NCBI GenBank assembly: GCA_002898315.1
Contig: BEHV01000010.1
Coordinates: 16,101-80,100 of the forward strand
Length of the DNA stretch: 64,000 nt
Reading direction: 5' to 3'
Source: a bacterium HR19
GTDB lineage: Bacteria > Calescibacteriota > Calescibacteriia > Calescibacteriales > Calescibacteriaceae
Positions within the stretch are counted from its first letter, which is position 1, and each line of letters opens with the position of its first letter. The notes under the pieces were generated by a model. The model did not search any database. It was given only the letters and a program-made list of their open reading frames with translations, and was not told where the DNA came from. This document shows, piece by piece, positions 1 to 64,000 of this stretch. A program made the translations under genes and the position numbers.

Positions 1-144
1 TAACTCACTCGCTATGCTGAGCCAGAAACTTTCTTTGATTGTTTCTTTGTGTTTTGATTTGTATTCTTCGGGGGAGACGAATTTCCATTTTTCAACCGTT
101 ATTTTTTCGTCAAAGGGTAATTTTTTTTCTTCTGTTTCCGGCAT
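1..144 (-). CDS. Partial CDS, N-terminal 48 residues only; possible acyl-CoA synthetase family
   Basis: A minus-strand reading frame starts with ATG at 144 and runs off the window start without a stop. A strong Shine-Dalgarno sequence (AAGGAGGTC, plus positions 152-160) sits just upstream, so this is a real start even though the gene is cut. The visible protein begins MPETEEKKLPF and contains KWKFVSPEEYK followed by ESFWLSIASEL. The EEYK...FW pattern is reminiscent of the N-terminal segment of acetyl-CoA synthetase-type enzymes, but 48 residues are too few to be sure. The gene points away from the CRISPR array and shares the intergenic region with it. Confidence 0.55.
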   Translation of the reverse strand, partial: MPETEEKKLPFDEKITVEKWKFVSPEEYKSKHKETIKESFWLSIASEL

Positions 145-160
145 TTTATAAGACCTCCTT

Positions 161-343
161 TGATTTTATTTCACAGATTAAATTTAGTTCGTTAAGTTAT
201 ATTTTGATTTTTGTTGTGAGGTATGGTGTTTATTCTTCTTCAATACCGAAATTGCGATTGACTTTGTATTTCTCATAGATTTTTTTAACATAAAAAAGAA
301 AATTCATTCCCATGTCTAAACTCTCTCTGCGCCTAAAAATCTA
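161..343 (+). promoter_or_regulatory. Probable CRISPR leader region
   Basis: AT-rich noncoding stretch between the start of the minus-strand partial gene and the first CRISPR repeat. The repeats end in ATTGCAAC on the plus strand, like the 8-nt 5' tag of type I/III crRNAs. The array is therefore probably transcribed left to right and this side would be the leader. No clear promoter could be pinned down, and the leader role is inferred from repeat orientation and position only. Confidence 0.45.
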
Positions 344-701
344 GTTTAAATTCCACTTTGGTGCATTGCAACATGAGATATATCAATCCTGAGGGAGTTG
401 ATTTATCAGTTTAAATTCCACTTTGGTGCATTGCAACAAGATTAAAACTTCTTTAAGTTATTTAACCCCCCTGCGTTTAAATTCCACTTTGGTGCATTGC
501 AACATCAGGTGGTGCTCTTCTCGGAAACGCAGTGAAAGAGGTTTAAATTCCACTTTGGTGCATTGCAACGAAAAGTTAAAAGTGTTAATTAATTTGATGA
601 AAATTTGTTTAAATTCCACTTTGGTGCATTGCAACTTTTCGTGTAAATGTAAATAGGGATATCAGGTAATTCGTTTAAATTCCACTTTGGTGCATTGCAA
701 C
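344..701 (+). CRISPR. CRISPR array, 6 identical 29-bp repeats, 5 spacers
   Basis: Six identical 29-nt repeats start at 344, 409, 475, 541, 607 and 673. Each begins GTTTAAATTCCACTTT and ends GGTGCATTGCAAC. Spacers are 36, 37, 37, 37 and 37 nt and share no similarity with one another. The GTTTA start and ATTGCAAC end resemble type I-B/III repeats of thermophiles, with transcription on the plus strand. No repeat is degenerate, including the last one at 673-701, so the trailer end is not obvious. The only cas sequence in the window is a broken cas6 remnant about 170 bp downstream on the opposite strand, so any interference machinery must lie elsewhere in the genome. The short array suggests low activity or a truncated locus. 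Confidence 0.97.
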
Positions 702-867
702 TGCAAAAACTTCCTAATAAAATCAAGGGCTCCAAAACAATTCTTTCAAAATTTTGCGTCAAAGTTCCAGTATTGATTTTAATCACTTTTTGCAAAAAAG
801 TCAAGTAAAACGAAAAACTTTTGGTTAAGATAAAAAGAAAAATTTGTTCTCTATCTATTTAATAATA

Positions 868-1253
868 TTAAAAATGCTGTCTTTGTAGAATATCTATCAA
901 GCCAAAGCCCTGACCTGTTTTCACTCCAAGCCCATAATCATAAACAAACTGCAACATCTCCGGCTCTCCTTCAAGATAAAAGACACCCTTAAAACCCCTC
1001 AGAACTCCACCATAAATGCCTCACATAAAATATGTTTTATGCTCTCCTGACCGAAAAACGGAGAAATAACCTCTTCTGAAATCAACTTCTCCTTTTCTCC
1101 ATTCACTTCAAGTGGTATCAACCTTACTCTTGCAGATATTCTTCTGCCCTTTATTATCTCGTATTTCTGATTCATTCTCTCCTCAAAAACCCTGTTGAAG
1201 CAAATTCCAGCTGTCTTGAACATACCATGCTCTGATTTTATCTCCACAGGTCA
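868..1253 (-). pseudogene. cas6: cas6 remnant (C-terminal half, frameshifted)
   Basis: Two adjacent minus-strand frames together give the C-terminal half of a Cas6 CRISPR endoribonuclease, the enzyme that cuts pre-crRNA in the repeats. The first frame (about 1247 to 1020) ends in QESIKHILCE. The second (about 1020 to the stop at 868-870) continues GIYGGVLRGFKGVFYLEG, then EPEMLQFVYDYGLGVKTG and QGFGLIDIL. This is the glycine-rich Cas6 signature GLGxKxxxGFG near the C-terminus. The frames join if one G is added at about 1018-1022 (GAGGC to GAGGGC). The N-terminal half is missing: an in-frame TGA lies at 1251-1253 and the glycine dehydrogenase gene ends at 1289. About 125 of the usual 230-270 residues remain, so even repairing the frameshift would not restore the gene. 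Confidence 0.8.
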
Positions 1254-1288
1254 ATATTTTTATCTCCTTTCCTTCCTCTCCCATTATC

Positions 1289-2599
1289 TCATGAGTTTGT
1301 GAGCAAATCTCTTATATAAACCAGTTCGCTTTCTGAAAAAATCTCTGTTGTGCATATAAGATAGGCGGACTTCTTCACACCTGTCAAAATTTCATATTCC
1401 TTCTCGTCTAAAAACTTCGGTATAACTCTTTCTAATCTTATCGGCGGAAAAATTCCCTCTTCAATAAATTTGTTCTCATCTATATCAATATAAGCTGGGA
1501 ACTCCTTGGAATACTCTGCTTCAAAGACCGGCTTTATCTTTTGGCGCAGAAACAGAGAGTTTTTCAAACTTTCTTCTGCTATCTTTTTTAATCCATCAGC
1601 TCCGTAGTATTTTATAAAAGCTACTGCTCTTACCGCAAGCAATGTTGTAGATGTGCATATATTTGAAGTCGCTTTTTCTCTTCTTATGTGCTGTTCTCTT
1701 GTCTGCAATATCATTGCATAACATTTATTCCCCTCTATATCCTCTGTCTTACCTATTATTCTTCCCGGCATTTTTCTTATGTGTTCTTTTTTTGTGAGAA
1801 ATATTCCGAGACCTGAACCACCAAAAGACGGATAGTTCCCGAGTGGCTGTCCATCAGATACAACTATGTCTGCGGAGAAACTTCCCGGCGGTTTCAGAAA
1901 AGCCATATCAACAGGGTCTGGAACTGCGACAATTAGGATTCCATTGACACTCTCTCTTATTTTTTTCAGGTCTTCTATAACTCCAAAAAAATTCGGACTC
2001 TGGACGACAAATATATCATCTACTTCAAAAATTTTCGTTCTGCCGTTTTCAAGTGGTATAAGCTCAAGTTCAATTTCTGCTGTCTCAAGGTATGATTTCA
2101 CGACTTCAAGCCAGAATGGATTTACTCCTGCTGATATATAGACCTTTTTTTTGTTTGATATTCTGTGAGCCATAAGGCATGCTTCTGCGAGAGCGGAGCC
2201 ACCACCATACATCCCCGCATTAGAAACATCCATATCAAAAAGTTCTGTCATAAGTGATTGGAAGTCAAAGAGCATTTTCATTATTCCTTGGCTCATTTCA
2301 GCTTGGTATGGCGTATATGATGTGAAAAATCCCGGCAGAGATGACGCGAAATCACATACCGCAGGTACATAATGGAAATAAACTCCTCCGCCAGCGAGAG
2401 ATAAAATGCAGTACCTATTTTTTTCTGCTTTTTTCATAGCTAATTTGAAGACCTCTTTTTCGTCCATGCCTTTTCCGAGCCCAAGCTCTTTCACCTTGAA
2501 TTTATCAGGAATATCGTCAAAGAGTTCTTCTAAACTTTTTATGCCTAAAAATTCCATCATCTCTTTTATTTCCTCTTGTGTATGTGGTATGAAGTCCAT
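1289..2599 (-). CDS. gcvPA: Glycine dehydrogenase (decarboxylating) subunit 1
   Basis: 436 residues, the usual size for subunit 1 of the split P-protein of the glycine cleavage system. With subunit 2 it decarboxylates glycine and passes the aminomethyl group to the lipoyl arm of the H protein. Family-typical glycine-rich AGGGVYFHYVPA lies at residues 69-80 and SYTPYQAEMSQG at 94-105. The PLP lysine belongs to subunit 2 and is not expected here. No gcvPB, gcvH or gcvT lies nearby, so the system is scattered. A lipoate ligase-like gene near 42 kb could serve the H protein. The start is ATG at 2599. It ends 36 bp before the cas6 remnant. Confidence 0.93.
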   Translation of the reverse strand: MDFIPHTQEEIKEMMEFLGIKSLEELFDDIPDKFKVKELGLGKGMDEKEVFKLAMKKAEKNRYCILSLAGGGVYFHYVPAVCDFASSLPGFFTSYTPYQAEMSQGIMKMLFDFQSLMTELFDMDVSNAGMYGGGSALAEACLMAHRISNKKKVYISAGVNPFWLEVVKSYLETAEIELELIPLENGRTKIFEVDDIFVVQSPNFFGVIEDLKKIRESVNGILIVAVPDPVDMAFLKPPGSFSADIVVSDGQPLGNYPSFGGSGLGIFLTKKEHIRKMPGRIIGKTEDIEGNKCYAMILQTREQHIRREKATSNICTSTTLLAVRAVAFIKYYGADGLKKIAEESLKNSLFLRQKIKPVFEAEYSKEFPAYIDIDENKFIEEGIFPPIRLERVIPKFLDEKEYEILTGVKKSAYLICTTEIFSESELVYIRDLLTNS

Positions 2600-2694
2600 T
2601 TCAAATCTAATTTATCTTTCTGACGCAAAATTTGAATTTTTATGATAAATTTTTTGGCTTTAATGTTCTTTCAAGATTTATCTGAACCGATGCC

Positions 2695-3870
2695 TTATGA
2701 TATTTTCTTTTCTATGATTTCAAAGATTTTTTCCTGAACTTTTTTCTCTTTGACGAGTGTTTTGAGTGTTTCTATTCTATCTTTGAAATTTTCTTTTATT
2801 TTCTGGGGCGGAATACTTGTTCTTTCCGAGAGTTCGTTGAGATAGTTTTCTATATCTTCGTCTGATATATCTATTTTATCTTGTTCAATGATGTTTTTTA
2901 TCAGGATTTCTTCTGCGGAGAGCAAGATTGCTTGTGATTCTGCCAGTTTTCTTTCAATCTGTGGGTAGCGAGAGACAACCTCGTTGAATTTTTGCATGAA
3001 AAGAGTTCTTGGTATTGATAACTGATTTTTCTCTGCGACTTTCCCGATAAACGAGAAGTAGAGAGAATTTTTGAGTTCATTTTTTTTCTGGTTCAGAATT
3101 CTTTTTTTTATGTCTTCGTACATTTCTTTTTCGTCATTGTATCCGAGAGTTTTGGCGAGGTCTTCTTCTTTTGGAATTACCTTTATCTTTATACCTTTGA
3201 GTGTCACTCTTACTTTTTCATCTCCTAATACTGCTTCTCTGACTTCATTTATTTTCATTCCATCAACGAGTTTTTTAAAAAATTCTTCTGAGTTCTGGAT
3301 ATTTACTATTTGCGATATTCTTTTTTGAGTTACTCTCCCTGTTTTTATGTTTTTTATTATTATATCAAAGACCGCGACATCGTCTTGTGATACCGTATCT
3401 TTTTCTTTTTCTTCTTCAAGAACTGCAAATCTCTCTTTGAGATTATCTATCTCTCTTTTCACCTCATCATCTGAAACATCTAATTTTTCCTGCGGTTTTT
3501 CTACATCAACATCAAGGTCTATTTTCTTTTTAGGTATCACTTCAAATTTGATTGAGAACTCAATTGTATCTCCTTTTTGACTCCACACAGGTGTTTCAAA
3601 AGATAGTACTTCTATCCATTTATCTTTCTTTTTTGTTTCCTGCTCAATTATGTCGGCGATTTTGCTTCTCACAGCGTTGTTTTTGGCTTCTTCTCCATAT
3701 TTTCTCTCAATTATCTCAATCGGAACCTTTCCGGGTCTGAATCCTGGAATTTTCACCGACTTTGCCAATCTTTCAAGTTCTCTTTGATATACTTCTTTTA
3801 TCTCCTCTTCTTTGAAACTGCCAGATATTTCAAATATAGTGGAACTTATATTTTTTATCTCAAAGTTCAT
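2695..3870 (-). CDS. tig: Trigger factor (ribosome-associated chaperone, peptidyl-prolyl isomerase)
   Basis: 391-residue trigger factor, somewhat shorter than the 430-450 residues common elsewhere. It binds ribosomal protein L23 at the exit tunnel and shields nascent chains. The N-terminal ribosome-docking signature GFRPGKVP is at residues 43-50. A central region (about 150-240) corresponds to the FKBP-like domain, and the C-terminal part is rich in charged helices (chaperone arms). The gene lies 6 bp downstream of rpmE on the same strand, so they probably share a transcript. The clp genes that often follow tig are absent. Confidence 0.93.
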   Translation of the reverse strand: MNFEIKNISSTIFEISGSFKEEEIKEVYQRELERLAKSVKIPGFRPGKVPIEIIERKYGEEAKNNAVRSKIADIIEQETKKKDKWIEVLSFETPVWSQKGDTIEFSIKFEVIPKKKIDLDVDVEKPQEKLDVSDDEVKREIDNLKERFAVLEEEKEKDTVSQDDVAVFDIIIKNIKTGRVTQKRISQIVNIQNSEEFFKKLVDGMKINEVREAVLGDEKVRVTLKGIKIKVIPKEEDLAKTLGYNDEKEMYEDIKKRILNQKKNELKNSLYFSFIGKVAEKNQLSIPRTLFMQKFNEVVSRYPQIERKLAESQAILLSAEEILIKNIIEQDKIDISDEDIENYLNELSERTSIPPQKIKENFKDRIETLKTLVKEKKVQEKIFEIIEKKIS

Positions 3871-3876
3871 AGCTTT

Positions 3877-4104
3877 TTATTTTTTCATTTTATCAATGAA
3901 ATCTCCGTATCTTCTTTTGAATTTTTCAATTGTTCCGAACTTATCTACAAGTTTTTCCTCTTCTGCTCCTTTGTAGAATGGATGGCAGGCGGAGCATATT
4001 TCAACTGCATAATCCTGTTTCCTCGTTGAACGCACTACGAAAGAGTTCCCACATGCGCATGTTATTCTGACAACCTTATACTCTGGATGAATTCCCTTTT
4101 TCAT
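3877..4104 (-). CDS. rpmE: Ribosomal protein L31
   Basis: 75-residue large-subunit protein beginning [10 protein letters not shown], the standard L31 start. Four zinc-type cysteines are present at 16, 18, 37 and 40 (CAC...CSAC), so this is the C+ zinc-binding form. The C-terminus is [13 protein letters not shown], as usual for the family. The frame is open ten codons further up to an ATG at 4134, but conservation of the MKKGIHPEY start supports 4104. No clear Shine-Dalgarno sequence precedes either start. It is followed closely by tig. Confidence 0.93.
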
Positions 4105-4172
4105 AAGCTTTATAGTAGTGAAGCATGAATACAAAGTTCAAAAATTCAAACTTTTTGATCTCAGTTTTATTT

Positions 4173-4931
4173 TTATATTTCTATTTTAGCTGGCAGAAGA
4201 TATGAGTAGTAAGCTCTCAAAAGGGAGTCAATATACTTTACAGAAAGCAGATGTGAGGCGGGTTTTACCAATTTTACGGTGTGCTTCAGAAGAGGATAAG
4301 AAAAGTTTATGATTTTCGCAAGAGGAACATCAGGGTAAAACCTTATAAATCTTTTCTCTATATTGGTTTTTACCGCATCAAGAAACAGAATGAGGAACAA
4401 GGGAAGGTTTTTCCCTTCCGACGATTTCTCCCACGCATCTTTTATTGTCTTGAAAAACATTATGTTGGCGACTTTTATAGCTCCAATTGATTCAGCGATT
4501 TCATTTCTCTTTACCCAATCAGATAAGAACTCATAAGCGCCTTTGAGATTGTCTATAAAGAGCATCTCCGCAACTTTGTCTGCCCATTTTTGAGTTGGGT
4601 CAAGAACTTTTGCGGAAACAAAAACACCATCTTCCTCTCTCTCAACACATGCCCATATTACTCTATCTTCTTTTTTTGAAAGTATAATTGTGAAAAGATT
4701 TCCCGAGACAAATCTTGATATTTTCAGCATTTTCATGGTTTTATATATGAGTTCTGTATCTATGAGTATATCAATGAAAAACGGGTGGAAAAGTTTTTCT
4801 TCCTCGGAAAGTTTTTGACCGTTTTTGAGCTTTGCGCACCTTTCAACAAGTGTGAACCATGGCTCCCTGAAAGATTTTCCCGCCCACTCCTTTATCTCCT
4901 TCTCTTCTCTTGTCAAAATTACCTCTCCCAT
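4173..4931 (-). CDS. Hypothetical protein, mostly helical
   Basis: 252-residue protein that I do not recognise. The start was set at ATG 4931 (MGEVILTREEKEIKE), with GGAGAG about 14 nt upstream. The frame is open to a TTG at 4994, which would add a hydrophobic stretch. The protein is acidic and charged in the first third, with a central beta-like patch (LFTIILSKKEDRVIWACVE). The rest looks alpha-helical, with several aromatic/hydrophobic helices near the C-terminus but no clear membrane span. It lies between the DegT-type aminotransferase gene and rpmE on the same strand. No function can be assigned. Confidence 0.6.
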   Translation of the reverse strand: MGEVILTREEKEIKEWAGKSFREPWFTLVERCAKLKNGQKLSEEEKLFHPFFIDILIDTELIYKTMKMLKISRFVSGNLFTIILSKKEDRVIWACVEREEDGVFVSAKVLDPTQKWADKVAEMLFIDNLKGAYEFLSDWVKRNEIAESIGAIKVANIMFFKTIKDAWEKSSEGKNLPLFLILFLDAVKTNIEKRFIRFYPDVPLAKIINFSYPLLKHTVKLVKPASHLLSVKYIDSLLRAYYSYLLPAKIEI

Positions 4932-5028
4932 AAAATCAATTTTACTCTCCAAGACCCAAGAAAATAAAAAAACAACATTAAATAGAAATATCAAAATTAT
5001 CTTTTGTTTTTGCTTTTACATCTTTGCG

Positions 5029-6501
5029 TTATGTGTTTTGATGAAAAAACTCATTTATACACTCTGACACATACTTCACCTCGTTTTCTTTGAGAAAATG
5101 ATGACAAGGAATGCTCAAAATCTTTTTTGAAATCTCTCGCGCATTTTTCAGATTCCCAAAATTTATAGCCCTTTTCTCAAACACCTTCATATCGCAAAGA
5201 GGTTTAGGGTAATAAACTGCACTTTCAACTCCGTTCTCTTCAAGAAATTTTCTCAATTTATCTCTTTCAGATTCGTTTTCAAGCAACACTGAAAACTGAT
5301 GATAAACATGAAAGGAGTATTCTTTTTCTATGGGAAGTTTTACTCTATCTTTTACCTTTATATATTTTCTATACCACTCAGCTATGTTTCTCCTTTTTCT
5401 GTTGAATTCATCAAGCAGATTGAGTTTTTCAAGAAGCAGAGCTGACTGGATTGAGTCAAGTCGTGAGTTATAACCTATGAAATGAGCGTTGTATTTTTCT
5501 ATGCATCCGTGATTTCTCAGGATTTTTACAAGTTCTGCGATTTTATCGTCGTTGGTTGCGATTGCTCCTCCATCTCCGAATCCACCAAGGTTTTTTGAAG
5601 GGAAAAAACTGAATGCAGAAGCATCTCCTATTGAGCCGAGCTTTCTTCTTTCATCTTTTTTTATGAACTCTCCACCTCCCGCCTGCGCTACATCTTCAAC
5701 GACAAATAAACCATTTTTTTCCGCAATCTCCATTATGTCATCCATCTTTGCTGAATGTCCAAAAAGATGTACAGGAACTATTCCCACAATTTTCTTGCCG
5801 AACTTTTTTACGCAATTTTCAATTTCGTCTGGCGCTATACAGAAGTCGTTTTCATCTATATCAACAAAGATGGGAGTGGCTCCGGCTCTGATTATCGCTT
5901 CCCCTGTCGCAACGAAAGTAAAAGGAGTCGTTATTATAATGTCTTCCTTTGAGAAGAACTCTTCTTTTTTTGTTTTCAGAGCTATTGCGCAAAGAGATAG
6001 CAATAGCGCATCTGTTCCTGATGCGACTCCAATGACATACTTCACCCCAAGATATTTTGCGAACTCCTCTTCAAATTTTTTTACTTCTTCACCTAAAATG
6101 AACTTTCCAGAGGAGAAAACCTGATTTATTTTCTTTTCAAATTCACTACAGAAGAACGCGAACTCTCTTTTTGGATCAAGCATGGGAACTCTTCCTATTT
6201 TTCTTTCTGCCTTGTGGTATGTTTCAAGAGATTTTGTATCTTTTATGATTTTGCCTCTTTCACCAAAGAACTTGACAAAATCTGTTTCGTCATCTTCAAT
6301 AGAAGGGAAAATTCTCACTTTTCCTTCTCTTATCAGTTTATCTATTTTGATTTTTAGCTTTTCATCTTTGAGGAATTTGTAGGTAAATCTTCCGATGAAA
6401 ATAAATTTCTCATCTGAATTATTCATAAGGTTTTCAAATTTTGAGAGCGCTTCCTCTTTTGAAATCATCTCATGTGAGATAAGAAAAAACTCCTCTGACA
6501 T
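5029..6501 (-). CDS. DegT/DnrJ/EryC1/StrS-type sugar aminotransferase with ~105-residue N-terminal extension
   Basis: 490 residues from ATG 6501; a TTG two codons earlier is less likely. Residues from about 106 (PMLDPKREF) to the end form a complete PLP-dependent aminotransferase of the DegT/StrS fold, which acts on nucleotide-linked keto sugars. VASGTDALLLSL and VEDVAQAGGGEF are visible, and the PLP lysine in FFPSKNLGGFGDGG is near residue 303. The enzyme alone normally has 360-400 residues. The extra N-terminal region (FIFIGRFTYKFL, KLIREGKVRIFPSIED) is hydrophilic, has no signal peptide and matches no domain I know. The sugar substrate cannot be told from sequence. It is divergent from adk. 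Confidence 0.88.
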   Translation of the reverse strand: MSEEFFLISHEMISKEEALSKFENLMNNSDEKFIFIGRFTYKFLKDEKLKIKIDKLIREGKVRIFPSIEDDETDFVKFFGERGKIIKDTKSLETYHKAERKIGRVPMLDPKREFAFFCSEFEKKINQVFSSGKFILGEEVKKFEEEFAKYLGVKYVIGVASGTDALLLSLCAIALKTKKEEFFSKEDIIITTPFTFVATGEAIIRAGATPIFVDIDENDFCIAPDEIENCVKKFGKKIVGIVPVHLFGHSAKMDDIMEIAEKNGLFVVEDVAQAGGGEFIKKDERRKLGSIGDASAFSFFPSKNLGGFGDGGAIATNDDKIAELVKILRNHGCIEKYNAHFIGYNSRLDSIQSALLLEKLNLLDEFNRKRRNIAEWYRKYIKVKDRVKLPIEKEYSFHVYHQFSVLLENESERDKLRKFLEENGVESAVYYPKPLCDMKVFEKRAINFGNLKNAREISKKILSIPCHHFLKENEVKYVSECINEFFHQNT

Positions 6502-6558
6502 TTTCAAAAAATTAACGAAAATATCTTTTTATTTTTCTATTGCAAAGAATATTTTTCC

Positions 6559-7224
6559 ATGGAAAAGATTGTGATAATTTTGTTCGGTCCTCCGGGAGTA
6601 GGGAAGGGGACGCAGGGAAAGATTGTATCTCGTGAGCTAACCATACCTCATATAGCTACGGGAGATATAATGAGAGAAGAAGTAGAGCTCCGCTCTCCTC
6701 TGGGTTTGAAAGTCAAAGATTTTTTAGGCAGAGGTCTTCTTGTCCCCGACGAAATAGTAATAGACATAATCAGAGAGAGACTCAAAAAAGACGATACACA
6801 AAAAGGGTTTATATTAGATGGTTTTCCAAGAACAGTAAATCAAGCGGAATCTCTTGATAAACTCTTTTCCGAACTCAACATAAAAGATTATAAGGTTCTG
6901 TATATTGATGTGCCAGATGAAGAGATATTAAAGAGGTTGAGCGGGAGGAGGATTTGTAGAAATTGCCAGACCGCATATAACATATATTTCAATCCACCTA
7001 AAAAGGAGGGAGTGTGCGATGTGTGCGGAGGAGAGCTGATAAGACGAGAAGATGACTCAGAAGAAAAAGTGAAGAAAAGATTAGAAGTTTATAAAGAACA
7101 AACTCTTCCTGTTATTCAATACTATCAGAGGAAAAACAGAAAGGTCATAAAAATAGATGGTCTTGGAACAGTTGAGGAAGTGAAAAAGAGAATTCTCTCT
7201 GCTGTTTTTGATTCCGGTAGGTGA
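6559..7224 (+). CDS. adk: Adenylate kinase, zinc-lid form
   Basis: 221-residue long-form adenylate kinase, which interconverts ATP + AMP and 2 ADP. The P-loop GPPGVGKGTQG is at residues 10-20, and the AMP-binding TGDIMREE and GFPRTVNQAE are in place. The LID domain has four cysteines (CRNC...CDVC), indicating a structural zinc typical of Gram-positive and thermophilic enzymes. In many bacteria adk follows secY in the spc operon. Here it stands alone, about 6 kb from secY and on the other strand. It converges with the transaldolase gene, with an 11-bp gap. Confidence 0.96.
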   Translation: MEKIVIILFGPPGVGKGTQGKIVSRELTIPHIATGDIMREEVELRSPLGLKVKDFLGRGLLVPDEIVIDIIRERLKKDDTQKGFILDGFPRTVNQAESLDKLFSELNIKDYKVLYIDVPDEEILKRLSGRRICRNCQTAYNIYFNPPKKEGVCDVCGGELIRREDDSEEKVKKRLEVYKEQTLPVIQYYQRKNRKVIKIDGLGTVEEVKKRILSAVFDSGR

Positions 7225-7235
7225 AAGAAAATTTT

Positions 7236-7910
7236 TTACTTTCTATCTTTTTCCTTTGTCAGACCGTTTTTGAATTTTAAGTTCCAGTCATCAAGGAATT
7301 TTTGAAGCCCTGTATCTGTGAGAGGGTGCTTGAAGAGCTGCCAGAAAATTTTTGGAGGCAAAGTTACTATATCTACTCCTATTTTTGCTGATTCATAGAA
7401 ATGAACGGGGTGTCTTATTGATGCTGCGAGAATTTCTGTTTCAAACCCGTAATTTCTCTTTATCTCACATATATCTTTGATGAGTTTTAGTCCATCGTAA
7501 GATATGTCATCTACTCTGCCTATAAATGGTGAAATGTAATATGCTCCAGCTTTCATAGCAAGTAGTGCCTGTGAAGGTGAGAAGATGAGTGTTACATTCA
7601 CTTTTATGCCGTTTTTTGAAAGTTCTTTTGTTGCCTTTATTCCTTCTTCTGTCATGGGAATTTTTACTACTACATAAGGAGATATTTCGGAGAGAAGTTT
7701 TGCTTGTGTTATCATTTCGTCTGATTTTATGGCTGTGACTTCCGCACTTACAGGACCTTTGACTATTTCAGCTATTTCTTTTATGTGTTTTATTGGGTCA
7801 GATGCTTCCTGAGAGAGCAGAGATGGATTTGTTGTGACTCCATCTATCAGCCCTGTCTCGCATGCCTTCTTTATCTCTTCTATGTTCGCAGTATCAAGAA
7901 ATATTTTCAT
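7236..7910 (-). CDS. tal: Transaldolase (short TalC/FSA-like type)
   Basis: 224-residue short-form transaldolase of the pentose phosphate pathway. It begins MKIFLDTANIEEIKKACE and contains GVTTNPSLLS at residues 24-33. The Schiff-base lysine is K83 in VVVKIPMTEEG. EILAASIRHPVHF and GVDIVTLPPKIFW are typical of the TalC/MipB group, whose members are either true transaldolases or fructose-6-phosphate aldolases. The usual genomic annotation is transaldolase; sequence reading cannot exclude FSA activity. Neighbouring genes are unrelated. Confidence 0.92.
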   Translation of the reverse strand: MKIFLDTANIEEIKKACETGLIDGVTTNPSLLSQEASDPIKHIKEIAEIVKGPVSAEVTAIKSDEMITQAKLLSEISPYVVVKIPMTEEGIKATKELSKNGIKVNVTLIFSPSQALLAMKAGAYYISPFIGRVDDISYDGLKLIKDICEIKRNYGFETEILAASIRHPVHFYESAKIGVDIVTLPPKIFWQLFKHPLTDTGLQKFLDDWNLKFKNGLTKEKDRK

Positions 7911-8068
7911 TCCATTTCTCTTTTATAACGATGAAAAATTTTTTTAATTTTTACAAAATTTTTTATTTCATCTTGATAATTTTAAAAATTTTCTGCTGAA
8001 TCTTTTCGCAAGATTCTTTAAAGTTGAAATTTCGCATAATTTTTTTGTCAGAGGAGGTTAGGTGATGT

Positions 8069-8479
8069 ATGAAGTTCCCATCAAAGGAATGGGTTGAAAG
8101 ATATAGAGAGGAGCTGAACAGAAGTCCTTGGACAGAGTCGGGAAAGGGTTGGGTGTACGGTCCGATTTCACTTGTCATAAAAAAAGACGAAAAGATAGGT
8201 ATAGATAACGATGTGTATATATATTTAGATATAGATAAGGGATTTTGTAAAGAAGCTAAGATAGTGAGCAAAGAGGAAGGTGAGAAAGCTCCTTTTGTTA
8301 TATACGGGGAATACGAGAGATGGAAGCAGATAATAAAAGGGGAGCTTGAGCCGATTAAAGCTCTCGCTCAGGGAAAGCTCCAGCTCAAAGGTAATCTCGC
8401 TACAATAGTGAGATTTGTAAAAGCGGCTGAAGATATGGTTAAAACCGCTCAAAAAGTTCCAACCGAATTTATAGCCTGA
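8069..8479 (+). CDS. SCP2 sterol-binding domain protein
   Basis: 136 residues, almost entirely one SCP2-like lipid-binding domain. It shows GPISLVIKKDEKIGIDNDVYIYLDID and, towards the C-terminus, ELEPIKALAQGKLQLKGNL, which resembles the GxxdpmkAfmsGklkikGdl pattern of the family. Such bacterial proteins are thought to bind acyl-CoA or other lipids, but the ligand is not known. The ATG at 8069 follows AGGAGG by about 11 nt. lepB begins 5 bp after the stop, so the two probably share a transcript. Confidence 0.8.
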   Translation: MKFPSKEWVERYREELNRSPWTESGKGWVYGPISLVIKKDEKIGIDNDVYIYLDIDKGFCKEAKIVSKEEGEKAPFVIYGEYERWKQIIKGELEPIKALAQGKLQLKGNLATIVRFVKAAEDMVKTAQKVPTEFIA

Positions 8480-8484
8480 AAGCT

Positions 8485-9081
8485 ATGAAGATAGCAAAAA
8501 GCTCTTTCTTTTCTTTTTTTAAAGATATACTTATTGCGCTTCTTATTGCTCTTTTTGTCAGAACCTTTGCGGTTCAAGCTTACAAGATTCCATCTGGCTC
8601 AATGATACCTACTTTGCTCGTCGGCGACTACATTCTTGTCAACCGACTTGAATACGGAATCAGAATCCCATACAAAGGATATATAGTAAGATGGGGAGAG
8701 ATAAAAAGGGGTGATATTGTTGTATTTGTATATCCAGAAGACCCTTCAAAGGATTTCATAAAAAGAGTTATAGCTCTTCCCGGCGAAGAAATAGAGATAA
8801 GAAAAAAGAAGATTTATATAAACGGGAAAGAAATAGAGGACCCGTGGGGCTTTTTCTCCGATAATTATTTCGGTCCTCCGCGAGATGATTTCGGACCTTT
8901 CAAGGTCCCGGAAGGACATGTTTTTGTTATGGGTGATAACAGAGATGAGTCAAACGATTCAAGGTTCTGGGGACCTGTTCCAATAGAAAACATAAAAGGG
9001 AAAGCTTTTCTGATCTACTTTTCATGGGATAGTTCAGCTAAAACCATAAGAAAAGAAAGACTTTTCTCTCTTATAAGATAA
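8485..9081 (+). CDS. lepB: Signal peptidase I
   Basis: 198 residues. A hydrophobic anchor (about residues 14-31) leads into the catalytic serine motif PSGSMIPTLLVGDY with Ser39. The general-base lysine is in KDFIKRVIALPGE (K93). Boxes D and E, GHVFVMGDNRDESNDSRFWG, are present. The enzyme cleaves signal peptides of proteins exported through SecYEG on the outer face of the inner membrane. Predicted clients in this window include the cytochrome c at 11.9 kb. It is the second gene after the SCP2 protein. Confidence 0.95.
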   Translation: MKIAKSSFFSFFKDILIALLIALFVRTFAVQAYKIPSGSMIPTLLVGDYILVNRLEYGIRIPYKGYIVRWGEIKRGDIVVFVYPEDPSKDFIKRVIALPGEEIEIRKKKIYINGKEIEDPWGFFSDNYFGPPRDDFGPFKVPEGHVFVMGDNRDESNDSRFWGPVPIENIKGKAFLIYFSWDSSAKTIRKERLFSLIR

Positions 9082-9112
9082 TCTTCAAACGAATTAATAA
9101 GTTTTTATTGGT

Positions 9113-9599
9113 ATGGAGCTTCTCAAAGAGATTGAAAAGAATGAAAAATGGGAGATTATAGACATCGGAAAAATCTCTGAACTCGCGAAAAAAATTCAAC
9201 TCTCTTTTCCCTACAACAAAAGGGAAGTTCTTTCTCGGAGATTATCTCAATCTCAAAACTATGGATGTATCTATAAATGTTCTGAAACCCGGCTATGTGA
9301 ATCCTTACCTTCATGTTCACAGGTATCACGAGGAGGTTTATATTTTTCTTGAGGGTGAAGGAGAGATGATGATAGGTGATAAAGTGATTAAAGTGAAGGA
9401 AGGTCATATAGTCAGGGTTGACCCGGAGGTAAAAAGAGGAGTGAGAAATCCTGATAGCTCAAAGAGCAATTTGGTTTTTATATGTGTGAGAGCTCAGGGG
9501 CAGTTCAACCGTCTTGACGGAGAGGGTGCTGGTCCAGTGTTGGGTGTTGATGGTTGGTCATACGATAAGATAATTGAAAAAGCGAAAAAAGAAAAATAA
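9113..9599 (+). pseudogene. Cupin-domain protein, split by a frameshift
   Basis: Two frames overlap. From ATG 9113: MELLKEIEKNEKWEIIDIGK...KKIQLSFPYNKR, then it leaves homology. From about 9222 another frame reads GKFFLGDYLNLKTMDVSINVL, then PYLHVHRYHEEVYIFLEGEG and IKVKEGHIVRVDPEVKRG. That is a single cupin fold with the metal-site pattern HxHxxxEEVYxFLEGEG. The second frame has no start upstream of 9261, and starting there would lose the conserved GKFFLGDYLNL strand. The frame change falls within about 9213-9228 (ACAAAAGGGAAG). One extra base, or loss of five, would explain it. It is a decayed gene or a sequencing error; the product is unknown beyond cupin. Confidence 0.7.
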
Positions 9600-9602
9600 A
9601 TT

Positions 9603-10667
9603 TTAGTTTGCGGGAGAAATTTCAAATCCTTTTTCCTGAAGTTCTTTTCTTATCTCCTGTGTTGCTTTTACCATGTTCTGCAATTTTCCTTTTGCTTCTT
9701 CTTCTGTTCTCGTTTTAAGACCGCAGTCGGGGTCAATCCATAGCTGATTTACTGAAAGAACCTCAAGCGCTTTTCTTATTCTCTGCTTTATGAGCTCAAC
9801 GCTCTCAACAATATGAGAGTGAGAATCCACTACTCCAAAGGATATATCTTTTGTGAAAGGATGTTTTTTGAAGAGTTCAACAAGGTCAAGCTCCGAGTTT
9901 GACATTTCAAGGTCTATGTTATGTACTGGCAGAGAGAGTATATCGGGATAAACAAACTCAAAAGCGCCGTAGCATATATGGGTTATAAAGTAAGCCGGTA
10001 TTCCTTCTGTCATTATGTAAAGGGCTTCTTGGGCTATTTTGAATTCATACGGTCTTGTAGAAATTGCGGGTTCATCTATCTGTATTATTTTTGCTCCTGC
10101 TTCATATAGCGCTTCAACCTCTTTTCTCAACTCTTTTGCAAAGGCGAAGCAAACCTTTTCTCTGCTACCATAATGCTCATCAAATGACCAATCCATCATA
10201 GTGTATGGACCGGTTAGCATTCCCTTGACTGGTTTTTTCGTGAGAGATTGAGCAAATTTCCATCTATCAACTGTGATAGGTTTTTTCCATTTTATTTTTC
10301 CGACTATTCTTGGTTTTATGTAGTATCTGTTGCCGTAGGAACGAACGAGCCCGCTCATTTTGAAGCCGTCAAGATTTTCAGCAAAATATGTGACCATATC
10401 TCCTCTATAAACTTCTCCATCAACTATAACATCTATCCCTATTTCGTCTTGGAATGTGACCCAGTATTCTGTTGCCTTATCTTCAAGTTTTCTGAGTTCA
10501 GATGGAGATAGTTTTTTTCTTCTCGCTTCTTTTATGTAGTCGGGCTTTGGCAAACTCCCAACAGATGTCGTGGGCAGAATTGGAAGGTTCAATTCCTTCT
10601 TGATTTTTTCTCCTAAACCCTGGTCAAAAACTCTTTTTCCATTTCTCATCCTGCTTTCTACCCCCAT
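9603..10667 (-). CDS. metE: Core-type cobalamin-independent methionine synthase homologue (MetE C-terminal domain only)
   Basis: 354 residues matching only the C-terminal catalytic barrel of MetE, which is about 750 residues in Escherichia coli. It begins with the substrate-loop signature TTSVGSLPKP at residues 33-42. All four zinc ligands can be assigned: H230 and C232 (FITHICYG), E254 (IDLEMSNSEL) and C315 (WIDPDCGL). The homocysteine-activating site is therefore intact, but the N-terminal domain that helps bind methyltetrahydrofolate polyglutamate is absent. Stand-alone core MetE proteins are known in archaea and some anaerobic bacteria, where a corrinoid is the likely methyl donor. Donor use here is inference. 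Convergent with the cupin gene. Confidence 0.88.
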   Translation of the reverse strand: MGVESRMRNGKRVFDQGLGEKIKKELNLPILPTTSVGSLPKPDYIKEARRKKLSPSELRKLEDKATEYWVTFQDEIGIDVIVDGEVYRGDMVTYFAENLDGFKMSGLVRSYGNRYYIKPRIVGKIKWKKPITVDRWKFAQSLTKKPVKGMLTGPYTMMDWSFDEHYGSREKVCFAFAKELRKEVEALYEAGAKIIQIDEPAISTRPYEFKIAQEALYIMTEGIPAYFITHICYGAFEFVYPDILSLPVHNIDLEMSNSELDLVELFKKHPFTKDISFGVVDSHSHIVESVELIKQRIRKALEVLSVNQLWIDPDCGLKTRTEEEAKGKLQNMVKATQEIRKELQEKGFEISPAN

Positions 10668-10733
10668 ATCAAAATTTATTTATTTCTGATAATTATAAAA
10701 CTTTTCTGGATTTTTTGAAATTTCTTTTCTATT

Positions 10734-11906
10734 ATGAAGCTTTCAAGGAGGGTTGAGGAGATAAAGCCATCGCCGACTCTATCTCTTGATGCGAAGGCAA
10801 AAGAGCTTATATCAAGGGGTGAAGATATAATTTCTTTCGGCGCAGGTGAGCCGGATTTTCCTACGCCTTCATCTGCAAGCGAAGGAGGAAAAAAAGCAAT
10901 AGACCTCGGAAAAACAAAATACACCGCAGTGGACGGAATACCAGAACTCAAAAGGTCCGCAATAAAAAGATTTTACGATTTTTTCGGCGTAAAGTATGAA
11001 ATCGGAGAAGTTATAGTAACTCCGGGAGCGAAAATGGCTATTTATGAAGCGCTCTTTTCTCTCGTAGATGAAGGAGACGAAGTCATAGCCCTCTCTCCCT
11101 ACTGGGTCTCATACATTGATATGATAAAGATGGTGGGAGGCAAACCGAAAATTGTTGAAACGAAACCTGAAAACAACTTTGAACCAATACCAGATGACAT
11201 AGCAAAAAGTATAAGTGAAAAAACAAAGCTTATAATTTTAAATTTTCCTTGCAACCCTACCGGTTCTGTTGCTTCTCCTGAAACCTTTAAAGAAATAGCT
11301 CAAGCAATAAAAGACAAAGACATTTTCGTCATATCTGATGAAATATACGGCACTATGGTTTATGATGGAGTGTTTGAAAGTTTCGCAAGATTTCTTAAAG
11401 ATAGAACTGTTGTCATCTGGGGTATGTCAAAAACATATTCTATGACCGGGTGGCGAATAGGGTTCGCTTTCGGACCCGAAAAAATTATCTCCGCTATGAA
11501 AAAGGTTCAGAGCCAAACAACTTCTAATCCCACAACTATCTCGCAGTATGCTTCACTTTCAGCGCTTGAAGAAGAACCACAAAAATTCGTCAGAGAAACA
11601 ACAGAAGAGTTCAGAAAAAGAAGAGACCTTATCTACGCCTTACTTGTTGAGATGGGACTCAAAGTTGTGAAACCAAAAGGAGCTTTTTATATTTTCCCAG
11701 ATGTATCACGGTTTTTAGGGATGAAGGTCAAAAACACAGATGAGTTGAGCGACTTTCTGCTCAATAAAAAGAAAGTCCTTGTCATACCCGGATCAGGATT
11801 TGGTGCAGAAGGATTCATAAGATTATCTTTTGCCCTATCAGAATCAAAAATAATAGAAGGAATAAAAAGAATAAAAGAGGGACTAGATGAAATAAATCAA
11901 AGCTAA
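10734..11906 (+). CDS. aspC: Class I aminotransferase, aspartate aminotransferase-like
   Basis: 390-residue PLP enzyme of the class I/II fold, group I-gamma, as in Thermus AspC. It starts MKLSRRVEEIKPSPTLSL. GAGEPDFPTP is at 37-45, NFPCNPTGS around 170-178, the PLP-phosphate DEIYG at 202-206, and the PLP lysine K233 in WGMSKTYSMTGWRIGF. It most likely transfers an amino group between aspartate or a similar amino acid and 2-oxoglutarate. Prephenate or other specificities are possible in this group. Transcribed divergently from metE. Confidence 0.92.
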   Translation: MKLSRRVEEIKPSPTLSLDAKAKELISRGEDIISFGAGEPDFPTPSSASEGGKKAIDLGKTKYTAVDGIPELKRSAIKRFYDFFGVKYEIGEVIVTPGAKMAIYEALFSLVDEGDEVIALSPYWVSYIDMIKMVGGKPKIVETKPENNFEPIPDDIAKSISEKTKLIILNFPCNPTGSVASPETFKEIAQAIKDKDIFVISDEIYGTMVYDGVFESFARFLKDRTVVIWGMSKTYSMTGWRIGFAFGPEKIISAMKKVQSQTTSNPTTISQYASLSALEEEPQKFVRETTEEFRKRRDLIYALLVEMGLKVVKPKGAFYIFPDVSRFLGMKVKNTDELSDFLLNKKKVLVIPGSGFGAEGFIRLSFALSESKIIEGIKRIKEGLDEINQS

Positions 11907-11936
11907 AAGTGATGAAAGTTAAAATCGCTTATTCCT

Positions 11937-12278
11937 TTATTTCTTTTGTTGTTTTGTTTGCTGATTTTTCAGAGAAATTATCCACGTGACGAGTTTTTTA
12001 GCTTCTTCTTCGGTAACTATACCTTTATTTGCTGGCATGGGGACTTGACCCCACTTACCCATTGACCCATTGAGAACAGAGTTTACAAGCTGAGGTATAT
12101 CTTTTTCAGTGTATTTTTTTGATACATCAAGCCACGCTGGACCTACGACTTTTTTATCTATCTGGTGACACGCAAGACAACCTTTCTGGTTTGCAAGCTG
12201 AAGCATATCTTCACCTAGCGCTTTACCCGCGAGAGCAAAAATAAACGCTAAAAACGCCGTATATTTCAAACCCTTCAT
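11937..12278 (-). CDS. Periplasmic c-type cytochrome (cytochrome c8/c551-like)
   Basis: 113 residues with a cleavable signal peptide (MKGLKYTAFLAFIFALAGKALG, probable cut near residue 22). One heme site follows: C34-L-A-C37-H38. GPAWLDVSKKY and GKWGQVPMPANKG follow, with Met81 as the likely axial ligand. The fold is the small class I cytochrome c551/c8 type, a soluble periplasmic electron carrier. The gene follows tatD on the same strand, with a clear AGGAGG (plus complement cctcct) just upstream of its ATG. The redox partner is not visible in the window. Confidence 0.92.
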   Translation of the reverse strand: MKGLKYTAFLAFIFALAGKALGEDMLQLANQKGCLACHQIDKKVVGPAWLDVSKKYTEKDIPQLVNSVLNGSMGKWGQVPMPANKGIVTEEEAKKLVTWIISLKNQQTKQQKK

Positions 12279-12329
12279 TTTGGCAGACCTCCTTTTTCAA
12301 AAAAGAGGTAAAAACCAATTCATACTTAT

Positions 12330-13103
12330 TCATTTTTTCAGGAAAATTTCTTCAAAGTTTTCGGTTATCTTGCAGGAAATTTCTTTTATGTCTTTCTCTT
12401 TTATTTCAGATATTTTTTTGAACACGAATCTGACATAAGATGGTTCGTTCTCGTCTTTGCCCCTAAAAGGTTTCGGAGTCAAAAAAGGAGAATCAGTTTC
12501 TGTAAGAATTCTGCCTATATCTGCTTGCTTTATCACTTCGTCAAGTTTTCTGTCAAATGTTATATTCCCCGAAAAAGATATAAAAAATCTTCTCTCAAAT
12601 GCTTTGTTCATTTCTTCTTTTCCCCAGCTGAAACAGTGGAAAACAGCAGATACATTAAAATCTTTTAGCATCTCTTCAGCCACAGAGAAGGCAGATTTAC
12701 CATCTTTTTCTCCGCGAGTGTGAATGATAACAGGTTTTGAAATCTTCTCCGCAATTTCAAGATGCTTCCTGAAAAACTCTATCTGCTTTCTGGGATTTTT
12801 CCCTTTCCGAAAGTCAAGTCCTGTTTCCCCTATTGCTACAAGCTTTCTATCTTCTGCAAACCTCAAAATCTCTCTTTCCAATCTATTGAGGTCAGAATCT
12901 TCAAGGTTTTCAGCATATAGGGGATGAATTCCAATCGCTGAATAAACAATCTCATACCTTTGAGACAGCAAAGCAACTTCCTCAATATCTTCAAAAGATG
13001 TTGAGGGACACAAAATATATTTTACTCCTTCTTTTTTTGCTCTTTCTATGACTTCGTCGGTGTTTTTTGAAATCATGTGAAGGTGTGCGTGCGAATCTAC
13101 CAT
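12330..13103 (-). CDS. tatD: TatD-family metal-dependent DNase/hydrolase
   Basis: 257 residues, full length for the family. The metal-binding SHAHLH is at residues 4-9, followed by AIGIHPLYAE, AIGETGLDFR, VIIHTRGE, FHCFSWG and a C-terminal LTETDSPFLTPKP. Family members are TIM-barrel nucleases acting on DNA 3' ends. Despite the name, they are not part of the Tat transporter. It follows secY with a 17-bp gap and precedes the cytochrome gene on the same strand. Confidence 0.94.
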   Translation of the reverse strand: MVDSHAHLHMISKNTDEVIERAKKEGVKYILCPSTSFEDIEEVALLSQRYEIVYSAIGIHPLYAENLEDSDLNRLEREILRFAEDRKLVAIGETGLDFRKGKNPRKQIEFFRKHLEIAEKISKPVIIHTRGEKDGKSAFSVAEEMLKDFNVSAVFHCFSWGKEEMNKAFERRFFISFSGNITFDRKLDEVIKQADIGRILTETDSPFLTPKPFRGKDENEPSYVRFVFKKISEIKEKDIKEISCKITENFEEIFLKK

Positions 13104-13120
13104 AAGTGAAAATTCTTATG

Positions 13121-14440
13121 TCAGTATGCCGTCCTCCCTCTTACCAGAGGTTCTTTGCCAAATATTCCCTCATAGCTTGACATAAAGAGTATTGATTCAA
13201 TTTGTCTTATTGTATCCATCGCCACCCCAATGACTATAAGGAGTGATGTTCCTCCGAATCTGAAAGGTAAGTTCATGGCTCCTATAAAGAATGTTGGCAG
13301 AACGCATATCAAACCGACATATATTCCACCGAAAAATGTCAATCTTGTGATGATTTTATCAAGGTGTTCAGCGGTTTGTTGTCCCGGTCTTACTCCGGGA
13401 ATAAAAGCACCGGCTTTTTGCAAATTTTCGGCAATGTCGTATGGATTGAAAATTATTCCCGTATAAAAGAAAGCGAAAAATATGATGAGAATGAAGTAAA
13501 TTATGTTGTAGCCCACAGATAGAGGATTAAGGAACATTGCCACTTTCTGCGCTATTTCATTTTGAGAAAATGTAGCAATCGTAAGCGGGAACATCAATAT
13601 TGAAGAAGCGAATATCGGGGGTATAACACCAGAGATGTTGAGTTTTATCGGGAGGTAAGATGATACTCCTCCTGCGATTTTCCTTCCCATTATGCGGGTT
13701 GCATATTGTATGGGAATTTTTCTGTAAGATGCCTCAATATAAACTATAAGACCGACGACAACAACCATTATAGAAAGCCCAATCATAAGGTTCATAGGTT
13801 CTATCTCACCAAGTTTAAGAAGTGTTATGATATTGCCGATTGAGCCGGGGATTCTGGCAATTATTCCTGTGAATATTATGAGGGAGACACCGTTGCCGAT
13901 TCCTTTTTTTGTTATCTGTTCTCCTACCCACAAGAGAGCCATCGTTCCGAAAGATAAGATTATTCCTGTTGAAATTCTGAAAAACATTCCTCCTTCAAGT
14001 GCGAGCGCGCCGGCACCGATAGTGCTTCTTTCAAGCGAAAGAGCCCAGAATGCTCCCTGAAAGAAACTCAACCCCACGGTGAGATAACGCGTGTACTGAT
14101 TTATTTTCTGCCTGCCGAGTTCCCCTTGCTTTTTCAGCTCCTGCAATCTTGGAAAAACAGAGCTCAGAACTTCCATAATGATTGATGATGTTATATATGG
14201 CATCACTCCGAGAGCAAATATAGATGCGTTTTCCATCGCTCCACCTGAAAAAAGATTGAACAAACCAAGAAGGGTTCCTTCCGCCCTTGCAAAAAATTCC
14301 TTCAACGCCTGAACATCTACCCCAGGTATAGGTATAAAAATCCCTATACGATATATGGCAAGCATAGCAAGAGTGAAAAGAAGTCTGTTTTTCAACTCCG
14401 GTATCTTCGGGATAGAAATTATTCCGGCTGGTCTTTGCAT
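13121..14440 (-). CDS. secY: Protein translocase subunit SecY
   Basis: 439-residue central channel of the Sec translocase with about ten membrane segments. It shows IPIPGVDVQALKEFF near residue 36, FSGGAMENASIFALGVMPYI (plug and TM2), VLPTFFIGAM and the C-terminal SYEGIFGKEPLVRGR. Normally secY sits in the spc ribosomal operon ahead of adk. Here it lies between gspK and tatD, about 12 kb from the ribosomal genes. Export partners visible in the window are lepB and the type II secretion genes. Confidence 0.96.
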   Translation of the reverse strand: MQRPAGIISIPKIPELKNRLLFTLAMLAIYRIGIFIPIPGVDVQALKEFFARAEGTLLGLFNLFSGGAMENASIFALGVMPYITSSIIMEVLSSVFPRLQELKKQGELGRQKINQYTRYLTVGLSFFQGAFWALSLERSTIGAGALALEGGMFFRISTGIILSFGTMALLWVGEQITKKGIGNGVSLIIFTGIIARIPGSIGNIITLLKLGEIEPMNLMIGLSIMVVVVGLIVYIEASYRKIPIQYATRIMGRKIAGGVSSYLPIKLNISGVIPPIFASSILMFPLTIATFSQNEIAQKVAMFLNPLSVGYNIIYFILIIFFAFFYTGIIFNPYDIAENLQKAGAFIPGVRPGQQTAEHLDKIITRLTFFGGIYVGLICVLPTFFIGAMNLPFRFGGTSLLIVIGVAMDTIRQIESILFMSSYEGIFGKEPLVRGRTAY

Positions 14441-14514
14441 AAATCAAAAAGTAAGCAATAAACTTTCAGATTTGCAATATATAAAAAGTTTTTTTGATCT
14501 CCTCCCTAGCTCTT

Positions 14515-15555
14515 TCAGAACCTCCGGAAAAATAATATTTCTCCATCATCTTTTGAGATCACTGCTTGTATTCCGCTCTGGACTCCTCCTGATTCACAGA
14601 GTATTTTCACTGAAAATATATCTGACCCTATGTCAAAAATCATCTCTGGCTTCAAATTGAAAAAATTTTCAGGAGAAACTGGAACCAACTTAGATAAAAA
14701 AGCCATGAACTCCGAAAAACTTTTGAAAGGATTTCCTTTTCTTTCTTTGATTATTTTATCTGCTATGTCAAGGGCGTCGTCTTTATCTATGAATGATGCG
14801 ATGACTTCTTTTGGTGCGGTGTTTATATTTATTTTCATCGCTCCCGCATAAGGCCATAAGGTCATATACGGAGAACCCATAGCGTCTGGTCTCCCTTCAA
14901 AATATTCAAGCATAAGATTGCTTATATTTATGCCGACCGAGTTGCTTATCTGAACTATTTCTTCCGGGAATGGTATAAACCAGTTTCTCGGGATAATTTC
15001 GGCAAATCCACTTTCAAACATACCTTCTGAGTCAAAATCAATCCAATCAAGGATGTATCCTGCTAATCTTTCATCTACTTTCATTATTTTGAGGAACTTC
15101 TGAAATACTTTCAGGTAGCTCTGCCTTGCGGGAGCATCTGCCTTACCCTGACTATCTACAAGAGCATTTAAGTTTATTTTCGCGTTCTCATCTGTTATGA
15201 TGGCTCTTACCTTACCATAAATGACATCTACCGGCAGTATATATGTTTTTGACCAGAGTTCATCTTGTGAAGAGAAGTCCTCCGAGTAGTAATCAGCTTT
15301 TCCTTTTGCTCTGTCATCTTTGAGTATTTCTTTGACTATTTCAAGTGCGGAATCGCAGACCGAATCAGCTACCACAGTATTTTTTATATTACCTAAAATT
15401 ATTGCAGATTGCGAAATATTTGAGGTCATCTGAGTCAGAACGACGGTGAGCAGAGATACCGATGCCAAAGTTACGACGAGAAAAAACGACCTTCTGTTTT
15501 TCAGGGAAGGAGCTTTTTGCTCTTTATCAGTAGAATTTATCTCATTTTTTTTCAT
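14515..15555 (-). CDS. gspK: Type II secretion minor pseudopilin GspK
   Basis: 346 residues. Basic N-terminus (SLKNRRSFFLVVTLASVSLL) followed by one hydrophobic segment (about 22-45), as in a prepilin, though the usual Gly-Phe cleavage site is not obvious. It then shows VRAIITDENAKINLNALVD, LAGYILDWIDFDSEG and MKININTAPKEVIASF. These are the diagnostic T2SS protein K motifs, with a helix-hairpin-helix region. GspK caps the pseudopilus tip. It starts 3 bp after the mutase stop on the same strand. The other gsp genes are absent apart from gspC at 45 kb, so the system is dispersed. Confidence 0.85.
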   Translation of the reverse strand: MKKNEINSTDKEQKAPSLKNRRSFFLVVTLASVSLLTVVLTQMTSNISQSAIILGNIKNTVVADSVCDSALEIVKEILKDDRAKGKADYYSEDFSSQDELWSKTYILPVDVIYGKVRAIITDENAKINLNALVDSQGKADAPARQSYLKVFQKFLKIMKVDERLAGYILDWIDFDSEGMFESGFAEIIPRNWFIPFPEEIVQISNSVGINISNLMLEYFEGRPDAMGSPYMTLWPYAGAMKININTAPKEVIASFIDKDDALDIADKIIKERKGNPFKSFSEFMAFLSKLVPVSPENFFNLKPEMIFDIGSDIFSVKILCESGGVQSGIQAVISKDDGEILFFRRF

Positions 15556-15558
15556 TTA

Positions 15559-17223
15559 TCAGAAGGATTTAAGCTCCGTAAATTCACCCCACACTTCTTT
15601 CATCGTATTCATTATTTCCTCCTCTGTTGCATACTCCTTTACAGCATCTTTTATGTATGGTATTAGGTTTTTGCCTTTCTTCACTGCTGATTTTAGCTCA
15701 TCAAGATTTCTCAGAACCGCTCTTCCATCTCTTTTTGCTTTTATCTCTTTAAGGAACTTTTTCTGCTCTTCTTCACACGATGGGGGAATTCTGAATTTCG
15801 GGAACTCAAATTTTCCTCCTTCTTCTCCTTGAAATGCATTTACTCCAACTATTATTCTTTCTCCTCTTTCAACTTTGCTCTGGAACTCAAAAGATGCTCT
15901 TGCTATCTCTTTTCTGAAAAATCCTGACTTTATACCTTCTATAACTCCGTAGTAGAAAGAACCGTTGCCCGTTTCAAGTATTTTTTGCAGGTATTTTTCT
16001 GCTTCTTCTTCCATCTTATTGGTGAGTGATTCTACGAAAAATGAGCCACCGAGCGGGTCTGCGACATTTGCGACTCCTGTTTCATAAGCTATGACCTGTT
16101 GAGTTCTCACAGCTATTCTTGCGGAAAGCTCAGACGGAAGACATATAGCTTCGTCAAAAGAGTTTGTATGCAGTGATTGTGTCCCCCCTAAAACTGCTGC
16201 AAGCGCTTCAATGGTGGTTCTTATTATATTTACTTCGGGTTGCTGAGCTGTGAGAGAGCATCCTGCGGTTTGAGTATGAAAGCGTAGCATCATAGAGCGA
16301 GGATTTTTCGCTTTATACCTTTCTTTCATGTATCTTGCCCAGATTCTTCTCGCTGCTCTGAACTTCGCTATCTCCTCAAAAAAATCAATATGACAGTTGA
16401 AGAAAAAAGATATCATCGGAGCGAACTCATCTACATCAAGCCCTCTCTGGATTCCCGCCTCAACATACGCAAAACCATCAGCAAGTGTAAAGGCAAGTTC
16501 CTGAACGGCGTCTGAACCTGCCTCTCTTATGTGGTATCCGGAAACAGAAATTATGTTGAACCTCGGAGTGTGATCTTTTGAATACTCAAACATATCAACA
16601 ATAAGTTTTACCGATGGTTCGGGAGGAAAAATCCACTCGTTCTGTGCGTGATACTCTTTCAAAATATCGTTCTGGATTGTTCCTCTGAGCAACCTTGTAT
16701 CTACTCCTCTTTTTTCTGCCAGAAACACATACATTGAGTAAAGCCATATTGCGGGGGCGTTGATGGTGAAAGAAACAGAAATTTTTTCAAGCGGAATCCC
16801 GTCAAAAAGCTTTTCAAGGTCTGCAAGGGTATCTATTGCTACTCCCTCTACTCCTACTTCTCCTTCTGCAAGAGGAGAATCTGAATCAAGCCCCATCAGA
16901 GTCGGCATGTCAAATGCTGTTGAGAGACCTGTTTGCCCTTGTGAGAGAAGAAATTTCCATCTTCTGTTGGTATCTTCTGCTCTTCCAAATCCAGAAAACT
17001 GCCTTATTGTCCATATTTTACCCCTGTACATGTTTTTGTGTATCCCTCGGGTGAATGGATATTCCCCCGGGTCCCCAAGATTTTCTCTATAAAAATTTTC
17101 ATCTATTTTTATATCACTTATGTTGTATAACTCTTTGAGATTCAGCCCTGATAAACTTATTCCGTCTGCTTTTGATGGTGTGTTATCTGAAATTTTTTCG
17201 TCCTTTTTTCTCTCCATAACCAA
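15559..17223 (-). CDS. mcmA1: Methylmalonyl-CoA mutase, large (catalytic) subunit
   Basis: 554 residues, the size of the separate large subunit without the C-terminal B12-binding domain. It has GEYPFTRGIHKNMYRGKIWT, FAGFGRAEDTNRR-like FSGFGRAEDTNRRWKFLL, GLSTAFDMPTLMG, RFHTQTAGCSLTAQQPEVN and GVANVADPLGGSFFVE. It isomerises (R)-methylmalonyl-CoA and succinyl-CoA, or acts on a related acyl-CoA, using adenosylcobalamin held by a small subunit. Neither the small subunit, the epimerase nor MeaB is in the window. Isobutyryl-CoA-type specificity cannot be excluded. Divergent from the PCD gene. Confidence 0.92.
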   Translation of the reverse strand: MVMERKKDEKISDNTPSKADGISLSGLNLKELYNISDIKIDENFYRENLGDPGEYPFTRGIHKNMYRGKIWTIRQFSGFGRAEDTNRRWKFLLSQGQTGLSTAFDMPTLMGLDSDSPLAEGEVGVEGVAIDTLADLEKLFDGIPLEKISVSFTINAPAIWLYSMYVFLAEKRGVDTRLLRGTIQNDILKEYHAQNEWIFPPEPSVKLIVDMFEYSKDHTPRFNIISVSGYHIREAGSDAVQELAFTLADGFAYVEAGIQRGLDVDEFAPMISFFFNCHIDFFEEIAKFRAARRIWARYMKERYKAKNPRSMMLRFHTQTAGCSLTAQQPEVNIIRTTIEALAAVLGGTQSLHTNSFDEAICLPSELSARIAVRTQQVIAYETGVANVADPLGGSFFVESLTNKMEEEAEKYLQKILETGNGSFYYGVIEGIKSGFFRKEIARASFEFQSKVERGERIIVGVNAFQGEEGGKFEFPKFRIPPSCEEEQKKFLKEIKAKRDGRAVLRNLDELKSAVKKGKNLIPYIKDAVKEYATEEEIMNTMKEVWGEFTELKSF

Positions 17224-17293
17224 AATTTTAATAGTAAATGGAATTTATAGACCTAAAACTGAATAAATTTTTCTCTATGCATAAAATTTGGGT

Positions 17294-17626
17294 ATGGACC
17301 TTACCAAAAGGCGTTGTGTCCCATGCGAGGGTGGAGTCCTTCCGCTGAGCGATGAAGAAGAAGAAAAATTCATAAAAGAAGTTGACGGCTGGGAGCTAAT
17401 AAGAGAGGAAGGAAAACCACATAGAATAAAAAAAAGATTTAAATTCAAGGACTTTAAAGAAGCTATCAGGTTTGTCAATAAAGTTGCAGAGATAGCAGAA
17501 CAAGAAGGACATCATCCAGATATCCATATATTTTATAATGTGGTTGAAGTAGAGCTGTGGACTCATGCAATAAAAGGTCTTCATGAAAATGATTTTATTT
17601 TAGCAGCAAAGATAGATAAGTTGTAG
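17294..17626 (+). CDS. Pterin-4a-carbinolamine dehydratase family protein
   Basis: 110 residues from ATG 17294; a TTG two codons earlier is less likely. It begins MDLTKRRCVPCEGGVLPLS, the usual start of bacterial PCD-like proteins. The active-site histidines are in EQEGHHPDIHI, and ELWTHAIKGLHENDFILAAKID closes the fold. The classical role is dehydration of carbinolamine during tetrahydropterin recycling. No aromatic amino acid hydroxylase is visible, so the role may instead concern molybdopterin or folate metabolism. Divergent from the mutase gene. Confidence 0.9.
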   Translation: MDLTKRRCVPCEGGVLPLSDEEEEKFIKEVDGWELIREEGKPHRIKKRFKFKDFKEAIRFVNKVAEIAEQEGHHPDIHIFYNVVEVELWTHAIKGLHENDFILAAKIDKL

Positions 17627-17672
17627 TAGGGAAAATATAGCCGAGGAAATTCTGAAGTTTTATTTTGCCTGC

Positions 17673-18017
17673 TCATATATCTTTTAAAACCTCAATTAAA
17701 AAAGCGTTGTTATGTTCAACATCTCTTGCTGAAAAAAGAAAGGTTATTGTTCCATATTGCTTTTCTAATTTTTTGAGATATTTGAGGAGATCTTTTTTCT
17801 CTTCTAATTCTTCTTTATATCTCCTGTTAAATTCTTGCCATCTTTCTTTTTTATGACCAAACCATTTTCTCAATTCATCACTTGGAGCAATATCTTTCAT
17901 CCACAAGTCAATTTTTGCTTTTTGTTTTGAGACACCTCTTGGCCATAAGCGTTCAACTAATATTCTAAAACCATCGTCTTTTTCTGGCTTCTCGTAAATT
18001 CTTTTCAGCTTTATCAT
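17673..18017 (-). CDS. DUF488 family protein (YeaO-like)
   Basis: 114 residues. It shows LKRIYEKPEKDDGFRILVERLWPRGVSKQKA, KDIAPSDELRKWFGHKKERW and a C-terminal TFLFSARDVEHNNAFLI. These are the conserved blocks of DUF488, whose biochemical role is not established. It starts 7 bp after the aldehyde dehydrogenase stop on the same strand, so the two are probably cotranscribed. There is no signal peptide or membrane segment. Confidence 0.88.
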   Translation of the reverse strand: MIKLKRIYEKPEKDDGFRILVERLWPRGVSKQKAKIDLWMKDIAPSDELRKWFGHKKERWQEFNRRYKEELEEKKDLLKYLKKLEKQYGTITFLFSARDVEHNNAFLIEVLKDI

Positions 18018-18024
18018 ATTTGCT

Positions 18025-19401
18025 CTATTGATAGAGGATTGATACAGATTTTATATTTACGAATTCAAGAATTCCATACCTTCCGAGTTCCCGTCCTATT
18101 CCAGATTTTTTAACTCCGCCGAAGGGCAATCTCGGATCGCTCCTCACCATCTGATTTATAAAAACGTTCCCAGCTTCAATGAACTTTGCTATCTCTTTTG
18201 CTCTTTGAATGTTCTTTGTGAATACAGCAGCACCGAGACCGAATTCGGTTTTATTTGCAAGTTCAATTGCTTCTTCTTCTGTTCTGAACTTGAAGATCGG
18301 CATTATCGGAGCAAATGTTTCTTCTTTGAAAACAGGAGAACTCACATCTGCTCCCTCTATTATTGCAGGGGAGAGGAAAAATCCTACATCGGTTATTCTT
18401 CTGCCTCCCTCAACTTTTGCGCCGGATTTCTCTGTTTCTCTCACTATTCGCAGAGCATTTTCAAGAAGGTCCCTTCTTGCTATCGGACCTACATCTACAT
18501 TTTCCATCGGGTTCCCTATTTTTATTTTTCTTATTCTCTCTTTCACTCCTTTTACGAACTCGTTGTATATTTTTTCGTGGACTATAAATCTTTTTGCTGC
18601 TATACAGCTTTGTCCTGAGTTTATTATTCTTGCTCTCACACCTGTTTCTATTGCTTTCTCAATATCTGCATCTTCAAACACAATAAAAGGGTCGCTTCCG
18701 CCGAGTTCAAGAACAATCGGCTTTATGTTTTTGCCTGCTATCTCTCCTACCGCCTCCCCAGCTCTCACACTGCCAGTTAAAGATACCCCATCAACAAAAG
18801 TTATAATATCTTTCACATCTTTTTCCTTCAAGAAGATGCTTATAAGCATTCCATCTTCGTATCTTGAAAATATCTCTTGAATTTTTTTTGAGCATAAAAA
18901 GGTGTTCGGTGCGTGTTTCAGAACAACAACATTCCCAGCAGCTATTGCGGGAATTGCGCATCTTATCACCTGCCAGAAAGGAAAATTCCACGGCATTATA
19001 GCAAGTATTACTCCAAGAGGGTCAAACTCAACATAGCTTTCATCTGCTTCTGTTTTCACATATTCTGGTTCAAGAAATTTTTTTGCGTTTTGTGCGAAAA
19101 AATAGCACGCGGTAGCGCACTTTTCTACTTCACTCTCCGCCTGCGCTATGGGTTTCCCCATCTCATTTGTGATAAGCTCTGCATACTCCCTTTTGTTCTT
19201 CATCAGGTCATCTCCGATCTTTCTTATCACTTCGCATCTTTTCTCTATCGGCTTTTTTCTCCACTCCAGAAATTTCTCTCTCAAAAACTCTATCTTTTTT
19301 ATCGCTTCATCTTTTGTTTCGTATCTATGTTCTGCAATTATTTCTTCTGTTGCCGGATTTTGAGATATAGCTACTTCTGAACCATCTTTACCCGACATCA
19401 T
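18025..19401 (-). CDS. NAD(P)-dependent aldehyde dehydrogenase, succinate-semialdehyde dehydrogenase-like
   Basis: 458 residues of the ALDH superfamily. IMPWNFPFWQ is at 135-143 and VVLKHAPN at 159-165. The general base is E232 in LELGGSDPFIVFEDAD, and the nucleophile is C266 in NSGQSCIAAKR. The C-terminus has PFGGVKKSGIGRELGRYG. The ISQNPATEE start, MPWNFPFWQ and GQSCIAAKRF match the GabD/SSADH group, so the substrate may be succinate semialdehyde, but specificity cannot be fixed by reading. Downstream gene: DUF488. Confidence 0.9.
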   Translation of the reverse strand: MMSGKDGSEVAISQNPATEEIIAEHRYETKDEAIKKIEFLREKFLEWRKKPIEKRCEVIRKIGDDLMKNKREYAELITNEMGKPIAQAESEVEKCATACYFFAQNAKKFLEPEYVKTEADESYVEFDPLGVILAIMPWNFPFWQVIRCAIPAIAAGNVVVLKHAPNTFLCSKKIQEIFSRYEDGMLISIFLKEKDVKDIITFVDGVSLTGSVRAGEAVGEIAGKNIKPIVLELGGSDPFIVFEDADIEKAIETGVRARIINSGQSCIAAKRFIVHEKIYNEFVKGVKERIRKIKIGNPMENVDVGPIARRDLLENALRIVRETEKSGAKVEGGRRITDVGFFLSPAIIEGADVSSPVFKEETFAPIMPIFKFRTEEEAIELANKTEFGLGAAVFTKNIQRAKEIAKFIEAGNVFINQMVRSDPRLPFGGVKKSGIGRELGRYGILEFVNIKSVSILYQ

Positions 19402-19699
19402 ATTCAGTTATTTTAACTGATATTTTCAGATTTTATTTTATAGCACTTTTTTTGATTTAAAGTTGTCTTTGCTTAAATTTGCTTTTACTAACAATTTCAC
19501 AAAATTTTGACTTCGCACGCAAAAAGTATTAATATATATATGAAAAAGCTGGTTTTTCAGAATCTTTCCGGGGTCAAAACCTAATCAAATACGGGGTTCA
19601 AAAATCAAAACGGGGAAAAAAACGAGGTTTGATGTTTTCGGCTTGCTCAAATAACGGGAAAACTACGGGGTGATATTTTATAGGAAAGGAGGTGATGCT
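19402..19699 (+). other. Intergenic region with iteron-like ACGGGG repeats upstream of a membrane-protein gene
   Basis: 298 bp without a gene. The left part (to about 19540) is very AT-rich. From about 19565 the sequence carries repeated CGGGG: 19569-19573, 19592-19596, 19611-19615 and 19666-19670, with weaker CGAGG at 19623 and CGGG at 19655. Two copies sit in a near-repeat, AATCAAATACGGGG and AATCAAAACGGGG. A TATATATATG stretch near 19534-19543 could be a -10 element, placing the repeats in a 5' leader. AAAGGAGGTGAT precedes ATG 19700. I recognise no riboswitch. Confidence 0.5.
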
Positions 19700-20143
19700 A
19701 TGGTGAAAAACAGAACAAAAATAATGTTTGAATCCATAGTGCAGAGCTACGGGCTGATCCCACTTCTTATATCAATAGCGATCTTTGGTTTTATCTTCCC
19801 TTTTGCGGTGTGCGGATTAGGTAAAGTAGGGGAGTTTTTGTTCTTCATAATTTTCGGATACAAAAAAAACTTTGCTGTGGCATGTGAAATGAAAAACTTT
19901 GTTCTGTCTTTAAATCCACTACTTATTGTTCCGTTATCTATGGTGATCGGCTCTTTCTTTTTTGGTTTTCTGGTTATTCTTATAGATTCTATATCTCCGA
20001 GGTTCTTTGAATCAAAAATGCTTGATTCCCTCTACCAAAGATATGTTCTCGCCAAATTACAAGGCAACATGGAGCTTGCAAAAAAGATACACAGAAAAAT
20101 AAGCGAGATTTATTTCTATATGGCTACGAATAAAGTGAGATGA
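19700..20143 (+). CDS. Small integral membrane protein, unknown function
   Basis: 147 residues. ATG 19700 is chosen because a near-perfect Shine-Dalgarno (AAAGGAGGTGAT) lies 6-8 nt upstream; the frame is open 10 codons further. Two to three hydrophobic spans are visible: about residues 18-42 (LIPLLISIAIFGFIFPFAV), a short hydrophobic stretch around 44-53, and about 77-98 (LIVPLSMVIGSFFFGFLVILI). The C-terminus (LYQRYVLAKLQGNMELAKKIHRKI) is a charged, probably cytoplasmic helix. I recognise no family. The gene stands alone between the aldehyde dehydrogenase and citramalate synthase genes. Confidence 0.7.
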   Translation: MVKNRTKIMFESIVQSYGLIPLLISIAIFGFIFPFAVCGLGKVGEFLFFIIFGYKKNFAVACEMKNFVLSLNPLLIVPLSMVIGSFFFGFLVILIDSISPRFFESKMLDSLYQRYVLAKLQGNMELAKKIHRKISEIYFYMATNKVR

Positions 20144-20288
20144 ACATGTTAGATATGCTCAAATCAGTCCAGTGTTGATTGAAAAATCTGAATGAATGAG
20201 GGAGGAATCAGAGGGATAACTATTATTTTACGGTTTTGAATTCTGAAAAAACGCTCAAATTCTATCCTTACGGTTAAAATAAAATTTT

Positions 20289-21923
20289 ATGGAAAAAAAA
20301 TCAAGCCCAGAAGATAAAAAGGGTGGTGAGAGAAGAAAAATTTTCATTTATGATACGACGCTGAGAGATGGCTCACAGGGTCTCGGTTACTCATGGACGC
20401 TTGAAGATAAATTGAAAATAGCAAAGGTTCTTGACGATTTTGGGGTTGACTATATTGAAGGGGGCTGGCCGGGGTCTAATCCAAAAGATGAAGAGTTCTT
20501 CAAACTGATGCGCGGGGAGAGTTTGAAAAAAGCGAAGCTTGTTGCCTTCGGCTCAACTTGTAGGCAGGGAAAAAAAGCAGAAAACGATGAGCAACTCAGA
20601 AAGCTCGTTTCCGCTGATACCCCAACTATAACCATATACGGAAAATCATGGACCCTACATGTTGAAAAAGTTCTCAGAACAACTCTTGAAGAAAATCTGA
20701 GAATGATAAAGGAATCTGTAAAGTTTTTGAAAAATGAGGGAAGAGAAGTTATATTTGATGCTGAACATTTTTTTGACGGCTTCAGATACGATAAAACCTA
20801 TGCAGTAAAATGTATTGAGAGCGCTATTGAAGGTGGAGCTGATTGGGTTGTTCTGTGTGATACCAACGGTGGTTCTCTCCCGTGGTTTGTAAGACAGACA
20901 GTTGAGGAGATTATCAGTCTTTTCCCCGAAACCAAATTCGGAATTCATGTACACAACGACCTTGACCTTGCTGTTATAAACTCTATTGAAGCTGTAAGGG
21001 CAGGAGTTGCACAAGTTCAAGGCACAATAAACGGACTCGGAGAAAGATGTGGGAATGCAAATTTGACATCAATAATTCCTATCTTGAAGTTCAAGATGGG
21101 ATTTGATATATCTCCGGATGTTTCAAAACTGAAAGAGGTATCAGATTTCATATGGGAGCTATCAAATGTCTCTCCTCCGAAAAATCAGCCATTTGTTGGA
21201 GAGTCAGCTTTTGCTCATAAAGGGGGCGTTCATATAGACGCTGTTTCAAAAGAGATTTCTTCTTATGAGCATATGAATCCGGAACTTGTTGGGAATAAGA
21301 GAAAGATTTTAGTTTCAGACCTTGCTGGAAAAACCGCCATAAAACTCAAACTTCAAGAGCTTGGTTTTGAACCAGATGATAAGGTTGCTAAAAAGATCCT
21401 TGAAAAGATAAAGCATCTTGAGAAGGAGGGATATGATTTTGAAATGGCTGATGCTTCTTTATATATCCTTATTCTTGAGGAGCTCGGAAAAAAACCGAAA
21501 TTTTTTGATTTTGAAAGCTTCACCGTCCTTATATACAGATCAGAAAACGAAGAAGGAAAAGAGTCGGGAAGCGATATACATTGTCAAGCAACGGTTAGAT
21601 TATCGGTAGACGGTATAAGAGAACACACTGCATCTGACGGAAATGGTCCTGTGAACGCTCTTGATAAAGCTCTGCGAAAAGCACTTGAAAAGTTCTTCCC
21701 GGAAATAAAAGAGATAGAGCTTACAGATTTCAGAGTAAGAGTTGTATCTGGAAGTCAAGGCACCGGAGCAAAAGTGAGGGTCTTTATAGAGTCAAGCGAT
21801 AAGAGAAGAAGATGGGGAACAGTAGGTGTTTCAGAGAACATAATTCAGGCATCATGGAAAGCTCTTATGGACTCAATAGAGTATAAGCTCATTCTTGAAA
21901 GAACAAATATACTGAGAAAGTGA
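20289..21923 (+). CDS. cimA: (R)-citramalate synthase
   Basis: 544 residues. The N-terminal HMGL-like TIM barrel starts with IYDTTLRDGSQGLGYSWTLE, and the metal/substrate motifs GIHVHNDLDLAV, GTINGLGERCGNANL and GESAFAHKGGVHIDAV follow. The C-terminal third is a LeuA-type dimer/regulatory domain (ALRKALEKFFPEIKEIEL, DFRVRV, GTGAKVRV). The length and DGSQG form fit the CimA group, which condenses pyruvate and acetyl-CoA to citramalate on the threonine-independent route to isoleucine. The leu/ilv genes needed afterwards are not in the window. Standalone transcription is likely, with a 145-bp upstream gap in which I see no known element. Confidence 0.9.
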   Translation: MEKKSSPEDKKGGERRKIFIYDTTLRDGSQGLGYSWTLEDKLKIAKVLDDFGVDYIEGGWPGSNPKDEEFFKLMRGESLKKAKLVAFGSTCRQGKKAENDEQLRKLVSADTPTITIYGKSWTLHVEKVLRTTLEENLRMIKESVKFLKNEGREVIFDAEHFFDGFRYDKTYAVKCIESAIEGGADWVVLCDTNGGSLPWFVRQTVEEIISLFPETKFGIHVHNDLDLAVINSIEAVRAGVAQVQGTINGLGERCGNANLTSIIPILKFKMGFDISPDVSKLKEVSDFIWELSNVSPPKNQPFVGESAFAHKGGVHIDAVSKEISSYEHMNPELVGNKRKILVSDLAGKTAIKLKLQELGFEPDDKVAKKILEKIKHLEKEGYDFEMADASLYILILEELGKKPKFFDFESFTVLIYRSENEEGKESGSDIHCQATVRLSVDGIREHTASDGNGPVNALDKALRKALEKFFPEIKEIELTDFRVRVVSGSQGTGAKVRVFIESSDKRRRWGTVGVSENIIQASWKALMDSIEYKLILERTNILRK

Positions 21924-21953
21924 GAAGATTAATTTCTCCGATAGCGGAAATTT

Positions 21954-23222
21954 TCAATGGCTTCCCTTTTTTATTATGTTTTTCTTTATCGTTGCAAATA
22001 CGGGGTACAAATAAAATGTTCCTGTTATCACGAGAGGTTCTTTTTCAGAGACAGCAGTAGCAAAATCAACTATCTCTTCATACGGTATTTTGTGAGCGTT
22101 AATTCCTTTTGATTTTGCAAACTGGTATATTTTATCTTCTTCTTCCCATTCTTCGTCTGGGTAGCGAGTGATATAGAGATTTTTGATTTTTGGTGAGAGT
22201 ATATCTAAAAATTTTTCCCATTTCTTGTTTTTTTTGAATGAAACAAGGAAGTTGAACTTTTCATCTGGCAGAGATAAAAGTAAGCATTTTGCCGAAATAG
22301 GGTTATGACCTCCATCGTATATGATGTTTTGAAAAACTTCAAACCTTCCTTTGATTCTTCTTATATCGTATGAGAAAGTTCTTTTTTCTTTTCCGAAGAA
22401 GTTTTTGAGGACGAAGAAAGAGGTGAACGAAGATAAAACGGCGTTTTCAACAAAAGGTCTGACGCCAAAAAAATCAGTTAAAATCTCTCCATACTTCCTT
22501 TCCCTTATTTTTATTGAAATCTTCTCGTAGAAGTGATATTTTTTTATTTTGTCGAGCGAGAATGAGAAATCGTTTATTATTTCTCCTTTTGATACAGAGC
22601 TTATTGCTGAAAACTGCTCTTCGCCTTCTTTGTGTATTGTTATGCGCGTTGATTCTGGGGGTACGCAAAGAGCTTTTTCAAGTGCGATTGAGAAAAGTGA
22701 GTTCCCGAGAAGATCTTCGTGGTCAAAGTCAATCCTTGATATTACCGCAAGGGGGGAGCGAGCGAGAGAAACCGCATCAAGCCTTCCTCCAAGACCTATC
22801 TCAAGACAAGCGAAATCTACTCTCTTTTCAGCAAAATACAAAAAAGCTAACGCAGTAGCATGCTCAAAATATGTGAGTTCAACACCTAACTTTTTTTCCG
22901 CTTCTGATACAAGATAAGAAAAATCATATAAATCTTCATCTGAAATCTCTTCCTCTTTCATATCAGAAACAATTTTTATCCTTTCTGAGAACCTTTCAAG
23001 GTGTGGGGAAGTGTAAAGTCCGACTTTCAGAAAACGAGAAAGCTCAAACGCAATTTGGGTTGTGATCTGACCTTTGCCCACTGTTCCGGCAATCGTGAGA
23101 GATAAGAACCTTTTTTGAGGATTCCCAAAATATGAGAGAATCTTTTCCAGCCTTTCAAGTCCCAAAATTATTTTTCCTTCTTTTTTCAGGAAAATAGGTG
23201 GAACTATTTGGTTGGCAGTCAT
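21954..23222 (-). CDS. folC: Folylpolyglutamate/dihydrofolate synthase
   Basis: 422 residues of the Mur-ligase-like FolC family, which adds glutamate to folates (and may make dihydrofolate). YFGNPQKRFLSLTIAGTVGKG leads into the P-loop. The loop reads GTVGKGQ (46-52) where most relatives have GTNGKGS, so Asn and Ser are replaced. YTSPHLERFSERIKI, CLEIGLGGRLDAVS (LGGRLDATN in most relatives), SRIDFDHEDLLGNSL and the C-terminal YDGGHNPISA are present. The changes are mild and the enzyme is probably active. It converges with cimA and is followed by cheY. Confidence 0.9.
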   Translation of the reverse strand: MTANQIVPPIFLKKEGKIILGLERLEKILSYFGNPQKRFLSLTIAGTVGKGQITTQIAFELSRFLKVGLYTSPHLERFSERIKIVSDMKEEEISDEDLYDFSYLVSEAEKKLGVELTYFEHATALAFLYFAEKRVDFACLEIGLGGRLDAVSLARSPLAVISRIDFDHEDLLGNSLFSIALEKALCVPPESTRITIHKEGEEQFSAISSVSKGEIINDFSFSLDKIKKYHFYEKISIKIRERKYGEILTDFFGVRPFVENAVLSSFTSFFVLKNFFGKEKRTFSYDIRRIKGRFEVFQNIIYDGGHNPISAKCLLLSLPDEKFNFLVSFKKNKKWEKFLDILSPKIKNLYITRYPDEEWEEEDKIYQFAKSKGINAHKIPYEEIVDFATAVSEKEPLVITGTFYLYPVFATIKKNIIKKGSH

Positions 23223-23290
23223 ACCTGAAATATTTTAGATGTGGAATTTTATAAAATTGCCGGATCAGGAAAGATTGATGAGATGTTTTG

Positions 23291-23686
23291 CTATTCAGAT
23301 TTTTCTTTCCATGATTCTGCGAGTTTATCTTTAAGTGTGCCGGGTTTGAATGGTTTTACTATGTAATTTGTAACTCCTTCTTGTATTGCAGCTATGACTT
23401 TATCTTTTTCTGCCTCTGCGGTTACCATTATGACCGGGGTATCTTTATAAGCTGGTATTTTTCTTAACTCACGCAGAACATCTATTCCCTGCATAATGGG
23501 CATATTCCAATCTAAAAACACTATGTCAAATTTTTCTGCTTTCAGCTTTTCAAGAGCTTGAATCCCGTTTTCTGCATCTTTCACATTTGTGTATCCAAGC
23601 TTAGATAGTATGTCTTTTATTATGTTTCTTATCATGGGTTGGTCATCTACCACGAGTATTTTTACATCCTTTGGAGGCAGAGGCAT
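23291..23686 (-). CDS. Single-domain response regulator (CheY-like)
   Basis: 131 residues, one receiver domain and no output domain. The acidic pocket is D14-D15, the phospho-acceptor is D59 (VFLDWNMP), the switch residue is T89 (MVTAEAEKD), and the lysine is K111 (VKPFKPGTL). This resembles CheY, which passes signals to the flagellar motor. FlhF at 41 kb hints that the cell may be motile. No histidine kinase or chemotaxis gene is adjacent, so the input is unknown. Confidence 0.93.
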   Translation of the reverse strand: MPLPPKDVKILVVDDQPMIRNIIKDILSKLGYTNVKDAENGIQALEKLKAEKFDIVFLDWNMPIMQGIDVLRELRKIPAYKDTPVIMVTAEAEKDKVIAAIQEGVTNYIVKPFKPGTLKDKLAESWKEKSE

Positions 23687-23840
23687 ACCTTATATAAATT
23701 TTACTTTTTTCGGATTTATTTTGACTTTTCTTGATTTATTTTCTTGTGTAGGGAGTATAAAGTTCGTTTAAGTTTGCTAAAAATCGGGTGAAAATTGGGT
23801 AAAAATTCAAGAAAATTTTGTAGAATAAATTAATTTATTT

Positions 23841-23857
23841 AATAGTTAGAATAGTTA
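23841..23857 (+). promoter_or_regulatory. Direct repeat upstream of the MarR-type gene, possible operator
   Basis: The 8-mer AATAGTTA occurs twice, at 23841-23848 and 23850-23857, separated by one base and 26 bp before the MarR start codon. MarR-type regulators commonly repress their own promoters by binding short symmetric or repeated AT-rich sites there. The position fits, but the surrounding sequence is so AT-rich that chance repeats are possible. Confidence 0.3.
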
Positions 23858-23882
23858 AATTTGTTAAAAGCTAATTTTTGCT

Positions 23883-24593
23883 ATGAGTGAAGAGAAAGTT
23901 CAAGTAAGGACGGGTGTTGATGAGAATCCTTTTAATCCCATTTTATATGAATATGAAGCTGAGAGCAAGATAATAACGCTTATAGATAAGATATCAAAGA
24001 TAATGAAGGCAAAACTATGGGAAAAGGCGAAAAAATACGGTATAACCGAAACTCAGGGGCAGATTATCCTTCACCTTCTTTTCTCACCCGAGGGAAGAAA
24101 AAACATAAGTTTCATTGCTGAGGAGCTCGGCGTATCAAAACCTACAATATCAAGAGCAGTTGATAACCTGATTGAAAAAGGTTTAGTAGAAAAGTCGGTG
24201 AATCCCTCAAACAGAAGGTCTCATATACTCTCTCTAACCCCAAAGGGAGTTGAAATGTCCATAGAGATTTCAGGATATGCAAAAGATATAAGAAAAGCCA
24301 TAGGGAAAATTGAAAAGGAAAAAAAGAACGAGATATTGCTTTCTTTGCTTCTTATCATATCAAAGATGGTAGAAAATAATTTAGCAAAGCCAATTGCTTC
24401 GTGTATTTTCTGCACCTTTATGGCAGAAGCAAAAGATGGTTCTATGTTCTGCTCAAAACTTAACACATTTATAAAGCCAGAAATAATAAAAATAGATTGC
24501 TCATACTTTGAAAGTAAAATTCCCAAGCAGGAGAAAGAGAGAAAAAAGAGAAAATCAAAAGCCGAAAGAAAAAGTCAGGTTAGCTACTCGTAA
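23883..24593 (+). CDS. MarR-family transcriptional regulator with C-terminal cysteine cluster
   Basis: 236 residues; typical MarR proteins have 140-160. The winged helix lies at about 50-125 (ITETQGQIILHLLF, LGVSKPTISRAVDNLIEKGLVEK, and the wing NPSNRRSHILSLTPKG). Beyond the dimer helix it continues into a segment with four cysteines: C174, C177, C190 and C206 (CIFC, MFCSK, IDCSYF). The pattern C-x2-C-x12-C-x15-C could hold zinc or an iron-sulfur cluster and make the repressor redox- or metal-responsive; that is inference. It ends in a basic tail (KERKKRKSKAERK). Converges with ispG. Confidence 0.85.
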   Translation: MSEEKVQVRTGVDENPFNPILYEYEAESKIITLIDKISKIMKAKLWEKAKKYGITETQGQIILHLLFSPEGRKNISFIAEELGVSKPTISRAVDNLIEKGLVEKSVNPSNRRSHILSLTPKGVEMSIEISGYAKDIRKAIGKIEKEKKNEILLSLLLIISKMVENNLAKPIASCIFCTFMAEAKDGSMFCSKLNTFIKPEIIKIDCSYFESKIPKQEKERKKRKSKAERKSQVSYS

Positions 24594-24607
24594 AATCGTA
24601 AAATTTA

Positions 24608-25765
24608 TCATTTTCTTTGAGAAAGTATAAGCTCTTTGAGTTTTTGAATTATCTCTTTTGTATCTTTTCCAGATTTGATCACGGGTTTCCCATCTACATA
24701 GAAAACCGCGGAAGTTCCTCCTCCTACGACTCCGAAATCTGCTATGTATGATTCTCCTGGTCCATTTACAACACATCCCATAACCGCAACTGAACTTTTT
24801 ATCTTAGACATGATGAGTTCTTTTTCTATCTCTTCTGCTATTGCTATTACATCTATTTGAGTTCTGGCACATGTTGGACAGGCTACGACTTTACCTTCTT
24901 CTTCTCTTATTCCGAGCGACTCTAATATTCTTTTTCCGACTATGACTTCATCAACAGCGGGAGCTGCGAGGGAGACCCGTATGGTATCTCCAACTCCGAG
25001 CCAGAGGAGAATTCCGAGCGCAACTGCGGACCTTGCTGTTCCGGAAAGGCGGGTCCCCGCCTCGGTGACTCCAACATGCAGAGGGTAATCGCTAACCTGT
25101 GAAAAAAGAAGGTAAGCTTTTATGGTATCGTATGGCGAAGAAGATTTGAGCGAAACCTTCATATTGTAGTATCCCATTTTTTCTATCAATTTGACATTAA
25201 AAAGAGCACTCTCGCATAGGGCTTCTGGGGTTGGCTTACCATACCTTTGCAATATTGGTTTTTCAAGTGAGCCAGCATTAACTCCCACACGAATAGGTAT
25301 ATTTTTTTCTTTTGCAAGTTCAACTATTTTTTCAAGATGCTCGAGCCCAGAAACCTTTATGTTTCCCGGATTTATCCTTATGCAATCTGCAAGTCCATCT
25401 TGAAGAACCAAAATGGCTGGGCGAGGACCAAAATGTATATCTGCTACAATAGGAATATTTACCTTATCTCTTACCTTCGCAAGTGATATAACAGATTTCT
25501 CATCAGGAACAGATATTCTGACTATGTCTGCTCCTACATCTTCTATTTCTTTAAGTTCTTTCAAAAGTGCTTCTACATCTTCTGTTGGAGTTTTTGTCAT
25601 GGTCTGAACAGATATTGGAGCATCACCTCCTACATATACATTTCCGACCTTTATTTTTTTCGTTTTTCTGCGTCTTAGCGGACTGAAATACTCGGGCAAA
25701 GATTTGCCATTTTTCAGTTCTTCTATTTTTTCATGGACTTCTTCAAATATTTCTTTTTCGTTCAT
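24608..25765 (-). CDS. ispG: 4-hydroxy-3-methylbut-2-enyl diphosphate synthase
   Basis: 385 residues, the bacterial two-domain form. It makes HMBPP from MEcPP in the MEP isoprenoid pathway. The TIM barrel starts at VGNVYVGGDAPISVQTMT. The [4Fe-4S] cysteines are C296, C299 (CPTCART) and C331 (MGCVVNGPGE). RVGVNAGSLEK and VGVTEAGT are intact. No other isoprenoid gene is close. Upstream on the same strand, with an 82-bp gap, lies rplE. Confidence 0.95.
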   Translation of the reverse strand: MNEKEIFEEVHEKIEELKNGKSLPEYFSPLRRRKTKKIKVGNVYVGGDAPISVQTMTKTPTEDVEALLKELKEIEDVGADIVRISVPDEKSVISLAKVRDKVNIPIVADIHFGPRPAILVLQDGLADCIRINPGNIKVSGLEHLEKIVELAKEKNIPIRVGVNAGSLEKPILQRYGKPTPEALCESALFNVKLIEKMGYYNMKVSLKSSSPYDTIKAYLLFSQVSDYPLHVGVTEAGTRLSGTARSAVALGILLWLGVGDTIRVSLAAPAVDEVIVGKRILESLGIREEEGKVVACPTCARTQIDVIAIAEEIEKELIMSKIKSSVAVMGCVVNGPGESYIADFGVVGGGTSAVFYVDGKPVIKSGKDTKEIIQKLKELILSQRK

Positions 25766-25847
25766 CTCGGCTGTATCTATTAAAATGTTATCATAAAAAA
25801 GCGAGAACTGAAATTTGTAAGAAAAGTTGTATCTTTGGCTTTTGAGC

Positions 25848-26444
25848 TTAATCTCTAAAAGGCATACCCATAAGTTTCAGAAGTTCTTTTGCTTCTTGGT
25901 CATTATTGGCTGTTGTAACTATTGTTATATTCATACCTTTTACGTACTTTATTTTGGCGTAGGGGACTTCCGGGAAAATTGTGTGTTCCCTTATTCCTAT
26001 GTTGTAGTTTCCTCTCCCATCAAACCCACTTGAGTAGAAACCTTTGAAATCTTTTGCACGTGGCATAGCTACATTTATCAGACGGTCAAAAAAATCATAC
26101 ATCATATTATTTCGCAGTGTTACCACAAGACCTGAAACATCTCCTTTTTTGAGTTGAAACCCAGCTATTGACTTTCTCGCTCTTTTTATGGCGGGCTTTT
26201 GACCTGTTATAAGAGCAAGGTCTTGTATTGCCTCATCTATGTAGCCCGACTCGTTTCTCCATTTTCCAACTCCCATATTCACAACTATTTTGTAAATTCT
26301 CGGAACTTGTAGCGGATTTTCATACTTGAAAATCTCCATCATTTTTGGGACCACAAATTCAAAGTAGTGTTTTTTTAATCTCGGAATATATCTTCCGTTT
26401 TCGGCTTCTTTTTTCCCATGCGATAGTTCCATTTTCTCGTTCAT
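25848..26444 (-). CDS. rplE: Ribosomal protein L5
   Basis: 198 residues, slightly longer than the usual 179 because of an N-terminal extension (about MNEKMELSHGKKEAENGRYIP). It contains VPRIYKIVVNMGVGKW, ITGQKPAIKRARKSIAGFQL and FPEVPYAKIKYVKGMNITIVTTA. It binds 5S rRNA in the central protuberance. Last of the ribosomal run: the S14, S8, L6, L18 and S5 genes that usually follow are absent, and ispG comes next. Confidence 0.95.
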   Translation of the reverse strand: MNEKMELSHGKKEAENGRYIPRLKKHYFEFVVPKMMEIFKYENPLQVPRIYKIVVNMGVGKWRNESGYIDEAIQDLALITGQKPAIKRARKSIAGFQLKKGDVSGLVVTLRNNMMYDFFDRLINVAMPRAKDFKGFYSSGFDGRGNYNIGIREHTIFPEVPYAKIKYVKGMNITIVTTANNDQEAKELLKLMGMPFRD

Positions 26445-26491
26445 TATATTTTACCTCCACGGGTTTTTCAAATTAATTTCATTTTCATCTT

Positions 26492-26812
26492 CTAAATCTC
26501 ATCTACTATATCTTGGCACTTTTTACAATATCTTATTTTTTTGCCATTATCAAGCAGTTTGAATCCCACTCTTGCGGGTTTTTTGCATTTCGGGCAGATG
26601 AGCATAAGGTTTGAGATATGAATCTTTCCGTATATTTCTATTATACCGCCTTGGGGTGATTGTGGTGTTGGTCTTACATGCTTTTTCAATCTATTTATAC
26701 CTTCTACGATTGCTCTTTGCTCTTTTGGGAAAACGCGGATGACTCTTCCTGATTTTCCCTTATCTTTACCGGTAAGCACAAAGACCGTATCTCCTGCTTT
26801 TATCTTCTGCAT
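26492..26812 (-). CDS. rplX: Ribosomal protein L24
   Basis: 106 residues. The KOW motif is at the start (IKAGDTVFVLTGKDKGKSGRVIRVF), then AIVEGINRLKKHVRP, GIIEIYGKIHISN and a C-terminal CPKC...CKKC pair, indicating a zinc-binding L24. It initiates large-subunit assembly. Standard position between rplN and rplE, with gaps of 33 and 47 bp. Confidence 0.95.
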   Translation of the reverse strand: MQKIKAGDTVFVLTGKDKGKSGRVIRVFPKEQRAIVEGINRLKKHVRPTPQSPQGGIIEIYGKIHISNLMLICPKCKKPARVGFKLLDNGKKIRYCKKCQDIVDEI

Positions 26813-26845
26813 CTTTACTTAACCTTCCTTTCTCTCTCAAAATTT

Positions 26846-27214
26846 TTATACTATTTCAGGGGCAAGAGAAGCTATTTTTACAAATCCCTTTTCTCTTATT
26901 TCTCTCGGTATAGGTCCGAACACTCTTGTTCCTTCTGGTTCTCCTTTATCGTTTATTATAACAACGGCATTATCGTCAAATCTTATGTATGAGCCATCTT
27001 TTCTTCTTGTCTCTTTCGTTGTTCTCACGACAACTGCTTTTTTCACATCACCTTTGGATATCTTTGAGTTAGGTATGGCGCTTTTTACTGCAATCACGAT
27101 TATATCTCCAATATATGCGTATTTTTTCCCGCTCCCTCCGAGAATCCCTATACATTTTCCCCACTTTGCCCCAGAGTTATCAGCAACTTCAACTTTTGTT
27201 TCTCTCTGTATCAT
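26846..27214 (-). CDS. rplN: Ribosomal protein L14
   Basis: 122 residues, exactly the usual length. [45 protein letters not shown] and [17 protein letters not shown] are all typical. It sits on the subunit interface. Transcribed between rpsQ and rplX. A Shine-Dalgarno AGGAGG precedes the ATG. Confidence 0.96.
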
Positions 27215-27250
27215 AAGAATAAATCCTCCTTTCTGTTTTTCTATTTAAAA

Positions 27251-27565
27251 TTATGTCGCGGACTGCAAGAGTTCGGTTTCCTTTTCTCTTTCCTCTTCTT
27301 TCTCCTTCTCTCTTATATATGATGTATGTCCTACTATTTTATAGACAAAAAATCTTTTCAGCTTTGAGAATGGTCTTCCTTCCTTTATTATAACTATATC
27401 TCCCTCTTTACATTTATTTTCTGGGTCGTGAACAAGGTATTTTTTTACTTTCTTGATGTATTTTCCATATTTGGGATGTTTGAACACTCTCTCAACTGCA
27501 ACCTTTACTGTTTTATCCATTTTTCCAGAAGAAATCACTACTCCTGTGAGTTCCTTTTTTGGCAT
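27251..27565 (-). CDS. rpsQ: Ribosomal protein S17
   Basis: 104 residues. The S17 OB-fold core is in the first 80 ([56 protein letters not shown]). It continues with a charged tail ([20 protein letters not shown]) longer than in most homologues. The preceding gene is rpsD rather than the usual rpmC, so L29 is missing from its normal place. Confidence 0.94.
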
Positions 27566-27581
27566 AATTTCTTACACTCCT

Positions 27582-28190
27582 TCATCTTGAATAGAATTCT
27601 ACGATAAGGTTTTCGTCTATTTTCAAGTCAAGGTCTTTTCTTTCTGGCAACCTTATAATTTTTGCTTTGGCTTCATCGTAGCTAACTTCAATCCACGAAG
27701 GAGGTTTTATTATGGGCGACTGTGGCATCAGCTCTTTTTCTACAAGTTCTATCTCATCTCCGATATCAACCAAGTATGAAGGTATATCTACCTTTTTGCC
27801 GTTTACTTTTATTTTACCGTGAGATACAAGTTGTCTTGCGTTTCTTCTTGAGAGAGCGAATCCTGCTCTGAATACAACATTATCTAATCTTCTTTCAAGC
27901 AGTTCTATAAATTTATTACCTGTATTACCTGGGGCTCTCAGAGCCATCTCAAAGAACCTTCTGAACTGCTCCTCTCTCATAAAATAAAACTTTTTGAGTT
28001 TTTGTTTTTCAAATAATCTGACGCCGTAATTAGATAATCTCACAAACCTTTTTGTTCTTCCGTGTTGCCCTGGCGGGAACGGTCTTCTTTCAAAGGGGCA
28101 TTTTTCGGTATAGCATTTTTGTCCTTTTAGGTAGAGTTTCATTCCATATCTTCTGCAATATCTGCAAACCGCATTTTGTTTTATAGCCAT
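27582..28190 (-). CDS. rpsD: Ribosomal protein S4, zinc-binding form
   Basis: 202 residues. The N-terminus has four cysteines (C9, C12, C26, C31; VCRYCRRYG...KCYTEKC), the C+ form. Then [43 protein letters not shown] and the S4 RNA-binding [19 protein letters not shown]. It is an early 16S rRNA binder. It follows rpsK after a 92-bp gap. rpoA, normally next, is absent and rpsQ follows instead. Confidence 0.96.
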
Positions 28191-28282
28191 CTGATGTCTA
28201 TCCTCCTATTATGAAAGAGAAAACAGATTTAAAAATTTGAAAGGTCTGCAAAAAGAAAGTAAATATTCAGAAAATTTTCCTT

Positions 28283-28660
28283 TTATACTCTTCTTCTTCC
28301 GGGAGCTCTACATCCGTTGTGCGGTATGGGGGTCACATCTCTTATAAGGACTATTTCTATTCCTTCGTTTTCTATTGCTCTTATTGCTGTTTCTCTGCCG
28401 GGACCTGCTCCTTTGACATAGACAGCGCATTTTTCAACTCCGTAGATAGTTTTTGCTTTTTTTGCCGCTTCAGATGCTGCTCTTCCAGCAGCGTAAGGTG
28501 TTCCTTTCTTTGTTCCTTTGAATCCAATTGAGCCGCCAGATGCCCAGCAGAGCACATTTCCATCAAGGTCTGTAAATGAGATAATAGTGTTGTTGAAAGT
28601 TGAGTTTATGTGAGCTATTGCGTATGGAACTTTTTTTATTTTCTTTTTCCTCTGCGCCAT
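28283..28660 (-). CDS. rpsK: Ribosomal protein S11
   Basis: 125 residues with [54 protein letters not shown] and the C-terminal [19 protein letters not shown] platform protein contacting mRNA near the Shine-Dalgarno helix. It lies 14 bp after rpsM. Confidence 0.96.
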
Positions 28661-28674
28661 ATTTTCCCTCCTTT

Positions 28675-29055
28675 TTATTTTTTCTTTTTCTTTCTCGCAA
28701 GTATTTTGTGTTTTCTTGGACCTTTTCTTGTTCTTGCGTTGGAGTGAGTTCTTTGCCCTCTCACAGGCAATCCCGCAATATGTCTCAATCCTCTATAACA
28801 TTTTATATCTTTTAACCTCTGGATGTTTTCTGATATTTCTCTTCGCAGGTCTCCTTCAAGTTTTATGCCCAACCTCTCAACTACTGAGTTTATCTTCGCA
28901 ATATCTTCTTCTGTTAGGTCTTTTATTCTTTTCTGATAATCTATTCCTGCCAGTGAAGCTATCTCAAAAGCCGTGTGATTTCCTATCCCGAATATATCAG
29001 ATAAACCGGGGATTATTTTTTTTCTATCAAGTATATCTCTTCCAAGTATTCTCAT
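28675..29055 (-). CDS. rpsM: Ribosomal protein S13
   Basis: 126 residues. [28 protein letters not shown]-like [27 protein letters not shown] and the C-terminal [22 protein letters not shown] are typical. It is at the head of the small subunit and contacts L5. It follows rpmJ with a 6-bp gap. Confidence 0.96.
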
Positions 29056-29061
29056 ATCTTT

Positions 29062-29175
29062 TTACCCCTGTCTTTGCTTGTGTTTTGGATTATTGCAAAT
29101 TATATATACTCTGTTTTTTCTTCTTATGACTCTGCAATCCGCGCATCTTTTCTTTACAGATGCTCTTACTTTCAT
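29062..29175 (-). CDS. rpmJ: Ribosomal protein L36
   Basis: A 37-residue frame from ATG 29175 to a TAA at 29062-29064. [20 protein letters not shown] is followed by [17 protein letters not shown]. Zinc ligands C11, C14, C27 and H32 are all present. Its position between infA and rpsM is the classical one. It is the smallest protein gene I can support in the window. Confidence 0.95.
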
Positions 29176-29278
29176 ATCTCCTTTACCCCAGAGATAAATG
29201 ATAAAAACCTTTTTTAATCAGCTTGCATATCAAAACTCAATTTTCAAAACTTTATGACTTCATATCTTCCATCAGAAG

Positions 29279-29518
29279 CTAATCTTCTTTCTTCGTCTGT
29301 TCGGAATATCTCCATACTATTCTGCCTTTTGTCAGGTCATACGGAGAAATCTCTACTTCAACTGTATCTCCGACTCCTATTTTTATATAATTTTTTTTCA
29401 TACTACCTGATGGATATGCTAAAATGATCTTCCCGTTTTCAAGTTCAACCCTGAAAAATCCTCTGCTCGCTTCAATGACTCTGCCTTTAAATTTCAATAT
29501 GTCCTTTTTGGAATCCAT
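29279..29518 (-). CDS. infA: Translation initiation factor IF-1
   Basis: 79 residues, one S1/OB fold. KFKGRVIEASRGFFRVELEN, IGVGDTVEVEISPYDLTKGRI and the C-terminal WRYSEQTKK are clear. IF-1 blocks the A site during initiation. It is the first gene of the minus-strand run infA-rpmJ-rpsM-rpsK-rpsD and is divergent from the GGDEF-like gene at 29580, so the promoter must lie in the 61-bp gap 29519-29579. Confidence 0.93.
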   Translation of the reverse strand: MDSKKDILKFKGRVIEASRGFFRVELENGKIILAYPSGSMKKNYIKIGVGDTVEVEISPYDLTKGRIVWRYSEQTKKED

Positions 29519-29579
29519 AAGAAGTTATTCATTTCATTTAAAACAAATTCTTTGATTTAACATTAAAGTATAATTTAAG

Positions 29580-31403
29580 ATGATATTCAAAATACTTGAA
29601 ATAAATCAGAATTTGTTTCTTTGGTCAGGTGTTGTTGTAATACTTTTCATAGCTCTTTTAAGCTGGTTGATATTCAAATATTCCCCTGTTGTGTTAAAAA
29701 CCACATTAGGTTTTTTCCTTTTTTCGCTTGCGATACTCGTCTCTTCACTTTTTATCGGTGTCATAGCTTTGAAGAACTTTATAAGAGATTGGGAAAAATA
29801 TGAAATAAGCCGACTTAAAGAAGGTGCTTTCGTAATAATTGAAAGAAGAAAAAGTTCCCACTCTACTATTTTAGAGAGGTTTTCTGAAAATCCAGAAGGA
29901 ATAATTAATGACCCCTTCGCAAAAACTATACTTGACTTTTTAGCGATAGGAGATAAAGACGGCAAAATAATCAGAGCAAATAAAGATATATTGGAAAAAG
30001 TAAATCTCCCATCAGAAAATCCTCAAACAGTTTTTGTTGATACGAAAGATGGTCCTTACATGATCACATTTCAACTATCAAAAGATAAAAGTAGCTCAAT
30101 CGTTGTCGGTGAAAAATTGGAGCTGAGGTTAATTCCAACTCTGATTGATATGCTTTCGGCAAAAGATGCTATCGTGTTGAAAAAAGAAGAGAAATCAGAA
30201 AGTAAAAAATCAATAATCTCCAACGCAGAAGTAGAACTCGGAGATTTCAAAATTGTCATATTCCCCCAAGATGAAAGCATAATTTCTCTCCTCCAGAAGA
30301 TAACTAAAAATGTTTCAAGAGGAATAATTTTTGTGATAGGGATTTCACTTGTGTTCTTTGCTGTACTTTCTCTATCTTACATAAGAAAACCACTTTTACA
30401 TCTTATAAATGGTTCGGAAGAGGTGGAAAGGGGCAACTTTGAGTATGAAATAAGATATGAAGCAAAGGGAGATATAGGTAAGCTTATTCAGACATTCAAC
30501 AACATGATAAAAGGATTGAGAAGAAGAGACGCTCAGATAAAATATAGAAACGACCTTCTCAGTGCCATAAGAGAGGTTGGAGGTTCAATACTGAACGAAT
30601 ACGATAAAGAAAAGATATTTCAGATATGTGTTGATATAGCAGGAACAAAAACAAACTCAAAATGTGCTATATTCTATGACGGGAAAGCAAAATTTTCTCA
30701 GGAGTTATCAGTTTCGGAAGATGATGTCAAAAAAATTCAAGATGGAGAAGTAATAGTAAAGGATGGGCATTACATAATCGCCTACGAAATATCTGCGGTC
30801 CGCGAAGGAGAGAAAATAGTATACGGAAAATTTGTTGCAGAAAGGGAAAGAGTTTTCATTCCAGAAGAAAAAGAGTTCTTCAATTCTCTCCTGAATTATA
30901 TCTCCTCTGCTTGTCAGAGAAGTGATTATGTTCTCAAACTCAAACTTATGCAGTCCCTTGACAGTTTGACAGGGCTTTTCAACTCGGGTTTCTTCAAATC
31001 TGCTGTAAAAAGAGAAACATCTATAATGAAGAGATTTCAAAGGCACTACGCTGTCGTTATAATTGAGATAGAAAATTCAAAAGAGATTATAGAGAAGTTC
31101 GGATATATCATATGGGAAGACATAATAAAATCGATCGCCATCATAATGAGAAAGTCGGTGAGAGCTTATGATGTTGCTGCGAGAATATCACAAGATAAGT
31201 TTGCTCTTTTACTTCCGAACACTGAATTCAAAAACGCAAAGGTTGTTGAAGAGAGAATAAGGACACAAATCATATCTGCTCCCGAAATCCCATCTTTGCC
31301 AGACCTTGAACTGAAAGTAAAAGTAGAATCATTTGCCACAGACAATCAAGACCCAGAAGAAATAATCAGAAAGGTTGAGGAAAAATCATCGGAGCAAGTG
31401 TAA
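29580..31403 (+). CDS. Membrane sensor protein: HAMP and degenerate GGDEF domain
   Basis: 607 residues. Two hydrophobic spans lie near the N-terminus (about 12-32 and 38-65). A probable periplasmic segment extends to about 240, followed by a third span (RGIIFVIGISLVFFAVLSL). The HAMP region (YIRKPLLHLINGSEEVERGNFEYEI) comes next, then a GAF-like stretch. The C-terminal GGDEF-type domain begins DSLTGLFNSGFF at about 460. The active-site loop reads RISQDKFALLLP where cyclases have R-x-GGDEF-x-LLP: both glycines and the Glu are lost. It is therefore probably not a diguanylate cyclase but a c-di-GMP or GTP sensor, or a protein-interaction module. mlaE follows after 10 bp. Confidence 0.82.
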   Translation: MIFKILEINQNLFLWSGVVVILFIALLSWLIFKYSPVVLKTTLGFFLFSLAILVSSLFIGVIALKNFIRDWEKYEISRLKEGAFVIIERRKSSHSTILERFSENPEGIINDPFAKTILDFLAIGDKDGKIIRANKDILEKVNLPSENPQTVFVDTKDGPYMITFQLSKDKSSSIVVGEKLELRLIPTLIDMLSAKDAIVLKKEEKSESKKSIISNAEVELGDFKIVIFPQDESIISLLQKITKNVSRGIIFVIGISLVFFAVLSLSYIRKPLLHLINGSEEVERGNFEYEIRYEAKGDIGKLIQTFNNMIKGLRRRDAQIKYRNDLLSAIREVGGSILNEYDKEKIFQICVDIAGTKTNSKCAIFYDGKAKFSQELSVSEDDVKKIQDGEVIVKDGHYIIAYEISAVREGEKIVYGKFVAERERVFIPEEKEFFNSLLNYISSACQRSDYVLKLKLMQSLDSLTGLFNSGFFKSAVKRETSIMKRFQRHYAVVIIEIENSKEIIEKFGYIIWEDIIKSIAIIMRKSVRAYDVAARISQDKFALLLPNTEFKNAKVVEERIRTQIISAPEIPSLPDLELKVKVESFATDNQDPEEIIRKVEEKSSEQV

Positions 31404-31413
31404 TCTATCAAAA

Positions 31414-32136
31414 ATGAAAACCGCAGGAGATATGTTTCTTTTTCTCATCAGAGTTATAAGAAAAACACCAAGAATTGATATTTTTCATTTTTTGGCGATA
31501 CTCTGTGGAATAATGATTGAATCTCTGCCAGTTATTTTAATTTTTGGTGTATCAATAGGAGCAAGCATAGGGCTTCAATTTGTCATATCTCTTAAAGTTG
31601 TTGGAGCAGAATCTATGTCTCCGTATTTTTCAGGTATGGCTATACTGCGTGAGATAGGACCTATGGTAGCTGGCTCACAGGTTCTTATAAGGTCGGGCAC
31701 AAGGATTGTTTCTCAGATAGCATCTATGAAAGATAGAGGGATTCTCACCGCAATAGAGGTTTTTCCGCTTGATTCATTTCTTTTCGTTGTTGTCCCGAGG
31801 TTCTGGGCTATTGTTATTGCGACATTTCTTTACCTTCCCATAGCGAATGCGGTGTGCATTCTTTCTTCTGCTTTTTTGACAGCGAATTTATTTGGTGTCT
31901 CTTGGGGTGAAATATGGAACGGTTTGGAAAAATCAGGAGATATCATAGATATACTCATTGGGTTTTTAAAGTGTGGTATAATAGGTATATCTAATGCTCT
32001 CTTCGTGACATATTATGGATGGACAGCAAAGGAAGGAGCGGAGGGAACATCAAAAGCCATGCAAAAAGCAATAAGCTATTCAGTAGTTTATGCTATCGCA
32101 ATAAATTATTCCATCTCTCTCATATTTTATGAATAG
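31414..32136 (+). CDS. mlaE: MlaE/YrbE-type ABC transporter permease
   Basis: 240 residues from ATG 31414; the frame is open further up but overlaps the previous gene. Five to six membrane segments, with the family signatures GVSIGASIGLQFVISLK, REIGPMVAGSQVLIRSGTRIVSQIASMKD and a conserved acidic RGILTAIEVFPLD. MlaE forms the inner-membrane channel that moves phospholipids between inner and outer membrane. MlaF, MlaD and other partners are not adjacent, so the system is split. Presence supports a two-membrane envelope. Confidence 0.87.
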   Translation: MKTAGDMFLFLIRVIRKTPRIDIFHFLAILCGIMIESLPVILIFGVSIGASIGLQFVISLKVVGAESMSPYFSGMAILREIGPMVAGSQVLIRSGTRIVSQIASMKDRGILTAIEVFPLDSFLFVVVPRFWAIVIATFLYLPIANAVCILSSAFLTANLFGVSWGEIWNGLEKSGDIIDILIGFLKCGIIGISNALFVTYYGWTAKEGAEGTSKAMQKAISYSVVYAIAINYSISLIFYE

Positions 32137-32311
32137 AACCCTGAATTCTTTTTTCTTCCTTTTGTCTCAAAAAAGATAAAATTTACCACAAATGAGAAAT
32201 TAAGAAGCAAATTATAACCGGTAGATGTTTTTGGCACAGAATAACAGAAAGAAGCCATAAATTTTATAAATATGGAACATTTTTTGCATATTCCTAAGGG
32301 GGTGAGAAAAG

Positions 32312-33494
32312 ATGAAAAAGATAGTGATTCTTGGAGGAGGAACAGGAGGAGTAGTTGTCGCAACGCGATTGTCTAAATATCTTCATCAGGAGATAATTTC
32401 GGAAAAGGTAAAAATCTTCCTTGTTGATAAAAACAAAAATCACGAATTCAGACCTTCTTACCTCTGGGTTGCAACGGGAAATAAGAAATCCAGAAGATAT
32501 ATCAAGACCACTTGAATTTTTAAGAAATAAAAGAATAGAATTTATAAACTCAGGGGTAGTTGAAATTGATCCAGATAAGCAGAAGGTTTATCTTGAAGGA
32601 GAAAACAGAAAAGAGCTTGATTACGATTACCTTGTTATTTCTCTGGGAACAGAACTCAGACCTGAGAAGACATCGGGTATAGAAAGAACTTACCATGCTT
32701 GGGAACTTAAAGATTCAATACGGCTAAAAAGCGCACTGGCAAATTTTAAGGGTGGGAAGGTTGTTGTTGGTCCTGTTGAGCCATTTTACAGATGTTCTCC
32801 TGCTCCTTTTGAACTTGCCTTTATGATAAGATATATCAGTGAACAAAGAGGAATATCAGAAAAAACAGATATAACTGTGATTCATCCGTGGGCTGAACCT
32901 ATGCAACCTTTCGGACCTTTTATGGTATCTGCTTTTAAAGCTTTTCTTGAGCAGTTTAAAGTAAAATTTGAAGGGAACTTTTATACAAGTGAAATAAAAG
33001 ATGGTAGGATAGTTTCAAAAGATGGTAAAGAAATTCAGTATGACCTTGCTATTATTATTCCTGCGCATGAGCCAGCTAAACCGGTTTATACTAATCCAAA
33101 ACTCAGGAACCAAAACGCAGATGGATACATGCTCATTGATAAAAAAACTCTGAGACATCCCGAATATAGGAATGTATTTGGAATAGGTGATATAATTTCA
33201 AGAAGTTTAGGAATAGGTATGGCAGGAGTTTTTGCTCATTTTGAAGGAGATTTTGTAGCTTCTCAAATTGTAGATGAAATAAAAGGTTCTTTCCTTGGTA
33301 TGACATATAATAAGTCAGGATTATGTGTTATGGATGTCGGATATCTTGGGGCTGGAGTATTTTGTGATTTCTCAAAAGTTATAGATGGTCTTGCTCAGTA
33401 CCCTGATTGCTGGATGCTCGGCGGTATGAAAGCTTTCAGGGGACTAAAAGTTGCTTTTGAGAAAATGTGGTTTGCTCAGATATTTGGAAAGTAA
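32312..33494 (+). pseudogene. Sulfide:quinone oxidoreductase-like flavoprotein, one frameshift
   Basis: The first frame (ATG 32312, Shine-Dalgarno AAGGGGGTGAG) gives MKKIVILGGGTGGVVVATRL, the FAD-binding motif, and runs to FRPSYLWVAT. The second frame continues EIRNPEDISRPLEFLRNKRI, then DYDYLVISLGTELRPEKT, a conserved CSPAPFELAF, and a C-terminal FGIGDIISRSLGIGMAGVFAHFEG. Joined, they make about 393 residues, the length of type-related SQR proteins. The frame changes within ACGGGAAATAAG near 32474-32486, where one base too many (GGG for GG) would explain it. Everything else is intact, so a sequencing error is as likely as decay. A DUF1641 gene follows. Confidence 0.78.
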
Positions 33495-33530
33495 AAAATT
33501 TTGAAATTCTAAAAAAGGAGGGAAAAAACA

Positions 33531-33977
33531 ATGGAAATAAAAATAGAGGGGATTAGAGAAGAAGAGGCAAAGAAGATAAGTGAGCTATTCAAAAAAATAG
33601 CCGAAAATAAAGATAGTATTGAAACAGTCCTTGATGTTATTGAAAAACTCAGAGAAACAGGATTACTGGCTGCTATATCTGCTTTGGCGGAGGGAGCTGA
33701 AGAAGGGTTCAATTCGGTGGCAAAACCAGAACTTATGGCGTCAATAGCAAATGCAATGATAGTTTTTTGGATGTTAGGAAATATGAGCCATCCTATGCTT
33801 TTTGAAGTTGCTCAGAAACTTCCTTATGCTCTGAACAAATCATTTGAAGAAATCAAAAAAATCAAGGAAGAAGGAAAAGAAAAACCATCTTTATTCAAAA
33901 TCTTCAAGATGATAAAAAGCCAGGAATTCTACTATGCGCTGAAACTTATTCACTCTATATTAACTCACCTTCATTAA
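33531..33977 (+). CDS. DUF1641 family protein
   Basis: 148 residues. The repeated amphipathic helices DSIETVLDVIEKLRETGLLAA and ISALAEGAEEGFNSVAK match DUF1641, a family frequently encoded beside sulfide:quinone reductase-like or formate dehydrogenase genes. Here it directly follows the SQR-like gene (36 bp, with AAGGAGGG before the ATG). A helper role in sulfide or quinone metabolism is inferred from this link only. Confidence 0.8.
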   Translation: MEIKIEGIREEEAKKISELFKKIAENKDSIETVLDVIEKLRETGLLAAISALAEGAEEGFNSVAKPELMASIANAMIVFWMLGNMSHPMLFEVAQKLPYALNKSFEEIKKIKEEGKEKPSLFKIFKMIKSQEFYYALKLIHSILTHLH

Positions 33978-34068
33978 CTCATCCTCAAGATAGCAATACT
34001 GAAAAAGTGGAAACAAAATTCAAGATTCAAACAGAGAAAATTTGCTCCTTGTATGAGTAATATTTATT

Positions 34069-35055
34069 TTGGATACCTCTGTGGAGATAAAAGGTATAAA
34101 AGGTGTCTTTGTATACGGAGATAAAGTTCTGATAAAATGTGAAACTTCTGGTGGAGAGACCTCATTTTCAATACCTATAATAAACTTCCCGTATTTTGCG
34201 TATATCATTCAAGAAGCCAAAGAGAAGATAAAAGAACTCAACCCTCTCCCAAATCTGAAAATTCAAGATGAAATCTCTCTCCTCAACATATACCTTACCT
34301 ATGCGATACCTCATAAAATTTCGGGAGATGAAAGAACTTTCAGAAGGAAGATGAGAGAGATTTTTGAGTTCCAAAAAAATCAAGGTTTTATAAACAGAGT
34401 AATAGTGGTTCAATCTATTCTTGATAAGCTTTCAAAACCACGCACTTACCTTGAAATAGGGGTTGAGAGAGGATACACATTTTATCAGATTCAAGCCGAG
34501 AAAAAAATTGCAGTTGACCCGGAATTCAAAATACCGGGTGGATTTAAAAACACAGAAAGCGAGATTTTCTTTCAGGTCACAAGTGATGAGTTCTTTGAAA
34601 AGTACGCCGAAGATTTCAGGGAAAACCCCTTTGATGTTGTTCTTGTAGATGGACTTCACACTTTTGAGCAATCAATAAAAGATGTTGAAAATGCCCTGAA
34701 ATTCCTTTCCCCGCGCGGAGTAATTGTTATGCACGATTGCCTCCCGAAAAATTATCCATCATCTCTTAAATCTCTTGAAGATGCGGTGAAGCATCCCGAA
34801 TTTGATGGCTCATGGAGTGGTGATGTATACAAAACAATAATATACCTCAGAGCAAAAAGAAAAGACCTTTTTGTGGCTGTTGTAGATTCTGATCACGGAG
34901 TGGGAATTATAAGATACGGCGAACCAGAAAACATGATTGACATTGAAGAAAGTGAAATTGAGCAGATTGATTTCTTTGAGCTGATGAAAAGAAAGGAAGA
35001 ACTCCTTAACATCAAACCCCCTGATTGGTTTAAAACATGGATTGAAACATTATAG
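34069..35055 (+). CDS. SAM-dependent methyltransferase (Methyltransf_24-like) with N-terminal extension
   Basis: 328 residues. The start is uncertain: no ATG is available, and TTG 34069 or GTG 34081 are the candidates. Residues about 125-250 form a Rossmann-type methyltransferase: RTYLEIGVERGYTFYQI (motif I), KIAVDPEF (motif II), FDVVLVDGLHTFEQSIKD (motif IV) and SPRGVIVMHDCLP. This is the Methyltransf_24 arrangement seen in cephalosporin hydroxylase- and TylF-like enzymes. The first ~120 residues (IKGIKGVFVYGDKVLIKCE) look like a separate beta-rich segment I do not recognise. Substrate unknown. Confidence 0.75.
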   Translation: MDTSVEIKGIKGVFVYGDKVLIKCETSGGETSFSIPIINFPYFAYIIQEAKEKIKELNPLPNLKIQDEISLLNIYLTYAIPHKISGDERTFRRKMREIFEFQKNQGFINRVIVVQSILDKLSKPRTYLEIGVERGYTFYQIQAEKKIAVDPEFKIPGGFKNTESEIFFQVTSDEFFEKYAEDFRENPFDVVLVDGLHTFEQSIKDVENALKFLSPRGVIVMHDCLPKNYPSSLKSLEDAVKHPEFDGSWSGDVYKTIIYLRAKRKDLFVAVVDSDHGVGIIRYGEPENMIDIEESEIEQIDFFELMKRKEELLNIKPPDWFKTWIETL

Positions 35056-35101
35056 TGTAAATTCAAAACAAAAATTTATTTGTAGATATTAAAATTTTCT
35101 T

Positions 35102-35824
35102 ATGGATCAGATTGATGAGTCAAAGATAAGGACTTTCTTCGCTTTGCTTTTTGTCTTTGCGGTTATCATAGTAATCCTATCAAACACAAAATATGATTTT
35201 TATTCGGCGGAAGAACTTTATTCAAAGGGAGTAGAACTATATAAAAGCGGAAAATATTTTGAAGCAATTCAGAAGATGAACGAGATAATAGAAAAAATTC
35301 CAAGCTATCAAAAAGCTTATATTTTGAAAGGTAAAGCATATACCAAACTTTACCTTGAACATAGATCAAGGAACTTTTCAGGCGCGTATAGAGGAGAAGA
35401 TTTTCTCGCACTGGCAAAATTCAACTTTGATATTGCAAATAAAATAAAAGATAACGCGGTAGCACATTACTATCTTGGACTCATTTATTACTGGATAAAC
35501 GATATTCAGAAATCTATTTTCCATGCCAGCAAATCTTTTGCTCTTGATCCCAAAATGGAAGAGAGTCAAAAGCTACTTGTAAACCTCCTGAAAATTTATG
35601 TTCAAAGAATTCAAAGTGAGAAAGCAATGAGAAGAATTAGAGAAAAAACAGAGAATCTGATATTTTCTGATGAAAGCGAATATTCCGAAGAACATGAAGA
35701 TTACCTTCTCCTTTACGATGGTTTTGATAAAACAATATTAGATGACGATGATGATGACGGCGACGATGACGATGAAATTGAAAAAGATGAATGGAATTAT
35801 GAATTGAATACATTTGACGAATGA
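35102..35824 (+). CDS. Membrane-anchored TPR protein with polyaspartate tail
   Basis: 240 residues. One hydrophobic anchor lies near the N-terminus (about 10-27, TFFALLFVFAVIIVILS). Tetratricopeptide-like helices follow: AEELYSKGVELYKSGKYFEAIQKM, AYILKGKAYTKLYL, and AVAHYYLGLIYYWINDIQKSI. The end is strongly acidic, with a run of aspartates (DDDDDDGDDDDE, near 215) coded by GAT/GAC triplets at about 35741-35774. The repeat could slip, so the tail length may vary. The TPR region probably binds a partner at the membrane. Partner and function are unknown. Confidence 0.7.
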   Translation: MDQIDESKIRTFFALLFVFAVIIVILSNTKYDFYSAEELYSKGVELYKSGKYFEAIQKMNEIIEKIPSYQKAYILKGKAYTKLYLEHRSRNFSGAYRGEDFLALAKFNFDIANKIKDNAVAHYYLGLIYYWINDIQKSIFHASKSFALDPKMEESQKLLVNLLKIYVQRIQSEKAMRRIREKTENLIFSDESEYSEEHEDYLLLYDGFDKTILDDDDDDGDDDDEIEKDEWNYELNTFDE

Positions 35825-35830
35825 GAACAT

Positions 35831-36280
35831 TCAGAAATCCTGCCATAAACCATTTTTCAGTATGCACGAACTTACTCCTCCCGTGGGAGAAATCACAGAA
35901 AAAGCTAAAAAATCATCTCCACATCTTATGTATATAGCTCCAGATATATCTTTGAGACCTTTTGGAGAGAAATTGTATGATGTTTTTTGCGAAGGAATTC
36001 CCTTTTCATTTGAGCAAGCTTTATAATTTACCGCAGGAGTTTCCAACTTGAAATTATGTCTGAAAATTTTCTTCTTCTCGCCGTATTGAATTTCTATCTC
36101 TCTTTCTGAAAAATTTATTTTTGATTCTCCATATTTTAAAGACATAACTTTTGCTGATGAGATGAGTTTTTCAATAAAGCTTTTTGTGAATTTTGGAGAG
36201 CAGGAATCTTTTGTCTTTATAACTCCCAGAACCAAAAATGGAAGTATTACAAATGGTATCAGTAATCTTAAAATCACCAT
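35831..36280 (-). CDS. Hypothetical membrane-anchored or exported protein
   Basis: 149 residues. A hydrophobic N-terminus (about 2-21, VILRLLIPFVILPFLVLGV) is followed by a short beta-rich domain with four cysteines (SCSPKF, KACSN, IRCGDD, SSCILK) that could form two disulfides outside the cytoplasm. The overall shape, with one N-terminal span and a small beta domain, recalls minor pseudopilins of type II secretion. I see no prepilin cleavage motif. The gene converges with the TPR gene, with a 6-bp gap. Confidence 0.55.
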   Translation of the reverse strand: MVILRLLIPFVILPFLVLGVIKTKDSCSPKFTKSFIEKLISSAKVMSLKYGESKINFSEREIEIQYGEKKKIFRHNFKLETPAVNYKACSNEKGIPSQKTSYNFSPKGLKDISGAIYIRCGDDFLAFSVISPTGGVSSCILKNGLWQDF

Positions 36281-36327
36281 AATTTATCTATATCTAAAAA
36301 CAAATTTAGGGAGGAATTTTTGATATT

Positions 36328-37311
36328 ATGGATGAGAAAAAAGTTCTTCTGACGGGATGTGCTGGTTTTATTGGTTTTTTCACCGCAAAAAAACTCATAG
36401 AGAACGGATACTATGTTGTAGGTGTTGATGATATGAACGATTACTACGATGTTAAGCTTAAAAACTGGCGCCTTGAAATACTAAGGTCTTTCCGAAACTT
36501 TGAATTTCTGAGGGCAGATATATCAAAAAGTGAAGAACTCAAAGAACTGAAAGGAGAGAGATTCTCTGTGATTTTCAATTTGGGAGCAAGGGCAGGTGTG
36601 AGAGGAAGTGTGAAAAACCCCAAAATATACATAGATGTGAATATAGTTGGAAATCTAAACCTGTTGAGCTTTTGTGTTCAGAACGGAATTGAGAAGTTCA
36701 TTTTGGCTTCAACTTCAAGCATATATGCTAATTTGGAACCACCTTTTTCTGAGGAACAAAAAACCGATAAAGTCCTCTCTACTTATGCTGCGACTAAAAA
36801 ATCTGCTGAACTCTTCTGCTACTCATACCACCATCTTTACGGAATAGATGTCACTATTTTTCGGTATTTTACGGTCTATGGTCCGGCAGGCAGACCAGAT
36901 ATGAGCATTTTCAGATTCATAAAAAACATAATGGAAGGGAAACCAATAGTGATATACGGAGACGGAAAACAAAAAAGGGACTTCACGTACATAGATGACA
37001 TAGTTGAGGGAACGATAAGAGGGAAAAAAAAAGTAGGTTATGATATAATAAATTTGGGGAATAGCAGACCTGTTGAACTTATTTACGTTGTGAAACTTAT
37101 TGAGGAGGAGCTTGGGAGAAAAGCTGAAATAATTTTTGAAAGACCAAACCCAGCAGACCTTCCCATAACATGCGCTGATATATCAAAAGCAAAAAAGATT
37201 TTAGGTTGGGAGCCGAAAATCTCAATAGAGGAGGGAATAAAAAGAACTTGCGACTGGTTCAAAGAAAATAAGGATTTTATAAAATCAATCAGTACAGAAG
37301 AAAATATATGA
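36328..37311 (+). CDS. NAD-dependent nucleotide-sugar epimerase (UDP-glucuronate 4-epimerase-like)
   Basis: 327 residues of the extended SDR family. The NAD motif LLTGCAGFIGFFTAKKL is at 7-23. The catalytic pair is in STYAATKKSAELFCYSYHHLY (Y-x3-K), with TSSIYANLEPPFSEE before it. VDDMNDYYDVKLK and FTVYGPAGRPDMSIFRF are characteristic of UDP-glucuronate 4-epimerases (GalUA formation). The product would feed surface polysaccharide synthesis. Neighbours give no operon support. Confidence 0.85.
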   Translation: MDEKKVLLTGCAGFIGFFTAKKLIENGYYVVGVDDMNDYYDVKLKNWRLEILRSFRNFEFLRADISKSEELKELKGERFSVIFNLGARAGVRGSVKNPKIYIDVNIVGNLNLLSFCVQNGIEKFILASTSSIYANLEPPFSEEQKTDKVLSTYAATKKSAELFCYSYHHLYGIDVTIFRYFTVYGPAGRPDMSIFRFIKNIMEGKPIVIYGDGKQKRDFTYIDDIVEGTIRGKKKVGYDIINLGNSRPVELIYVVKLIEEELGRKAEIIFERPNPADLPITCADISKAKKILGWEPKISIEEGIKRTCDWFKENKDFIKSISTEENI

Positions 37312-37371
37312 TTTTTTCGGAGTAATGAAAACGCTTTTTTAAAAAATGACCGCCTTGCTAAATTATCAGTA

Positions 37372-37941
37372 TCATTTTTCCTGAGCTTCTCTTTTCTTTT
37401 GAAGTTCTTTGTCAAGTGATTTTAAAGCTTCTTCTGCTCTCTCTTTAACTATGGCTCTGTGTTGCTCTCTTATTTTTCTCTTCATGTTCTCGTAGAGGTT
37501 TGAGAAAAATCTGCTGTCAATTCTCATAGTTGCTCTGCAATAGAAAATTTTATCGTCAGACCATGTCTCATCAATAGTAGCGAAGTTCAATGTTGCTTCT
37601 GAAACTTCTTTTGCTATTGAGGAAGTGAATTCGTCAAGACCTTCGGCATCTTCGTTGAAATAATCTCTGTGGTTTTCTATGAAGTCCTTCACAAGCGAAG
37701 CGGAGTATGTTTCTACTGCTTTTGCTATTTCTGCTCTTGCTCTTGCCCCGCATCTTACTCTGTTCATCTGCTCTGATTTCGTCTTATCTGCTACTCCTAC
37801 TCCGTATATTTTGTTCTCTTTTTCGTCAAACCAAGAGATTCTTTCTGTCCAGCTTGGTTTTCTCTTCGCACAAGAAAAAATGAATAAAAAGCTCATTCCT
37901 AAAAATAAGAACCCAAAAACCGATTTTCTTTTCAGTATCAT
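37372..37941 (-). CDS. LPP20-like lipoprotein
   Basis: 189 residues from ATG 37941, chosen because AAGGAGGAGAT lies just upstream and the protein then starts with a lipoprotein signal (KRKSVFGFLFLG...FLFIFSC, cleavage before Cys24). The mature part has WFDEKENKIYGVGVADKT and RARAEIAKAVETYSASLVKDF, the LPP20/LPO pattern, and a C-terminal coiled coil (EQHRAIVKERAEEALKSLDKEL). Predicted to sit on the periplasmic side of a membrane. Function unknown. Confidence 0.75.
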   Translation of the reverse strand: MILKRKSVFGFLFLGMSFLFIFSCAKRKPSWTERISWFDEKENKIYGVGVADKTKSEQMNRVRCGARARAEIAKAVETYSASLVKDFIENHRDYFNEDAEGLDEFTSSIAKEVSEATLNFATIDETWSDDKIFYCRATMRIDSRFFSNLYENMKRKIREQHRAIVKERAEEALKSLDKELQKKREAQEK

Positions 37942-38031
37942 AATATATCTCCTCCTTTCAAATATTTTTTTCTCATTAATAAATTTAATCAAAATCGCAG
38001 AGAAATAGGGAGAGAATTTATATTTCGTCAG

Positions 38032-38580
38032 GTGGGAGAGATAAGAATAACGGGAGGAGAGTTCAGGGGAAGAATAATAAGGTTTCCAGATGAAATTTCT
38101 TTGAGACCGCTTACCTCATTCATAAGAAAAGCTGTTTTTGATTCTATTGATGTTGAGGGAGCAGAAATTTTAGACCTTTTTGCAGGTTCTGGTAGCTTCG
38201 GAATAGAAGCTCTATCTCGCGGAGCTAAAAGAGTCGTGTTCGTAGAAAAAAGCAAAAAATTATCTGATGCTATTTTAAAAAATCTTCACGCTCTCGGTAT
38301 AAAAAGCTGTAAAGTTGTGAACCAAGATGTAATGTCTTTTCTCAAAAGTAGAAGCGGTAGAGAAAAGTACGATATCGTTTTCTGCGACCCACCGTTTTCA
38401 ATGAACTTTGATAAAGATTTTTTCCCTCTCGTAAAAAACTTCACAAGAAAATATTTTATTTTGAGAAGACAAAAAGGAAAAGAGATAGGAGACGAAAAGA
38501 TGCTGTCCGAATTTTTCCCTTATTACAAAAAGAGAATCTACTCTGATTCAGTCATCTTTTTCGCATTTGAAAGAGAATGA
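38032..38580 (+). CDS. rsmD: 16S rRNA (guanine966-N2)-methyltransferase
   Basis: 182 residues starting at GTG 38032. IRITGGEFRGRIIRFPD and LRPLTSFIRKAVFDSI form the RsmD-specific N-terminus. The SAM motif is LDLFAGSGSFGIEALSRGA and the catalytic motif is IVFCDPPFSMNF (DPPF in place of the commoner DPPY). It modifies 16S rRNA in the 30S head. hemC follows 48 bp later on the same strand. Confidence 0.9.
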   Translation: MGEIRITGGEFRGRIIRFPDEISLRPLTSFIRKAVFDSIDVEGAEILDLFAGSGSFGIEALSRGAKRVVFVEKSKKLSDAILKNLHALGIKSCKVVNQDVMSFLKSRSGREKYDIVFCDPPFSMNFDKDFFPLVKNFTRKYFILRRQKGKEIGDEKMLSEFFPYYKKRIYSDSVIFFAFERE

Positions 38581-38628
38581 TATTGATAAAAAAGTCGTGA
38601 TAAAGTGATAATTTTATTATTTAGTTTG

Positions 38629-39576
38629 ATGATTATCAGAGTAGGAACGAGAGGGAGCAAGTTAGCGTTGAAGCAAACCGAAATTTTCATAGAAAAACTC
38701 AAAAACGAGCTGAAAAAATTAGGAGAAAAGGAGCCAGAGTTTGAAATAATAAAGATAAAAACAAAAGGAGATAAAATCCTTGAGTCACCTTTGAGCAAAA
38801 TACCCGGAAAAGGATTTTTTGTAAAAGAAATAGAAGAAGAACTCGCAGAAGGGAAAATTGATTTTGCGGTTCACTCCTTAAAAGATGTACCGACAGAAAT
38901 ACCGGAAAATCTTATAATTTCTGCATTTTTGAAAAGAGACCCACCGGGAGATGTTATAATAGGAATGACAAAACAGGAGATAGAGTTCCGCTCGGAAAAA
39001 TCAAAGGTGAAAATTGGAACTTCTTCTTTGAGAAGAGAGATTCAACTCAAAAACATGTTTGGCGAAAATATTCAATTGATACCAATAAGAGGAAATTTAG
39101 ATACAAGGATAAGAAAAGTTGAGAGGGGAGAATGCGATGCGATAGTTGTCGCTTATTGTGGAGTCATAAGGTTGGGTCTTGAAGATAAGATTTCAGATTA
39201 CCTTGACCCAAGAGGATTTCTCTACGCTCCGGGACAGGGAATAATAGCGGTTGAGACAAGAAAAGATAACAAACTTGCAGTTGAACTTTCAGAACTTGTT
39301 GATGATAAGGAATCAAGATTTTTAGGAACTCTTGAGAGAGAGATGGTCAGAAAAATCGGGGGTGGATGCAACTCACCTTTCGGTATATTTTCTGAAATAA
39401 AAAAAGAATTGCCACGAGATAAAGATGTTTTTTTGTTTTTGAAGTTCTGTGCGTTTGAGAAAAATATAAGTTATGAAAACCACTTCAAGCTCAATGATTT
39501 TGACCCGTCGGGAATATCAGAATATGTAAGAGAAATATGTGAGAAGGTTGAAAGAGATATAGGAAGAATTTCTTAA
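38629..39576 (+). CDS. hemC: Hydroxymethylbilane synthase (porphobilinogen deaminase)
   Basis: 315 residues from ATG 38629 (MIIRVGTRGSKLALKQTEIF); an ATG eight codons earlier is less likely. It has FVKEIEEELAEGKIDFAVHSLKDVPTEIP, GTSSLRREIQLK and the dipyrromethane-cofactor cysteine in IGGGCNSPFGIF. It joins four porphobilinogens into hydroxymethylbilane on the way to heme and corrinoids, both needed here (cytochrome c, methylmalonyl-CoA mutase). No other hem gene is near. Confidence 0.94.
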   Translation: MIIRVGTRGSKLALKQTEIFIEKLKNELKKLGEKEPEFEIIKIKTKGDKILESPLSKIPGKGFFVKEIEEELAEGKIDFAVHSLKDVPTEIPENLIISAFLKRDPPGDVIIGMTKQEIEFRSEKSKVKIGTSSLRREIQLKNMFGENIQLIPIRGNLDTRIRKVERGECDAIVVAYCGVIRLGLEDKISDYLDPRGFLYAPGQGIIAVETRKDNKLAVELSELVDDKESRFLGTLEREMVRKIGGGCNSPFGIFSEIKKELPRDKDVFLFLKFCAFEKNISYENHFKLNDFDPSGISEYVREICEKVERDIGRIS

Positions 39577-39628
39577 AATTTCAATCACTATATTTCACTA
39601 ATATATTAATATATATTTTGCTTTGTTT

Positions 39629-39700
39629 TGGGGTGTCGTCTAACTGGCAGGACACGGGACTTTGGATCCCGGCGTGGAGGTTCGAGTCCTCCCACCCCAA
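39629..39700 (+). tRNA. tRNA-Gln (anticodon TTG)
   Basis: A 72-nt cloverleaf. The acceptor stem TGGGGTG (39629-39635) pairs with CACCCCA (39693-39699), with discriminator A at 39700. The anticodon stem CGGGA/TCCCG surrounds the loop CTTTGGA, giving anticodon TTG for glutamine. The T arm GGAGGTTCGAGTCCTCC is standard. The terminal CCA is not encoded. It ends 9 bp before the prs start codon on the same strand. Confidence 0.96.
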
Positions 39701-39709
39701 CAAAATCAA

Positions 39710-40672
39710 ATGGCAAAAGGTCAGAAGGGAGAAATAAAAATTTTCTCCGGAACAGCTAATCCTCAGCTTGCTCAAAAGATTTCAGAATACATAGAAATTC
39801 CTCTTGGAAAGTGTGAGATAAAAAGGTTTGCAGATGGAGAGATTTGGGTTGAGATAAAGGAGAACATAAGGAGAGCAGAAGTTTTCATAATACAGCCAAC
39901 CTGCCCTCCGACAAACGATAACCTTATGGAGCTTCTGATAATGATGGATGCACTCCGAAGAGCGTCAGCTGAAAAAATAACAAATGTTATTCCATATTAC
40001 GGATATGCAAGGCAAGATAGAAAAGTTGAACCAAGAACTCCGATTTCAGCCAAGCTCGTCGCAAATCTACTTCAGGTCACCGGTTCAAATAGAGTTGTGA
40101 CGGTTGACCTTCACGCGGGACAAATTCAGGGGTTTTTTGATATTCCAGTAGATAACCTTTACGCGATGCCAATACACATAGAATACATAAGGTCAAGGTG
40201 GGGTGAAGGTGATGATATAGTCATAGTTTCTCCCGATACCGGGGGTGCAGCTCGTGCGAGGTCATACGCAAAACATCTGAAATCTGGCTTTGCAATAATA
40301 GATAAAAGGAGACCAAAACCAAACGAGTCAGAAGTTGTTTTTGTGGTGGGTGAAGTGAAAGGAAAATACGCTATTATTGTAGATGATATAATTGATACCG
40401 CCGGAACTGCGATGAAGGCAGCAGAAGCATTAATAAATCACGGAGCAAAAGGAGTGTCTGTTGTTTGCACTCACCCGGTTCTATCTCAAAATGCTCCAGA
40501 AAGAATAAAGGAATCTGTGATTGAAGAAGTCATAGTCACAGATACAATACCTCTTAACGGAAAAGATGAGAGAGCGGGTGGGAAGATAAAGGTCGTCAGC
40601 GTTGCAAAACTTCTTGGAGAAGCCATAATGAGAATTTACGAAGGAAGAAGCGTTTCAGAACTTTTCTTGTGA
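39710..40672 (+). CDS. prs: Ribose-phosphate pyrophosphokinase
   Basis: 320 residues from ATG 39710. The frame is open upstream, but that part lies inside the tRNA gene. IKIFSGTANPQLAQKISEYI, CEIKRFADGEIWVEI, YYGYARQDRKVEPR, the PRPP loop IIVDDIIDTAGTAMKAAEAL and ADIKLLG-like KVVSVAKLLGEAI are present. It makes PRPP from ribose 5-phosphate for nucleotides, His, Trp and NAD. The catalytic lysine-arginine region and both regulatory loops look intact. It probably shares a transcript with tRNA-Gln. Confidence 0.95.
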   Translation: MAKGQKGEIKIFSGTANPQLAQKISEYIEIPLGKCEIKRFADGEIWVEIKENIRRAEVFIIQPTCPPTNDNLMELLIMMDALRRASAEKITNVIPYYGYARQDRKVEPRTPISAKLVANLLQVTGSNRVVTVDLHAGQIQGFFDIPVDNLYAMPIHIEYIRSRWGEGDDIVIVSPDTGGAARARSYAKHLKSGFAIIDKRRPKPNESEVVFVVGEVKGKYAIIVDDIIDTAGTAMKAAEALINHGAKGVSVVCTHPVLSQNAPERIKESVIEEVIVTDTIPLNGKDERAGGKIKVVSVAKLLGEAIMRIYEGRSVSELFL

Positions 40673-40678
40673 TTTCTT

Positions 40679-41839
40679 TCATTGCTGGAATGCATAGCGC
40701 GAGAGCGGAGGAGGTCCAAGCAGAATTTCTGTGAGCGCCTTCGGAGATGCTACCTTTATATCATCAGGAACTGATTGACCAACAGTGAAAAAAGCAAGAG
40801 GCACTTCAAGAAATGAACCTATGTTCAAAATAACCCCGGGATATGATGTCTCATCTATTTTCGTGAATATAAGATAATCTATTTTCATTTCTGAAAAACC
40901 TCTCATAACATTTATCATCTCTTCTTCTCTCTGCGAGCAAGATAGTAGCAAGATAACTTCTATCTTTCTCCTGCTTCCTATATCTTTTATCAAAGACGCT
41001 ATCTTTCTTATGTTTTTTATGTCGTACTGACTTTTCCCTATTGTATCTATAATGACAAGTTGAAATTTCTCAAGATTTTTCCATACACCTCCTATTTCCT
41101 CGGAGTTAGTGGCTACAAAAAGAGGTATTCCCATTATATCTGCGTATTTTTTAATCTGTTCTACCGAACCGATTCTGTATCTATCTGTTCCTAATAGTGC
41201 TACGCTTTTTATTCCGTTCATAATGCATATTGCAGATATTTTTGCTGCGGTTGTTGTTTTGCCTACTCCTGTTGGACCAACGAGGGCTAAAAATTTTCTT
41301 TCTCCTCTGAAAACATCGTTGAGAGGATTTCTGAAACTCACATAAGAAGTTATAACTTTTGAGAAGGAGGATTCATCTGGTTTCATGTTCTGTGAGATAA
41401 TATCTTCAACTATTGATAGAGCGATATTTCTCTCAACTCCTCTTGCGATAAGCTTTTTGAAGAGCGAAAGAGCGGGAGAAGGGAGTTTGAACTCATAAGG
41501 GAGAAAGTTTCTGCGCGAGATAAGTTCAATATGCATTTTTATACCTTCAAAATCTCTTTTCATCTCCTCAATCTTTCTTGAGATTTCTCTTATATAATCA
41601 AAGTTCTCTGCGGGGGGTTTGTCTTCTTTTTTTTGATTTTGGGTGTTTTGTTGGTAAGTTTGGTTTTGAGCCGGGGTGTTATGAAGGACGCCGACGACCA
41701 CCTCATAGTATCTTTCTCCCCCTATATCTTTTTCGTCATACCCGAGTATTACTGCATTGCTTCCGACATCTTCTTTTATTTTCTCAAAGATTTTGAGAAG
41801 GTTCTTTCCGGAAAATTTTTTTATCAGAGAGTATTTCAC
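40679..41839 (-). CDS. flhF: FlhF, SRP-type GTPase
   Basis: 386 residues from GTG 41839 (VKYSLIKKFSGKNLLKIFEK, matching the usual FlhF start); the frame is open to 41896. An N-terminal B domain with a Gln/Asn-rich linker (QNQTYQQNTQNQKK) is followed by the NG GTPase: LVGPTGVGKTTTAAKIS (G1), LLGTDRYRIGSVEQIKKYA and IIDTIGKSQYD. FlhF sets number and polar site of flagella. No flagellar gene is beside it, so flagella genes are elsewhere or FlhF serves another polar machine. Divergent from the lipoate ligase gene, with 23 bp between starts. Confidence 0.85.
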   Translation of the reverse strand: MKYSLIKKFSGKNLLKIFEKIKEDVGSNAVILGYDEKDIGGERYYEVVVGVLHNTPAQNQTYQQNTQNQKKEDKPPAENFDYIREISRKIEEMKRDFEGIKMHIELISRRNFLPYEFKLPSPALSLFKKLIARGVERNIALSIVEDIISQNMKPDESSFSKVITSYVSFRNPLNDVFRGERKFLALVGPTGVGKTTTAAKISAICIMNGIKSVALLGTDRYRIGSVEQIKKYADIMGIPLFVATNSEEIGGVWKNLEKFQLVIIDTIGKSQYDIKNIRKIASLIKDIGSRRKIEVILLLSCSQREEEMINVMRGFSEMKIDYLIFTKIDETSYPGVILNIGSFLEVPLAFFTVGQSVPDDIKVASPKALTEILLGPPPLSRYAFQQ

Positions 41840-41862
41840 AATATAAATTATACCATTTTCGT

Positions 41863-42462
41863 ATGGTTTTTTTGATGAGCATTTTTGAGGATGCACCTAT
41901 ACCTCTTGAGATCAACAGGATTTTATTTGAAAATGAAAAGTATTTTGTTCATGTTTTTTCTTTTTCATCAGATTGCATAAGTGTTGGGAAAAACACAAGG
42001 GTATTAGAAGGAGAAAATTTCGGTTGTGAGATTTTCAGGAGAAGAACTGGTGGGGGAGCGGTTTATCACAGGAGGGAAGTAGATGTTTGCTTTGCGTTTT
42101 CTTTTCGTTTCAAGGGTATTACGATAAGGGAGATTTTTTCTCGTGTAGCGGATATTTTAAGGCAATTTATCTTGAAGGAATATTCTTTGGGTGATGAGCG
42201 GTTGGTTATTAGAGATAATGGAGATATATTTTTTAACAACATTAAAATTTGTGGCATATCCTCTGCAAGAAAAAGAGATTTTTTTCTCTTTGAAGGTTGT
42301 CTGTTTCCCATCAATACCCAATATAGAACTTACGACCCAATCTTGAATTTTTCCGATGTTTGTTTCTATATGTTTCCACAAAAAGCAGAAAATTTCCTTA
42401 AATTATCCATTTCTCTCTTTGAATTTCTTACTGAGAAAATTCCAGAGGAATTTTACAAATAG
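41863..42462 (+). CDS. Lipoate/octanoyl ligase or transferase family protein
   Basis: 199 residues, shorter than E. coli LplA (338) and lacking its C-terminal domain. The substrate-binding motif RRRTGGGAVYH is at 60-69, and the catalytic lysine is probably K128 in FNNIKICGISSAR. Such short LplA-like proteins attach lipoate, or transfer octanoate, to the H protein or E2 subunits. Glycine dehydrogenase subunit 1 at 1.3 kb suggests the H protein as a client. Whether it is a ligase or an octanoyltransferase cannot be decided here. Confidence 0.82.
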   Translation: MVFLMSIFEDAPIPLEINRILFENEKYFVHVFSFSSDCISVGKNTRVLEGENFGCEIFRRRTGGGAVYHRREVDVCFAFSFRFKGITIREIFSRVADILRQFILKEYSLGDERLVIRDNGDIFFNNIKICGISSARKRDFFLFEGCLFPINTQYRTYDPILNFSDVCFYMFPQKAENFLKLSISLFEFLTEKIPEEFYK

Positions 42463-42604
42463 TAAAATCCAAAATTTCTTGAAAAAACCTTATTACTGCG
42501 AAAAAAAAATTAATATTTTTTTAAAGAAAAGTTTCAGGATTTTGACATATTATGCAAGAATTTATTATAATTTATAAATAAAGGGAGATTAAAATTTTAA
42601 GATT

Positions 42605-43684
42605 ATGAAAATAGATGAAAAAAGCGCCTTGATAGTGGTAGATATTCAAAAGGATTTCACCCCCGGAGGCGCTCTTGCGGTCCCCGACGGAGATAAAATA
42701 ATTCCAGTAGTCAACAAATACATAGAAGAGTTCAGAAAGCGGGGAGCCAAAATCTTTGCCACAAGGGATTGGCATCCCGAAAATCATATATCTTTCAGAG
42801 AAAGAGGGGGACCGTGGCCACCGCACTGCGTACAGAACACCGAAGGTGCTCAGTTCCATCCCGACCTCAAACTCCCAGATGATGCAGAAATAATATCAAA
42901 GGCGTTTGACCCAGATAAAGAAGCTTACTCTGGTTTTCAAGGAACAGAGCTTGACGAAAAGTTGAAAAGCTACGGTGTAGAGAAAGTTTTCGTCTGCGGA
43001 CTTGCAACAGATTACTGTGTAAAAAACACCGTCCTTGATGCGATAAAAAACGGATACAAAACTTTTCTCCTATTAGATGCGGTTAAGGGAATAGCCCAAG
43101 ATACCACAGAAAAGGCAATAGAAGAGATGAAGAGTGCGGGAGCCGAAATAATTACCATAGACCAGATTAAGTCCGAAGAAGAAACACTTCCTGAAAAATT
43201 AGAGAAAAAGGTTCAGGAGATAAAAGAAGTTGCAGAAGCCAAATTAGAGGAGGTTATATCAGAGACGGGGGAGAGGATTTCGGAAGCGGGAGAAAAACTG
43301 AAGAAAGAAGTTGAGAAGACAAGAAAGAAAGCCGAAAAAGTCATAAAGAGAGAGCAGAAAAAACTCAAAAAGAAAGTAGAGAAGACCAAAAAAGAGGTTT
43401 CAAAGAAGGTCAAAAAAGCGGTAGAAAGTGTTGCAAGTATGATAGGGCGGGTTGCTTCAAAGTTAAAAGATACTAAAAAACAAAAAATTTCAGAGCCGAA
43501 GAAAAAACCCCTACAGAAAAAGAAAGTTCAAGCAAAAAGGACTGCTCACAAAGGTAAAATTTCACCCGGGGGCGGGAAATCCCCCCGGGAAAGAAAAAAA
43601 GGAGGTGGAAAAACCATGCCGGCAAAGAAGTCAGCGGCAAAAGCAAAAAAAGGCAAAAAAACAGCAAAGAAAAGCAAAAAATAA
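42605..43684 (+). CDS. pncA: Nicotinamidase fused to a lysine-rich, histone H1-like tail
   Basis: 359 residues in one uninterrupted frame. Residues 1-190 are a full nicotinamidase: catalytic triad D13, K99, C138 (VVDIQKDFTPGG, IISKAFDPDK, CGLATDYCVKN) and metal ligands D55, H57, H74. It turns nicotinamide into nicotinate for NAD salvage. Residues 191-359 form a coiled-coil-like, then very basic tail (KKEVEKTRKKAEKVIKREQK, KKVKKAVESVASMIG, MPAKKSAAKAKKGKK), unlike ordinary PncA, which ends near 180-215. The tail resembles histone H1/HC1-type DNA-binding proteins. An in-frame ATG at 43616 (codon 338) has its own Shine-Dalgarno, so a 22-residue basic peptide could also be made. Confidence 0.85.
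   Translation: MKIDEKSALIVVDIQKDFTPGGALAVPDGDKIIPVVNKYIEEFRKRGAKIFATRDWHPENHISFRERGGPWPPHCVQNTEGAQFHPDLKLPDDAEIISKAFDPDKEAYSGFQGTELDEKLKSYGVEKVFVCGLATDYCVKNTVLDAIKNGYKTFLLLDAVKGIAQDTTEKAIEEMKSAGAEIITIDQIKSEEETLPEKLEKKVQEIKEVAEAKLEEVISETGERISEAGEKLKKEVEKTRKKAEKVIKREQKKLKKKVEKTKKEVSKKVKKAVESVASMIGRVASKLKDTKKQKISEPKKKPLQKKKVQAKRTAHKGKISPGGGKSPRERKKGGGKTMPAKKSAAKAKKGKKTAKKSKK
43565..43589 (+). other. GC-rich hairpin inside the pncA tail, before an internal start
   Basis: CCCGGGGG at 43565-43572 pairs exactly with CCCCCGGG at 43582-43589, giving an 8-bp all-GC stem with a 9-nt loop. This is striking in an AT-rich genome. There is no following T-run, so it is not a classical terminator. It lies 11 nt before GGAGGTG (43601-43607), which in turn is 8 nt before the in-frame ATG 43616. 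A role in pausing or in controlling internal initiation is inference. Confidence 0.55.
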
Positions 43685-43729
43685 AAAATAAGCATCCTTT
43701 CTGATAAAAAACAAAAAAACAGAAAACTA

Positions 43730-43754
43730 AGGGGGGAGGGTTTTTCTCCCCCCT
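43730..43754 (+). terminator. Strong hairpin between pncA and murG, probable terminator
   Basis: AGGGGGGAG (43730-43738) pairs perfectly with CTCCCCCCT (43746-43754) around a 7-nt loop. It lies 46 bp after the pncA stop. The plus strand is A-rich upstream and only weakly T-rich downstream. Read on the minus strand, a long T-rich tract follows the stem. It may therefore end minus-strand transcription or act in both directions. The murG start codon lies 84 bp further on. Confidence 0.55.
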
Positions 43755-43838
43755 AAAACACAATTTTAAAAATTCCGCATAAGAAAAACCGAAATTGTGA
43801 TTTCAAATGTTTTTTATGAGTTTATTTATTTTTGAGCA

Positions 43839-44942
43839 ATGAGAGTTTGTATTGTAGCAGGTGGCACAGGTGGGCACATTGTTCCTGCGATAGCGGTTGC
43901 TGAAAAGATTCAAGGAGAAAAACTTTTCATCACCGGCAGGTCAAGAAAGGCAGAAGAAAAGTTTTCAAAACAAATTCCAGGTGAGGTCAAGTTTATTGAT
44001 GTAAAACCAGTGGTTGGGAGGGGATTATCTGCAATATCTGGTTTCATATCTGTTATACCGGCAATAAAGCAAGCTCTTGAAATTTTCAGAAACTTCAAGC
44101 CAGAAGTTGTTATAGGTTTTGGAGGATATGTTTCTGGTCCTGTTCTTCTTGCAGGTAAGCTACGAGGAGCAAAGGAGTTTGTTTTTGAGCAGAATTCTTT
44201 TATGGGATTTGCAAACAAAATTTCCTCACTCTTTGCAGATAAAGTCCTCCTTTCTTTTCCTGATGCCGAGATACCATCTTTTGCAAGAAAAAAGTCGGTA
44301 TATGTTGGGTTTCCAATACGTGATAAATTCAAAGCTGAATTATCATCTGCTATGAGGTCAGGAAAAGACGGAGAGCTGATAAATATTTTCATCACGGGAG
44401 GGAGTCAGGGAGCTTTATCTCTTAACCTTCTTTTTCTGGAAACATTAAAAAAAATAATCATCTCTTCAAAGGAAATACAGAAGATAAAGGTTTTTCATCA
44501 AACGGGAGATATATCTTATTCTCTGGTGAAAGAATTTTACGAAAGAGAGATTTTTCCTTTGGTGAATAAAAAGGGGTTTTCTTTTGATGTTGAGATTTTT
44601 CCTTTTACAGATAAAATAGGGTATTTTATGGGGATTGCGGATTTAGTCATATCTCGTGGTGGAGCTGGGACTGTTTTTGAGGTCGCCTATGCTAAAAAGC
44701 CGGCTGTTTTTATTCCCCTACCGAAATCAATAGGAGACCATCAGTTCAAAAATCCTCTCAAGCTTTTCAAAGATGCTTGTATAATAGTGAGGCAAGAAGA
44801 AAAAGGTAGGTTTGAAATAATCATGAGTGAAATTTTAAAAAACAGTGTGATGCTGGAAGAGATGAAAAAAAGAGTAGAGAGCGAAATGAGAAATATTCAA
44901 ATTGATGGGACAGAAAAAATAGTAGATATTCTGAAAAGCTGA
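43839..44942 (+). CDS. murG: UDP-N-acetylglucosamine--undecaprenyl-P-P-MurNAc-pentapeptide GlcNAc transferase
   Basis: 367 residues. MRVCIVAGGTGGHIVPAIAVAE gives the first glycine-rich loop, with PEVVIGFGGYVSGPVLLAGK the second. In the C-terminal half, ADLVISRGGAGTVFEVAYAKKPAVFIPLPKSIGDHQFKN is the UDP-GlcNAc site. It adds GlcNAc to lipid I on the cytoplasmic face of the inner membrane, so the organism makes peptidoglycan. No mur or fts neighbours: the dcw cluster is broken up. Confidence 0.94.
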   Translation: MRVCIVAGGTGGHIVPAIAVAEKIQGEKLFITGRSRKAEEKFSKQIPGEVKFIDVKPVVGRGLSAISGFISVIPAIKQALEIFRNFKPEVVIGFGGYVSGPVLLAGKLRGAKEFVFEQNSFMGFANKISSLFADKVLLSFPDAEIPSFARKKSVYVGFPIRDKFKAELSSAMRSGKDGELINIFITGGSQGALSLNLLFLETLKKIIISSKEIQKIKVFHQTGDISYSLVKEFYEREIFPLVNKKGFSFDVEIFPFTDKIGYFMGIADLVISRGGAGTVFEVAYAKKPAVFIPLPKSIGDHQFKNPLKLFKDACIIVRQEEKGRFEIIMSEILKNSVMLEEMKKRVESEMRNIQIDGTEKIVDILKS

Positions 44943-44980
44943 TTTTTTCGCTCTGCTTATTGAGCGTTCTTGTGATACGG

Positions 44981-45970
44981 TTATCTTACGAAGTATCTTA
45001 GCTTTTGTTCCTTTCCTCCTCTTTCTATGACGATTTCAAAGTATGTTTCATTTTGTATATCTGATAGAATTTTGAGTATAGCTTCTGGGCTTGAGACCTG
45101 GACTCCGTTTATTGATTTCAGAACGTCTCCATCTTGTAGTCCGATGATTTTGTAAAAGCTTGAAGGTGAGATATTGAGGAGCCGGAATCCGTATATCTGC
45201 CCATCTTTTATGTATGGTATAGCTCTTGCTGATACGAGGAGGTTAGCCATGTTAGATAGGTTTGATACGACGAACTCTTTTTTTACTTCATAGGTGTTTT
45301 CTCCTATTTGTTTTAGGTCTGGTGATGGCATTTGTGGGAACGATGGTGATGCTCCTTCTATATTAACTCCTTCTGGGTTTTCTTGTTGTGGAGTAGGGGT
45401 AGGATTAGCTTGTGCTTGTGATTGAAACTTTTTTTCATCTTCCTCAAACAGGAATAAAATCTCTTTGTTGTTGCCTCTTATTATTTCTATGCTATCTGGC
45501 TTTATTGATACTATTTTTGCTCCTGGTTCTATTTCTTCTCCTTCTTTTTTCATCAGGGTAGTATTGGAGGGGGAATGGTATATGAAAGCCCAATTACTTC
45601 CTTTTTTACCTGAGACTATTGTTCCAACGAGTTTATATGAAGATGAAAGTGGTGAGAGAACGACAGGGATTGCTTCTTGCTCTTTTTTTTCTTCCTGTTT
45701 TGGTTTTTCTTTACCTAATATTCCTTTTTCCCAGAGGAAGCTCATCAGTTCTGGGGGAGGTATGTTTCCATCTTTGATATTTGGTGAGTTTTGATTATTA
45801 ATGTTGCTGTTGATAAATTTTGTTTTGATGTGAGATTTTGAATTTTTTTCAGAGTTTGAACTGATGAGGATTTTTGAAGATAGCAAATAGGTCAGAGATT
45901 TTCCGAATGATATTCCGAAGGCGAACACGAAAGCTAAATCCAAAAATAATTTTAAACTCTTTTTTAGCAC
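44981..45970 (-). CDS. gspC: Type II secretion protein GspC
   Basis: 329 residues. One N-terminal membrane span (about 8-30) is followed by a linker rich in Asn, Ser, Glu and Lys. The HR domain (SSSYKLVGTIVSGKKGSNWAFI, GAKIVSIKPDSIEIIRG) precedes a C-terminal PDZ domain (FRLLNISPSSFYKIIGLQDGDVLKSINGVQVSSPEA). This domain order is specific to GspC, which links the inner-membrane platform to the outer-membrane secretin GspD. It stands alone, converging with murG and far from gspK. Confidence 0.85.
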   Translation of the reverse strand: MLKKSLKLFLDLAFVFAFGISFGKSLTYLLSSKILISSNSEKNSKSHIKTKFINSNINNQNSPNIKDGNIPPPELMSFLWEKGILGKEKPKQEEKKEQEAIPVVLSPLSSSYKLVGTIVSGKKGSNWAFIYHSPSNTTLMKKEGEEIEPGAKIVSIKPDSIEIIRGNNKEILFLFEEDEKKFQSQAQANPTPTPQQENPEGVNIEGASPSFPQMPSPDLKQIGENTYEVKKEFVVSNLSNMANLLVSARAIPYIKDGQIYGFRLLNISPSSFYKIIGLQDGDVLKSINGVQVSSPEAILKILSDIQNETYFEIVIERGGKEQKLRYFVR

Positions 45971-46041
45971 TCTGAATATATTTTAGACATTCTGTTGATT
46001 CCGAGACGAATATTTTTGATTTTGTTGTCTTGTTTTTGGTA

Positions 46042-47526
46042 TTATTCAGGGATGATTATTTCCAGAAATTTTCTTTTTTTATCATTTTCCATCAGCCATT
46101 TTATTTCGCTCTTCCAGTTTGTTGTTTCAACGACCTCAAAACCATAAGCTTGGGCGACCTTATGGGGTGAAGTGATAGGGCTGAGGTAGTCCGCTTGATA
46201 ATTGGCTTTTGACCTTAGTGATTCATAACCTTTGTTGTTTAAAACCAGTATTTTAAGTTCTATGTCGTAGTTGCTGGCTGTCCATAGAGCTTGAGGTGAG
46301 TAGTGAAAGCTTCCATCTCCTATTATTGTCAGAGATTTTCCTCCCGCGATCGCATAACCTATTGAGGCAGGTAAAGCCCATCCCAAAAAGCCAGACCTAT
46401 TTGAGAAAAACAGTTTTTTTCTGTTGCCCAATATTTCCATAATGGTTTCTCTGTAAGCTGGTGTTTCTTCAAATACTGCTTCATCTTTTAAAAGTTTTTT
46501 CAGGTACTCTGTTATCTGAGAGACATTCTTATTTACTTCGTTTTTGGTGAAAGGTATCTTTTTATTGTTCTTTTTCTCTTTAACTCTTAGGAGTATTTCT
46601 TTGAGGAAATATTTGGGGTCGCACAGGAATGACTTCCAGAATCTTTTCACGTTTTCTTCATGGTCTGTGGTGATCTGTATTATATTTTCCCACATGTAAT
46701 CTTCATCCATGAAAATAACATTATGCAGGGTGCTTCCTATGAGCAAGACAAGGTCATATCTCATTAGTATCTTATTTATTTGACTGGCTTTTCTGGGTAA
46801 GATTGCGTCTATCTTCACAGAAGGAGACCTTGAGAAATACGGTTCGGCAAATATAGGAGAGCCAATTTTTTCAGAAAATTCTATCAATTCATCATGAGCA
46901 TCAAAGAGGTCAATTTCATATCCTGCTACTATTGCGATGCTTTTAGAATTATTTATTTCTTCGGCTATCTGATCAAGGATATCTGGCTTTAGAACCAGTT
47001 TTTCTTCTGTGTAGATTGATTCGGTTATATTGGTTTTTTCACATTCCTCTTCTGCAATATCAAATGGTAAGCTTACTATAACAGGTCCCGACGGATTAGA
47101 AAGGGCGGTTCTTATACCTACTGAAATAGCTTTTATTGCTTCTTTTTTATTCTTAACATCAATTACTTCTTTGACATAGGGTATTTTTCTCAGGTCAACG
47201 GTTAAAACTGGTTCATCTAACAGTTTTGTAGATTCCTGCTGTCCCACTATTACGAGTAGAGGGGTTCTGTCAAGTTTAGCTGAGTAAATATATCCGATGG
47301 AGTTCATCAATCCGGGGGCTGCGTGAAGGTTTACGATTCCTATTTTATTGTTATACAGGTAGCTTCCTGCGGACATTCCCACGGCAATACCATCGTGAAG
47401 GGCGAGGTAGTATTTTATTGAATTTGGTTTATATTTGAGGAATGGTAGTTCTGTTGTTCCGGGGTTGCCGAACATTAAGTTTGTGTATTTGGAGATGTAA
47501 TCAAAAATTTGCTCGGAGATATTCAT
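46042..47526 (-). CDS. Thiamine-diphosphate-dependent decarboxylase, benzoylformate decarboxylase-like
   Basis: 494 residues with three ThDP-enzyme domains. The N-terminal Pyr domain begins with MFGNPGTTELPFLKY, like benzoylformate decarboxylase. The C-terminal PP domain has the ThDP motif GDG...NN (IIGDGSFHYSPQALW, KILVLNNKGY). The cofactor-activating Glu usually found in the ALQE-type stretch is replaced: ALHDGIAVGMSAG places Asp at 45. Most 2-oxo acid decarboxylases need Glu here, so activity may be altered; the real substrate is not known. Divergent from the radical SAM genes, 98 bp apart. Confidence 0.82.
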   Translation of the reverse strand: MNISEQIFDYISKYTNLMFGNPGTTELPFLKYKPNSIKYYLALHDGIAVGMSAGSYLYNNKIGIVNLHAAPGLMNSIGYIYSAKLDRTPLLVIVGQQESTKLLDEPVLTVDLRKIPYVKEVIDVKNKKEAIKAISVGIRTALSNPSGPVIVSLPFDIAEEECEKTNITESIYTEEKLVLKPDILDQIAEEINNSKSIAIVAGYEIDLFDAHDELIEFSEKIGSPIFAEPYFSRSPSVKIDAILPRKASQINKILMRYDLVLLIGSTLHNVIFMDEDYMWENIIQITTDHEENVKRFWKSFLCDPKYFLKEILLRVKEKKNNKKIPFTKNEVNKNVSQITEYLKKLLKDEAVFEETPAYRETIMEILGNRKKLFFSNRSGFLGWALPASIGYAIAGGKSLTIIGDGSFHYSPQALWTASNYDIELKILVLNNKGYESLRSKANYQADYLSPITSPHKVAQAYGFEVVETTNWKSEIKWLMENDKKRKFLEIIIPE

Positions 47527-47624
47527 ATTGAATTAATTTAAGATATGTTTGAAAATATTTAAAACGAGCAGTTTTAATTGACTTCTGATAGAATTAGAAT
47601 TTCTGAACTTTGTTGTGGAATAAA

Positions 47625-48785
47625 ATGTTGAATATTTTTTGTTTGTATTATATTAAATTGATGGCAAATTTTTTTCATATTGCTTTGTTCATAATTAGAA
47701 AATTATTTTTGATTGATTTTGAGAGAGCGTTGTTTATAGCATCTCAGATTTTTCCACCTTCTCAACCTGAGCTTTCTTTAAGGAGGATGAAAAATTTCTT
47801 TTTGACATATTTTGTGTGGAAATTTGGAGTAAAACTGCCTGTTAAACCCATAGTGCTTCAGATTGAATCTGTAAGAGGTTGTAATTTCAACTGTGTTATG
47901 TGTAGGGCAGGGCAGTTTGAAACGAGAACTATGAAGTTTGAGGAATTCAAAAAAATTATTAGTGAGTTTCCTGAAGCTTGTGTTGTCATAATGAACTTTG
48001 CGGGAGAACCATTTTTATCAAAAGATCTGTTGAGAATGGTGCGGTATGCTTCTGATGAAAGAAAAATGCTCGTGACCACTTTTTCTAACTTTTCTATTCT
48101 TCCAGATCCGGGAAAAGTTATTGAGAGTGGATTATATGAGATAATAGCTTCAATAGATACATTTGATAGGGAAAAGTTCAGTAGGATAAGAGAGAAAGGT
48201 AATTTAGATGTTGTTGTGGAGAATCTAAAAAGGTTAGTGTTGGAAAGAAAGGTTCGGGGAAAAAAAATTCCCGTGATAAGTATATCTGCTGTGTTTTCAC
48301 GGGGGACGAGAGAAGATGCGGAAGGCATAATTGAAAACGCTATAAAAATAGGGGTAGATAGGGTAAAATTTCAGAGGTTATTTTTCAGTGCTCCTCCTCA
48401 CTTACATATCCCTACGAAAGATGATTTCGTGCACCTTTTTTATCTCAAACAGAAATATAGAAACAAGATCGATGTCAGGATTTATAATTTTGAGTGGGGG
48501 GGAGATTCAATGCCTGGCTTTTGTTATCTTGCTTCATCTATGCTGACAATTGATTTATTCGGTAATGTTTTTCCTTGCTGTACTCCTTATGCTATATTTG
48601 AACCTCATAAGTCCTCTCTTGGTATTATACACCCATCAGAGCAAAGACTTTCGGAAGAGGTTTCAGATATATTAAGAAGGAGAGCTGAATTTATATCTAA
48701 AATGAGAAATGCACCTCCTGAATTTTGCCGTTTGTGCCCTTTATTTAAAAGAGAAAAGTGGGCAAATCAGAAGATTAAAAATTAA
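47625..48785 (+). CDS. Radical SAM/SPASM domain protein 1
   Basis: 386 residues from ATG 47625; a TTG at 47610 is less likely. After a hydrophobic and basic N-terminal stretch of about 70 residues, ESVRGCNFNCVMCRAG carries the CxxxCxxC [4Fe-4S]-SAM site (C86, C90, C93). Near the C-terminus, LTIDLFGNVFPCC and EFCRLCPLF hold cysteines for an auxiliary SPASM-type cluster. SPASM enzymes modify peptides or alter sugars and lipids by radical chemistry. A paralogue follows 16 bp later. No short precursor peptide was found beside it. Confidence 0.88.
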   Translation: MLNIFCLYYIKLMANFFHIALFIIRKLFLIDFERALFIASQIFPPSQPELSLRRMKNFFLTYFVWKFGVKLPVKPIVLQIESVRGCNFNCVMCRAGQFETRTMKFEEFKKIISEFPEACVVIMNFAGEPFLSKDLLRMVRYASDERKMLVTTFSNFSILPDPGKVIESGLYEIIASIDTFDREKFSRIREKGNLDVVVENLKRLVLERKVRGKKIPVISISAVFSRGTREDAEGIIENAIKIGVDRVKFQRLFFSAPPHLHIPTKDDFVHLFYLKQKYRNKIDVRIYNFEWGGDSMPGFCYLASSMLTIDLFGNVFPCCTPYAIFEPHKSSLGIIHPSEQRLSEEVSDILRRRAEFISKMRNAPPEFCRLCPLFKREKWANQKIKN

Positions 48786-48801
48786 TTTTCTTATTTCTCC
48801 T

Positions 48802-49863
48802 ATGATGAAAAAGATTGAAGATATTTTTAAAGATTTCAGAACTTCGTTAATAAGAGGTGAAGTAAAAGAAATCTTGCGAAAGATTAATAAGCGTAGATTA
48901 AAAAATATTGTTGTAAGTTATCTTGCGAGAAAAAGTGGTTTTATGCTTTCAGATTATCCTAGACCAGTGACAATATTTATTGAAACCGTCAAGGGATGTA
49001 ATTTTAACTGCGTGATGTGTAGAGCGGGTGAATTGACAAAATCTTATATGAGCTTTGAAACTTTCAAAAAATTAGCTGACTTATTTCATGATAGTTTATA
49101 TGTTTTCCCGTATGTTGTTGGGGAACCTATGCTGAATAAAGATATATACAAAATGATAAAATATTCATCGCAAGTTAAAAAGCAAGTTGTATTGGTTATT
49201 TCTAACTTTTCTGTCATCTCTCCGGAAGAATTGGTAAAATCTGAACCAGTTGAGGTCTCTGCTTCAATAGATTCTGTCAATCCTGAGAAATTTTCAAAAA
49301 TAAGAGTGAATGGAAATCTGAATCAAGTTCTCGGAAATGTGGAGAAGCTGATAGAAGTAAAGAAAAATTTAAGGAGTTATCTACCTGTTGTTTCTTTCAA
49401 TACGACTCTTATGAGAGAAAACTCTGACGAGGTTGAAGATATTGTTAAGGTTGGCATTAGTATGGGAGTTAATAAGTTTTATTTTCAAACTGTCTTCAAA
49501 GCCGACTTTCTGAATATTTATGGAGAGATTCCAGAGCTTTATTCTATTGAGCGTGTTAGAGAACTGAAAAATAAATATAAGGGTAAAGCGAAGATTTTTC
49601 TTATATCTTACTACGAATACGAGAGGGGGGATTATTTTTCTGGATACTGTCAGTGGGCTTTTTCTTCTTTATGTATAGATGTTGATGGTTATGCTTTCCC
49701 TTGCTACATACTTTTTTCGCAAAGACAAAAGAATTTCGGAAATATATTTACTGATTATGATAAAGTTATGAGAAGAAGAGCAGAGTTTATAAAGAATTTC
49801 AGAAAGAAAAGACCAGATATATGCGAAGGATGTCCTCTTTATTTCAGAAATGCTTCCCACTGA
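48802..49863 (+). CDS. Radical SAM/SPASM domain protein 2
   Basis: 353 residues from ATG 48802; an ORF open to 48709 overlaps the previous gene. TVKGCNFNCVMCRAGE carries the SAM cluster (C66, C70, C73). The C-terminal CIDVDGYAFPCYILF and DICEGCPLYF give SPASM cysteines. It is clearly related to the upstream gene: the same CNFNCVMCRAG block, a similar MNFAGEPFLSKD/VVGEPMLNKD strand, and the same RRRAEFI segment near the end. It is probably a duplication with later divergence. The toroid gene starts inside its last codons (49850). Confidence 0.88.
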   Translation: MMKKIEDIFKDFRTSLIRGEVKEILRKINKRRLKNIVVSYLARKSGFMLSDYPRPVTIFIETVKGCNFNCVMCRAGELTKSYMSFETFKKLADLFHDSLYVFPYVVGEPMLNKDIYKMIKYSSQVKKQVVLVISNFSVISPEELVKSEPVEVSASIDSVNPEKFSKIRVNGNLNQVLGNVEKLIEVKKNLRSYLPVVSFNTTLMRENSDEVEDIVKVGISMGVNKFYFQTVFKADFLNIYGEIPELYSIERVRELKNKYKGKAKIFLISYYEYERGDYFSGYCQWAFSSLCIDVDGYAFPCYILFSQRQKNFGNIFTDYDKVMRRRAEFIKNFRKKRPDICEGCPLYFRNASH

Positions 49864-51025
49864 TTTTAAAAATAGATATTTAAAATTTATAATCAGAGCC
49901 AGAAGTAATGTTTATATCTTTATCTTTTCTCTTCTGCTCATTTTATTTTTTTTTGCTTTTTCAGGTGCTTTACATGAAAACCCATATCTGATATATAAGT
50001 ATAAAAATGAGTATTGTAGGTTTTTGCATCCAGATGTGGTATCAAAAGGAAAAATTTTCCTCAAAAGCAGTACTTGGACAACAAATTATATTCTCAAAAA
50101 CAAAATGTATGAAGAAGTGAATTCATTTTCTTATCTTATAATAACCGATATACTCGCAGAGTTAGCGGAGGATATTGAAGACATTTTTCTTATTCAGAAG
50201 AATATATCTTTTCTTTTTTTATTTTCAGATGAGAGGGGAAATATGAGATACTTGCAAAACCTTCCACCAGATATGGATGACCTATCTTTATTTATCGTTC
50301 TCCTTACAGATATAAATTTTTCTTATTTTCACCTTTGCGATTTTGTAGAGAAAATAAAGATGTTTTATGACGGAAAACTGATAAAAACATGGGTAGGAGA
50401 AGTTTTTCCGTGGGGTAAGGAGAATCCAGCAGATATTCATGTAAATATTAACATATTGAGAGCATATTTTAAGTTTTCAAAGCTCTGTGGAGATGAATGT
50501 TCTTGTTCAGATGATGATGTTCAAGAAATAATTAAAAATGTCTTTTACGAAATATACATAAGGTTTAAAGATTATTCTATCTTTGCTCCGCAGTTTTATT
50601 ACTCTAATCAATACTTTATCATGTTTTTTCTGCTCAAGCTATTTGAAGAGGTTTTACCACAAGCTGGAAAATTTGGATTTGATATTTCCGAAATGCACTG
50701 TCCAACTTACTTATTTTCTCTCTTTGAAAGAGTTCTATCTGACAATAGATCGGAAAATTTAAGTCCTTTATTTCTTTCATCTTTTTTATTTTTCTTATCT
50801 TACTGTGGTTTTACTCATCGGGATTTGCAAAAGGCAGTTCGTTTTATTTCAGAAATTCAAAATAAAGACGGAAGTTTTCCAGCAGAAAACCTTTACTTTG
50901 ATTATCCTTATCACAAGGAAAGGAAAATATATTTTTCAAAATTTATTTCAACCTCTCTGGTTATATATTCTCTGAAAAGAGTTCTTGATAATTATGGATG
51001 CTGGAAAACAGAGGAGTTTTTCTGA
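49850..51025 (+). CDS. Membrane-anchored alpha/alpha-toroid protein (prenyltransferase/squalene cyclase repeat-like)
   Basis: 391 residues overlapping the preceding radical SAM gene by 14 bp, so translational coupling is likely. One membrane span (about 20-40) is followed by helical repeats. Motifs recall squalene-cyclase-like alpha/alpha toroids: LPPDMDDLSLFI (138-149), NPADIHVNINILRAYF (192-207) and IQNKDGSFPAEN with a QxxDGSF core. The aspartate pair in PDMDD is suggestive, but no full catalytic DxDD motif is seen, so enzymatic activity is unproven. I do not know a characterised family with this architecture. It probably works with the two radical SAM proteins at the membrane. Confidence 0.7.
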   Translation: MLPTDFKNRYLKFIIRARSNVYIFIFSLLLILFFFAFSGALHENPYLIYKYKNEYCRFLHPDVVSKGKIFLKSSTWTTNYILKNKMYEEVNSFSYLIITDILAELAEDIEDIFLIQKNISFLFLFSDERGNMRYLQNLPPDMDDLSLFIVLLTDINFSYFHLCDFVEKIKMFYDGKLIKTWVGEVFPWGKENPADIHVNINILRAYFKFSKLCGDECSCSDDDVQEIIKNVFYEIYIRFKDYSIFAPQFYYSNQYFIMFFLLKLFEEVLPQAGKFGFDISEMHCPTYLFSLFERVLSDNRSENLSPLFLSSFLFFLSYCGFTHRDLQKAVRFISEIQNKDGSFPAENLYFDYPYHKERKIYFSKFISTSLVIYSLKRVLDNYGCWKTEEFF

Positions 51026-51068
51026 TAACTTTTTTCTCGTTTTTTCTTTCTCTGCATTTTGTTGTTTT

Positions 51069-52550
51069 TTATCGGCTTATTTTGATTATTTTAAATTCTC
51101 CTATTATTTTGACATCAGAGAATTTATCTTTGAAGTATTTCCCGCACTCTTCTGTCCAGCATAAAACATAGTTTACTCCATTTTGTTTTATAAACTCCAT
51201 TATGTTTGATTTTTCAAGTGGTTTCCCCATAAATTTTCCTGCCTTGAAAGGAGAGTTGAAAACCTCTCCCCATGGTAATCCATTACCTATGAATTTTTTC
51301 TCTTCTACTTTTGAAATTATGTATGGAATTATATGTGAATCATAAAGAGGATTAATAAGCTTCCCATTTTTAAAAATATGTGTATCTCCTTCAACAAGAA
51401 TTACAGAATGAGGTTGAACACTTTTGAGGTAATCTATGGTCTCTATGACTCCTTGTGGCATATTATGAGGTAGAGGGCTATTACCAGTGATAGATAATCC
51501 CGCTCTTATCAAAAAGAAAAGAGCTATCACTTTTTCTAAAAGTTTATCATGTTTTGTTGTCTTTGAGTATATTAGTGTGTATGTGAGGAAAAGTGGAGTT
51601 AATCTGAATGGGTTTGGACTGAAAAAGAGGAGTGATAGAAAAATAAATGGCTTTTGAATTTCTATTCCTTTTTCATATAAGTAGAGTAAAAAGAGGCTTG
51701 TGATGACGAGCAGATAATATATCGCTCCCGCATAAATAAAGATTTTTTTGTCTGTAAGTAGAGCTTTTGCACATAAAATCAGTAAAACAGGCACAAAAAT
51801 AAAAGAGAGCTCAAAGTATTCAAATTTCGCAAATCTTATTATCAGGTTTGGGTCTGCTGGGACGAATACTTTATTCTCAACTGATGTGTGAATTTTGTAT
51901 CTTAAAAACTCAATAACATGTGGGTAAATGCAGTGGAGAACTGTCAATATCTTTGGAAATGCAAGGGAAATTGTAAAGATGAAAAATCTTATATCTCTTT
52001 CTAAAACAGAATAAAGGAGAGAGAATAAAATTAAGGGAGGAGAAATCAGGTGCGCTAATCCTGAAAGTAAATATCTTGTTTTATCTTTTTTTAAGGTGCA
52101 TGCAGAAAAGATCACGCAAGATAGAAACCAGTGAACAGACCCTCTTGTAATACAAACTAAACCTAAAATCAGAAATAATGATGTGATGAAGTTTATATTC
52201 TGATAAGCTGTGGTATTCCTGATGCTCAAGATCAAAAAGATCGTACCGAAAAGGAAATAAGTTAAGCTTGAGATATTATAGATTAGTTCGTAGTTTTTCA
52301 GACCAAAAATTTTTGAGACGAAGAACGGCAAAAAATATATTTCGGATGAACCGAGAGATATAAGACATGATAGGTTTGTTCTATCGTATTTACCTTCTGC
52401 TAAACTTTTTGCTATCGCAAATCTTATCGGGTTGTCATCATAGTAGAACAGGGTATTGAGGTTTGATGGGTATAGGATAATAATGGTAAGTCCAACCATT
52501 ATGAGCGAAAGAGAGTTATCTTTCAATCTTTGTGATAATGTATCCGTCAT
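51069..52550 (-). CDS. Polytopic membrane protein, GT-C-like
   Basis: 493 residues with about ten hydrophobic spans and a soluble C-terminal part (about 370-493) containing YLKSVQPHSVILVEGDTHIF and IKQNGVNYVLCWTEECGKYF. A large membrane domain with a C-terminal tail naming the end product resembles GT-C glycosyltransferases, which use polyprenyl-phosphate sugars in the periplasm. A clear acidic catalytic motif in the first loop (YYDDNPIR at about 37-44) supports this. It overlaps the next gene upstream by 35 bp in another frame. No substrate can be proposed. Confidence 0.65.
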   Translation of the reverse strand: MTDTLSQRLKDNSLSLIMVGLTIIILYPSNLNTLFYYDDNPIRFAIAKSLAEGKYDRTNLSCLISLGSSEIYFLPFFVSKIFGLKNYELIYNISSLTYFLFGTIFLILSIRNTTAYQNINFITSLFLILGLVCITRGSVHWFLSCVIFSACTLKKDKTRYLLSGLAHLISPPLILFSLLYSVLERDIRFFIFTISLAFPKILTVLHCIYPHVIEFLRYKIHTSVENKVFVPADPNLIIRFAKFEYFELSFIFVPVLLILCAKALLTDKKIFIYAGAIYYLLVITSLFLLYLYEKGIEIQKPFIFLSLLFFSPNPFRLTPLFLTYTLIYSKTTKHDKLLEKVIALFFLIRAGLSITGNSPLPHNMPQGVIETIDYLKSVQPHSVILVEGDTHIFKNGKLINPLYDSHIIPYIISKVEEKKFIGNGLPWGEVFNSPFKAGKFMGKPLEKSNIMEFIKQNGVNYVLCWTEECGKYFKDKFSDVKIIGEFKIIKISR

Positions 52551-54189
52551 TTTTCATCAAAATTCGTAATTTTGCTTTTAATTTTCTTTTTTCAACCAGA
52601 TTTGATAAAAATTTTTCAAAGCTTGAATCAAAAACTATGTACTCCCATTTCCCTTCGTTTATTATAAACTCTATTGTTCTTTCTCTCATATCTGGTTCAA
52701 TTTTTTCAAATATCGGTAAGAAAACAGCTGGGTTTATTTTGTTATTTGAATAGATTTTGAAAGCGGGAGGAAATGCGTAAATCAAGATTTTCTCTTGGTT
52801 TATATTCCTATCTTCAAAGAATTTTATCACTTCGTAGTTATCTTTTAAACTTAATCTTCCGGGGAAAAGTTCTTTTATGTTCCACATATCAACAACTCTC
52901 AAAAGGCATGCTATTGTGAAAGCTGAAAAAAATAAATATTTTCTTCCTTCAAGAAATCTTATCATTATTTTAGCTGTCATCAAGCACCACAGAGGTATAA
53001 GGATGTATAGCATTTTTGGTATGAGAAGGAAGTAATTTTTAAGGATAACGAAAAGGAAAGCAGATAATATAAAAGCTGATAATTCAAATGATAACCCTAC
53101 ATACCCTAAACCGAGTAAAGAGAAAATTATGTGTAGTATTATTGCGAAGTCGGATATTTTTTTCAGAGGTGGAACATCTGTGATGTGCCCGTATCTCAAA
53201 AGCACGTCAGATAGAGAGAATGCTTCTTTGATATTAGAGAAAATTTCTTTTAGAAAAAATGTTATCTTTAAAGGGAAAGAGATAATTGATATGAGAATAT
53301 GAAAAGATATGTTTAGAAATTTTTGGAGCTCAAGCGGGTAAGCATTTGAAAGGTGAAATTTCAGGGCATTCGGAGGAAACATTACTACACAATCAACGCA
53401 CCTATAAACTATTTTAACGTCTTCTTTTTGGGAGGAAATTATGTAGTATAAGTGTGGTAAAGTAAATACAGAGGAAATTGCAAGTGCTATTGCTATTTTT
53501 TTTATATTTCTGTGATATATCAGCGATGTTAAAAATATTCCTAGTACTGCGAATACTAATGGAAGGTAGGAAAAAAGAGTTAATCCAGCACTTATTCCAC
53601 CCAATATGTACTTTCTTCTCTTGATGAGATATGTCGTTATTATCAGGAAAGTTCCAGCTTGCAAGTGGTGAAACTGTGCCATAAAGAAATGAAATGATGA
53701 AACTGAAAGCAAAGAGAATATCAAGATATATAGAGTTTTGTTTTTTAAGAAAAAGTAATCATCTGATAGTTTTACAAGAAATATGAAAATTATATAACCT
53801 AAAATCATAAGATATAGGAAAGTTAATACTTTTACTTTGAATCCGTACTGCAAGAGAGGAAGCTTTTCACCTAAAAAATTCAAAAGATATGTAAATATTG
53901 CTCCGTGATACTCTTTCCATAAAATAGGTATTTCAAGACCAAATATTTTTAACTTCAGGTAAGGGAAGAAATCTTGTTTTATTATAGACACAGAAAGAAA
54001 CAACTTTTTTTCGCGACGGTTTGGTGAGAGGAATTCTTTCTTTTCAAAATCTATGCCAGATATTTTCTCCCCTATATCGCTTACCATCATCATACCCTCG
54101 GAATGAAAAGGTGTAGAAAGAAAAATGACATCTGTGAGAGTTAAAATAAAGTAAAATAGCAGGAAAAATAGAAGAACCCTCTTTTTCAT
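52516..54189 (-). CDS. Polytopic membrane protein, GT-C-like
   Basis: 557 residues with an N-terminal signal anchor and about ten further spans. It carries GAIFTYLLNFLGEKLP, FHFFMAQFHHLQAGTFLIITTYL and a C-terminal soluble region (KFFEDRNINQEKILIYAFPP, GKWEYIVFDSSFEKFLSN). The overall build matches the GT-C glycosyltransferase superfamily, and the C-terminal tail resembles that of the downstream neighbour (YIVFDSSF versus YVLCWTEE). The two genes overlap by 35 bp. atpD lies only 11 bp upstream on the same strand, an odd pairing. Confidence 0.65.
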   Translation of the reverse strand: MKKRVLLFFLLFYFILTLTDVIFLSTPFHSEGMMMVSDIGEKISGIDFEKKEFLSPNRREKKLFLSVSIIKQDFFPYLKLKIFGLEIPILWKEYHGAIFTYLLNFLGEKLPLLQYGFKVKVLTFLYLMILGYIIFIFLVKLSDDYFFLKNKTLYILIFSLLSVSSFHFFMAQFHHLQAGTFLIITTYLIKRRKYILGGISAGLTLFSYLPLVFAVLGIFLTSLIYHRNIKKIAIALAISSVFTLPHLYYIISSQKEDVKIVYRCVDCVVMFPPNALKFHLSNAYPLELQKFLNISFHILISIISFPLKITFFLKEIFSNIKEAFSLSDVLLRYGHITDVPPLKKISDFAIILHIIFSLLGLGYVGLSFELSAFILSAFLFVILKNYFLLIPKMLYILIPLWCLMTAKIMIRFLEGRKYLFFSAFTIACLLRVVDMWNIKELFPGRLSLKDNYEVIKFFEDRNINQEKILIYAFPPAFKIYSNNKINPAVFLPIFEKIEPDMRERTIEFIINEGKWEYIVFDSSFEKFLSNLVEKRKLKAKLRILMKNDGYIITKIER

Positions 54190-54200
54190 CTGTGTTAATT

Positions 54201-55637
<1,437 letters not shown>

Positions 55638-55737
55638 TTATTTTTTGTTCGTGAGTTTTTTTGATGTGATTTTTCAAAATTTTGAGTTTTTTGATTTACG
55701 TTTTGTTTTATACCGCAGTTTTTAACTATTTTACTTT

Positions 55738-56424
55738 ATGCTTCCGATAAAAGATAAGAATCCTTCTCACAGTTTTCCGTTTATCACATTTTCTCTTATA
55801 GTTTTGAATTCAGGGGTATGGATATATGAATGGATGCTAGGGGATTTGGAATTTGAAGCGTTTATAAGGAGTTATGGATTAGTTCCATCAAAAGTTTTTT
55901 CAGCACCTTATACTATCTTAACTCACATGTTTTTGCACGGGAATCTATTTCACATAATCAGCAACATGTGGGTTTTATGGATATTTGGTGATAATGTTGA
56001 GGCAAGGATGGGGAGATTGAGGTACATAATTTTTTATATTTTGTGTGGACTTGGGTCTGCCTTTTTGCAACTTTTTGTGAGTTTCATTTTCGGTGGTAAA
56101 GATATGCCTATGGTTGGAGCAAGTGGAGCCATCAGCGGAGTTCTTGCAGCTTATATGAAGTTTTTCCCAGGAGCTAAAATAGTTTCTCTTATGCCTTTTT
56201 TCTTCTTCATAACACTCGTTGAAATTCCCGCCATAGTTTTCATAAGTTTTTGGTTTTTTTCCCAGATTATAAACGGTATTTTGTTTTTACCTTTTGCGGG
56301 TAAGGGTGGAGTTGCTTGGTGGGCTCATATAGGTGGATTCCTCGTCGGACTCAAAATTGCGGAAATTTTCGGAAGAAGAAAAATAAGAATAAAAATCAGA
56401 GTGTATAATAGATTTGAAATGTAG
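55738..56424 (+). CDS. Rhomboid-family intramembrane serine protease
   Basis: 228 residues, about six membrane helices. The catalytic serine is S129 in VGASGAISGVLAAYM and the catalytic histidine is H197 in WWAHIGGFLVG. LTHMFLHGNLFHIISNMWVLWIFGDNVEARMG supplies the conserved HxxxN region (loop 1/TM2). It probably cleaves single-span membrane proteins inside the bilayer. Targets are unknown. It is divergent from atpD, with a very AT-rich 127-bp gap that must hold both promoters. Confidence 0.92.
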   Translation: MLPIKDKNPSHSFPFITFSLIVLNSGVWIYEWMLGDLEFEAFIRSYGLVPSKVFSAPYTILTHMFLHGNLFHIISNMWVLWIFGDNVEARMGRLRYIIFYILCGLGSAFLQLFVSFIFGGKDMPMVGASGAISGVLAAYMKFFPGAKIVSLMPFFFFITLVEIPAIVFISFWFFSQIINGILFLPFAGKGGVAWWAHIGGFLVGLKIAEIFGRRKIRIKIRVYNRFEM

Positions 56425-56462
56425 ATTTGTTTGCTGTTTTGACCGATTTCTTTATAAAAATC

Positions 56463-57278
56463 TCAGAATTTCCTGAACGCTTGTGATGTTATTTTTACCA
56501 GAATTTCATGGATCTTTCCGTTTGAGGCAACTATTGTGCCGGTATCTAACCAGAAGTCCTCTCCCCAAAAGTCGGTGACCTTTCCTCCCGCTTCTTTGAC
56601 GAGTAGGGCTCCTGCTGCCATATCCCACGGAGAAAGTCCTATTTCCCAGAATCCATCTAATCTTCCACAGGCGACATAACATAATTCCAGCGCAGCGGAA
56701 CCGAAATTCCTTATGCTTCCTCCTTTTAAAAAGAACTCTTTGAATGTTGCAAGATATTTTTCTATGAACTTTTTGGTTTTGAAGGGGAAGCCAGTCCCTA
56801 AAAATGCGGATTCGAAATTTGCGTTTTCTGAAACCTGTATTTTTTTGTCGTTCAGAAACGCTCCTCCTTCTTTTATGCCCCAGAACATCTCATTTTCTAT
56901 CGGGGAATAGACAACACCTATTTCAATTTTGCCATCAACTTCAAGAGCTATTGACACGCAGAAATATGCTATTTTTTTTGTGAAATTTTTTGTTCCATCA
57001 AGTGGGTCAACAATCCATCTTGCTTTTTTTTCGTACTTTTTTTGATATTTTTCTTCTCCGAACTCTTCACCTAAAAAGTCGGCTGGGAAGTTTTCAAGAA
57101 GAAATTTTTTGATCTCTTTTTCTGATTCTCTATCTGCTTCTGTGACCCAGTCGCTTATACCTTTCATTTCAAGTTGGGAGCTTCCTTCATAAAAGTATTT
57201 TTTGATTATTTCACCGCCTATTTTTGCTGCTTCTTTTGCGCATTTTAGTGCAAATTCAATTTCCCGCTCACTGAACAT
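56463..57278 (-). CDS. suhB: Inositol monophosphatase family protein
   Basis: 271 residues. Metal-binding blocks are DWVTEADRESEKEI (first Asp motif), GEEFGEEKY (Glu pair), VDPLDGTKNF (WxDPLDGTxxF signature) and SPWDMAAGALLVKEAGGKV. The enzyme dephosphorylates inositol-1-phosphate or a related small phosphate; fructose bisphosphatase or NADP phosphatase activity is also possible in thermophiles. It is the last gene of the three-gene minus-strand run with the enoyl-CoA hydratase and fabH. Confidence 0.9.
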   Translation of the reverse strand: MFSEREIEFALKCAKEAAKIGGEIIKKYFYEGSSQLEMKGISDWVTEADRESEKEIKKFLLENFPADFLGEEFGEEKYQKKYEKKARWIVDPLDGTKNFTKKIAYFCVSIALEVDGKIEIGVVYSPIENEMFWGIKEGGAFLNDKKIQVSENANFESAFLGTGFPFKTKKFIEKYLATFKEFFLKGGSIRNFGSAALELCYVACGRLDGFWEIGLSPWDMAAGALLVKEAGGKVTDFWGEDFWLDTGTIVASNGKIHEILVKITSQAFRKF

Positions 57279-57295
57279 AAATTTTGTTCAGCAAC

Positions 57296-58291
57296 TTATA
57301 TTCCCCATTTAAGTATTGCAGCTCCATAAGTTACTCCAGCTCCCAAAGCAGAAAGAGCTAATATATCTCCTTTTTTGAGTAGTTTTTTTTCTAACATTTC
57401 ATCTATTGCTATTGGTATTGAGCCACCGGATGTGTTTCCTAATTTCTCTATGTTTATGAAGACCTTTTCTTGTGGTATTTTGAAGTGTTTGCAGATTGCT
57501 TCAATAATCCTTCTATTTGCCTGGTGTGGAATAATCCAGTTTATGTCTTCAATTTTCATTTCAAGCTTTTTGAGTATTTCTTCAATGGCTGAACCCATAT
57601 ATTTTACTGCGAGTTTAAAAACCTCTCTTCCTTGTAATCTCATGTAGTGCATTCTGTTTTTTACTGTTTCTTCTGATGCTGGATTTCTTGAACCACCGGC
57701 TGGTATTACGATTTTTTCCCATTCGTCCCCCAGAAGTCCAAGTTTATAATCTATTACTCCATGTTCTGATGTTTGGGTCATCACCACTGCTCCTGCTCCA
57801 TCTCCGAAGAGAATGCAACTTGACCTATCTTGATAATCTGTTATTGCGGAGAGTTTATCTGAGCATACTACAAGGGCATATTTTGATTTTCCTGCTTTGA
57901 TGAAAGCGTCTGCGAGCGCTATTCCGTATATAAAACCGGTACAAGCGGTATTCACATCCATACCTCCGGCATCTTTTATTCCCAGTTCTTTTGCGAGTAT
58001 TCCTGCTGTGCAAGGTATAGGGTAATCGGGGGAGATTGTGCAAAATATAATCATATCTATTTTTTGGGGTTTTATTCCTGCCATTTCAATTGCTTTTTTT
58101 GATGCTTTGACCGCCATAGTGGAAGTGAATTCATCGCTCCCAGCTATCCTTCTTTCCTTTATCCCGGTTCTTGAAGTTATCCATTCATCGGTTGTATCTA
58201 AAATTTTTTCAAGGTCAAAGTTAGTGAGGATATTTGGTGGTAGGTAAGAACCTACTCCTATTATTCCCGATAGTTTTGAGTTCGGTTTCAT
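57296..58291 (-). CDS. fabH: Beta-ketoacyl-ACP synthase III
   Basis: 331 residues, the usual size. It shows IIGVGSYLPPNILTN at the start. The catalytic triad is C117 (VNTACTGFIYG), H256 (IPHQANRRI) and N286 (LGNTSGGSIPIA). It condenses acetyl-CoA with malonyl-ACP to start fatty acid chains; branched starters are possible. It overlaps the upstream enoyl-CoA hydratase gene by 4 bp (ATGA-type coupling). A FabL-like enoyl-ACP reductase is at 60.2 kb. Confidence 0.95.
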   Translation of the reverse strand: MKPNSKLSGIIGVGSYLPPNILTNFDLEKILDTTDEWITSRTGIKERRIAGSDEFTSTMAVKASKKAIEMAGIKPQKIDMIIFCTISPDYPIPCTAGILAKELGIKDAGGMDVNTACTGFIYGIALADAFIKAGKSKYALVVCSDKLSAITDYQDRSSCILFGDGAGAVVMTQTSEHGVIDYKLGLLGDEWEKIVIPAGGSRNPASEETVKNRMHYMRLQGREVFKLAVKYMGSAIEEILKKLEMKIEDINWIIPHQANRRIIEAICKHFKIPQEKVFINIEKLGNTSGGSIPIAIDEMLEKKLLKKGDILALSALGAGVTYGAAILKWGI

Positions 58292-59085
58292 TTTCCTTTG
58301 AATTCTGGTTTTCTTTTTTCAAAGAAAGCTTTTACTCCTTCTACTGCGTCTTCCATTTGTGAGCAGATTGCCTGTGCGAGAGCTTCTATTTCTGAGTGCG
58401 CCCTTACATTAAACTCTCTTCTCAAAATCTTTTTTGTGAGTTTTATTATATAGGGAGCGTTGTCTGCGATTTGGCTTGCCATCTCTATTGTTTCTTCTTC
58501 AAGTTTTTCTGGGGGGACTGCTTTTGAAATAAGCCCAATTTTTTCTGCTTCTTCTCCTGTTATGAATCTTCCTGTGAAAAGAATTTCGGACGCCCTTTCA
58601 AGTCCGACGAGTCGTGGCAGTGTATAGGTTATTCCCATTCCGGGGTGTATTCCCACTTTTGCAAAGTTTGCTGAAAGTTTTGCATCACGGGACGCGATTC
58701 TTATATCGCAAAGGAGCGCAAACGCTAAACCTCCGCCTATCGCATAACCATTTATAGATGCAATTACGGGCTGTTCTACTTCAAGGATTTTCATAAATGC
58801 GTTGTAAAATTTCATTATTCCTTCTCTTACTCCGGCCGCTCCGTAAAGCCCGCTTTCTGATGCGAACTGCTGTAAAGTTGAAAAATCTGCCCCCGCACAG
58901 AACGAATTACCGCTCCCCGTAACTATAACACATCTTGCATTTCTTGATGATTTAACCTTCTCTATCGCTTCAGATAAGCCAGCTATTATTTCCGGGTCCA
59001 TAAGATTTCTTCTTTCGGGTTTGTTAAAAGTTATCTTTATGATTTTTCCTTCTTTGAGCTCTTCGTATAGGACTGCTTGTGCCAT
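58288..59085 (-). CDS. Enoyl-CoA hydratase/isomerase family protein
   Basis: 265 residues of the crotonase fold. The oxyanion hole is in CVIVTGSGNSFCAGADFSTL and PVIASINGYAIGGGLAFALLCDIRIA, with AKVGIHPGMGITYTLPRLVG following. The first catalytic Glu position reads HPGMGITY, where hydratases usually have ELG, so hydratase activity is uncertain; isomerase or another crotonase reaction is possible. It is the first gene of a minus-strand run into fabH. Confidence 0.88.
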   Translation of the reverse strand: MAQAVLYEELKEGKIIKITFNKPERRNLMDPEIIAGLSEAIEKVKSSRNARCVIVTGSGNSFCAGADFSTLQQFASESGLYGAAGVREGIMKFYNAFMKILEVEQPVIASINGYAIGGGLAFALLCDIRIASRDAKLSANFAKVGIHPGMGITYTLPRLVGLERASEILFTGRFITGEEAEKIGLISKAVPPEKLEEETIEMASQIADNAPYIIKLTKKILRREFNVRAHSEIEALAQAICSQMEDAVEGVKAFFEKRKPEFKGK

Positions 59086-59178
59086 GCTAAAAATCTTTTA
59101 TCTATAAAAAAGTATTTAACGATTTTTTGAAAATTTTATTTGTGTGAATGAGTTTCTCAAAGTTTTAGCACTTTGAAA

Positions 59179-60141
59179 ATGTTTAATGGAAAAAGAATTT
59201 TGGTATGGAGAACAGATAAGATTGGCGATGTCATACTCGCCTTACCGTTCGCTAAATTTTTGAAAAAGAATTTTCCAGAGTCAAGGGTATTTTTCGTCGT
59301 AAAAAAACAGAATTCTTTCTTTCTCAAAAATAAATATATTGATGGATTCTTTGAGGTAGAGCTATCGGGAGGAGAAAGAGGGGAGATAAGGCCAGCGGAT
59401 TTTTTCAGGTTGCTCTTTGATAAAAGTTTTAGGTTTGATTTCTCTTTCGTCCTTTTCCCGCGTTTTAGTTCTGCCTTTCTCTCTCGCCTCGTATCTCGCG
59501 TGAGCTGTGGAACATCTCGCAGGTTTTACTCTTTCCTCTTCACTCATACTGTTGACCTGACAAGAAAGAAAAACGAACACCACGAATCTTTCTATAATAT
59601 TTTGCTTCTTTCAGCTTTTATGAGAATTGATCCTGAAGTTGAAGAAAAGCTCAAAGATGAACTCAGACCTGAAATTGATTTTTCTCCTTCTGAAATCTCT
59701 CTTGAAAAATTCGGGCTGACCAAAGAAGGATACATAGTTTTCCATCCATTTTCCGGGGGTTCTTCTCCTACTTTGCCATTTCATTTTTGGGCAGAGATTT
59801 CTCGCAATATTGATTTTCCTGTTGTGTGGATTGGTAAGATAGAGCAGAGATACACTGAATATGCTATACCGAAAAAAGATTTTAATCTTGTGAATAAGAC
59901 ATCTTTTGATGAGCTTTTTGATGTTATGGCTTTTTCAAAGGGGGTTTTTTCTCCTTCATCAGGTCCGATACACATTGCTTCTTTTTTTGATTTACCTATT
60001 GCCGGAGTTTATAAGAAAGGTGATGTCAAGAGGTGGAGTCCTCTTTCAAAAAAAACTCTTATTTTTCACCTTGAAGATGAACTCTCACCTCAATATATTT
60101 CAGACGCTCTGGAGAATTTTTTCGGAATAAAAACTTTCTGA
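59179..60141 (+). CDS. Glycosyltransferase family 9 (heptosyltransferase-like)
   Basis: 320 residues from ATG 59179 (TTG 59173 is an alternative). The N-terminus KRILVWRTDKIGDVILALPFAKFLKKNFPE is the GT9 signature, as in WaaC/WaaF. In the C-terminal half come FHPFSGGSSPTLPFHFWAEI and SGPIHIASFFDLPIAGVYKK (GPxHxAxxxxxP). GT9 enzymes add heptose or related sugars to LPS core, supporting an outer membrane. It is divergent from the enoyl-CoA hydratase gene; the next gene, fabL-like, follows 44 bp later. Confidence 0.87.
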   Translation: MFNGKRILVWRTDKIGDVILALPFAKFLKKNFPESRVFFVVKKQNSFFLKNKYIDGFFEVELSGGERGEIRPADFFRLLFDKSFRFDFSFVLFPRFSSAFLSRLVSRVSCGTSRRFYSFLFTHTVDLTRKKNEHHESFYNILLLSAFMRIDPEVEEKLKDELRPEIDFSPSEISLEKFGLTKEGYIVFHPFSGGSSPTLPFHFWAEISRNIDFPVVWIGKIEQRYTEYAIPKKDFNLVNKTSFDELFDVMAFSKGVFSPSSGPIHIASFFDLPIAGVYKKGDVKRWSPLSKKTLIFHLEDELSPQYISDALENFFGIKTF

Positions 60142-60185
60142 TAAAACTCAAATTATGTATCCGCATAAGAAAAATAGTTTCTTAA

Positions 60186-60941
60186 ATGGAGATTAGTTTT
60201 AGGGATAAGGTTGTGGTTATAACAGGGGGAACAAGAGGCATAGGAAAGAGCATAAGTTTGCATTTTGCAAGAGAAGGTGCGAAACTCATTATAAATTTTC
60301 TCAGAAATGTTGAAGAAGCAGAGAAAACAAAAAGAGAAATAGAAAATTTTGGGGCTACTTGTGAGCTGGTGAAAGGTAATATTGCGGAGCCGGAGACATC
60401 GGAAAGAATAAAAAATCTCGTTGAAGAAAAATATAAAAGGGTTGATATTGTTGTCCTCAATGCTGCGAGCGGGGTTTTGAAGAAATTTTGGGAAACAGAC
60501 CTAAAACACTTCAGATGGACATTTGAGATAAACGTTTTCGGGCAGATGAACCTTGTCAAAACTCTTCTCCCTTTTATCCCAGAAGGAGGGAAAATTATAG
60601 GAATTTCAAGCTTGGGAGGTGTGAGGGCGATTCCTTACTACACTCTTGTCGGCTCTTCAAAAGGAGCTTTTGAATCTATGATGAGACATATAGCTCTTGA
60701 ACTTTCTGAGAAGAAGATAAATGTAAATGTTGTTGCGGCGGGAGTAGTTGAAACCGGTGCTCTTCGCTTCTTTCCGAACAAAAACGAACTCGTAGAGGAA
60801 TCAAAAAGAAGAACTCCTCTCGGAAAACTTGTCCAGCCAGATGATGTCGCAAAAGTTGTCCTCTTTCTTGCAAGCCCGCTCGCAGATATGGTTCAGGGAC
60901 AAGTCATAAATGTAGACGGAGGTTACTCAATAGTAGCATGA
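60186..60941 (+). CDS. fabL: Enoyl-ACP reductase III-like short-chain dehydrogenase
   Basis: 251 residues, SDR fold. NADPH loop VVITGGTRGIGKSISLHFA at 11-29, NAASGVLKKF near 96, and a catalytic stretch AIPYYTLVGSSKGAF. Here Tyr and Lys are six apart (Y-x6-K), which is the enoyl-ACP reductase arrangement, not the Y-x3-K of ordinary FabG. NAASGV, SSLGGVRAI and DMVQGQVINVDGG also match Bacillus FabL. It would reduce enoyl-ACP in the last step of fatty-acid elongation. The next gene overlaps by 4 bp. Confidence 0.82.
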   Translation: MEISFRDKVVVITGGTRGIGKSISLHFAREGAKLIINFLRNVEEAEKTKREIENFGATCELVKGNIAEPETSERIKNLVEEKYKRVDIVVLNAASGVLKKFWETDLKHFRWTFEINVFGQMNLVKTLLPFIPEGGKIIGISSLGGVRAIPYYTLVGSSKGAFESMMRHIALELSEKKINVNVVAAGVVETGALRFFPNKNELVEESKRRTPLGKLVQPDDVAKVVLFLASPLADMVQGQVINVDGGYSIVA

Positions 60942-61366
60942 ATTACGAAAAGTTCAGAAAAATAGCAAGAGCTTATGCCGTATCTCATCTTATAGCTGGA
61001 ACTTTGTATATACCTTTTCATAAGATTATACCTCAGATATGCAATTTTATAGGTGATGTTTTGCCTTTCCATTTTCAACCTTTGCCTTTGCCTTCTGAGA
61101 TGTTCTGGTTTGCTCTTTCTGTTTCTATGATGTATATGATAGCATACTCTGGATATATTGCTTCAAAATCTGAGGATTTTGTTTACGCTTGGAAAGTCAT
61201 AATACTCTCAAAGGGAACTTCAACTTTTCTCTTTTTCGCTTTCTTTATTGCCGATAAACCTGCCTTTGCTTATATAGCAGGAATTATTGTAGATGGTCCT
61301 CTTTTCCTTATAGCTCTGATTTCGTGGAAAAAATACATAAGTGAGAAAGATAAAGTCAAGCGGTAA
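60938..61366 (+). CDS. Small polytopic membrane protein, unknown function
   Basis: 142 residues, overlapping the fabL-like stop by 4 bp (ATGA), so translation is coupled. About four hydrophobic segments are visible (near 16-30, 50-75, 88-105 and 108-128), for example WFALSVSMMYMIAYSGYIA and AYIAGIIVDGPLFLIALISW. I recognise no family. The tight coupling suggests a lipid-related role, but that is inferred from the neighbour only. Confidence 0.65.
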   Translation: MNYEKFRKIARAYAVSHLIAGTLYIPFHKIIPQICNFIGDVLPFHFQPLPLPSEMFWFALSVSMMYMIAYSGYIASKSEDFVYAWKVIILSKGTSTFLFFAFFIADKPAFAYIAGIIVDGPLFLIALISWKKYISEKDKVKR

Positions 61367-61414
61367 ATATTTGTATCTCCATCAGCAAAACATAAAATAT
61401 TTCCAAGAAGAGGT

Positions 61415-62464
61415 ATGGGTTCGGCAGAAAAATTCTCTCCTGAAAATTTTGTAGATTATGTTAAAGTTTTTGTCAAGGGTGGAGATGGTGGAGATGGGGC
61501 TGTATCTTTTTTAAGAGAGAAATTTCGTCCAAAAGGTGGTCCTGACGGTGGAGATGGTGGTAAGGGAGGAGATGTTATTTTTGTAGCTTCAAGTTCAAAA
61601 AAGACACTGCTTGATTTCAAGTATAAAAAGCATCTTATAGCTCAAAATGGTGAAAGAGGAAGAAATAAAAAACAGAAGGGCAAAGATGGAGAAGACCTCG
61701 TGGTTTATGTCCCAATTGGAACTATTATCAAAGATTCTGAAACAGAAGAAATACTCTGCGACCTTGATGAAGAAGGGAAAAGTTTCGTTGTCGCAAGAGG
61801 AGGTAGGGGAGGAAGAGGGAACTACCACTTTGTATCTCCGACAAATCAGGCACCCAGAATAGCAGAAAAAGGACAAAAAGGCGAAGAAAGATGGGTTATC
61901 CTTGAATTAAAACTTATATCAGATGTCGGAATCGTGGGACTTCCTAATGCTGGTAAATCAACTCTCCTTTCTGCTCTCACAAGAGCAAAACCACGCATAG
62001 CAGATTATCCTTTTACCACTCTTACTCCTAACCTTGGTGTGTTAGAAATTGATGATTCAAGGAGAATATGCATAGCAGATATACCGGGTCTTATTGAAGG
62101 TGCTCATAAAGGTGCTGGACTCGGTTTGAAATTTCTCAGACACATAGAAAGAACAAAGTTTCTGGTTTTTCTTGTTGACCTTTCAGATAAAATCACTCCT
62201 CCTGACAGAGCTTTTGAGATTCTTATGAACGAGCTGAAAAATTACAGTCAAGAGCTTATTAAGAAAGATTTTATCGTTGTGGGGAACAAAATTGACCTTG
62301 TAGATGAGAATGAAGTTGAAAGATGGCAAAAGTTCTTCACAGATAGAGGTTTCAAATTTATTCCGATTTCTGCTCTCAAAAAGATAAACATAGAAACTCT
62401 CATAGATGCTCTCTGGAATATTCTGGATTTTCAGAAGAAAGCGAAAGAGAAGATTCAGACATAG
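61415..62464 (+). CDS. obg: Obg/CgtA GTPase
   Basis: 349 residues. The glycine-rich Obg fold comes first: VKVFVKGGDGGDGAVSFLRE, KGGPDGGDGGKGGDVIF, VARGGRGGRGNYHF. Then the G domain: GIVGLPNAGKSTLLSALT (G1), TTLTPNLGVL, IADIPGLIEGAHKGAGLGLKFL (G3) and VGNKIDLVDEN (G4). It binds the large ribosomal subunit and is essential in most bacteria. Start at ATG 61415 with GAAGAGGT upstream; other Obg proteins start closer to FVDYVKV, so the first residues may be a lineage addition. Separate from L21/L27. Confidence 0.94.
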   Translation: MGSAEKFSPENFVDYVKVFVKGGDGGDGAVSFLREKFRPKGGPDGGDGGKGGDVIFVASSSKKTLLDFKYKKHLIAQNGERGRNKKQKGKDGEDLVVYVPIGTIIKDSETEEILCDLDEEGKSFVVARGGRGGRGNYHFVSPTNQAPRIAEKGQKGEERWVILELKLISDVGIVGLPNAGKSTLLSALTRAKPRIADYPFTTLTPNLGVLEIDDSRRICIADIPGLIEGAHKGAGLGLKFLRHIERTKFLVFLVDLSDKITPPDRAFEILMNELKNYSQELIKKDFIVVGNKIDLVDENEVERWQKFFTDRGFKFIPISALKKINIETLIDALWNILDFQKKAKEKIQT

Positions 62465-62518
62465 CGGAAGCAGAATTTTTTCGGGAAATTTGATTTATTT
62501 TTACATATATTTTTGATT

Positions 62519-64000
62519 ATGGGAGATGGGTTTGATGATTTTGGTATGAGTGAAATTCTTAAAGAGAGCAGTTCTTATGCTGAGGTTTTTCAAAAGATTA
62601 GTGAAGCTGGGCTATTGGGTCTATTTCAAAAGTATCTTAAAGGAGCGGATTCTGAGAAGTTGAGAAATTTTTTTGAGGATATGAAGAGGGTAGATTTTTC
62701 CCAGCTTAAAAAGCACCAGCAGCTTATGTTTGATTTTATTGAGGGTAGAATGCAAGATGGAGAAGACGACTTCTTATGTCCTTCTATAACCGATATAGAT
62801 TATGAAAAATTCAGAGGTGTTGGAGAGGAATCTTTGAGGAATGGGGAGTGGGCTTGCCTTACTCTTGCTGGTGGCTCGGCGACGAGGTTTTTTTCAAACC
62901 TTCCCGATAACCTGAAAAACAAAAAATCAAAAGCTCTCTTTCCTATAACTCCTACGGGTCTCTCTTTCCTTGATGTCTTCGCAGGAGAAATAATAGCAAG
63001 CTCGTATGATTTTGGAAAAATCCCTGTCTGGATTATCATCGTTTCATCTTCAACCTCTGATGAGATTGAAGAATTTTTTCGCTCGCTATCAAGAAAATTT
63101 TCGTTCCCGATGGACTTTGTCCTATTTATCCCGCAAGATGAGTTCCCGCGGATTGATATGGAAGGATTTCCTGTGGTTCGTAAAGACGGACATCTTGTAT
63201 GGAGCGGGAATGGTCACGGTGGAGCTCTCTTTGCCCTTACAAAAAAAATAAGCCCAAAAGATAAAAAAATTCTGGGTTTATCTGAAGATATAAGTTATGT
63301 TGAGCTTCTCTCTTTGTGGGGGGTCAAAAGTTTTGTCTTGCATAATGTAGATAATCTGCTTGCCCGACCGCTTTTTCCAGCCAGAATAGGTTACCATATT
63401 CAGAACGACTCATACATCACCATCTCCGTTGTTCTGAGGAACAAAGGGGAAAATTTAGGAATACCTGTTTTTTCAAAGAAGGAAGAGAAGTTCAAAATCA
63501 TAGAGTATTCTGTGGCAGGTCAGAATTTGATATATAACTCAGATTTTAAGTTCGGACACATAAACACAAATCTTTTTTCTTTAAAGTGCATTCTGCCTGA
63601 CTTTCTCTCAAAGATAAGACCTGTTATATACATCAATAAAAAAGTTGATTTGGGTGATGGTGTTTTTGTTCTCACAAGTACTATGGAGTACCTTAATCAT
63701 TATATCGTTGAGGTTTTACCGCAGAGCAAGGTTAAATTTATACTCGTTGATAGAAATAATTTTTTTGCTCCGACTAAAACATACGACGCAGAGGATTCGG
63801 TTTTTGATTCCCGTAAAAAATACCTGAAATATACTGCAAAGAAAATTGTTAATTCAGGTTTCTTGTTAAGTTTGGGAGAAGATTCTGTTTTAGAGCTTGC
63901 TCCGCACATACTTTTTTCAGAAAAAGTTATGAGATTTTTTGATTTTTCTCGTTGGAAACTGGGAAGCTCTTGTTTTTTCTATACATCTTGTTTTATGCCA
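62519..64000 (+). CDS. UDPGP-family nucleotidyltransferase (UDP-N-acetylhexosamine/UDP-sugar pyrophosphorylase-like), cut by window end
   Basis: ATG 62519 opens a frame that reaches the window end without a stop (494 codons seen). An N-terminal helical segment of ~110 residues is followed by WACLTLAGGSATRFF (116-125), the nucleotide-binding loop. Then KKSKALFPITPTG, VWSGNGHGGALFAL, VLHNVDNLLARPLFP and FKFGHINTNLFS are typical of eukaryotic-type UAP1/UDPGP pyrophosphorylases, not of bacterial GlmU. It should make a UDP-sugar from UTP and a sugar 1-phosphate. No Shine-Dalgarno is visible; ATG 62546 is an alternative start. It follows obg by 54 bp. Confidence 0.85.
   Translation, partial: MGDGFDDFGMSEILKESSSYAEVFQKISEAGLLGLFQKYLKGADSEKLRNFFEDMKRVDFSQLKKHQQLMFDFIEGRMQDGEDDFLCPSITDIDYEKFRGVGEESLRNGEWACLTLAGGSATRFFSNLPDNLKNKKSKALFPITPTGLSFLDVFAGEIIASSYDFGKIPVWIIIVSSSTSDEIEEFFRSLSRKFSFPMDFVLFIPQDEFPRIDMEGFPVVRKDGHLVWSGNGHGGALFALTKKISPKDKKILGLSEDISYVELLSLWGVKSFVLHNVDNLLARPLFPARIGYHIQNDSYITISVVLRNKGENLGIPVFSKKEEKFKIIEYSVAGQNLIYNSDFKFGHINTNLFSLKCILPDFLSKIRPVIYINKKVDLGDGVFVLTSTMEYLNHYIVEVLPQSKVKFILVDRNNFFAPTKTYDAEDSVFDSRKKYLKYTAKKIVNSGFLLSLGEDSVLELAPHILFSEKVMRFFDFSRWKLGSSCFFYTSCFMP

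Follow-up and report, generated by a model that had tools for sequence, protein, structure and literature searches.

Which substrate is served by a block of three genes in which two paralogous radical SAM enzymes are followed by a membrane-anchored protein with an alpha/alpha-toroid fold? The block lies in the window (the whole stretch of 64,000 nucleotides that was analysed, from bacterium HR19 of a little-known lineage), and a sequence-only reading had proposed that it might carry out a radical-based change of a lipid or polyprenyl-linked molecule at the membrane. Our tentative answer is that the locus may be a module for modification of a membrane lipid/isoprenoid or a polyprenyl-linked glycolipid, in which the third protein, P3, would be of the class II cyclase type and would be accompanied by radical SAM and GT-C steps. 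The features on which this possibility is based are as follows.

47625..48785, + strand: rSAM1, type-1 paralogue, radical SAM/Twitch protein of 386 aa (PF04055, E 6.8e-10)
47880..47903, + strand: CxxxCxxC motif of rSAM1 (CNFNCVMC), from the sequence; invariant in family alignment A5
48802..49863, + strand: rSAM2, type-2 paralogue, radical SAM/Twitch protein of 353 aa (PF04055, E 3.9e-13; PF13186 SPASM, E 1.9e-7)
48997..49020, + strand: CxxxCxxC motif of rSAM2 (CNFNCVMC), from the sequence; C66, C70, and C73 invariant in alignment A5
49850..51025, + strand: P3, membrane-anchored single-domain class II terpene-cyclase-like (TC-beta) toroid of 391 aa (hhalign, AF2, and PDB match)
49916..49972, + strand: transmembrane segment of P3, residues 23-41 (hydropathy and charge count)
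50270..50281, + strand: DxDD of P3 (D141-M142-D143-D144), aligned with DxDTT of drimenol synthase in alignment A4
50597..50602, + strand: Tyr250-Tyr251 of P3, aligned with Y426-Y427 of drimenol synthase in alignment A4
51069..52550, - strand: GTCa, GT-C/GT87-like polytopic membrane protein of 493 aa (GT87, E 0.0013, below the cut-off)
52516..54189, - strand: GTCb, polytopic membrane protein of 557 aa with 9 TM segments, probable GT-C-like partner of GTCa

Organization and conservation of the gene block

The two radical SAM genes and P3 form a single block on the + strand (47625-51025). The earlier description of paralogous radical SAM genes 16 bp apart, followed by a third gene that begins inside the second, was confirmed; rSAM1 and rSAM2 are 36% identical across 335 aa (E 6e-66), and the start of P3 lies 14 nt inside the 3' end of rSAM2 (49850 vs 49863). 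The same gene order is found in one other species of the genus (G002, locus L035), in which the counterparts of rSAM1, rSAM2, and P3 are 90, 92, and 76% identical, respectively, and dN/dS values of 0.14-0.30 between the source and this species indicate that the trio is under purifying selection, with P3 (0.30) evolving faster than the radical SAM genes. The trio is likely a single transcription unit, an arrangement common to these two species, and the proposal of one unit holds to that extent but does not generalize, as the P3-like gene of a third member of the genus (G001) is unlinked and the toroid family was found apart from these radical SAM enzymes at all 33 of its loci and 9 more. A TPP enzyme encoded upstream (46042-47526) was rejected as a member of the unit, being on the opposite strand and missing at this place in L035. 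Viral contigs that were searched yielded no relative.

The radical SAM pair and its GT-C-like neighbours

Both radical SAM proteins possess the CxxxCxxC core, a PF04055 match, and C-terminal auxiliary-cluster cysteines, the latter (C283, C301, C341, and C344 in rSAM2 numbering) being invariant in the 14 family members of alignment A5. A hydrophobic N-terminal segment (residues 6-24) is also present in rSAM1. The SPASM score of rSAM2 (31.7 bits) is above the Pfam cut-off and that of rSAM1 (21.1) falls just under the cut-off of 21.5, while the cysteine pattern points to a Twitch-like auxiliary domain with a putative single cluster. The radical SAM clade has a support of 100/100, as does the type-1 clade that contains rSAM1 and has a member in each of the five genomes of the bacterial family that were compared (G000-G004); both paralogue types are present in 5/5 genomes. 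The family consists of two ancient paralogue types, which are co-conserved with GTCa and GTCb. No curated NCBIfam cut-off was reached by rSAM1 or rSAM2 among the matches listed, and relatives outside the family, which reached ~104 bits at best, had no informative gene neighbourhood in common.

GTCa and GTCb, neighbours that went unmentioned in the sequence-only reading, are probable sugar-transferring membrane proteins. GTCa, which is convergent to the trio, has 8 TM segments with an acidic DDN motif in the first predicted loop and matches the GT87 model weakly (19 bits, cut-off 25), and GTCb matches no Pfam family. Homologues of GTCa occur in 5/5 genomes, beside radical SAM genes in four of them (G000, G002, G001, and G004), homologues of GTCb occur in G001-G004, and the two genes are adjacent or one gene apart in 5/5 genomes. 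The radical SAM genes are linked more consistently to GTCa/GTCb (51069-54189) than to P3, and the conserved core of the lineage is the radical SAM family, with both of its paralogue types, together with GTCa/GTCb, to which the P3 toroid is an accessory.

This distribution gives rise to the alternative that P3 is a mere neighbour, i.e. a terpene-cyclase-like gene that was recently gained or moved and now follows a radical SAM pair, the true partners of the pair being GTCa and GTCb. The layout in G001 is rSAM, rSAM, GTCa, GTCb with P3 absent, the P3-like gene of that genome sits at an unrelated place, no P3-like protein was detected in G003 or G004, and the faster evolution of P3 is in keeping with the same explanation. 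Nevertheless, the overlap with rSAM2 has been retained in two species despite divergence of P3 to 76% identity, and the genomes compared are only 82-86% complete, so that we regard this alternative as somewhat unlikely.

P3 is a divergent class II terpene-cyclase relative

The toroid fold and the membrane anchor that had been proposed for P3 were both borne out. An AlphaFold2 model built with 34 homologues is an alpha/alpha toroid (pLDDT 80.7, pTM 0.80), whereas two P3 sequences alone gave no usable model (pLDDT 41), and a single N-terminal transmembrane segment is present. Because the net charge is +4 before this segment and 0 after it, the toroid is predicted to lie outside the cytoplasm. 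The best structural match is the drimenol synthase AsDMS (Foldseek E 9.5e-10; VIA Z 29.1, 2.6 A over 294 residues), ahead of the meroterpenoid cyclase MstE (Z 24.4) and of sugar epimerases (only ~22). The statement that P3 has no clear DxDD was wrong, as PPDMDD itself holds this motif, and P140 and the three Asp columns are invariant in the 34 sequences of A4. By alignment only, Asp141, Asp143, and Tyr251 of P3 correspond to the catalytic residues D331, D333, and Y427 of AsDMS, in which Y427 hydrogen-bonds the catalytic Asp (PMC12365925).

P3 shares with AsDMS (9m7d/9mhs), a HAD-TC-beta enzyme, and with AstC a single TC-beta toroid and a class II acid motif, but is 15-17% identical to them, has DxDD in place of DxDTT, carries a transmembrane anchor, and has no HAD domain in its 391 aa according to Pfam. 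It also does not keep the diphosphate-binding Tyr373 and Arg378 of AsDMS; T180 replaces the Tyr, and there is no Arg at the positions of 378 or 380. For this reason the substrate of P3 is probably not a free prenyl diphosphate but, judging from these residues, a prenylated or polyprenyl-linked molecule. A precedent is MstE (PDB 6sb*), a monodomain class II toroid like P3 that takes a prenylated aromatic acid, not a free diphosphate, as its substrate. MstE belongs to another subfamily (12% identity), no radical SAM partner was found described for it, and we know of no transmembrane anchor in this enzyme.

The squalene-hopene cyclase models PF13249 and PF13243 did not match P3 in Pfam/NCBIfam searches, a search with the squalene-hopene cyclase family led to other toroids but missed P3, and a profile of two P3 sequences had no match in the PDB and weak, short matches only in 386 genomes. 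A codon pattern for PDxDD...NxNxL found the bridge sequences L113 and L114, which opened a toroid family gathered from 33 loci (L120-L152) in many phyla. Alignment of P3 with this family gave an hhalign probability of 97.1 (E 5e-11, residues 114-380), and a family HMM that excluded P3 scored it at 20.2 bits, compared with 2.9 for the best of 1000 shuffles. Identity between P3 and the remaining members is only 13-20%. PPDxDD, TW, D..VN.N, YY, QxxDGS, and the C-terminal S..[ST]T[AS] region are family motifs that P3 also has, and the family profile matches drimenol synthase (9mhs, E 1.7e-24), AstC (5e-13), and squalene-hopene cyclases. P3 is, hence, a divergent representative of a single-domain class II terpene-cyclase (TC-beta) family that is widespread.

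Members of this family are clustered or fused with UbiA at 10/33 loci, P450 at 11/33, and PhyH at 3/33 (controls, 0/27), and one locus (L148) combines an FPP synthase, UbiA, the toroid, and P450s. The partners at L120-L152 are UbiA, P450, PhyH, and ABC exporter genes, whereas those of P3 are radical SAM and GT-C-like proteins. A UbiA-like protein of the HR19 lineage (26.8 bits, UbiA cut-off 34.2) has lost the first Asp motif and is unlinked in G000; its tie to the UbiA proteins of the toroid clusters was weak (hhalign probability 31) and was set aside as main evidence. The idea that radical SAM enzymes replace O2-dependent P450/PhyH in an anaerobic lineage was unsupported, as COX1-type oxidases are present in 5/5 genomes.

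An alternative to terpene chemistry is that P3 is a repurposed alpha/alpha toroid (epimerase, hydrolase, or lectin-like) that handles glycans made by the GT-C pair, with the radical SAM pair modifying a sugar. Sugar epimerases and GH76/GH105 also match the fold (Z ~19-22; GH76 E 9.5e-4), no partners are more constant than the GT-C-like neighbours, and in Verrucomicrobiota GT4 glycosyltransferases occur as fusions with toroid relatives. However, sequence profiles favour terpene cyclases, with no sugar enzyme among the matches scoring comparably, P3 keeps DxDD and the catalytic Tyr, and drimenol synthase is ~7 Z units ahead of the epimerases, which makes the glycan alternative quite unlikely. 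SPASM/Twitch enzymes commonly mature peptides, and a RiPP-like system, with a peptide or protein (perhaps P3 itself or an undetected precursor) as the target of the radical SAM pair, would accord with SkfB as the top PDB hit for the radical SAM family (E 3e-15) and with the fusion of an NHLP leader to a toroid relative from a different genome. Such a system is nevertheless very unlikely, since the window holds no precursor-sized ORF, none of the 86 small ORFs (at least 22 aa) that surround the radical SAM genes in the five genomes matches across loci, as the sequence-only reading had anticipated in seeing no precursor, and the peptide-maturase NCBIfam models among the matches listed are all far under cut-off.

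A possible lipid modification pathway

A lipid or polyprenyl-linked substrate, as suggested earlier, remains the favoured interpretation, given the kinship of the toroid to class II terpene cyclases and the presence of UbiA and FPP synthase beside members of its family in other bacteria. In the lipid modification module favoured here, rSAM1 and rSAM2 would act in the cytoplasm, through radical chemistry, on a substrate linked to the membrane, GTCa and GTCb may be glycosyltransferases that use polyprenyl-phosphate sugars on the outer side of the membrane, and P3 would hold its toroid outside the cytoplasm on a one-helix anchor, where Asp143, aided by Asp141 and Tyr251, could protonate a terminal isoprenoid double bond and initiate ring closure. 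P3 and the radical SAM enzymes may share a substrate. It is somewhat unlikely, although conceivable, that the radical SAM/Twitch pair and an extracytoplasmic anchored TC-beta cyclase act in sequence on a GT-C-glycosylated polyprenyl-linked glycolipid in a new lipid pathway, with terpene cyclisation outside the cytoplasm coupled to radical chemistry inside. Several observations weigh against the module: P3 adjoins radical SAM genes in two species only, the P3-like protein of G001 being encoded elsewhere; a location outside the cytoplasm would be unusual for a class II cyclase; P3 has low identity to its family and the UbiA-like match of the lineage is weak; and GTCa/GTCb are without a confident family, while the radical SAM pair is under NCBIfam cut-offs among the matches listed.

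The claim that no described system resembles this locus was too strong, as one lipid pathway, hopanoid tailoring, already combines the same three kinds of enzyme: a class II cyclase (SHC), the radical SAM enzymes HpnH/HpnJ, and a glycosyltransferase (HpnI; PMC12583986). The two differ in that the cyclase SHC was not found in G000-G004 (no PF13249 match), the glycosyltransferase is of another type, and the radical SAM proteins are not HpnH (TIGR03470, 27.1 bits against a cut-off of 225.05). By analogy, the module is best read as one that would work like hopanoid tailoring but is built from different families. Taken with its neighbours, the gene block suggests remodelling of a membrane lipid or glycolipid by a pathway not described so far. 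An active P3 would add to the class II terpene cyclases a membrane-anchored and probably exported enzyme with ties to radical SAM chemistry, from a lineage in which no squalene-hopene cyclase was detected. The widespread standalone or fused TC-beta family, of which no description with its UbiA, P450, PhyH, GT4, and NHLP partners was found in the literature, is a sign of terpenoid or meroterpenoid clusters still to be mined. This family resembles the standalone TC-beta ancestor that has been proposed for drimenol synthase (PMC12365925).

Gene order and conservation

The three genes of the trio lie where the sequence-only reading had placed them and are adjoined by genes for two GT-C-like membrane proteins:

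47625-48785, rSAM1, radical SAM protein, first gene of the trio
48802-49863, rSAM2, radical SAM protein, after a 16 bp gap
49850-51025, P3, membrane-anchored toroid protein, its ATG within rSAM2 (14 nt overlap)
51069-52550, minus strand, GTCa, polytopic membrane protein downstream of the trio
52516-54189, minus strand, GTCb, polytopic membrane protein downstream of the trio

The two radical SAM proteins, which had been taken for paralogues, are 36% identical, and both have a CNFNCVMC cluster motif, a Radical_SAM match and a Twitch/SPASM C-terminus. The trio recurs in identical order in another species of this genus (G002, locus L035), where the rSAM2-P3 overlap is retained (8 nt). Between the two genomes, identity is 76% for P3, 92% for rSAM2 and 90% for rSAM1, with dN/dS values of 0.30, 0.14 and 0.17, respectively. 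The trio is coding, under selection and beyond chance. What had been observed from the sequence stood, and its interpretation held in part. Of broader reach than the trio are the radical SAM pair specific to this lineage, with its GT-C-like partners, and a widespread TC-beta family.

Directly upstream of the trio, a benzoylformate-decarboxylase-like TPP enzyme (46042-47526, minus strand) was excluded from the unit because its gene is on the opposite strand and G002 lacks it at the corresponding position. The protein encoded at 42605-43684 is isochorismatase/nicotinamidase-like and ends in a long, histone-like tail rich in Lys and Glu.

The radical SAM pair and its membrane partners

In phylogenetic trees, window-type radical SAM proteins form a single clade (100/100) separate from the nearest outsiders, within which rSAM1-type proteins form their own clade (100/100) and the remainder are rSAM2-type. 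All five genomes that represent this lineage in the collection, from one family only, encode several such proteins, including at least one of each type. Across 386 genomes, full-length members score at least 203 bits and nothing outside the family exceeds ~104 bits. Together, the clade structure, the presence of both types in every family genome and the score gap show an old two-enzyme arrangement, which has expanded in G001, a genome of the same genus. There the family reaches at least nine copies (L029-L032, contigs C35, C36 and C52), some with a ~50-residue insertion after the IRxxG segment. NCBIfam kinship is remote, the best of the models listed being a tungsten-enzyme maturase (78 bits; 380 needed), and the best PDB match is SkfB (E 3e-15).

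GTCa, GTCb and a weak UbiA-like protein each occur in all five family genomes. One stretch of G004 contains radical SAM genes together with GTCb, GTCa and the UbiA-like gene, and GTCa, the UbiA-like gene and GTCb lie together in G003. The UbiA-like membrane protein (window genome, contig C4, L049:8365-9186; homologues in all five) has lost its first Asp motif, and its gene adjoins radical SAM genes in G001 and G004. For GTCa, eight transmembrane segments are predicted; its first predicted loop carries an acidic DDN motif, and its match to GT87 is below threshold. GT-C glycosyltransferases use polyprenyl-phosphate sugars, and these features are compatible with GTCa being such an enzyme.

At a contig end in G001, two radical SAM genes are followed by GTCa and GTCb, which is the window's layout without P3. 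That P3 is an accidental neighbour is considered unlikely; the trio is confined to two species, and its order is conserved in both.

Fold and predicted activity of P3

By itself, P3 was assigned to no family by Pfam/NCBIfam models. A codon pattern derived from its motifs led to two proteins from Fermentibacteria whose motifs come in the same order, and a scan of ~85,000 species with these proteins uncovered a family of single-domain toroids at 33 loci (PPDLDDTAC ... VDxVVNANVLxYLG ... YY ... QxxDGSW ... GSEELTTA). Against a family model built without P3, P3 scored 20.2 bits (best of 1000 shuffled P3 sequences, 2.9), and profile-profile comparison gave a probability of 97.1% over residues 114-380. 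The same P3-free family matches the HAD-TC-beta drimenol synthase AsDMS (PDB 9mhs) at 1.7e-24 and AstC at 5e-13, and also squalene-hopene cyclases.

Structure prediction, proposed as a check on the suspected toroid, returned an alpha/alpha toroid (34-sequence alignment; pLDDT 80.7, pTM 0.80). Its best match is AsDMS (Foldseek E 9.5e-10; VIA Z 29.1, 2.6 A over 294 residues), followed by monodomain squalene-hopene-type cyclases (VIA Z 25.8), the monodomain class II meroterpenoid cyclase MstE (24.4) and sugar epimerases (~22). A glycan-handling role for the toroid is rated a little lower still than chance adjacency. In structure and motifs P3 conforms to a TC-beta class II cyclase, and it falls outside the HAD-TC-beta drimenol synthases.

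Mutation of D331, D333 or Y427 abolishes AsDMS activity (PMC12365925), and P3 residues D141, D143 and Y251 align with these positions. The PPDMDD motif is therefore the DxDD, which the sequence-only reading, in reporting no clear DxDD, had misread. AsDMS binds diphosphate through Tyr373 and Arg378; P3 has kept neither residue, which makes a free prenyl diphosphate an improbable substrate. P3 has one transmembrane segment (residues 23-41) with a net charge of +4 before and 0 after it, from which the toroid is predicted to lie outside the cytoplasm. The P3 relative of G001 has a hydrophobic lipoprotein-like N-terminal leader that falls below the transmembrane threshold used. The lipoprotein-like TC-beta relative in that genome (L180:8508-9557, contig C65), with DIDTT replacing DxDD, does not lie beside radical SAM genes.

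Proposed function

The locus is tentatively read, at somewhat under even chances, as an isoprenoid or polyprenyl-linked glycolipid modification module. The analysis establishes what P3 is in fold, family membership and catalytic residues, that the gene order is conserved in two species, and that the two radical SAM types are an old pair co-occurring with GTCa and GTCb. The radical SAM pair would carry out radical chemistry on the substrate inside the cell, glycosyl transfer and a cyclisation started by protonation would occur outside, and all three would act on one molecule. A RiPP-like system is improbable because, as the earlier failure to see a peptide precursor had suggested, the window showed no small ORF of 22 aa or more and the loci compared share none. 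That radical SAM enzymes stand in for oxygenases because the lineage is anaerobic is not supported, since all five family genomes have COX1-type oxidases.

For the proposed glycolipid module, the closest working parallel would be hopanoid tailoring, in which a class II cyclase, the radical SAM proteins HpnH and HpnJ and the glycosyltransferase HpnI belong to one lipid pathway (PMC12583986). However, the locus is no member of that pathway, because squalene-hopene cyclase was not found in the five family genomes (82-86% complete) and the trio radical SAM proteins do not reach the HpnH model cut-off. In the open-licence literature, no paper was found describing UbiA, radical SAM and terpene cyclase in one cluster.

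The toroid family in other bacteria

Within 8 kb of the toroid gene, UbiA prenyltransferases occur at 10 of 33 loci, P450s at 11 and PhyH dioxygenases at three, while the same queries score at none of 27 control loci, which were not a random sample. Radical SAM-like genes lie near six of the 33 toroids and near none at nine further loci; they are of kinds other than window-type, including one RlmN and one Twitch protein (158 bits; 170 needed for the model).

An acidobacterial locus (L148:3188-11627) combines FPP synthase, UbiA, toroid, P450 domains and ABC transporter genes with a sub-threshold sulfotransferase match, a layout suggesting a terpenoid/meroterpenoid cluster in which the toroid is probably the cyclase. 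Toroid genes accompanied by UbiA prenyltransferase, P450s and ABC exporter genes (L148, L132, L128, L130, L133, L142) apparently represent an undescribed terpenoid/meroterpenoid-like cluster type in several phyla; one P450 in these clusters is joined to an acyltransferase domain. Toroid domain fusions include toroid-repeat-UbiA (L139:7875-10889, Mangrovicella), GT4-toroid-P450 (L136:1341-5366, Verrucomicrobiota) and PhyH-toroid (L127:7104-9038, Rhodanobacteraceae). In L181:8570-9889, L182:6950-8311 and L188, an NHLP RiPP-leader-like sequence, scored in L182 only (44 bits; cut-off 50.9), is fused before the TC-beta toroid domain, and these fusions adjoin bacteriocin-type ABC exporter genes.
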